From a virus: DNA of 26,003 nucleotides. This document shows positions 1-26,003 of this stretch, piece after piece. The DNA is taken from positions 1 to 26,003 of IMG/VR virus record IMGVR_UViG_3300013102_000068, one strand, 5' to 3'. Position numbers and translations under genes: made by a program. Numbering within the stretch: the first letter of the stretch is position 1; each line of letters opens with the position of its first letter. The notes under the pieces were generated by a model. That model saw only the letters and a list, made by a program, of their open reading frames with translations. It had not been told where the DNA came from and searched no databases.

Positions 1-2
1 CC

Positions 3-38
3 TGCATAATGAGCGATTTGTGCAATAAAATGCAATGA
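3..38 (+). CDS. 3' end of an upstream ORF (partial)
   Basis: Frame 3 is the only forward frame open from the window edge to a TGA at 36-38; the other two frames hit stops at 7-9 and 26-28. Its stop overlaps the next possible start as ATGA (35-38), a typical translational-coupling junction in phage operons. Only about a dozen codons are visible, so no product can be named. The start lies outside the window or is the ATG at 9. Confidence 0.25.
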   Translation, partial: CIMSDLCNKMQ

Positions 39-178
39 AAAAAATGTTATTATTGTATTATCGGGAACAGATGATGATTAACGGTGATCCAAGTGTACAG
101 TCGTTGATCACGGTGATTTCCAAACGCGGCAGGATGAGTCCAGTTAATATGACGATGAATCTTGCCGCATTATATTGA
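35..178 (+). CDS. Small hypothetical protein (47 aa)
   Basis: This ORF starts at an ATG overlapping the upstream stop (ATGA, 35-38) and ends with TGA at 176-178. There is no clear Shine-Dalgarno sequence, so expression would depend on coupling to the upstream gene. The product is short and basic in its middle part, with a hydrophobic start (MKKMLLLYY) and no motif I recognise. Its place at the end of the early-side operon, ahead of the packaging genes, is where many Gram-positive phages keep late-gene regulators, but nothing in the residues supports that role. It may also be the in-frame tail of a gene disrupted upstream. Confidence 0.35.
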   Translation: MKKMLLLYYREQMMINGDPSVQSLITVISKRGRMSPVNMTMNLAALY

Positions 179-373
179 TTACAATGTGGTGGCGGAAGAT
201 AAACGCTGAGAGAATACGGTTTGCTGTGAGAGGTTATGTATTTACTCTATACAGCTCTAGGACGGAACTCCATAAAAGACCAATCGTAATCGAAATACAG
301 TTGCAAGGGTGTGAGTCCCTTGCCCACATTAATTACAGAGAAGGCATCAGGTCAAATGACTCGGTGCCTTTTT
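177..373 (+). ncRNA. Candidate structured RNA ending in an intrinsic terminator
   Basis: About 200 bases with no convincing gene hold several mutually compatible helices. AATGTGG (183-189) pairs perfectly with CCACATT (324-330). Inside this closing stem, GCG (192-194) pairs with CGC (204-206) over a 9-nt loop. GCTGT (223-227) pairs with ACAGC (251-255), continued by AGAG (229-232) with CTCT (245-248). GCAAGGG (303-309) pairs with CCCTTGC (317-323) over a 7-nt loop. The last hairpin abuts the closing stem directly, as a T-arm abuts an acceptor stem, and its loop keeps the tRNA-like T54, R57 and A58. A terminator hairpin follows at 341-373. It could be a regulatory leader, a small RNA or a degraded tRNA-like element; no known family is recognised. 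Confidence 0.4.
341..373 (+). terminator. Rho-independent terminator
   Basis: AAGGCATC (341-348) pairs with GGTGCCTT (363-370), an 8-bp stem with one G-T wobble and a 14-nt loop. A short T-rich run follows at 369-373. It ends transcription through the structured region just before the ribosome binding site of the next gene. Confidence 0.7.
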
Positions 374-410
374 ATATTACAAATGTTATTATTTGTATGA
401 GGTGAAGATA

Positions 411-638
411 ATGGATAAAGAAATAGAAAAACTTACACGACTAAATGAATTCATGCGAGATAGATTAATATGGTTTGCCGAGAATAGTTGGAATGCTGAC
501 GTAGCGAATCACATGCACCAGGAAGCGTTAAAGGATTTAGCTGAACTAGAGAAAGAGATAGATACGGAATTTGCAAAAGAACTTGAATACAAAGCCATGA
601 TGGAAGAATTAAGTAAGGATGATGAGTCGCTCAAATGA
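411..638 (+). CDS. Small coiled-coil hypothetical protein (75 aa)
   Basis: The ATG at 411 is chosen over a TTG 18 bases upstream because a clear GAGGTGA (399-405) sits just ahead of it. The product is rich in Glu, Lys and Leu and mostly helical by eye, with heptad-like runs such as EALKDLAELEKEI, so a short coiled coil is likely. No signal peptide or membrane segment is visible and no family is recognised. The coding end is embedded in a terminator hairpin (625-651), so this gene is probably a single transcription unit between two terminators. Its place before terS fits a small phage accessory protein. Confidence 0.7.
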   Translation: MDKEIEKLTRLNEFMRDRLIWFAENSWNADVANHMHQEALKDLAELEKEIDTEFAKELEYKAMMEELSKDDESLK

Positions 639-651
639 GCGGCTTTTTCTT
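625..651 (+). terminator. Rho-independent terminator overlapping a stop codon
   Basis: AGTCGCTC (625-632) and GAGCGGCT (637-644) form an 8-bp stem around an AAAT loop, followed by TTTTTCTTTT. The 5' arm is the last codons of the preceding ORF and its TGA lies at the loop boundary, so translation to the stop would compete with hairpin formation. Confidence 0.8.
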
Positions 652-733
652 TTGATTTTCCTTCGAGACGACCGAAATCACCCAAGCCGTAAAAGTGATT
701 TGAAGTTATACACTAAGAAGGAGGATACAGAGC

Positions 734-943
734 ATGCCAATAAATGAAGATGACATTGAAAAGAAAGTTATTGAAGACAACGCTGAATGGCTTAACACGG
801 TTGCAGATGGTTTAGATAAAGCGGAAAGAATATCAACAGGAACAGATTACGGTGTGGAAGGAAATAAAATTATTAAGTTGAGTGATGAGTTAGCCAAGGA
901 AATCTCTGAGAGATTGCGGAGGATCGCCAATGAAATTACATAA
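734..943 (+). CDS. Small acidic hypothetical protein (69 aa)
   Basis: The ATG at 734 follows a strong AAGGAGG (718-724) at about 9 bases. The product is acidic and predicted helical, with no Cys, no membrane segment and no recognised motif. It overlaps the next ORF by 14 bases, so the two are probably translationally coupled. It heads a short operon of three small genes leading to terS after a terminator at 625-651. Function unknown. Confidence 0.65.
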   Translation: MPINEDDIEKKVIEDNAEWLNTVADGLDKAERISTGTDYGVEGNKIIKLSDELAKEISERLRRIANEIT

Positions 944-1139
944 GGATGGAACTGTAGAAGGCACGCCAGAAGAGATAGCGGAGTATCGATTGCTTATGAA
1001 AGCACAACACCCACAGTTGTTACACAGTCCATTCCCGGAAGGATCACCAGCAGAAGACGAGAGAACATCAATATTGAAGATACAAGAAGAACATTTTAAA
1101 AATAGGAAGCCGCACGAGATACCGAAAGTTACGTTGTAA
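930..1139 (+). CDS. Small hypothetical protein (69 aa)
   Basis: The ATG at 930 lies inside the end of the previous ORF and is preceded by GGAGGAT (918-924). The N-terminus (LHKDGTVEGTPEEIAEY) resembles short phage peptides of the 'GTPEEIAE' type, where a basic beta strand is followed by a helix; this is a loose resemblance only. The C-terminal half is Pro- and Glu-rich and probably flexible. It ends 27 bases before the zinc-ribbon-like peptide gene, with no terminator between them. Function unknown. Confidence 0.65.
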   Translation: MKLHKDGTVEGTPEEIAEYRLLMKAQHPQLLHSPFPEGSPAEDERTSILKIQEEHFKNRKPHEIPKVTL

Positions 1140-1166
1140 CCACATCCAATGGGAAGGAGATCACTT

Positions 1167-1283
1167 ATGACTTGCCCAAAGTGCTGGAATGAATGTGTTA
1201 ACCTCGGGGAGTTAGTTAGAGGGATATGTGATGACTGCGTAGAGAAAGATGAGGCGCTTAAAAATGCGAATCAGGATAAGTAA
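1167..1283 (+). CDS. Zinc-ribbon-like mini-protein (38 aa)
   Basis: This short gene has a strong GGAAGGAGA (1152-1160) seven bases before its ATG and ends at TAA 1281-1283. The peptide has two knuckles, CPKC at residues 3-6 and CDDC at 21-24, plus a further Cys at 10. That spacing is typical of a minimal zinc ribbon. It sits third in a small-gene operon just upstream of the terminase genes. Such mini zinc fingers in phages often bind nucleic acid or a host protein, but the target cannot be read from the sequence. An overlapping reading frame from 1249 lacks a ribosome binding site and is less credible. Confidence 0.65.
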   Translation: MTCPKCWNECVNLGELVRGICDDCVEKDEALKNANQDK

Positions 1284-1318
1284 GAGTGAGCTTAAAATGA
1301 TGATTGGACGAAGCACTA

Positions 1319-1357
1319 GGGTTCATACGACTCACTTCTATCTATTCGGGTTCATAC
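1319..1357 (+). repeat. 10-bp direct repeat upstream of terS
   Basis: GGGTTCATAC occurs at 1319-1328 and again at 1348-1357, 29 bp apart, inside the 179-base gap 1284-1462 before terS. The gap also holds a weak frame (1298-1446, 49 codons, no good ribosome binding site). Small-terminase recognition sites often lie next to or in terS, so this pair is a possible packaging-site element. Two copies could also be chance. Confidence 0.35.
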
Positions 1358-1462
1358 AGCTTGGTAAGGCTAAACAAGGGTATGCAACCAGGAGATCGTT
1401 GAACGTCTTGTACAGATGGTTAACAAGGATTGAATATGAAGTGTAGAAAGGAGAGTGATCAC

Positions 1463-1909
1463 ATGGCAGACTTAAGACCACAGATCATGTTGTTTGTGAC
1501 TGAGTACATTAAGAATGGTGGCAACGGAACGAACGCCGCAATAGCTGCCGGATACAGTGAGAAGTCAGCATATAGTCAAGCGAGTAGGTTGCTAAAAAGT
1601 GTTGAGGTTCAACAGTATCTTAACAATACTCAACAAAGTATTAACAAGGACTTGCGTATGATGTTCGCTGAAGATGCTGTTAAGGCATATGGAGTGCTGC
1701 TTGAGGTCATGAATGACACTTTAACACCACCTAAAGATCGTTTGGTTGCTGCAAGGGATTTATTGGACAGAGCAGGTTATAAACCAATTGATAGGATACA
1801 AGCTGATGTTAGTGCGACTGTGGAAACTAAAACAGATTTGAGCAATCTTACTAAAGAGGAGTTGGCTGAGCTTGAACATATCATCTCAAAGACTGCCAAC
1901 ACTGGATGA
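1463..1909 (+). CDS. terS: Terminase small subunit
   Basis: This 148-residue protein matches the Terminase_2-type small subunit by its N-terminal pattern: FVTEYIKNGGNGTNAAIAAGYS, followed by a serine-rich helix and a second recognition-like helix ending VEVQQYL. In this family the N-terminal helix-turn-helix recognises the packaging site on phage DNA, and the middle and C-terminal parts form the oligomeric ring that activates the large subunit. The ATG at 1463 is preferred over a TTG at 1430 because AGAAAGGAGAG (1445-1455) precedes it. The C-terminal residues overlap the start of terL by 38 bases, the usual coupling in phage packaging operons. Confidence 0.88.
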   Translation: MADLRPQIMLFVTEYIKNGGNGTNAAIAAGYSEKSAYSQASRLLKSVEVQQYLNNTQQSINKDLRMMFAEDAVKAYGVLLEVMNDTLTPPKDRLVAARDLLDRAGYKPIDRIQADVSATVETKTDLSNLTKEELAELEHIISKTANTG

Positions 1910-3335
1910 AGTTAGACGGGCACGTTCTAACAAAGACTTCTCCTACTTTGTAGATTACGACAGTGATTATCGAGATAAAGAAGGCAATCACTTAGATGTG
2001 TTGGATGAAACACTTATGAAGGTATCTGATGGAGAGATTAAACGACTTATCGTTACAATGCCACCACGACATGGTAAGAGTGAACGAGTGAGTCGTAAGT
2101 TCCCAGCTTGGCACATTGGACGTAATCCAGACGATGAGATAATACTTGCATCTTATTCTATCGACCTGAGCAGAGGATTCTCACGTATTGCAAGAGATAC
2201 GTTAGCCGCACATGCTGAGACATTCGGTGCTGACGTGGATCAGAATAATAAATCAGCAGAATCATGGGGAACCGAAGGACATCGTGGCGGATTGCATGCA
2301 GCTGGTGTTGGCGGTCCCATAACAGGTAAGGGTGCAAAGATAGCAATCATTGATGATCCAGTGAAGAATGCAGAAGAGGCTGACAGTGAGACGATGCGAG
2401 AAAAGATATGGGAGTGGTACACATCAACCCTATATACTCGTTTAACTCCTGACGGTCGTATTGTCGTTGTAATGACTCGTTGGCATGAGGATGACTTAGT
2501 AGGTCGTTTACTTAAGAAAGAGTCTGACGAGATCAAGGAAGGCGTACACAAGGGAGAACGTTGGACAGTCATTAACTTCCCTGCATTAGCTGAAAAGGAT
2601 GATTATTTGCAACGTCCTGAAGGTGAACCATTATGGCCTGAACATGGATTCGATAAAGAACGTATGGAACAGATCAAGGTTGACGTTGGTTCTCGTGTAT
2701 TTAATGCGTTGTACCAGCAAAGACCAACAGCAGCAGATGGCAACATGCTTAAACGTGAATGGTGGAGATATTACGACAGTCCACCGCCATTTGCTTCCAT
2801 GCTCATTAGCGTTGATGCCGCATTTAAGGATGAAGACACGAGTGACTATGTAGTTGTTCAGGTATGGGGTAAGTCACAAGCCAACATGTATTTAGTGGAT
2901 CAGGTGAGAGCTAAGATGAATTTCCCGGCTACTCTACAGACGATCCGCAACGTAACCAAGAAGTATCCAGAAGCACATTGGAAACTGGTAGAAGATAAAG
3001 CTAATGGTTCAGCTATCATTGCCACGCTACACAGAGAGATTGGTGGTATAGTCGCCATTAATCCCGAAGGTGGTAAAGTTGCTAGGGTAAATGCTGTATC
3101 GGCTTATATCGAGTCAGGCAATGTCTACCTACCACGTACATCGTGGATACAAGACTTTGTTGAAGAAGCCGCAAGCTTTCCACAAGGTAAACATGATGAT
3201 CAGATCGATGCGATGAGCCAAGCGCTCCATCGTTTTATTTATTTTAACGGTATTATTCCTGAGAAGGATAAAGAGAAGACCCCGTTCCCATTCAGGACGG
3301 AGGAACCTAGTGGAGGTGAGTTCATGTCATGGTAG
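1872..3335 (+). CDS. terL: Terminase large subunit (ATPase and nuclease)
   Basis: The 487-residue packaging motor has an N-terminal ATPase with a Walker-A-like MPPRHGKSE (residues 63-71), a Walker B IAIIDDP (157-163) and a coupling-type VVVMTRW (198-204). A C-terminal RuvC-like nuclease has acidic clusters SVDAAFKDED (313-322), VEDKANG (373-379) and HDDQIDA (441-447). It cuts concatemeric DNA and pumps it through the portal. The start is a TTG at 1872, inside terS, with AGAGGAG (1855-1861) ten bases upstream; no ATG lies in this frame before residue 49. Length and domain order are normal for the family. The gene ends overlapping a 62-codon ORF at ATGGTAG. Confidence 0.93.
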   Translation: MNISSQRLPTLDEVRRARSNKDFSYFVDYDSDYRDKEGNHLDVLDETLMKVSDGEIKRLIVTMPPRHGKSERVSRKFPAWHIGRNPDDEIILASYSIDLSRGFSRIARDTLAAHAETFGADVDQNNKSAESWGTEGHRGGLHAAGVGGPITGKGAKIAIIDDPVKNAEEADSETMREKIWEWYTSTLYTRLTPDGRIVVVMTRWHEDDLVGRLLKKESDEIKEGVHKGERWTVINFPALAEKDDYLQRPEGEPLWPEHGFDKERMEQIKVDVGSRVFNALYQQRPTAADGNMLKREWWRYYDSPPPFASMLISVDAAFKDEDTSDYVVVQVWGKSQANMYLVDQVRAKMNFPATLQTIRNVTKKYPEAHWKLVEDKANGSAIIATLHREIGGIVAINPEGGKVARVNAVSAYIESGNVYLPRTSWIQDFVEEAASFPQGKHDDQIDAMSQALHRFIYFNGIIPEKDKEKTPFPFRTEEPSGGEFMSW

Positions 3336-3517
3336 AAGATGTTCAGAAGCTAGGCGATTTACTCAAACTTCCTAACTTGGATGATGACACAATCAAGCTG
3401 ATCAATGAGAAGGTGCGTGAGTTAATTGGTGCTGCCAAGGTGCAACTTCCAGTAAAACCAGAGTTGACCGAATCAATCGTGGATGAGTGGCTAAACGGCA
3501 AGAAAGAAGGTGAGTAG
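3329..3517 (+). CDS. Small hypothetical protein between terL and portal (62 aa)
   Basis: The ATG at 3329 overlaps the terL stop and follows GGAGGTGAG (3312-3320). The stop TAG is immediately followed by the portal ATG, so the three genes are tightly coupled. The product is helical, with a Leu-rich N-terminal half (LGDLLKLPNLDDDTIKLINE) and a second helix (ELTESIVDEWLNG). It has no Cys or membrane segment. Small proteins in this slot in other phages are usually uncharacterised; a role in packaging or portal assembly is only a guess from position. Confidence 0.7.
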   Translation: MVEDVQKLGDLLKLPNLDDDTIKLINEKVRELIGAAKVQLPVKPELTESIVDEWLNGKKEGE

Positions 3518-5242
3518 ATGCAAGAGACAGCCACATTAGATAAGTTAGCTGGCGAAAATGAAAAACAATATCAAGAAGGCCTGTCCTATAAACGTAGGAT
3601 GGGCTTTTTAGATAAATGGCCTGAAATGGAACGTATGAAGGCTGGTGATCAATGGCCTGCACCAACGCAGCGAACTAGATCGATGCCACGTCCAGTATTC
3701 AACGTTATTGAGATGATCGAAGGTCACAAAGTAGCAAACGTCATGTCAGAGCAGATCAAGATGATATACACCAATCAAGAGATGGACAGTGAAGCTGAGG
3801 AAGACACAGGTGACTTATTTAGTCGTTATGCTGATGCCACATGGGAGCGCCTAAAAGAAGATGAGCTCAATGAGGAAGCGTTGGACATATGTGCTAACAC
3901 CGGAACCGTAGCAAAGCATTACTACTGGGACAATGAAGTTAAGGGCGGAAAGAATTATCCTTTCATTGGCGAGATGGACGGAGAGGTTATCGATCCAGTC
4001 AACATCTTCTTCGGCAATCCTCAACAACGGAAGGTGCAGAAACAGCCGTACATCATCATTTCTAGCCGTGAAGACATCAAGAATGTTAAGGCTGATGCTC
4101 GTAGGAATGGAACAAGTAAGGAAATGGTATCGCAGATCAAACCTGATAAGGACACTCAAGAAGAACGCTATGATGCCGCTAAGATTGAGTTAAATGACAC
4201 AGGCAAGGTTACGGTGCTCACGAAGTACTGGAAGGGCACTGACGGTATGATCTACTTCTGTAAGACAGCATCAGGAATGACCATCAAGAAGGCGACTAAC
4301 ACCAACCTTAAACTGTATCCCATAGCTGCGATGCAATGGAAAAGACGTAAGAAGTGCATATACGGAATAGGTGAGACTGAGGGGCTTGTACCCAATCAGA
4401 AGGCTATTAACCTACTCATTGCTATGCAGATCCTATCAGCACAACTTACTGGATCGCCTAAACTGATCTACAAGGCAAACGCTATTGATCCCTCCAAGGT
4501 GACAAATGCACCAGGAGAGATGATTGAGGATCGTTCCCCTCCTGGCGTTGGTGACGGAGTGAAATACCTCAACCCCGTGAACATGAGTAATGCGGCTGCC
4601 AACCTAGTAGAACAGATCCTTGGATTTACTCGGCAGATGACAGGTGCCAATGATGCCGCTACAGGTAACATGCCAACTGGTGATCTTAATGCTACTGCCA
4701 TCATGCTTCTACAGAAAGCCGCAGGAATTCCAATAGAGTCTATCAAACGTAGGTTCTACGGATTTGTGGAGGATACAGGACGCATCTGGGAAGAAATGTG
4801 GAAGGTTAAGTACAATATTGGTCGTCAAGTCACTCTAAAAGATGATGAGGGTGAAGAATATCCAGAGTACTTCAATGGTGCTGATCATGCAGGAGTGGAG
4901 CTTGCGCTTAAAATTGATGTAGGACCATCAAGTATGTACTCTGAATCACTTATGTTGTCGAGTCTGGACAAGTTCTTGGATCGTGGAGACATCACATTTG
5001 AGCAGTATTTGAAGCACGCTCCTAGAAATGTCGTACCTTACAGGGATCAATTACAAAAGGAATTGGATGAAAGCAAAGGTATTGTTGGACAGATTGATCA
5101 GTTTGTTAAGAGTATGGCACCAGAAGAAAAAGCGATGTTCGATCAAATGCCACCTGAACAGCAATTCCAGTTACTTCAATCTACAATTGCACCACCGCAA
5201 CAGACGCAACAGCAAGTACCGCAACAACCTATAGCAATATAA
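3518..5242 (+). CDS. Portal protein, podovirus (P22-like) type
   Basis: At 574 residues, directly after terL and before scaffold and capsid, this is the portal: the dodecameric ring at one capsid vertex through which DNA is packaged and ejected. The N-terminus has the aromatic/basic stretch around residues 20-60 (KWPEMERMKAGDQWP, RPVFNVIEMIEGHKVAN), and the middle has VDPVNIFFGNP-like and QMTGANDAATGNM-like segments typical of P22-type portals. The last 30 residues are Gln/Pro-rich (TQQQVPQQPIAI) and probably disordered. ATG 3518 follows the preceding stop without a gap; AAGAAGGTGAG (3502-3512) is the ribosome binding site. A terminator follows the stop, so distal head genes may be transcribed at reduced level from this promoter. 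Confidence 0.87.
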   Translation: MQETATLDKLAGENEKQYQEGLSYKRRMGFLDKWPEMERMKAGDQWPAPTQRTRSMPRPVFNVIEMIEGHKVANVMSEQIKMIYTNQEMDSEAEEDTGDLFSRYADATWERLKEDELNEEALDICANTGTVAKHYYWDNEVKGGKNYPFIGEMDGEVIDPVNIFFGNPQQRKVQKQPYIIISSREDIKNVKADARRNGTSKEMVSQIKPDKDTQEERYDAAKIELNDTGKVTVLTKYWKGTDGMIYFCKTASGMTIKKATNTNLKLYPIAAMQWKRRKKCIYGIGETEGLVPNQKAINLLIAMQILSAQLTGSPKLIYKANAIDPSKVTNAPGEMIEDRSPPGVGDGVKYLNPVNMSNAAANLVEQILGFTRQMTGANDAATGNMPTGDLNATAIMLLQKAAGIPIESIKRRFYGFVEDTGRIWEEMWKVKYNIGRQVTLKDDEGEEYPEYFNGADHAGVELALKIDVGPSSMYSESLMLSSLDKFLDRGDITFEQYLKHAPRNVVPYRDQLQKELDESKGIVGQIDQFVKSMAPEEKAMFDQMPPEQQFQLLQSTIAPPQQTQQQVPQQPIAI

Positions 5243-5243
5243 C

Positions 5244-5274
5244 AGGGCTTCCCCAGTGCAGGGGGGCCCTTTTC
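5244..5274 (+). terminator. Rho-independent terminator after portal
   Basis: GGGC (5245-5248) and CCCC (5251-5254) pair with GGGG (5261-5264) and GCCC (5266-5269) over an AGTGCA loop, with a small internal bulge. CTTTTC follows. The GC-rich stem is strong for this genome and lies between portal and scaffold. Confidence 0.8.
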
Positions 5275-5319
5275 TATATATAAAATTTGCTCCTACCACA
5301 GAGCAAGGAGGATTCAAAC

Positions 5320-6096
5320 ATGGAAGAAATTGAAACCGCCAACCATAGCGGCAATGAAGAAGTGACTGAGCAAATTGCAGAATCAATTGAAACAACAACC
5401 GAGGGTATCGATTCCCCACCACAGGAAGAACCCAGAGGAATAAAGGTCAAATACAACAGCGAAGAACGTTACGTGACAGATGAGGAAGCGCCTGAGTGGA
5501 TTCAAAAGGGCATGAACTATGGAAAGGTTTCTGAGAAAGCCGATAAGTTTCAGCAATCATTAGAGCGTGCTGCAAGACTTAACGGATATCCAGATCATGA
5601 GTCCTATATGTCTGCCCTTGATGAGTATGAAGCTAATCTACACATACAGGAAGAAGCAGACCGTTTGCAAGTATCTGAGGACTTTCTAAGAGCTGAGTTC
5701 AACCCAATCAAGCAAGAGTTGTCACAAGCAAAGAGTGAGCTTCAACAGCTGAAAGAAGCTGATATGGTTCGTCAAGTTCAGAGTCAATTGGAAAGTATGG
5801 AACGGAATGTCACTGATTACCCTGACTTCACAAAGTACAAAACGGACGTAATCAACATGGCTGCAAATAAAGGTTACACATTGGACGATGCGTACATAAT
5901 CGCATCCCATCACGATCGATTAAACAGCGCACGTACGCAAGCTCAGCAAGAAACGATAAGAAGTCTACAACAAAACGCCGACTCTTCCACTGGATCGTTG
6001 GGTGCTGACTCTCCTGAACATAGTGGGGGTTATTCTGCTATGTCTCCATCCGAGAAGAAAGCATTCAGAGAGAACGTGAAAGGTCGAGCTAACTAG
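5320..6096 (+). CDS. Capsid scaffolding protein
   Basis: A 258-residue, strongly acidic, mostly helical protein immediately upstream of the major capsid gene, the standard position of the scaffold. The N-terminal ~65 residues are Glu/Thr/Pro-rich and likely disordered. There follows an ordered 'YNSEERYVTDEEAPEWIQKGMNYGKVSEK' type region seen in Gram-positive scaffolds, then a long coiled coil (about residues 120-180, KQELSQAKSELQQLKEAD) and a basic C-terminus (EKKAFRENVKGRAN) suited to contact capsid subunits. ATG 5320 is preferred over an upstream start at 5287 because AAGGAGG (5305-5311) precedes it. The scaffold directs procapsid assembly and then leaves or is degraded; no protease domain is visible. 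Confidence 0.82.
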   Translation: MEEIETANHSGNEEVTEQIAESIETTTEGIDSPPQEEPRGIKVKYNSEERYVTDEEAPEWIQKGMNYGKVSEKADKFQQSLERAARLNGYPDHESYMSALDEYEANLHIQEEADRLQVSEDFLRAEFNPIKQELSQAKSELQQLKEADMVRQVQSQLESMERNVTDYPDFTKYKTDVINMAANKGYTLDDAYIIASHHDRLNSARTQAQQETIRSLQQNADSSTGSLGADSPEHSGGYSAMSPSEKKAFRENVKGRAN

Positions 6097-6108
6097 GGGG
6101 ATAAATTT

Positions 6109-7107
6109 ATGTTGAAATTAAATCTACAAACATTCGCAACGTCAGTACAGGGGTATAACGCTACAGCAGGAGTGAACGCATTAACAGCAGAACAGCACGA
6201 ATTCTTCCAAGATGAAATGTTGGAGAGATTGATTCCAGAACTTACATGGACAAAATTCGGAGAGAAGAACAAAAACATTCCAAAACGTAAGGGTGCGACA
6301 ACAAGCTTCCGTAGATTGAACAGCTTAGCAGTGTCTACAACAGCACTGACTGAAGGTGTAACGCCTGATGGAGTCAACTTGGATATCGTTAAGATCTCTA
6401 CAACTGTACAAGAATACGGAGCGTGGACAAAGATTTCTGAGTTCATCGATCTTACTGGCTATGATGCACTATTGACCGAAACATCTGGCTTGATGGGGGA
6501 GAATGCAGGAGAGTCCATTGATGTCATCGTTCGGGATATGCTTGCAGCAGGGACTAACGTTGTCTATGCCAACAGTAAAGCTTCTCGTAGCACATTGTTG
6601 CCAGCTGATAAGATCACAGCATTAGACATCCTTAGAATTCGACGCACTATGAAGCGCAACAAAGTTAAAACGATCCGTCTTCCTAACGGTGGAGAAGGTT
6701 ACGTAGCTTTTGTACACCCTGACGTTGCTATGGATATCATGCAAATGCAGGAATGGAAAGATCAGAACACATATGTCAACACGAAGAACCGTGAAGAAGG
6801 ATTCCTTGGTAGAATGTACGGTATTTACTTCATGGAAGTAGATAATGGTGTTAAGTATGCTAGTGGTGCTCCTGGCGCTCCTGCTGCCAATGATGCATAC
6901 GGAACAATCTTCTTGGGTCGTGGTGCATACGGTATTCCTGATATCGAAGGTAGCATGAAACCAGATATCATTGTTCACCCTGCTGGATCTGGCGGTGTGT
7001 CTGACCCACTCAACCAGTTCAACTCAGTAGCTTGGAAATGTGCATTCGCTGTAGTTCGTCTGCAAGAATTGGCAATCATTCGTTATGAATCAGGTGCAAC
7101 AATTTAA
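6109..7107 (+). CDS. Major capsid protein, N4-gp56 family
   Basis: This 332-residue protein carries the hallmarks of the N4-gp56 major capsid family: an N-terminal ELTWTKFGEKNKNIPKRKG segment, FRR followed by 'LTEGVTPDGVNLD', 'VQEYGAWTKISEFIDLTGYD', and the late 'YGTIFLGRGAYGIPDIEGS' strand region. It adopts the HK97-like fold that builds the icosahedral shell. No N-terminal delta domain or protease site is visible, consistent with a separate scaffold gene upstream. GGGGGAT (6097-6103) precedes the ATG. A UUCG-capped terminator follows the gene, which would help make a strong discrete transcript end for the most abundant virion protein. Confidence 0.93.
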   Translation: MLKLNLQTFATSVQGYNATAGVNALTAEQHEFFQDEMLERLIPELTWTKFGEKNKNIPKRKGATTSFRRLNSLAVSTTALTEGVTPDGVNLDIVKISTTVQEYGAWTKISEFIDLTGYDALLTETSGLMGENAGESIDVIVRDMLAAGTNVVYANSKASRSTLLPADKITALDILRIRRTMKRNKVKTIRLPNGGEGYVAFVHPDVAMDIMQMQEWKDQNTYVNTKNREEGFLGRMYGIYFMEVDNGVKYASGAPGAPAANDAYGTIFLGRGAYGIPDIEGSMKPDIIVHPAGSGGVSDPLNQFNSVAWKCAFAVVRLQELAIIRYESGATI

Positions 7108-7118
7108 TATATCGGAAC

Positions 7119-7148
7119 TAGGGAGCCTTCGGGCTCCTATTTATTTTT
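7119..7148 (+). terminator. Terminator with UUCG tetraloop after capsid gene
   Basis: GGAGCC (7122-7127) and GGCTCC (7132-7137) form a stem capped by TTCG, giving the very stable cUUCGg tetraloop. The tail is T-rich but interrupted (TATTTATTTTTA), so termination may be partial. Confidence 0.72.
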
Positions 7149-7161
7149 AGGGGGAATTCAA

Positions 7162-7491
7162 ATGGCTAACAAAGAAGATGAAAAAACACCGGAACAATTG
7201 GTTATGGAAGAAAAAGGACTAGAAAGAAAGGCAAAAACAGCAGAGAAAGACGCTGAGCAACAACTTAAAGCTATGAAAAAGGTTACTATTCTTATCCCAG
7301 ACGATCCACAGAACCCATCTGATAAGGTTGTTCCAATCGGATTCAATGGAGTTATCTATACTGTTCCGCGCGGTGTGCCTGTTGAAGTTCCTGAAGCTAT
7401 CGCTGAAATCTATAACTACTCTTATACAAGTACAAGAGCAACGAACGCACGCATCGAAAACAGCACCAAACAAGAAATTAAAGTGATGTAA
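7162..7491 (+). CDS. Head-associated hypothetical protein (109 aa)
   Basis: A small protein directly after the capsid gene, with GGGGGAA (7150-7156) before its ATG. Residues 1-42 are charged and helical, probably a coiled coil. Residues 43-80 have the pattern VTILIPDDPQNPSDKVVPIGFNG-VIYTVPRGVPVEVPEAIAEI, which resembles a family of small proteins often encoded next to phage capsid genes in Gram-positive phages. Their function is generally unassigned; a minor head or decoration role fits position. It is flanked on both sides by intrinsic terminators, so its level can differ from its neighbours. Confidence 0.7.
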   Translation: MANKEDEKTPEQLVMEEKGLERKAKTAEKDAEQQLKAMKKVTILIPDDPQNPSDKVVPIGFNGVIYTVPRGVPVEVPEAIAEIYNYSYTSTRATNARIENSTKQEIKVM

Positions 7492-7492
7492 T

Positions 7493-7516
7493 AAGGCCCT
7501 TCATGGGCCCTTTTTC
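7493..7516 (+). terminator. Rho-independent terminator
   Basis: GGCCC (7495-7499) pairs with GGGCC (7105-relative 3' arm at 7505-7509) over TTCAT and is followed by CTTTTTCTTT. It separates the capsid-adjacent gene from the connector and tail genes. Confidence 0.75.
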
Positions 7517-7535
7517 TTTATAAAGGGGTGGTAAC

Positions 7536-8120
7536 GTGAACTTACAAGAGATACTAGATGAAATATCTGATAAATACCCACATGGCATGTCCAATGACAG
7601 TGTAATCCGCAAGATAAATAACATTCAGGGAGAGTTGTTCCGAACAACATTCCGAGTGAAAACAATGTCAATCTACACTCTTGAAAAAGATGTGTTTGTA
7701 TACTCCTTGCCATTCGCACGAAGTAACCTATCTGATGTGGTGATTGATGGCGTTGAGTACCTATATCAGGACAGCAAAAAGAGATCAAACATACCTTTCT
7801 ATTACTTTGTTGGTCCTACTGGTCTAGGTATATTCCCAACACCTGAAAAGACTATCGTGGATGGAATGTCACTGCTCTACTACATGTCTCCAACACCGCT
7901 GACAGAACAGGCACTAGATGCCACTCCTGATCTTGACCAAGACTTTCACATGCTACTGGTGTACGGTGCCCTTGCACAGATATGTGAGTCCTTTAACGAT
8001 GTTGCCATGGTGAATAACTATACGAATAAATACAACGGATTAATCCAAGAGTTCAATAAAGTAAATGATGAGACTCCTGATTACCCTGTTATTGAAGATG
8101 TCATGGGGGTGTGGGGATGA
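7536..8120 (+). CDS. Head-to-tail connector (adaptor) protein
   Basis: A 194-residue, mostly helical protein in the slot between capsid and tail genes. Its N-terminus (LQEILDEISDKYPHGMSNDSVIRKINNIQGELFRT) and later 'LYYMSPTPLTEQALDATPDLDQDFHMLLVYGALAQICE' have the pattern of gp6/gp4-like adaptors that dock under the portal ring: a helical bundle whose 'Pxl..dfh.lL.ygala.i' helix is conserved. The start is GTG 7536 with AAAGGGGTGG (7522-7531) upstream. The stop overlaps the next gene's ATG (ATGA, 8117-8120). Exact family not confirmed; tail-completion protein is the alternative. Confidence 0.72.
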   Translation: MNLQEILDEISDKYPHGMSNDSVIRKINNIQGELFRTTFRVKTMSIYTLEKDVFVYSLPFARSNLSDVVIDGVEYLYQDSKKRSNIPFYYFVGPTGLGIFPTPEKTIVDGMSLLYYMSPTPLTEQALDATPDLDQDFHMLLVYGALAQICESFNDVAMVNNYTNKYNGLIQEFNKVNDETPDYPVIEDVMGVWG

Positions 8121-10297
8121 GCGAAGCATCAGAAGGATCGACGCAACAGTTCGTAAATGGTGGAGTCATCCCAAACGGGTTGGTTGGTCAGAATGCGGTA
8201 TCTAAAACATACGTAGACAATCAAAATTTACTGATGAATGCCGACATAAATATTATCGCTAGCTTAGCAGGAACGGCACAAGGTACAGCTGATACAGCAG
8301 TTAGTTCAGCGAGCGCGGCACAAGGTACAGCTAATTCAGCGGCAGGCGCGGCAAGTACAGCACAAGGTTCAGCGAACATGGCACAGGCTACCGCTGATGC
8401 TCATAAAGTTTCATTGACTGCTCATAGTGCATCAAATATAACTTACGATGGGTCAGTAGAGGGCGCTTTGAACGTGAAGCAAGCCATTGACCTCGCAAAG
8501 CAACGCGTAGATAACATTATCATAGGCGCAGGAAATAGCAATCTAGAAATTTTTGAAGCTCGCGGAACCTTTCCTATGTTGTCGGCTCGGTTAAATGACA
8601 ATGATGCGCAGTTGGCGGATAAGGCGAAGATGCAGGGGTATGGTTCTCCTATCAATAAATTCGGAATCAAAGAAAACCCGTTTCTTAATTTCAGAAGGGC
8701 TGTGCTAAAAAAGTCAGTTAACGTTACATTTTGGGGAGACAGTATAACAACAGGCGGTGATAAATTAGGAGTCAATTCAGCGAATCCTAGTGGTACAGAA
8801 TACGCACCAAACGGAATAGTTAACTCAGAAGGCTATACCCATATCATTTCAAAAGGAATCGCTAAGTCATTCCCACAAGCGACATTTAATTTTTACAATC
8901 GCGCCATTGGAGGAACAAACTTAAACGAGTGGAATACTTTAAAAACAATAGATTCTATTGAAAAAACGTGGATTGAACACGTAAAAGATACTCAACCAGA
9001 TTTATTATTTATTGGTTTTGGAATGAATCATCTTTCGTACGATTTAAGTAAGACATACGCAAGTAGTCTTAAAAAAGTTTATGAATATATCTATGCTAAT
9101 TTCACCAAGATTCCAGATATCGTGCTAGTTACTTCTCCAACATCTGTTTTTAATGGCAGTTCATGGAGTGATGATATAAACCAAGAATCAAGAAGAAATA
9201 CAGGAAAAACGGCTAGATATTTCGGATTGAAATATGCTGATTATATTTTAGATGTGTCCCGATATAGTGATATTTCTCGTTTTGGTAAGGATTTAGAAAG
9301 TTGTTATTTCGAACAAAAAACAACTTTCTCAACGACTGGAACAACTGATCTCGCGACATCAGGAACTAGCTTTATCATTAATGAAAAATGTCGAGACTTT
9401 ACACTTAAATTTATTCTTACTGCCACGAACATAACGGATGGAGAAAGTATTTTAATCAAATACAATAATGACGGAACCCTAAATAATCAATTAATGATAT
9501 ATCCGAATTTGGGTGGAGTTACAAAAGTATATAGTTACGGAAGAATCTCAGATTCGGCTAATCATACGTATTTAACGGATTCTTATATCCATGATAGTGT
9601 TATTTCTTCGCAATATTGGAGAATTGAAAAGCGAGAAAATGTTCTTAAAGTATTTATAGATGATGTACCAGAAACGATAATTGTCTATGATGATAAAGTT
9701 GATATTAACAACATATTAGGTAACATTACTTTCGTAAAGCAAGGCGGTAGTGTATCAACAATTAAAATAAATAATTTAACTTTTTTTGATCCTAAATATA
9801 TTGGGTATAAACAAACGATTACAGAAGAAGAAATGTGGGGTAAGTTTGTTAATAATAACTATTCAACAAAACCTATAACTGGTGGTAATGGTGCAAATCA
9901 CCCTAGTGCAAGAGGTGTCACCCAAATTTACGGTGTTGCTATCCAAGAAATGATATCTGACATCGAAAAAATATCTAAAACCCACTCAGAAATTGATTTA
10001 GAATTATATAGAGATGATATTGTTTTTACGACGAATGTATCATCTGTTTCAGGATACTGCTACGTTAATTTAACTCCAAATCAAGTGCCAATTTTACAAG
10101 GGATAGTATACAATTCGGATAAAACATTAGCCTTAAAAAAAAATAAATCTGTTGGAAAGCCAGATGATAAAACACTTTTAGCTGACAATGAATTCGGCAT
10201 TTACCTCACAGCAGATGTTATTCAAATTATTTTCAGAAATACGATGAGTGCAAATAGTACTACCCAGTTTAAGTTTAATACTTATCAATTCTTGTAA
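8117..10297 (+). CDS. Tail fibre/receptor-binding protein with SGNH esterase domain
   Basis: A 726-residue protein built of modules. Residues ~5-175 are a virion-anchor and coiled-coil region, shared in pattern with the next gene. Residues ~200-620 form an SGNH/GDSL hydrolase: GDS at 207-209 (block I, nucleophile Ser209), GG in RAIGGTN (block II), GFGMN with Asn304 (block III) and NHPS with His595 (block V, though Asp of the usual DxxH is Asn-Gly-Ala-Asn here). About 170 beta-rich residues (roughly 390-565) split the enzyme. A C-terminal ~100-residue region follows. Such enzymes deacetylate surface glycans during adsorption. ATG 8117, overlapping the previous stop and behind a G-rich site (8105-8116), is preferred over GTG 8111. 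The distal part is visibly more AT-rich than the anchor, suggesting acquisition. Confidence 0.85.
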   Translation: MSEASEGSTQQFVNGGVIPNGLVGQNAVSKTYVDNQNLLMNADINIIASLAGTAQGTADTAVSSASAAQGTANSAAGAASTAQGSANMAQATADAHKVSLTAHSASNITYDGSVEGALNVKQAIDLAKQRVDNIIIGAGNSNLEIFEARGTFPMLSARLNDNDAQLADKAKMQGYGSPINKFGIKENPFLNFRRAVLKKSVNVTFWGDSITTGGDKLGVNSANPSGTEYAPNGIVNSEGYTHIISKGIAKSFPQATFNFYNRAIGGTNLNEWNTLKTIDSIEKTWIEHVKDTQPDLLFIGFGMNHLSYDLSKTYASSLKKVYEYIYANFTKIPDIVLVTSPTSVFNGSSWSDDINQESRRNTGKTARYFGLKYADYILDVSRYSDISRFGKDLESCYFEQKTTFSTTGTTDLATSGTSFIINEKCRDFTLKFILTATNITDGESILIKYNNDGTLNNQLMIYPNLGGVTKVYSYGRISDSANHTYLTDSYIHDSVISSQYWRIEKRENVLKVFIDDVPETIIVYDDKVDINNILGNITFVKQGGSVSTIKINNLTFFDPKYIGYKQTITEEEMWGKFVNNNYSTKPITGGNGANHPSARGVTQIYGVAIQEMISDIEKISKTHSEIDLELYRDDIVFTTNVSSVSGYCYVNLTPNQVPILQGIVYNSDKTLALKKNKSVGKPDDKTLLADNEFGIYLTADVIQIIFRNTMSANSTTQFKFNTYQFL
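8275..8395 (+). repeat. 42-bp tandem repeat coding an Ala/Gln coiled coil
   Basis: GCACAAGGTACAGCT-like units start at 8276, 8318 and 8360, exactly 42 bp apart, with a half-period copy at 8381. The encoded unit is AQGTAxxAxSSASA, 14 residues, i.e. two heptads, so repeat number would change fibre length in whole heptad steps. Confidence 0.75.
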
Positions 10298-10320
10298 TTC
10301 GCAATTGGATTGAACTACGC

Positions 10321-10352
10321 AACACCAAGCATCTCACACGAGGTGTTTTTTT
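10321..10352 (+). terminator. Rho-independent terminator between receptor-binding genes
   Basis: AACACC (10321-10326) pairs with GGTGTT (10342-10347) over a 15-nt loop and runs into seven Ts (10346-10352). The ribosome binding site of the next gene follows directly. Confidence 0.7.
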
Positions 10353-10357
10353 CATTA

Positions 10358-10380
10358 GAAAGAGGTGAGTAAATGCAACC
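10358..10380 (+). repeat. Duplicated gene-start junction, copy 1
   Basis: These 23 bases (GAAAGAGGTGAG, three variable bases, then ATGCAACC) are repeated at 12052-12074 with two differences. Both contain the ribosome binding site, start codon and first codons (Met-Gln-Pro). They exactly bracket the tailspike gene, as expected if that gene entered or was exchanged by recombination at the junction. Confidence 0.75.
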
Positions 10381-12037
10381 ACGTGATGCATCACAAGTTA
10401 TAGCTCAACAGTTTATAGACGCTGGCGTTGTTCCGGGGTTTATCCCTGGTCAGAATGCAGTAAGTAAGAAATACGTAGATGATCAAGATGCTATACGTGA
10501 TGTGAACATTGCAGCAGTAGCCACAGGGAATACAACGACAGCGAACGTTATTAATAACCATTTATCATCCAACACCGCACACGATGCACAGGATATAACA
10601 TACAGTGGAGAAGTTGCAACTGCTAATAACGTTAAACGTGCAATAGATTTCTTGGATTCTCGGGTAGATAATATCGCGTCGCAGTCAGGTGATGACATTA
10701 CCGAGATCAGGGACGCTCGTGGCATTTATCCAGTACTGTCGGCTAGGTTAGATGCAAGTGATGCGGATTTAAACGATAGAGCAAATAAAACAGATCTTGT
10801 GTTTAATGTAAAATATCCACCTCCTCCACTGATGGGTGCAAAAGGTGATGGGACAGACGACACAGCGGCTATAAAAGCCCTAATTGCTTTAATTCCTAAA
10901 AGTTCTGCTTGGGGAGGGGACGCTGGAAAATCAGGAGGTATATTGTTTTTCCCTTTAGGAAATTACGGAGTTAGAGAACAGCTTTTATTTGAGGGATTAG
11001 GCGTTGTTGTAAGTGGTGTCGGAGTAGAGTCAAGCGTTATTACAGCTCTCCCGAGTTTTACGGGTGAATCAGTTTTACGGTTTGACCAAACGAATGATGG
11101 TTATGCGAATGTCGGTGCAGGAATCGAAAACCTTGGCGTTTATATGAATGGAGTTAATGGTCACGGAATCATCATGGCTCGCGCTTATGATGGTGTTACG
11201 TTGAACGATGTATATGTCAAAGATGTTGCAGATGCTTATTCGGGATACCGTTTCATTCCAGATCCTGATGTAACTTTTGATAAAGTTAGTCAAACGTTAT
11301 ATCTATCGAATGTTCAAGCTATCCATAAAAATGCAACCGCAACAGGATCACTCTTTTATTTTGAAAGTTGTCAAGAAATCGTCTTATTGGGTTGTAAAGG
11401 ATTTGGCACTTGGGAATCAAACGGTAAAGCAAACTGTTACCCTTTCGAATTTGTTGACTGTCAGGGTGTAGTTGCTTATGGATGTTCTGCTGCATTTTCT
11501 AATTTAGCAGGCATAAAGGTTCGATCGGCAACACGTCCGATATCAGGGTACGTTTTTGATGGATGGACGTTCGAAACTATAGTTGGCATTATAGATATCA
11601 CAGGGACATCCAGTTATCACATAAAAAATGTGGCGTTTCGCTCTTGGCGTAGTGCTGGCGCAGGCGGGATACTCAAATTAGATTTTGTAGAATATTCACG
11701 GATAGAATCAGAAAGTTATCCAATAACAATAGGGGCAGGGTGTAACGGTGTTCATGTTGATTGCTACGGATCAGACGGTATAACAGACAGTGGAACGAAT
11801 ACCACAGTGTTTGCCGTGGGTGCAGCCAACATGCTACTTCAAGCAAGCACAAATATATTTCTGCGCGCAAGTGGTGGAAAAAACATGGCACAGTTTAATG
11901 AGCCTCCATCAACAGACACAACATCACTTTTGCTCAGAGTAAATAAAGGTGGATTTATGTACACGAGCAGAGTGGAAGTTGGGGGTGTAGATAGTGGTGG
12001 AACTGGTTACAGAATACTTCGTGTTCCTAACGCATAG
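10373..12037 (+). CDS. Tailspike with pectate-lyase-like beta helix
   Basis: A 554-residue protein whose first ~140 residues repeat the anchor pattern of the upstream gene: GQNAVSKKYVDDQ, then AHDAQDITYSGEV, NNVKRAIDFLDSRVDNI and ARGIYPVLSARLDASDADL. From about residue 153 it has the Pectate_lyase_3 signature (MGAKGDGTDDTAAIKALI), then GGILFFPLGNYGV and repeating short beta strands (LYLSNVQAI, IVLLGCKGFGT, VVAYGCSAAFS) that fit a right-handed parallel beta helix of a trimeric spike. These spikes bind or depolymerise cell-surface polysaccharide; catalytic residues cannot be fixed by eye. AGAGGTGAG (10361-10369) precedes ATG 10373. The start junction is nearly identical to that of the downstream gene. 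Confidence 0.85.
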   Translation: MQPRDASQVIAQQFIDAGVVPGFIPGQNAVSKKYVDDQDAIRDVNIAAVATGNTTTANVINNHLSSNTAHDAQDITYSGEVATANNVKRAIDFLDSRVDNIASQSGDDITEIRDARGIYPVLSARLDASDADLNDRANKTDLVFNVKYPPPPLMGAKGDGTDDTAAIKALIALIPKSSAWGGDAGKSGGILFFPLGNYGVREQLLFEGLGVVVSGVGVESSVITALPSFTGESVLRFDQTNDGYANVGAGIENLGVYMNGVNGHGIIMARAYDGVTLNDVYVKDVADAYSGYRFIPDPDVTFDKVSQTLYLSNVQAIHKNATATGSLFYFESCQEIVLLGCKGFGTWESNGKANCYPFEFVDCQGVVAYGCSAAFSNLAGIKVRSATRPISGYVFDGWTFETIVGIIDITGTSSYHIKNVAFRSWRSAGAGGILKLDFVEYSRIESESYPITIGAGCNGVHVDCYGSDGITDSGTNTTVFAVGAANMLLQASTNIFLRASGGKNMAQFNEPPSTDTTSLLLRVNKGGFMYTSRVEVGGVDSGGTGYRILRVPNA

Positions 12038-12051
12038 GGTTGTTTTTATTT

Positions 12052-12074
12052 GAAAGAGGTGAGCAGATGCAACC
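12052..12074 (+). repeat. Duplicated gene-start junction, copy 2
   Basis: Second copy of the 23-base junction, at the start of the beta-propeller-like tail gene (see 10358-10380). Confidence 0.75.
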
Positions 12075-13458
12075 TTGGGTAGCGTCACCAGACAGAACCA
12101 AGCCAGTCATTGTTACTTTGGCTGACGGTATAAATCAATCAGTAGAATCCATAGAGATCAAGGACAGTCAATGTACTTCCGTGGTCAACATGGATTCTTT
12201 TCTTTACCCTACATTGCAGGTGCGTGAAGGCAGTACATTGTTCAGCCAACACACAGGCTATATAAACCGCATATTCAAGTTTCTTAATGTTTGGTATTGC
12301 GGCAATGCTAGAGGGCTGTACAAACAATCTGGATCATCGTGGGTGGCTGTTTATGAGTACACTGACACCAATAATGATCGATTGTGGGATGCATCCATGT
12401 TTTTCGATGGCAGTAAGCTATTTTTTATAGATGGATCGCTTCAACTAAGACAGTATGATGGCACGACATTGACGACGCTCGGTAGCGCTCCTGCTAATAG
12501 TGCATTCATGACCACACATGCAAACCGTTTCTACTTAGCTAATCGTAACGATAATCAACTATCATTTTCAGGCTTAAGAGATGCTGCAGACTGGAGCAGT
12601 GTAAACAAGTATACCGGTACAGGTAAGTTCCCTATGGAAACGCCAGACGGTGAGTTGCCTGTAGGTCTTACAAACTTTAATAATCACGTTATCCTATTCA
12701 AGAAATACACCATGCACAAGCTATTTGGTGAGGATTCTACCAACTTCAATATGACGACACCATTCGGTGTTGGTTGTATCTCAGACCGTTCCATAGTACC
12801 AACAAGGGAATCGCTCTTCTGGTTGGCGGCTGATGGATTCTACGACTATATGGGAGGTTCGGCACCGACAAAGATTAGCGATCCGATAAAACATTACATT
12901 AATAGCATAAACTTAGCTAGCGCCCAACACTGTGTATCTGGCACAGATGGGCGTTTTGTTTATCTATCTCTAGTGACTGGATCAAGTGTATTACCTAATG
13001 TAACGCTCAAATATGACCTACAACGTCAATCTTGGTGGGTTGAGAGTTATGTAGCTACTTCCTTTCATTTGGATGGTCAGACGCTATACTATGGCACAGC
13101 AGATGGAAAGATTATGAAGGCTGGCGGTGCTACAGATGCAGGTGTTCCGATAGCTTGGAGCTTGGAAACAAAGCCATTCAGTGAGAATGACGAGACGATC
13201 AGGAAGGTCATACACCGCTTATCTATTGTGGCAGACATAGAAGTTGGATCAATGCTTAATGTCTCCTACTCTGGCGGTACAGAGGGCGGTGCATGGAATC
13301 AGGTGTACACCACTTCTAACGGCACTGGACAAATACAAAGTATCAAGATTCCTGTCATCGTCCGCACACCAGAAACATGGTTCAGATTGAAGATAAACGG
13401 AACAGGTAAGGTTAAGATTCACCGGATGATAAGAGAGCTATCTAGGAGGGGATCGTAG
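12067..13458 (+). CDS. Tail nozzle/stopper-like protein (probable beta propeller)
   Basis: A 463-residue protein, almost all beta. It has repeated blade-like segments such as FKFLNVWYCGNARGLYKQ, WDASMFFDGSKLFFIDGSLQLRQYDG, NNHVILFKKYTMHKLFG and DGRFVYLSLVTG, which suggest a WD- or Kelch-like propeller as found in short-tail hub/nozzle proteins (P22 gp10 or T7 gp12 type; P22 gp10 is of similar length). It would form the tail tube below the connector. ATG 12067, behind AGAGGTGAG (12055-12063), is chosen over an in-frame TTG at 12040. The stop overlaps the next GTG start by one base. The family assignment is by pattern and position only. Confidence 0.68.
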   Translation: MQPWVASPDRTKPVIVTLADGINQSVESIEIKDSQCTSVVNMDSFLYPTLQVREGSTLFSQHTGYINRIFKFLNVWYCGNARGLYKQSGSSWVAVYEYTDTNNDRLWDASMFFDGSKLFFIDGSLQLRQYDGTTLTTLGSAPANSAFMTTHANRFYLANRNDNQLSFSGLRDAADWSSVNKYTGTGKFPMETPDGELPVGLTNFNNHVILFKKYTMHKLFGEDSTNFNMTTPFGVGCISDRSIVPTRESLFWLAADGFYDYMGGSAPTKISDPIKHYINSINLASAQHCVSGTDGRFVYLSLVTGSSVLPNVTLKYDLQRQSWWVESYVATSFHLDGQTLYYGTADGKIMKAGGATDAGVPIAWSLETKPFSENDETIRKVIHRLSIVADIEVGSMLNVSYSGGTEGGAWNQVYTTSNGTGQIQSIKIPVIVRTPETWFRLKINGTGKVKIHRMIRELSRRGS

Positions 13459-14213
13459 TGGCTAATGTACAGCTACCCAACATCGGGCATACGAATAGCG
13501 ATATAGACGGAGCAAGCTTTTCACAACTACAAACTATCGTTAAATCGTTAATGAATACCACGGCAATGTTGACTGAAGAACTAACCTATTTACTTAATAA
13601 TCTGGATACGCGCAATGTGAATGAGTTGAATGCAGAGGTTATAACAGCTGGCTCGGTGACAGCGGATAAGATCACTGTAACTGAGTTGTCAGCATTGAGT
13701 GCTAATATGGGTAAGCTTACGTCAGGTGAGATTTTCGGAGCTTATATAGCTACTAGAGAGAATGCTTATCCTAGAGCTGAATTGAGCAATGAAGAAGATT
13801 TGTTTGCCGCTTATTTGGATGCCAATAACTACATTAAAGTTGAAGCTAACTATGGGGGTGTTCCATCATTAAATTTTATTCAAGGTGGAGCATTCAAAGC
13901 AAGAATGGACACTCTATTAGGATACTTGGAAATACGATCACTCACTTCACTACTTATTCAAGCAACGTTAGATGTTGAAATTGCCACAGGAGCATCATCT
14001 ATTTTAAAATTACCGCCATTTGGAAGAGTTGAATCTAGCACTGGTCAAAACTTGGGAGTGGAATTGGATAGTAAGGCTAAAGCAGGGATCTCAACAGGGC
14101 CATCAGGAGGACACAATCACGCAATACCGCCAGGAACTAGGTTACTTGTTGAAGGCGGTGGATATGTCACTTGGTCTCCTGTGTCAGATCATACGCATGC
14201 GCAGAACGGTTGA
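13458..14213 (+). CDS. Tail protein with His-rich C-terminal tip
   Basis: 251 residues starting at GTG 13458, overlapping the previous stop (TAGTG) and preceded by AGGAGGGG. The middle has the VITAGSVTADKITVTELSALSANMGKLTSGEI pattern common in Firmicute phage tail-tip/fibre proteins. The C-terminus carries GGHNHAIPPG at about 218-226 and a final HTHAQNG. Paired HxH motifs at the ends of phage fibres and needles can bind iron or another metal at a trimeric tip (known for T4 gp37-like tips). It is therefore probably a needle, plug or fibre at the end of the short tail. An overlapping frame at 14020-14265 looks like a shadow. Confidence 0.72.
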   Translation: MANVQLPNIGHTNSDIDGASFSQLQTIVKSLMNTTAMLTEELTYLLNNLDTRNVNELNAEVITAGSVTADKITVTELSALSANMGKLTSGEIFGAYIATRENAYPRAELSNEEDLFAAYLDANNYIKVEANYGGVPSLNFIQGGAFKARMDTLLGYLEIRSLTSLLIQATLDVEIATGASSILKLPPFGRVESSTGQNLGVELDSKAKAGISTGPSGGHNHAIPPGTRLLVEGGGYVTWSPVSDHTHAQNG

Positions 14214-14236
14214 GTGTATCCAGATGTCAATATCCA

Positions 14237-14245
14237 TGGTATACT
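14237..14245 (+). promoter_or_regulatory. Extended -10 promoter for the inserted cassette
   Basis: TGGTATACT gives an extended TGn plus a near-consensus -10 (TATACT, 14240-14245). The -35 region 17 bp upstream is poor, which is normal for extended -10 promoters. It lies 30 bases before the start of the secreted protein gene and about 24 bases past the end of the preceding tail gene. Confidence 0.55.
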
Positions 14246-14275
14246 TACACCAAAATATGACATGAGGTGCGGACC

Positions 14276-14926
14276 ATGAAGATATTAAAAGGATTATCAC
14301 TATTGTTGTCAGGCGTAGTATTAGGTATTGGGATATCATTCTCTCCACAGATATATGCAGCAACTAGTGAACTGTTAGGTTCCACGGTAACAAGTATATT
14401 TACAATAGAACAAAACGGCGTAAAGATTGCTGATAGCGCAATTATAAACGGATCAGCCTACGTACCAGTGAGAGTGATGGCGGAAGCCACAGGAACGCCA
14501 CTTACAGTAGAAGGGAAGGTAATTACTTTGGGTGAAGATTCTACAACGGTACTTACTCCGGAACAAAATACAGCACTCGCAAAGCAACAAGACGATGAAG
14601 CGAAGGCTGAAACGGCAAGGTTAAATAATCTCTATAAAGAACAACGTACAATTGAAAAAAATATCGAAAAAGCAAAACAAACAATATCGTTGAGTACTAG
14701 CACGGCTTATACTCGTTTACTGGATAAAATAAAATTATATGAAGAACGCGTTTCTTTATATCCCGAACTTACCGAACTCGTAGGGGAACTTGAGAATTAC
14801 AAAAAAGATCTTTCTACAATGGAAAAATCGATTGCGGACGCTAAAGCGTCGTTGCCTATTTTACAAAAACAACTCGCTGACTTACTAGCGTCTGAACCCG
14901 GTCTTTCAATGTTTAAAGTTCAATAA
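14276..14926 (+). CDS. Secreted stalk-domain/coiled-coil protein (moron candidate)
   Basis: 216 residues. Residues 1-27 are a classic Sec signal peptide (MKILKGLSLLLSGVVLG..., cleavage near YAAT). Residues ~36-88 (NGVKIADSAIINGSAYVPVRVMAEATGTPLTVEGKVITL) match the copper-amine-oxidase-N-like 'stalk' domain abundant in Paenibacillus surface proteins; here it is a structural fold, not an enzyme. Residues ~95-205 are a long Lys/Glu/Ala-rich coiled coil. No LPXTG or C-terminal membrane anchor is seen. ATG 14276, behind GAGGTG (14264-14269), is preferred over GTG 14267. The gene has its own promoter and terminator among tail genes, suggesting expression in the lysogen, for example to modify the cell surface; this is inference. 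Confidence 0.75.
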   Translation: MKILKGLSLLLSGVVLGIGISFSPQIYAATSELLGSTVTSIFTIEQNGVKIADSAIINGSAYVPVRVMAEATGTPLTVEGKVITLGEDSTTVLTPEQNTALAKQQDDEAKAETARLNNLYKEQRTIEKNIEKAKQTISLSTSTAYTRLLDKIKLYEERVSLYPELTELVGELENYKKDLSTMEKSIADAKASLPILQKQLADLLASEPGLSMFKVQ

Positions 14927-14943
14927 TATATTTTTCCACATTG

Positions 14944-14968
14944 AGGACTCCTAACGGGGTCCTTTTTC
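14944..14968 (+). terminator. Rho-independent terminator closing the inserted cassette
   Basis: AGGACTCC (14944-14951) pairs with GGGGTCCT (14956-14963) with one G-T wobble over TAAC, followed by TTTTT. It insulates the cassette from the internal-protein genes. Confidence 0.82.
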
Positions 14969-14990
14969 TATTGCAAAGGAGCGTGAAACC

Positions 14991-16556
14991 ATGGCAACCG
15001 GAATAATAAAACCTACAGTAGCAGGAGTATCTGCATCACCAACAATAGGCAATGGTGGCGCAGACTACAACACCGCTGAATCAGCGCTGAAAAAGAAGAT
15101 TGCTCAGAACCAGTTAAACATAGCAACAAATAAAAATCATGTAGAAAGTGAAACATCTCGAGCATTGAAAGTCATTCAAGAAAGACAGGCTGCAGGTCAG
15201 GACACAACATCCCAACAAAAGTATCTTAATACCAACCTTGGGTATAAGGCTCCTACAACTAATGCAACCAATACAAACGCAAATAACGGATCTTCTACAA
15301 CGTTTAACGGTAATGGAATAGGATCTGGCAGTCAGATTAATAGTAGAACAGAAGAGAGTAGCAAACTAATGCAGCAGATGAAGGCTATAGGGGAAAGGGA
15401 AGCAACACAATTCAGCTATGATCCTAACTCTGATCCAGCTTATCAGGCTGCATTGAAGCGCGCACAAGCCAATATTGACGTTGGAAATTCACAAGCTCAA
15501 GCGGAAATGAACCGCAGAGGAATTCTAAACAGCACCATTACAAGTGATCGTATGGGCGAGATCGCAAGTGCTGAGATGGGCAATGTAGAAACCACAGTCA
15601 TTCCGCAATTAATGCAACAGGCATATCAGAAATATATTGATGCGCAGAACCAAGAGCAACAACGATTCACTAATCTTGGTGCATTATCAGATAAATACAA
15701 CAATGAAGATCAGAGATCTATCGATAACAATTTCACTGAAGCTAACATAACAGGAAATTACTTACCAGAAGCAGCTAAACCGATCATAAGTCAAATACTA
15801 CAGCTTAAACAGCAAGCAGAAGCGCCGGGAATTACAGCTGCGGATAAAGCGCAACTAAGCGCAAGAGCTGATGGATACCGCGCCAAGTTAATAAGCCTAA
15901 ATGTCGATCCTAGCGCTTATGCCGCAACAGTTAATCACAACAATGCAAGTCTTAACCCGGGGATTCGCACCATTGCAGGTCAACAGTTAGATGCGTCTAA
16001 GCAAGCACAATCATTCAATCAGAACATGGACATTAGAAAACAAAAATTCACAGAAGGCCAGCAGACTTGGCAGAATAACTTCCAATCTGAACAACAGGGA
16101 TGGGAAAACAACTTCGCTAATGAGCAACAAGCATACAAAGTAGGTCGTGACTCGGTAGATGATACATTTAGAAATGCTCAACAGAAATTAACTGAGCAAG
16201 TCCAATTAGGCGGATTGAAACTAGACAGAGCTAATCAGTTGTTAAATCAAGCTGAAGCTCTCGGTTATGTAACCCCTGAACTTTCAGCCGCTACCGGAAT
16301 GCCATCAGGTCAACCATTCGCAAGCAAAAATTATGGTTCAGCAAAAGCGGCGCCAGTTGCGGAGGATTACTTAAGTTTTATTGATAAAATAGCCGTTATG
16401 AACGGATCAACATTGAAAAATCCGATCGATGTTGAAAATTATATTCTTAACACTCCGGCATCTGATTATGAAAAGTACAGAATGTACATCGCTAAAGGTT
16501 TGAAATGGGATGGTCCGGTTCCACAGCCGGGGGAGCAACAGCCACTTCAACCGTAA
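14991..16556 (+). CDS. Internal virion / ejection-type protein, Q/N-rich
   Basis: 521 residues, Gln-, Asn- and Ala-rich and mostly helical. Residues ~85-120 are an Asn/Thr/Gly-rich linker. Later helices include 'FSYDPNSDPAYQAALKRAQANIDVGNS', a pattern I associate with internal proteins of Gram-positive phages, and the near-repeats TWQNNFQSEQQ and GWENNFANEQQ (about 360-382). Its place after the tail genes and before the giant 1517-residue protein matches the ejection-protein block of short-tailed phages. GGAGCG (14979-14984) precedes the ATG. The C-terminus overlaps a lysozyme-like ORF by 52 bases in the -1 frame, and the join may be read through by frameshifting (see findings). Confidence 0.62.
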   Translation: MATGIIKPTVAGVSASPTIGNGGADYNTAESALKKKIAQNQLNIATNKNHVESETSRALKVIQERQAAGQDTTSQQKYLNTNLGYKAPTTNATNTNANNGSSTTFNGNGIGSGSQINSRTEESSKLMQQMKAIGEREATQFSYDPNSDPAYQAALKRAQANIDVGNSQAQAEMNRRGILNSTITSDRMGEIASAEMGNVETTVIPQLMQQAYQKYIDAQNQEQQRFTNLGALSDKYNNEDQRSIDNNFTEANITGNYLPEAAKPIISQILQLKQQAEAPGITAADKAQLSARADGYRAKLISLNVDPSAYAATVNHNNASLNPGIRTIAGQQLDASKQAQSFNQNMDIRKQKFTEGQQTWQNNFQSEQQGWENNFANEQQAYKVGRDSVDDTFRNAQQKLTEQVQLGGLKLDRANQLLNQAEALGYVTPELSAATGMPSGQPFASKNYGSAKAAPVAEDYLSFIDKIAVMNGSTLKNPIDVENYILNTPASDYEKYRMYIAKGLKWDGPVPQPGEQQPLQP

Positions 16557-17155
16557 GCGGTGGCTTAGGATCGTTGTCTAGCAAATATGAGTCAGGCGGT
16601 AACGCTGGCTCTATTGCTCGGACACCTGGCGATATAGGCGGTGCCAGTTACGGTAAGTATCAATTAACAACAGCAAGCGGATCAGCTAAGGCATTTGTGG
16701 AGTCTCTTAAAAATATTGATAAAACGGCATATCAACAACTAGCTGGCAAAGCTCCTGGTTCTGCTGCATTTGATAGTGCTTGGAAAGCTGTGGCAAACGG
16801 TAATTCTAACTTTGGATCCTACCAACATAACTTTATTCAACAAAAATATTTTGATCCAGCTGTAAGTTCGGTCAAAAAAGTCATAGGGCTAGACGTAACC
16901 AGACGTTCTCAAGCTGTTCAAGATGCGATATGGTCCACTGCTGTTCAACACGGTTCGGGTAGTGTAGCTAAAATACTTAAGAATGCTGGAATATCACCAA
17001 TGACAAGCGATGCCGAAATCATAAAAAGAATCTACGCTGAACGGGCTGCTGGTAATGGGACTAAATATTTTTCTAAATCATCTACAGCCGTTCGGAATAG
17101 CGTTGTGAAACGATTCGGAAGTGAAATGAAAGATGCTTTGAACATGCTGACATAG
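16505..17155 (+). CDS. Lysozyme-like virion peptidoglycan hydrolase
   Basis: 216 codons. Residues ~24-53 (SLSSKYESGGNAGSIARTPGDIGGASYGKYQLTT) match the lysozyme-like/VgrG-related hydrolase signature, with Glu29 the likely general acid and GDxGGxSYGxYQ the conserved strand. The rest is helical with a basic C-terminus. In short-tailed phages such a domain is often carried by an ejection protein and bores through peptidoglycan during DNA entry, which fits its place between two internal proteins and apart from the late lysis genes. The ATG at 16505 overlaps the upstream gene by 52 bases and has only a weak AAAGG before it; the Gly/Ser/Thr-rich first 22 residues look like a linker, so it may be made as a fusion. 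Confidence 0.75.
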   Translation: MGWSGSTAGGATATSTVSGGLGSLSSKYESGGNAGSIARTPGDIGGASYGKYQLTTASGSAKAFVESLKNIDKTAYQQLAGKAPGSAAFDSAWKAVANGNSNFGSYQHNFIQQKYFDPAVSSVKKVIGLDVTRRSQAVQDAIWSTAVQHGSGSVAKILKNAGISPMTSDAEIIKRIYAERAAGNGTKYFSKSSTAVRNSVVKRFGSEMKDALNMLT

Positions 17156-17166
17156 GCGGTGAAATA

Positions 17167-20100
17167 ATGGCTGAATCATTTGTTGAAAAAAGAAAGCGTG
17201 AGTTGAGTGAAAGCGCTGGTACAAGTGGTGGTGTGAGTAGTGCTGAATCATTTGTTGAACGCAGAAAACGAGAATTACGTGAACCATCAACTGCAAACAA
17301 CCAATCTAATGTTAAAACATCATTCAAAACATCTGAATTGCTATCATCTATCGGTGTAGATTCCACTAAGTTTGGTAAGACGGATGTTAAAGCACCAGTT
17401 AAAACAATCACCAAACCTGTAAGTCAGCCGCCAACAGGCATTAAAACACCAATGATAACAGGTTTACATGCAGCGACTGGCGATAAACAAGCATTAAAAG
17501 ACTACAAAAAAATGACGGGATTTGAATTCGCTCCATTGACTGATGCGCCTGACACAAGAACTCAATACGAAAAAGAGCAAGAAAATATAAATAACAGCAA
17601 CTGGCCCGGTGTAGTTAAGGGTATCGCAACCGCCGGGAACAGACTGACACGAGGCAATGTGGTAGGTCAATTTTTATCAAAGGCTACGACAGTTCCGGGG
17701 GTTTCCGTAGAAAAAACAGACTCTACAGGCAATAAAATAGCTGACAAAGCAGGGAAGTTGTTAGGGGATTACGTTTCCCCTCTGCTTGTTCCTACTGGTG
17801 CACCTTTGGGGTCTGGGACGATGGCCGCACCTTATGAAGCCGCTGGAAAGCTACTGAACACAGGCGCAGGACAAAAGGTAGTCAATACGTTTGGCGCTGG
17901 GCTCAGCAAGGTGCCGCTTATCTCCAAAGGTGCTGGACAAGGATTAGCAAGGGTTGGGCTTACTGAGGGACTTGCAGGAACGATTCAGAACCCTGCACAG
18001 GCGCTTGTGAATGATCCAAATCGTAGTACGAAGGAATTGGCTACAGATGCCGCCATAGGTGGTGCAGCAGGATTAGGATTGGGTATGGGTGGATATGCAG
18101 TAGGCAAGGGTATTAGTAAAGGGATAGGAAAGTTAACAGGGAAAAATAAAGTTGCTGAATCAGTCGTTGCAGATGCGATAGCACCTAAAACTGTTTCAAG
18201 AGTATCTTCAGAACCGATTGTTACACCTCAGAAAAAATTACAGCAAGAAATAATTGAACCGATCGCAGGGAATCCCTATTCCACTGAAACAGCAGACATA
18301 CCAGACTTCCTTAAACCTGCAAATCGTAGAACAATGACGCCTGAAATCACTCCAACGATTGAACCGATCATACCAAGCCCTCTCAAGCCTACTTCTGGTC
18401 TGAGAGGTAACTTTCAAAATCAATTGAAGAATGGCAACTTCTCGGAAGAACTACAAAGTTCAATTAAAGCGACTGATCAGAAATATGATGTAGCTCATAA
18501 CGTAGACAGTGTGGCTAAAGCTAATGCAAAGATTGTTGATCTCACAAATGCTTCAAGTGATTTCAAAGGAAATGAATCAGGTGGAGCAGATCATGTTGCT
18601 ACCGGGTATAGATTACTACAGGAGTTAGATAGAGTTGGGCAGCATGGTCAAGCGCTAGAGATTGCAGAGAAATTAGCTGCCGATCTCACAAAGGCTGGCC
18701 AAACTGTTCAAGCTGCATCAATCTTAGCTAGATTAAGCCCTGAGGGACAACTGCTTCGACTGACACGATTAGCTGAGAAGAACGGAACAAAGGTTAGTGT
18801 TGAGGACAGTGTTAAATTCAAAGAACTGGCAGCCAAGGTTCAAGAAAACACTGGTGCTGGTGCAAAGGCTAATGAGTTCAATGAAATTCTGAACCGGTTG
18901 GAAAAAGGTGATAACGTAACGGTTAAAGATATCAAGACTTTATCCGACTTCCTAACTGGAGCAGAGAAAAAGATACAACCAAGAGTTAAAACTGTGATGG
19001 ATAAATTACCTGAAGAATTAAAGGATGTGCGCAAGCGTGATCGGGTAGTTTCTTTCCTAGATGACGCAGAAACCGCGGCACTGGCGAGAATCAAAGCTCG
19101 TAAAAATCAACTTAACAGTTTACCTTTGGGTGAGTGGGCAGACCATGCAATTGTGGTATCTGCACAGATTGCAAAAGGCGGAATCAAGGCTGCTGACCAT
19201 GTAGAGAAGATCGTTACAATGTTTGGAGAAGAGATTCGACCTTATGCTACAGAGGTATTTCAGAAGGCGCAGGATATCGTTGGTGGGATCTCCCGGAATG
19301 CAGCAGAGGGCAATCTTGCGAAAGCTAATGCAGCGTTTCGTAAAATAACTGGTCAGGCTGAAACTGAAAAGGAAATTGTGAAAGAAACAGCTGCGCATGT
19401 ACGTAAATTAATTAATGACGCCAAACAAGGGGAATTAACTAGAGAAGGCGTACAGAAGTTACGTGATTATGCAGATGAAATTGCTGATATGCTTGCAGAA
19501 AAGAAGCCTGGTAAACTACCTACCCAGGAAGAAAAGTTTCTTCAAACAGTAAAATCCTTAGCTAAAAAAATTGCTCAAGTAGAGTCGAGCACGCTTCCGG
19601 CAGATCAAGCAAACCGTGAAGTATCGAGCCTCTTGCGTCAAGTGGCTAAATTGTCAGAAGAAGGTACGATAAAGATCATTCAGGAGCCTATAGATACAAA
19701 GGTACTAAGCGATATCGCTCATGACGTGCTAGAAAAAACACGCCCGACTCCTAAACCATCGACATTGCAGGAAAAAATAGTTGAAAAATATATTAAACAA
19801 AATAAATCTGTAAGCACTAAAGATATCGAAACTTTAAGAAAACTGGCCAAAGATATCACTAAACTGTCAGGAGATCAGAAGATTGATGCTGATATCTCGA
19901 TGCAAAAGATTCTAAACAGTTATGAGAAATCATCTTTGTGGGATAAGACTCTTGCCATTCGCTACATGGCAATGCTATTAAACACAGGAACACAGGCAGT
20001 CAATGCTTTATCAGGACCTATTATGTCTACAACAGGAACTGTAGCTGATGTATTTGGGACAATGGTAGATATCGCGATGAACAAAACTCTTAAAACACCA

Positions 20101-21720
20101 AGAACCACAACTCTGTATGGCACTAATCCATTGAGGTTTATGTCACATTGGTTCAAGAACTTAAAGATTGGTGGTAAAGCTGGAGCGCAAGGAGTTAATC
20201 CAGGAGGAATTCAAGGTACTAATGAGATTAGAGGACTAGCGTTTAAGAGCCTTAAAAATCCTTTTGGATTAGCCGAAAGAGCATTGGGTGCCGTGGCGAA
20301 AGGTCCCGACTTTGCTACGTACAAGACGGTATTTGATTCTGAGATTGCAAGGCAAGGATTCTTGGAAGCCAAAAACAAAGGTCTTAAAGGTAAAGATATC
20401 AAGTCTTATATAGAAAAGTTTGTGAATGACCCTCCTGAAGAAGCGATACTTCAAGCGGACAGAATTGGAAAGAATACTACGTTTCAGCGTTCGGACACTT
20501 CGGGCGGCAAAGCGGCAAATTTTTTAAATAATTCACCAAGTTTTATTAAGCCAGTTACAACTGCCATTTTTCCTTTTGTACGTACACCTATAAACATTGC
20601 TTCGACAGCAGTGACTATATCTCCTGGTGGAATTTTCAAGGGTTTATTCCAGTTGACTAGCAAGTCCAAAGCTACACAGCGCGAAGCTCTACGCACCTTG
20701 TCGCTCGGACTGACTGGAACAGGACTCAGCGCGATGGGATATTATTTGAGTCAGCTAGGAATCATTACAGGGGCAAATGATAGTGGAGATAAAAACGTAG
20801 ACAACATCAGAGAGCAAGCAGGAAAAGGCAAGTACCGTTTCAATACGTCGGCACTCGGAAGGTACATGTCGGCTATGATAGATGGTAAAGGTCCAGAGGC
20901 GGCAGAACATGCGGCGAAGTATCAAGAAGGGGACAAACAGTTTGATTACAATAAACTTCAACCATTAGCATTCCCATTAGCAATTGGTGCAGGGGTAAGC
21001 GATAAAAAGGCAGAAGGATTATCTGGAAAAGCGTACGGTGCAGGTATGGATGCATACGGTTCATTGTTTGGTATGTCAACGTTAAAAGGTGTACAAGATA
21101 TATTTCAACCTTCCTACGGTGGCACTCAGGGAGAGAAGGCATTGGGAGTTCCTACGCGTCTTGCTGAATCTTTCTTTAAGAGCTTCAGCCCGAGTGCATT
21201 GGCTCAGGAAGCGAGACGTCAAGATCCTATATCTCGCAAAACTTCATATAATGACGGATTATTTAAAGATGTTGGTGATTACTTCAATTCACGCATACCT
21301 GGACAATCCCAATCACTGCCTGCTAATAAAACAACATTGGGTCAAAACAAACTGAATGCTCCAGGTATAAAAGGTCAGTATCTAAATCCATACAAATCCG
21401 ATGTAGCGCCTTACAACAAAGCAGCTAGAATTATATCTGATTTAATTGATAGAACGGGTGATACAACGTTAGCTCCTAAAGCGCCAGCGAAGAATGTGAG
21501 TGGAAAGAATGATAATGATGAATCAGTAACCATTGCGATTCCTGCCAAGCGTTACGCTAAGCTTCAAGAAGATGTAGGGAATGAAATAATTACACGAATC
21601 CTAGACCTTCCTAGATCCGCAGACGAAGAACTCGGCACAGCTATTCATGATATTTATGAAGAAGTCCGTAAAGAGAAAATGGACGAAGTTAAAGAAGAAT
21701 TAGGTATATGGGTTGATTAA
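17167..21720 (+). CDS. Giant internal (DNA-ejection) protein, 1517 aa
   Basis: The longest gene of the window, placed like the large internal core protein of short-tailed phages. Residues 2-14 (AESFVEKRKREL) are duplicated at 26-38. Residues ~290-325 form a Gly/Ala-rich hydrophobic glycine-zipper-like stretch (IGGAAGLGLGMGGYAVGKG), a candidate membrane-inserting helix. Residues ~440-960 are long charged helices. Around residues 1120-1165 the pattern 'FQRSDTSGG...SFIKPVTTAIFPFVRTPINIASTAV' resembles the large polyvalent protein associated domain (LPD38-type) of giant phage proteins. GGCGGTGA (17155-17162) precedes the ATG. Inferred role: leaves the capsid with the DNA and forms a conduit across the envelope. 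No protease, polymerase or transglycosylase motif was seen. Confidence 0.7.
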   Translation: MAESFVEKRKRELSESAGTSGGVSSAESFVERRKRELREPSTANNQSNVKTSFKTSELLSSIGVDSTKFGKTDVKAPVKTITKPVSQPPTGIKTPMITGLHAATGDKQALKDYKKMTGFEFAPLTDAPDTRTQYEKEQENINNSNWPGVVKGIATAGNRLTRGNVVGQFLSKATTVPGVSVEKTDSTGNKIADKAGKLLGDYVSPLLVPTGAPLGSGTMAAPYEAAGKLLNTGAGQKVVNTFGAGLSKVPLISKGAGQGLARVGLTEGLAGTIQNPAQALVNDPNRSTKELATDAAIGGAAGLGLGMGGYAVGKGISKGIGKLTGKNKVAESVVADAIAPKTVSRVSSEPIVTPQKKLQQEIIEPIAGNPYSTETADIPDFLKPANRRTMTPEITPTIEPIIPSPLKPTSGLRGNFQNQLKNGNFSEELQSSIKATDQKYDVAHNVDSVAKANAKIVDLTNASSDFKGNESGGADHVATGYRLLQELDRVGQHGQALEIAEKLAADLTKAGQTVQAASILARLSPEGQLLRLTRLAEKNGTKVSVEDSVKFKELAAKVQENTGAGAKANEFNEILNRLEKGDNVTVKDIKTLSDFLTGAEKKIQPRVKTVMDKLPEELKDVRKRDRVVSFLDDAETAALARIKARKNQLNSLPLGEWADHAIVVSAQIAKGGIKAADHVEKIVTMFGEEIRPYATEVFQKAQDIVGGISRNAAEGNLAKANAAFRKITGQAETEKEIVKETAAHVRKLINDAKQGELTREGVQKLRDYADEIADMLAEKKPGKLPTQEEKFLQTVKSLAKKIAQVESSTLPADQANREVSSLLRQVAKLSEEGTIKIIQEPIDTKVLSDIAHDVLEKTRPTPKPSTLQEKIVEKYIKQNKSVSTKDIETLRKLAKDITKLSGDQKIDADISMQKILNSYEKSSLWDKTLAIRYMAMLLNTGTQAVNALSGPIMSTTGTVADVFGTMVDIAMNKTLKTPRTTTLYGTNPLRFMSHWFKNLKIGGKAGAQGVNPGGIQGTNEIRGLAFKSLKNPFGLAERALGAVAKGPDFATYKTVFDSEIARQGFLEAKNKGLKGKDIKSYIEKFVNDPPEEAILQADRIGKNTTFQRSDTSGGKAANFLNNSPSFIKPVTTAIFPFVRTPINIASTAVTISPGGIFKGLFQLTSKSKATQREALRTLSLGLTGTGLSAMGYYLSQLGIITGANDSGDKNVDNIREQAGKGKYRFNTSALGRYMSAMIDGKGPEAAEHAAKYQEGDKQFDYNKLQPLAFPLAIGAGVSDKKAEGLSGKAYGAGMDAYGSLFGMSTLKGVQDIFQPSYGGTQGEKALGVPTRLAESFFKSFSPSALAQEARRQDPISRKTSYNDGLFKDVGDYFNSRIPGQSQSLPANKTTLGQNKLNAPGIKGQYLNPYKSDVAPYNKAARIISDLIDRTGDTTLAPKAPAKNVSGKNDNDESVTIAIPAKRYAKLQEDVGNEIITRILDLPRSADEELGTAIHDIYEEVRKEKMDEVKEELGIWVD
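17170..17277 (+). repeat. Internal duplication at the start of the giant protein gene
   Basis: GCTGAATCATTTGTTGAA occurs at 17170-17187 and again at 17242-17259, 72 bp apart; similarity continues for ~18 more bases. It encodes the repeated AESFVExRKREL motif, possibly a docking peptide for another capsid component. Confidence 0.7.
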
Positions 21721-21730
21721 ATTTTAATAG

Positions 21731-21759
21731 TTGACTATAAACCTAAATAATGGTAAATT
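21731..21759 (+). promoter_or_regulatory. Strong sigma-A-type promoter
   Basis: TTGACT (21731-21736), a 17-bp spacer and TGG-TAAATT (extended -10; -10 at 21754-21759) make this the best promoter in the window. It starts 10 bases after the giant gene's stop. A terminator begins about 22 bases beyond the expected start site, so most transcripts may be only ~55 nt long. Confidence 0.65.
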
Positions 21760-21787
21760 AATCTCAAATCTGAAAGCATCGGTGAGA

Positions 21788-21821
21788 AGAGTCCGGGGAA
21801 AGCATCCCTTGGGCTCTTTTT
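21788..21821 (+). terminator. Rho-independent terminator (possible attenuator)
   Basis: AGAGTCC (21788-21794) pairs with GGGCTCT (21811-21817); an inner GGGA/TCCC stem continues to an AAGCA loop. CTTTTTC follows. It lies just upstream of the ribosome binding site of a 51-aa gene and just downstream of the promoter at 21731. Confidence 0.82.
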
Positions 21822-21836
21822 CTGTCGGGAGGTAAC

Positions 21837-21992
21837 ATGAAATACATTGAATTCGATGATTCAGAGTTGCTGCATAGTGACTTTGACGATAAGACATTAC
21901 AACTCGTGGCTGACTTAATGGGTCCCGATGTTCGCGATAAACTCCTAGTCCCGGTGGTGGAACGCATTGAACCTCATAGAATCGCTTTATGA
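21837..21992 (+). CDS. Small acidic hypothetical protein (51 aa)
   Basis: ATG 21837 follows CGGGAGGT (21826-21833), one of the better ribosome binding sites here, and the frame runs to TGA at 21990-21992. The peptide is acidic at the N-terminus (IEFDDSELLHSDFDDK) and ends with a Pro/Val/Arg-rich segment. It has no Cys or membrane helix. It is the first gene of the lysis side and lies behind the promoter-terminator pair. Function unknown; it is below usual ORF length cut-offs but is well supported by its start site. Confidence 0.6.
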   Translation: MKYIEFDDSELLHSDFDDKTLQLVADLMGPDVRDKLLVPVVERIEPHRIAL

Positions 21993-22196
21993 TATTAGTT
22001 ATTTCATCTTAAAAAATATTAGAAATTGGAAATGGGAAATGTTCTTCATATATATCTTTTATCTCTTCGGCAAGCGTTCTGGCATGAAGATGACTAAAAA
22101 ATATATGCAGAAACATTTCCCTATTTATTTCGCTGACGAAAATGAAGCGTGGAGGGCATGGGCAACACAAAATATAGAAAGTTTAGGTGGGTCAAA

Positions 22197-22349
22197 TTGG
22201 CAGTGGAAGAAATCAAATGGCAGTATAGTGCAATTCAAGAATCTGGATCGGATGAACTTAAATACGTTATCGAGATACTTACGGCAGGACAAGCACCAGG
22301 ACAACCAATTAGAGAGGGTGAACAGTATGAAAAAAATAATTGTAATTGA
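22197..22349 (+). CDS. Small hypothetical protein overlapping the amidase start
   Basis: This frame is open from 22146 to TGA 22347-22349. I take TTG 22197 as start because AGGTGGG (22185-22191) is well spaced. ATG 22158 has a ribosome binding site only two bases away, and GTG 22149 has none. The product (AVEEIKWQYSAIQESGSDELKYVIEILTAG...) is helical and looks like a genuine small phage protein. It overlaps the amidase ATG by 23 bases, which suggests coupling. The amidase frame is also open through this whole stretch, so an amidase with an N-terminal extension is the competing reading. Confidence 0.45.
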   Translation: MAVEEIKWQYSAIQESGSDELKYVIEILTAGQAPGQPIREGEQYEKNNCN

Positions 22350-23199
22350 TGCAGGACATGGAGATAAAGACCCGGGAGCCATTGGTGTTACTGGGAATAA
22401 AGAAAAGGATTTCAATCTAACAATGGCCTTGAAAGTGGAAAGACTGTTGCTGGACCATCCATCTATTACTGTACTGCTGACACGTAGAACTGATGTATTC
22501 CTTGAGTTAAAGGAACGTTCAGACTTTGCTAATAAAGCTAATGCAGATGCTTTCATATCCATTCATGCTAATAGCTACACACCTACCTCAGCAGGGACAG
22601 AGACGCATTACACACGTTCTGATAGTAAAGGGCTTGCTACGATCCTTCAAAAGTACACAGTACTCTCAACAGGTTTAAAGGATCGAGGGCTTAAAGTAGG
22701 TAAATTGTACGTCACAAAAAATACAAAGATGCCAGCGTGTTTATTAGAACCAGCATTTTTAAGTAACCCCGCTGAAGAATCGCTTCTATATAATACAGAA
22801 TTTCAAGATACATTTGCGCTCAACATTTCGAAAGCTATTTGTGAATTTTGTGGTGTCGCCTACGAAATCGAACCAACGCCTGCACCGCAACCAATTCCGG
22901 ATAATCCGTCACCATATCCGACCATGGAAGTTACTATCAATACAGCAAATCCGAAGTCATTCATAGGATACTCTATTAAAGGATCTACGTGGATACCATC
23001 CAGACCGATTTGTGACATCTTGGGAGCTGATGTTTTATACAACAAAGGAATAGTATCTATCAACGGCACGAAGCTAGAGACTCAACTCATCAACGGTGTG
23101 GGCTACGTTAAACCTCGTGATCTATCGGCTCAAACAGGAGCAAGAATATTCTGGGATAAAAGTAATCCGAAGAGAGTTGAAATTTTCACTTCATTATAA
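22327..23199 (+). CDS. N-acetylmuramoyl-L-alanine amidase (endolysin)
   Basis: 290 residues. Residues 4-175 are an Amidase_3 domain with all zinc and catalytic residues: His11 (IDAGHGDKDPG), Glu26 (KEKDFN), His80 (SIHANS) and Glu141 (LLEPAFLSN). It cleaves the bond between MurNAc and L-Ala in peptidoglycan to lyse the cell. A Pro-rich linker (PTPAPQPIPDNPSPYP, ~183-200) leads to a C-terminal domain (VTINTANPKSFIGYSIKGSTWIPSRPICDILGADVLY...) related to the copper-amine-oxidase-N-like stalk fold, probably a wall-binding part. No signal peptide, so export depends on the holin encoded next. ATG 22327 follows GAGAGGGTGA (22311-22320). The same frame is open 360 bases further upstream to a TTG at 21967. 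Confidence 0.88.
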   Translation: MKKIIVIDAGHGDKDPGAIGVTGNKEKDFNLTMALKVERLLLDHPSITVLLTRRTDVFLELKERSDFANKANADAFISIHANSYTPTSAGTETHYTRSDSKGLATILQKYTVLSTGLKDRGLKVGKLYVTKNTKMPACLLEPAFLSNPAEESLLYNTEFQDTFALNISKAICEFCGVAYEIEPTPAPQPIPDNPSPYPTMEVTINTANPKSFIGYSIKGSTWIPSRPICDILGADVLYNKGIVSINGTKLETQLINGVGYVKPRDLSAQTGARIFWDKSNPKRVEIFTSL

Positions 23200-23211
23200 G
23201 GGGGTATAAAT

Positions 23212-23547
23212 ATGGACATTGTATGGGAAGCAATCAGACCGTTTTTAGCTGACTTAGCCAAGGAGCTTATCACAGTGGTAGTGTCATTGCTTTTGGTGTT
23301 TTGGGGAGTAGCTAAAACAAAAATAATCGCACACATTAAAAATGAACAGATTCGCAAGGCAGCTGCAGAAGGTTTCGCATTAGCTGAAAAGAGATTCACA
23401 CAACTGAGTGGAGAAGGTAAGTTTAATCAAGCCTTCGTTTATACGTCCAAGAAGCTAGGGGATGCGAAGATCAAGGTAACGCCTGAAGAGATCAAGGCGG
23501 CCATCGAGAAAGCTGTGGTGGATTATAATTGGAATAAGGCAAGTTAG
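23212..23547 (+). CDS. Holin, LLH family
   Basis: 111 residues with one hydrophobic segment at about 18-36 (ELITVVVSLLLVFWGVAKT), then a charged amphipathic region and a C-terminal VTPEEIKAAIEKAVVDYNW, the signature of phage LLH-type holins. It forms membrane lesions at the end of the lytic cycle to release the amidase. GGGGG (23200-23204) precedes the ATG, 12 bases after the amidase stop, so the order is endolysin then holin, the reverse of many phages but common with this family. It is the last gene before the attachment region. Confidence 0.85.
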   Translation: MDIVWEAIRPFLADLAKELITVVVSLLLVFWGVAKTKIIAHIKNEQIRKAAAEGFALAEKRFTQLSGEGKFNQAFVYTSKKLGDAKIKVTPEEIKAAIEKAVVDYNWNKAS

Positions 23548-23556
23548 GCTAATCTT

Positions 23557-23565
23557 TGATATAAT
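23557..23565 (+). promoter_or_regulatory. Extended -10 promoter reading into attP
   Basis: TGATATAAT contains a perfect TATAAT (23560-23565) with the extended TGn; the -35 region is weak. It starts 10 bases after the holin stop and points through attP toward the antisense strand of the integrase. No plus-strand gene follows. Confidence 0.4.
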
Positions 23566-23760
23566 GAATCTATAAAATACGCATAACAACGACAAAATTA
23601 TTCGGAGTAACTTTTGGGTAACAATTGGGTAACGAAAGCCAGACGCAAGGAGTAACATTGAGATAATCATATTACAACACGAAAGACCTCGTAACCCTTG
23701 ATATGTAAGGAATTCACCTAACATATTACTTCAAAGATCATCATGTTACAGATAGGTGGA

Positions 23761-23777
23761 ATCATTTAAGGAATGAT
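23761..23777. repeat. Inverted repeat in attP
   Basis: ATCATT and AATGAT flank TAAGG in a perfect 6-bp dyad. It lies between the candidate core and the right arm sites and could bind an excisionase or host factor. Confidence 0.4.
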
Positions 23778-23788
23778 ATAAAACAAGC

Positions 23789-23811
23789 AAAAAACCCTTA
23801 TATAATAAGGG
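23789..23811 (-). terminator. Terminator of the integrase transcript
   Basis: On the minus strand CCCTTAT and ATAAGGG form a 7-bp stem with a 3-nt loop (23795-23811), followed by six Ts (plus-strand A run 23789-23794). It lies 55 bases beyond the integrase stop codon. The plus strand has no T run after the stem, so it is one-directional. Confidence 0.7.
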
Positions 23812-23865
23812 ATAGAAGATCATAAAGTATTAAAAAGGTAACATTTAGGTAACAAAAGGATTTTA

Positions 23866-25128
23866 TTAGACGTTTTTCATGAGTTCGCTGAACTTCATGG
23901 AAGCGTCTTTCTTTTTGGTTTTTGTAACATGCAAGTAAACATTTTTGGTTGTGTCATCGTCCTTGTGTCCAAGTCTGTCCATGATGTCTTGAAGGCTTAC
24001 GCCTGCCTCTGCGAGAAGAGAAACGTGTGTATGTCTCAAGGAGTGAGGGGTAAGGTCTGTATTAAGCCCTGCGATCCTCAAAAGCCGTTGCATTCTGTTC
24101 TCGATCATTTTTATGTATTCAGGATACCCCGGGTTAACATTTTCCGTTTTCGCGAATACAAAATCTTTATCATGATATCTGGCACCGTATTCTTTTCGTT
24201 TTTCATACTGTAATTCTCGGAGTTTTATCAGATCATTTATTAGTTCTTCATCTATTTCAATGAAACGAATAGATGTCTTAGTCTTTGGCGGAAGAAGATA
24301 ATATTCTTTGATATTATTAGTTGGGTTGTAATATGTTTTAGTAATAGAGATTCTATGCTCAACAAAATCAATATCTGTATTTTTTAATGCGCATAACTCT
24401 CCAGCTCTCATTCCTGTGTATGAGAGTGTTTTGAATATCTCATAATCTCGTTCTAAGCCTTTATACCTAGCGGTATCCAAGAAGAGAGCGAGTTCTTCTT
24501 TTTCCAGATGACTTACAACCTCTTTTTCAGATTCTACTTCTTCAACAGTTTTTTGAAGCTTTGGGATTTGGGCATATTCTGTAGGGTCTTTTTTAATAAT
24601 TGAAAGCTCTACAGCTTTTTTAAATATCAGTCTACCAGTCCTATGAATTCCTATTAATGTGCTATCAGCGTAGCTCTTATTTATCTCTCCATCTTCCTCC
24701 TTAATGGTATATCCTGTAGTTTTGAGGTCGTCCAAAGCATTCTGATATTGTTTGCGTGTAATATCCTTCATCTTTGCATATTCAAAGTAGGGCATAAGCC
24801 TACTAATTTCATGTTTTTTTATTCGAATAGTACTTATTTTTATTTTTCCTGACTTCGAATATAACTCTAGCCAAGTTTCTGTAAACTCTTTAAAGGTAGC
24901 ATTCTTTTCTTCTGAATACGTACCATCTGTAACTTCAACAATGAGCACTGCAATAGCTCTTTCTGCATCGCCCTTCGTTGCAAACCCGCCTTTTTTCTTC
25001 TGCTTACGTTTACCTGTCTGAGGGTTGATCCCGACATCAACAATATATGACCAGGTAGCACCGCATGAACATTTTTTTGTTTTCTTCCCTGGACATGCGC
25101 AATTAGGTTTGTAGAAATGGCCTTTCAT
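23866..25128 (-). CDS. int: Tyrosine-recombinase integrase
   Basis: 420 residues, typical length. Residues 10-25 hold a Cys-rich patch (C10, C12, C20, C22) before a basic AP2-like arm-binding domain (to ~70: WSYIVDVGINPQTGKRKQKKKGGF). Residues ~78-180 are the SAM-like core-binding domain. The catalytic domain has Arg241 (TGMRAGEL), the beta-strand Lys near 282-284, His362 and Arg365 (HSLRHTH), His388 (LGHKD) and nucleophile Tyr398 (NVYLHVT). It recombines attP with the host attB. The start is fixed by AGAAGGAGTG immediately upstream on the minus strand. Its own arm sites lie just past its stop. It diverges from the LytTR-type gene at 25264. Confidence 0.95.
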   Translation of the reverse strand: MKGHFYKPNCACPGKKTKKCSCGATWSYIVDVGINPQTGKRKQKKKGGFATKGDAERAIAVLIVEVTDGTYSEEKNATFKEFTETWLELYSKSGKIKISTIRIKKHEISRLMPYFEYAKMKDITRKQYQNALDDLKTTGYTIKEEDGEINKSYADSTLIGIHRTGRLIFKKAVELSIIKKDPTEYAQIPKLQKTVEEVESEKEVVSHLEKEELALFLDTARYKGLERDYEIFKTLSYTGMRAGELCALKNTDIDFVEHRISITKTYYNPTNNIKEYYLLPPKTKTSIRFIEIDEELINDLIKLRELQYEKRKEYGARYHDKDFVFAKTENVNPGYPEYIKMIENRMQRLLRIAGLNTDLTPHSLRHTHVSLLAEAGVSLQDIMDRLGHKDDDTTKNVYLHVTKTKKKDASMKFSELMKNV

Positions 25129-25206
25129 AGTAACACTCCTTCTGGTAGATATCCATTTGTCTTTTTTACCATGTATTTCTTTGTAATATTTTGCTCAATG
25201 TGTTAA

Positions 25207-25245
25207 TCTCTGCGTTCCACTATCATTAAGCATACAACTCAGAGA
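25207..25245. promoter_or_regulatory. Dyad in the int / LytTR intergenic region
   Basis: TCTCTG (25207-25212) and CAGAGA (25240-25245) are a perfect 6-bp dyad spaced by 27 bases in the 135-base divergent gap between int and the LytTR-type gene. It is a candidate operator covering both promoters; no convincing -10/-35 pair was found for either gene. Confidence 0.3.
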
Positions 25246-25263
25246 AAACACAGAGGGAATAAG

Positions 25264-25593
25264 ATGAAAATAATAGGCGTTAAAATGCATAATCGTGATG
25301 GAACGAAGAATGATTTTATAGAGTTTAGGTTATCTGAAGTTAATTATATTGATCTTTGGAGAGAAACTGGAAGTTCAACAAAGGTACCCAGCTATCATAC
25401 CTCAACCGGTTCATTCCTTGCTATAAATACCATCAAAGACATATCTGCTGCTTATAATAAATTTGGTTTCGAGCCATATGACGGTTCTACGATAGTGAAT
25501 ATAAATAACATTAAGCAAGCTTCAAGCTATAAGACAGGCAGTAAAATTATATTCGTGGATGGAACTTATGTATTAGTAAGGAAAAGTATATAA
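25264..25593 (+). CDS. Stand-alone LytTR-type DNA-binding regulator
   Basis: 109 residues, with AGAGGGAA (25251-25258) before the ATG. The pattern LSEVNYIDLWRE near 23-34, a glycine-rich turn, SFLAINTIKDISAAYN, then GFEPYDGSTIVNINNIKQ and SKIIFVDGTYVLVRKS follows the LytTR beta-beta-alpha DNA-binding domain (eIdYIe ... F.rvhrsyiVNl.kI ... l.dg..l.vsr). There is no receiver or sensor domain, so it is a LytTR domain alone. It sits between int and the XRE repressor, divergent from int, so it may control lysogeny or integration genes. Family call is by pattern; a quorum-linked role would be speculation. Confidence 0.62.
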   Translation: MKIIGVKMHNRDGTKNDFIEFRLSEVNYIDLWRETGSSTKVPSYHTSTGSFLAINTIKDISAAYNKFGFEPYDGSTIVNINNIKQASSYKTGSKIIFVDGTYVLVRKSI

Positions 25594-25681
25594 ACCTATT
25601 TGTCAATACCTTGAGTACCATTCAAAAACCACTTGTGAAATATTATTTCCCATAATTCGACAACATGTAACATCATTTGTC

Positions 25682-25690
25682 TGCTATACT
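25682..25690 (+). promoter_or_regulatory. Extended -10 promoter antisense to the repressor
   Basis: TGCTATACT gives an extended -10 (TATACT 25685-25690) with a weak -35. An imperfect dyad (GACAA/TTGTC, 25659-25681) overlaps its upstream region. It lies in the 197-base gap between two converging genes and points into the antisense strand of the repressor; the only plus-strand ORF ahead (25728-25919) has a weak ribosome binding site. Confidence 0.35.
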
Positions 25691-25790
25691 TTATTCATAA
25701 ACCAACAAAGCGATACAAAAACAAGAGATGGTAGATTACAAAGTACGATTAAAACCGTACTCTTACCCGAGAGCAGACTTTGCCACTCCG

Positions 25791-26003
25791 CTATCGCCAT
25801 TCCCACACAAAGAGATCGTTGATGGTGCATTTAAGATAGTGAGCTATGATTGCAGCTGTTTGTATCGTGATATTATCCGTTCGCATGCGTACAATATCCG
25901 ATATCCTTTGCTTACTTAGCCCTGTCTTATCTGCTAACCATTGTTGGTTTTGACCTATCCGTTTGAGTAACTCGGGAATACGACAGCTGACGGGTATTAA
26001 CTC
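25791..26003 (-). CDS. XRE-family transcriptional repressor (partial)
   Basis: The minus strand is open from the window edge to TAG at 25791-25793, giving the last 70 residues. They contain a full helix-turn-helix: ELLKRIGQNQQWLADKTGLSKQRISDIVRMR, with the recognition helix SKQRISDIV, then TIQTAAIIAHYLKCTINDLFVWEWR, the usual last two helices of the XRE/Cro-CI fold. The N-terminus lies beyond the window, so whether this is a single-domain Cro-like protein or something longer is unknown. In phage gene order it is the immunity repressor or an antagonist next to int. No LexA-like peptidase domain follows the HTH, so induction would not be by self-cleavage in this protein. Confidence 0.85.
   Translation of the reverse strand, partial: ELIPVSCRIPELLKRIGQNQQWLADKTGLSKQRISDIVRMRTDNITIQTAAIIAHYLKCTINDLFVWEWR

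What the first reader, a model, noticed from the sequence alone, without database searches (positions are those of the whole stretch)
14237..14968. Moron cassette encoding a secreted stalk/coiled-coil protein
A gene with signal peptide, stalk domain and long coiled coil sits between virion genes with its own extended -10 promoter and terminator. This autonomous layout is the hallmark of lysogenic-conversion genes. A surface-exposed coiled coil could block superinfection or alter host surface traits. The endolysin at 22327 carries a domain of the same fold.
Basis: partly seen in the sequence, partly recalled or inferred. Interest (0 to 1): 0.58.

Follow-up and report, generated by a model that had tools for sequence, protein, structure and literature searches.

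The report
Tail-linked secreted phage cassette in Paenibacillus
Next to the gene for the tip of its tail, this bacterial virus carries a small gene for an exported protein with its own on-switch, and in two related viruses that exported protein is a copy of the tail tip itself, which suggests that such proteins stop other viruses from attaching.

Summary
The features are real. 14276-14926 encodes a 216-aa protein with a signal-peptide-like start, a small stalk-like domain and a long helical region. It has an extended -10 upstream (14237-14245) and a terminator hairpin downstream (14943-14964). In this window alone the -10 is at chance level; comparison makes it strong. It recurs at fixed spacing before the same gene in 18 of 19 distinct upstream regions of related podophage-like records, against 3 of 261 control ORFs. 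The terminator is less diagnostic, because other late junctions have hairpins too.

"Moron absent from relatives" is not supported. The slot is filled in 21 of 21 records: stalk protein in 20, another protein in one. In Paenibacillus genomes, 23 of 23 tail genes of family phrog_32308 have a stalk gene (22) or a substitute (1) directly downstream.

The substitute is the key. In a podophage record (L017) and a siphophage-type prophage (L067) it is the same signal peptide fused to a copy of the C-terminal domain of the tail protein.

Best explanation: an exported superinfection-exclusion protein encoded beside the tail tip, analogous to T5 Llp/pb5 but not homologous and not a lipoprotein. Layout and linkage are shown; export, lysogenic expression and receptor blocking are inferred.

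The parts
13458..14213 (+). tail protein whose C-terminal tip varies between relatives; HxH motifs near its end (HNH, HTH)
   Evidence: weak PHROG tail matches 1101 and 1330; HxH in the last 80 aa in 15 of 21 records; directly upstream of the slot in 21 of 21 records
14237..14245 (+). extended -10 element TGGTATACT, 30 nt before the start codon
   Evidence: 7/8 or better in 18 of 19 distinct upstream regions, 27-33 nt before the start codon, against 3 of 261 control ORFs
14246..14275 (+). conserved leader (CCAAAATATGACA) and ribosome-binding site (GAGGTG, 14264-14269)
   Evidence: nearly identical to L003 although the proteins are 37% identical; alignment of 14 leaders
14276..14926 (+). stalk and coiled-coil secreted protein, 216 aa, phrog_23118
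14276..14362 (+). signal-peptide-like N-terminus, about residues 1-29, by pattern only
   Evidence: no signal-peptide program was available
14387..14530 (+). stalk-like beta-rich domain (residues 38-85)
   Evidence: AlphaFold2 model; PF07833 below cutoff
14558..14893 (+). long helical region, likely coiled coil (residues 95-206)
   Evidence: AlphaFold2, pLDDT mostly 95 or more; sequence matches mostly to generic coiled coils
14943..14968 (+). intrinsic-terminator-like hairpin and T run
   Evidence: a hairpin within about 52 nt of the next virion gene in 18 of 20 records with that gene
14991..16556 (+). next late gene (521 aa, no convincing family match), the right border of the slot
   Evidence: homolog found in 20 of 21 records
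22969..23058 (+). stalk-like match in the C-terminus of the endolysin (amidase starting at 22327)
   Evidence: PF07833 22.1 bits, below cutoff; similar C-termini in L016, L011, L023 and weakly in PG1

Best explanation
The cassette encodes an exported exclusion protein that belongs with the tail-tip gene beside it. A host-type sigma-A promoter (extended -10) starts a short transcript just after the tail gene, and a hairpin ends it before the next late gene, so the protein can be made while the late genes are off. It is exported, stays in or near the cell wall (perhaps through the stalk domain, which these phages also put on their endolysin), and its helical region or, in the substitute version, an exported copy of the tail-tip domain occupies or hides the surface site that the matching tail uses. 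A lysogen would thus resist phages with the same kind of tail. Shown: gene, promoter and hairpin conservation, linkage to the tail gene, and replacement by signal peptide plus tail-tip domain. Inferred: export, expression in lysogens, wall retention, receptor blocking.
For: (1) Promoter: 18 of 19 distinct upstream regions, fixed spacing, 3 of 261 controls, although the proteins are only 18-37% identical to P0001 where the gene two places upstream is 70-84% identical. (2) Exported by pattern in 46 of 46 homologs. (3) Linkage: 21 of 21 podophage-like records and 23 of 23 phrog_32308 tail genes in 39 Paenibacillus genomes have a stalk or substitute gene directly downstream. (4) Substitute: L017 11137-11574 joins a stalk-type signal peptide (60% over 35 aa to L063) to a domain 49% identical over 98 aa (E 6e-29) to the C-terminus of its own upstream tail protein; PHROGs match phrog_23118 at 1-35 and phrog_32308 at 13-144. 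A second, 63% identical, sits after a tail gene in siphophage-type L067. (5) The stalk protein co-varies with the tail C-terminus beyond the core gene (partial r 0.35, p 0.002, 18 records), less with the other flank (0.17, p 0.087). (6) Precedent: T5 Llp is adjacent and downstream to pb5, and purified pb5 blocks T5 infection (PMC9586334, passages); Drexlerviridae RBP genes were suggested to lie with cognate exclusion genes (PMC8594841, passage).
Against: No expression, localisation or infection data. Co-variation can come from physical linkage alone, and the stalk also correlates with the core gene after controlling for the tail tip (r 0.22, p 0.03). Receptor binding by the tail C-terminus is not shown. 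Most slots hold a stalk and coiled coil, not a tail-tip copy; the substitute was seen in only two loci. Some family members lie in host contexts (L041 and L042 beside an ArAE_1 exporter, L042 also beside CotE; L051, L065). Hairpins are common at late junctions. No fold match at E 1e-3 or better.
Confidence: 0.45

Rival explanations
1. General lysogenic-conversion surface protein: the prophage exports it to change wall, biofilm or spore-related traits of the host, and its place beside the tail gene is historical.
For: Own promoter and signal peptide; family members in host contexts, two beside an aromatic acid exporter gene and one of these next to cotE; stalk-type domains are common in secreted Paenibacillus proteins (recalled).
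Against: The linkage to tail genes (21 of 21, 23 of 23) and the signal peptide plus tail-tip substitutes are unexplained.
Confidence: 0.22
2. Tail-fibre partner or minor virion component: like fibre chaperones it is encoded just after the fibre gene and helps assembly.
For: Strict position after the tail gene; coiled coils are frequent in tail proteins (recalled).
Against: A signal-peptide-like start in 46 of 46 homologs and a conserved host-type promoter of its own do not fit a cytoplasmic late assembly factor; host-context copies have no tail gene beside them.
Confidence: 0.12
3. Protection from lysis from without: the stalk domain competes with the similar C-terminal domain of the phage endolysin for wall sites, shielding lysogens from lysin released by neighbours.
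For: The endolysin C-terminus carries a stalk-like match in the window, and similar C-termini occur in L016, L011, L023 and weakly in PG1.
Against: Both PF07833 matches are below cutoff; the substitute proteins carry a tail-tip domain instead of a stalk, although the L067 phage keeps a stalk-like C-terminus on its amidase.
Confidence: 0.1
4. Late-expressed gene with a fortuitous -10: the hairpin and promoter only tune late transcription.
For: In one genome the -10 is at chance level; hairpins occur at other late junctions.
Against: Position-specific conservation in 18 of 19 distinct upstream regions against 3 of 261 controls.
Confidence: 0.08

Closest known systems
phrog_23118 (PHROGs v4, unknown function)
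   Same: P0001 matches at E 2.6e-11 and 45 of 46 aligned homologs match
   Different: the family has no assigned function; the promoter, the tail linkage and the tail-tip substitute are not part of it
T5 Llp beside pb5, and related exclusion proteins (Cor, Rtp45)
   Same: exported small protein encoded next to the receptor-binding gene; T5 Llp is adjacent and downstream to pb5 (PMC9586334, passages read)
   Different: Llp and Cor are lipoproteins, and all three act on outer-membrane proteins of Gram-negative hosts; here no lipobox, Gram-positive host, stalk and coiled coil or tail-tip copy; no detected homology
Phage morons (lysogenic-conversion genes)
   Same: own promoter and terminator inside the late region
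   Different: present in every comparable relative, so not an optional insertion
PF07833 stalk (copper amine oxidase N-terminal) domain proteins
   Same: weak match over part of the domain
   Different: below Pfam's cutoff; one short repeat followed by a long helical region
PANG_00016 of Paenibacillus phage PG1
   Same: homolog of the family (E 1.3e-24 with the stalk profile), encoded between tail genes, followed by a Pmp3-like gene and a hairpin
   Different: siphophage-type genome; its -10 is TATACT without the TG; annotated hypothetical protein

Membership tests
Phage moron (lysogenic-conversion gene) | own promoter | tested here: met
   sequence conservation only: 18 of 19 distinct upstream regions
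Phage moron (lysogenic-conversion gene) | own terminator | tested here: met
   not diagnostic, other late junctions have hairpins
Phage moron (lysogenic-conversion gene) | absent from close relatives whose flanking genes are adjacent | tested here: not met
   slot occupied in 21 of 21 comparable records; only distant L035 (29% match) shows no homolog of the two flanking genes
Phage moron (lysogenic-conversion gene) | expressed from the repressed prophage | not testable with these tools
   needs RNA-seq of lysogens
phrog_23118 | profile match | tested here: met
   E 2.6e-11, residues 8-146
PF07833 stalk domain | score above the curated cutoff | tested here: not met
   21.1 bits against 24.2
RBP-linked superinfection-exclusion proteins (Llp type) | gene adjacent to the receptor-binding gene | tested here: inconclusive
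   adjacent to a tail-tip gene in 21 of 21 and 23 of 23 cases; that this gene binds the receptor is not shown
RBP-linked superinfection-exclusion proteins (Llp type) | lipoprotein | tested here: not met
   no lipobox in 46 of 46 homologs
RBP-linked superinfection-exclusion proteins (Llp type) | blocks adsorption of phages using the same receptor | not testable with these tools
   needs an adsorption assay

The most novel reading that the evidence does not exclude
Paenibacillus prophages of two tail types carry a mobile two-gene unit: a tail-tip gene and, behind its own promoter, an exported partner that makes the lysogen resistant to phages with that tip. In some the partner is an exported copy of the tail-tip domain, a receptor decoy made by the phage from its own tail; in most it has been replaced by a stalk and coiled-coil shield.
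Probability: 0.35. Interest if true: 0.78.

Novelty: new variant of a known kind. Interest (0 to 1): 0.56.

Why it matters
Exclusion genes beside receptor-binding genes are known from Gram-negative hosts. A counterpart in Gram-positive prophages, shared by phages with different tails, would give a rule for finding exclusion genes by position, and the tail-tip fusions point to a direct mechanism that can be tested with one cloned gene.

Tried and rejected
Direct tblastn of P0001, of the L004 protein and of the L052 protein against 50,697 phage records: no match. The L011 and L040 proteins found only phage PG1, as two records of one genome. No Rfam match, no tRNA. Foldseek with the P0001 model against PDB and BFVD, and with the L017 slot model against PDB: nothing at E 1e-3 or better; the L017 slot model is poor (pLDDT 65.6). 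Leader hairpin hiding the ribosome-binding site: folds in about half of the leaders only, not pursued. Fast adaptive evolution as the reason for divergence: close pairs show dN/dS 0.06-0.39, and the window against L003 is too diverged to judge. Paper searches showed no description of this cassette in their listings; I read passages only of PMC12685063, PMC9586334, PMC9863714, PMC11436027 (none of the six terms found), PMC9341999, PMC8594841 and PMC11990801. The paper library is partial.

Rows dropped before the 21-record count: L003-L009 (same contigs as L013-L016, L018, L019, L025), L019 (gives the same identities and ORFs as L010), L025 (same for L011, and cut), L028 and L034 (cut), L035 (29% match, no flanking homologs found), L002 (only the last 74 residues of the gene). 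L026 and L029, and L020 and L032, have identical upstream sequence, hence 19 distinct regions.

Full report
What is there. The window is a 26,003-bp virus record. Gene order, in part recalled from typical layouts: packaging and capsid genes on the left, two long tail genes (8111-10297, 10373-12037), a gene matching connector and internal virion PHROGs (12040-13458), a tail protein (13458-14213), the gene in question (14276-14926), late genes, a muramidase-like gene (16505-17155, PF21277), a 1517-aa gene, an amidase, a holin match and an integrase on the minus strand. The gene encodes 216 aa with a signal-peptide-like start, a small beta-rich domain with a sub-cutoff PF07833 match and a long helical region. 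It belongs to phrog_23118, function unknown.

Promoter and terminator. The -10 TGGTATACT at 14237 is not unusual in one genome. I therefore compared relatives. A first pair, window and L003, keeps the -10 and leader almost letter for letter while the proteins are 37% identical. Over 21 records the extended -10 has 7 or 8 of 8 matches in 20; counted by distinct upstream sequence it is 18 of 19, always 27-33 nt before the start codon, against 3 of 261 distinct upstream regions of other ORFs of at least 100 aa in the same records. Shorter controls agree: 50 nt before three neighbouring genes reach 7/8 in 0 of 21, 1 of 21 and 1 of 20, random 50-mers in 1.9%. These tests do not correct for common descent. 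The exception is L017, whose slot gene has an ordinary TATACT with a weak -35 (read). A terminator-like hairpin lies in 20 of 21 slots, within about 52 nt of the next late gene in 18 of the 20 records that have it, whatever genes the slot holds. The hairpin is weak evidence of autonomy, because others occur at 5244, 7121, 7495 and 10327.

Not an optional insertion. Relatives were found through the conserved 12040 gene. The slot is filled in 21 of 21 comparable records: stalk gene in 20, a substitute in L017. Cargo behind the first gene varies: none, a 168-aa gene in L013, a 61-80-aa membrane-type gene in L014, L010, L017 and L030, or a longer insert with a BRO-like gene (recalled) in L018. Host links come from L010 and L011, which lie in Paenibacillus senegalimassiliensis and P. 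maysiensis.

Wider family. In 40 genomes of that genus, 20 have a match to the stalk profile at E 1e-15 or better, 31 places in all. Of 22 upstream neighbours tested, 16 match phage tail or virion families; L041, L042, L051 and L065 look like host loci, L055 and L060 are unclear. In the other direction, phrog_32308 has 24 places in 17 of 39 genomes. One place is a substitute gene itself; all other 23 tail genes have a stalk gene (22) or the substitute (1) directly downstream. Caveat: that tail family was chosen because it flanked stalk genes. PG1, a siphophage, has the same arrangement.

The substitute. L017 11137-11574 starts with the signal peptide typical of the stalk genes (60% over 35 aa to L063, E 4e-9) and continues with a domain 49% identical over 98 aa to residues 134-225 of the tail protein encoded just upstream (E 6e-29). 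Alignment confirms this, and PHROGs independently match the start to phrog_23118 and the rest to the tail family. L067, the same locus as one in genome G008, carries a 63-64% identical gene after a siphophage-type tail gene, with a hairpin behind it. So the same kind of gene sits in the same slot of two different phage types. Only these two loci were found.

Co-variation. In 18 podophage-like records the distances between stalk proteins follow those between the tail C-termini (r 0.48), also after controlling for the core gene (0.35, p 0.002), less so for the gene on the other side (0.17, p 0.087). The stalk also follows the core gene after controlling for the tail tip (0.22, p 0.03). Linkage alone could give this pattern.

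Mechanism. The simplest reading is an exported product that interferes with adsorption through the matching tail tip. In T5 the exclusion protein Llp is encoded adjacent and downstream to the receptor-binding protein pb5, and added pb5 itself blocks infection (PMC9586334, passages). Similar positions have been suggested for Drexlerviridae (PMC8594841) and are mentioned for other small coliphages (PMC11990801, passages). The cassette works like this in layout; it is not a member of that family, because there is no lipobox in 46 of 46 homologs and no detected homology. Export, wall location, expression in lysogens and exclusion remain untested.

Verdict. The moron label is partly right: autonomous layout yes, optional insertion no. 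The new points are the strict tail-gene linkage and the exported tail-tip copies.

Noticed in passing
L043, L052, L057, L061, L064, upstream of the stalk gene: TGAAAC-N16-CGATAAT, which resembles promoters of extracytoplasmic-function sigma factors (recalled) but can also be read as a sigma-A promoter (TTGAAA-18-GATAAT); 5 of 29 loci against 5 of 2000 random stretches.
   Followed up: partly
L041 and L042, stalk gene at about 1500-2055: A stalk gene in a host context in two Paenibacillus genomes: beside an ArAE_1 exporter gene in both and next to cotE in L042; possibly a domesticated copy.
   Followed up: partly
window 14246-14275 and leaders of relatives: In about half of the leaders the bases just after the -10 can pair with the ribosome-binding site, so read-through transcripts might be translated less than transcripts from the own promoter.
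   Followed up: partly
window 5244, 7121, 7495, 10327: Strong terminator-like hairpins at several late-gene junctions, which suggests read-through or antitermination in the late operon.
   Followed up: no
L018 11901-15769: Slot enlarged to 3.9 kb with extra genes, one of which looks like a BRO-type antirepressor (recalled).
   Followed up: no
L020, L026, L027, L029, L032, between the stalk gene and the terminator: A conserved 56-aa ORF (MPKETQEKL...) follows the stalk gene; no Pfam match for the L027 copy.
   Followed up: no
L012 (PG1) 10820-11014: A Pmp3-family small membrane protein gene follows the stalk gene (PF01679).
   Followed up: no
window 8111-10297 and 10373-12037: Two adjacent long tail genes whose N-termini look alike by eye, probably two spikes on a shared attachment domain.
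   Followed up: no
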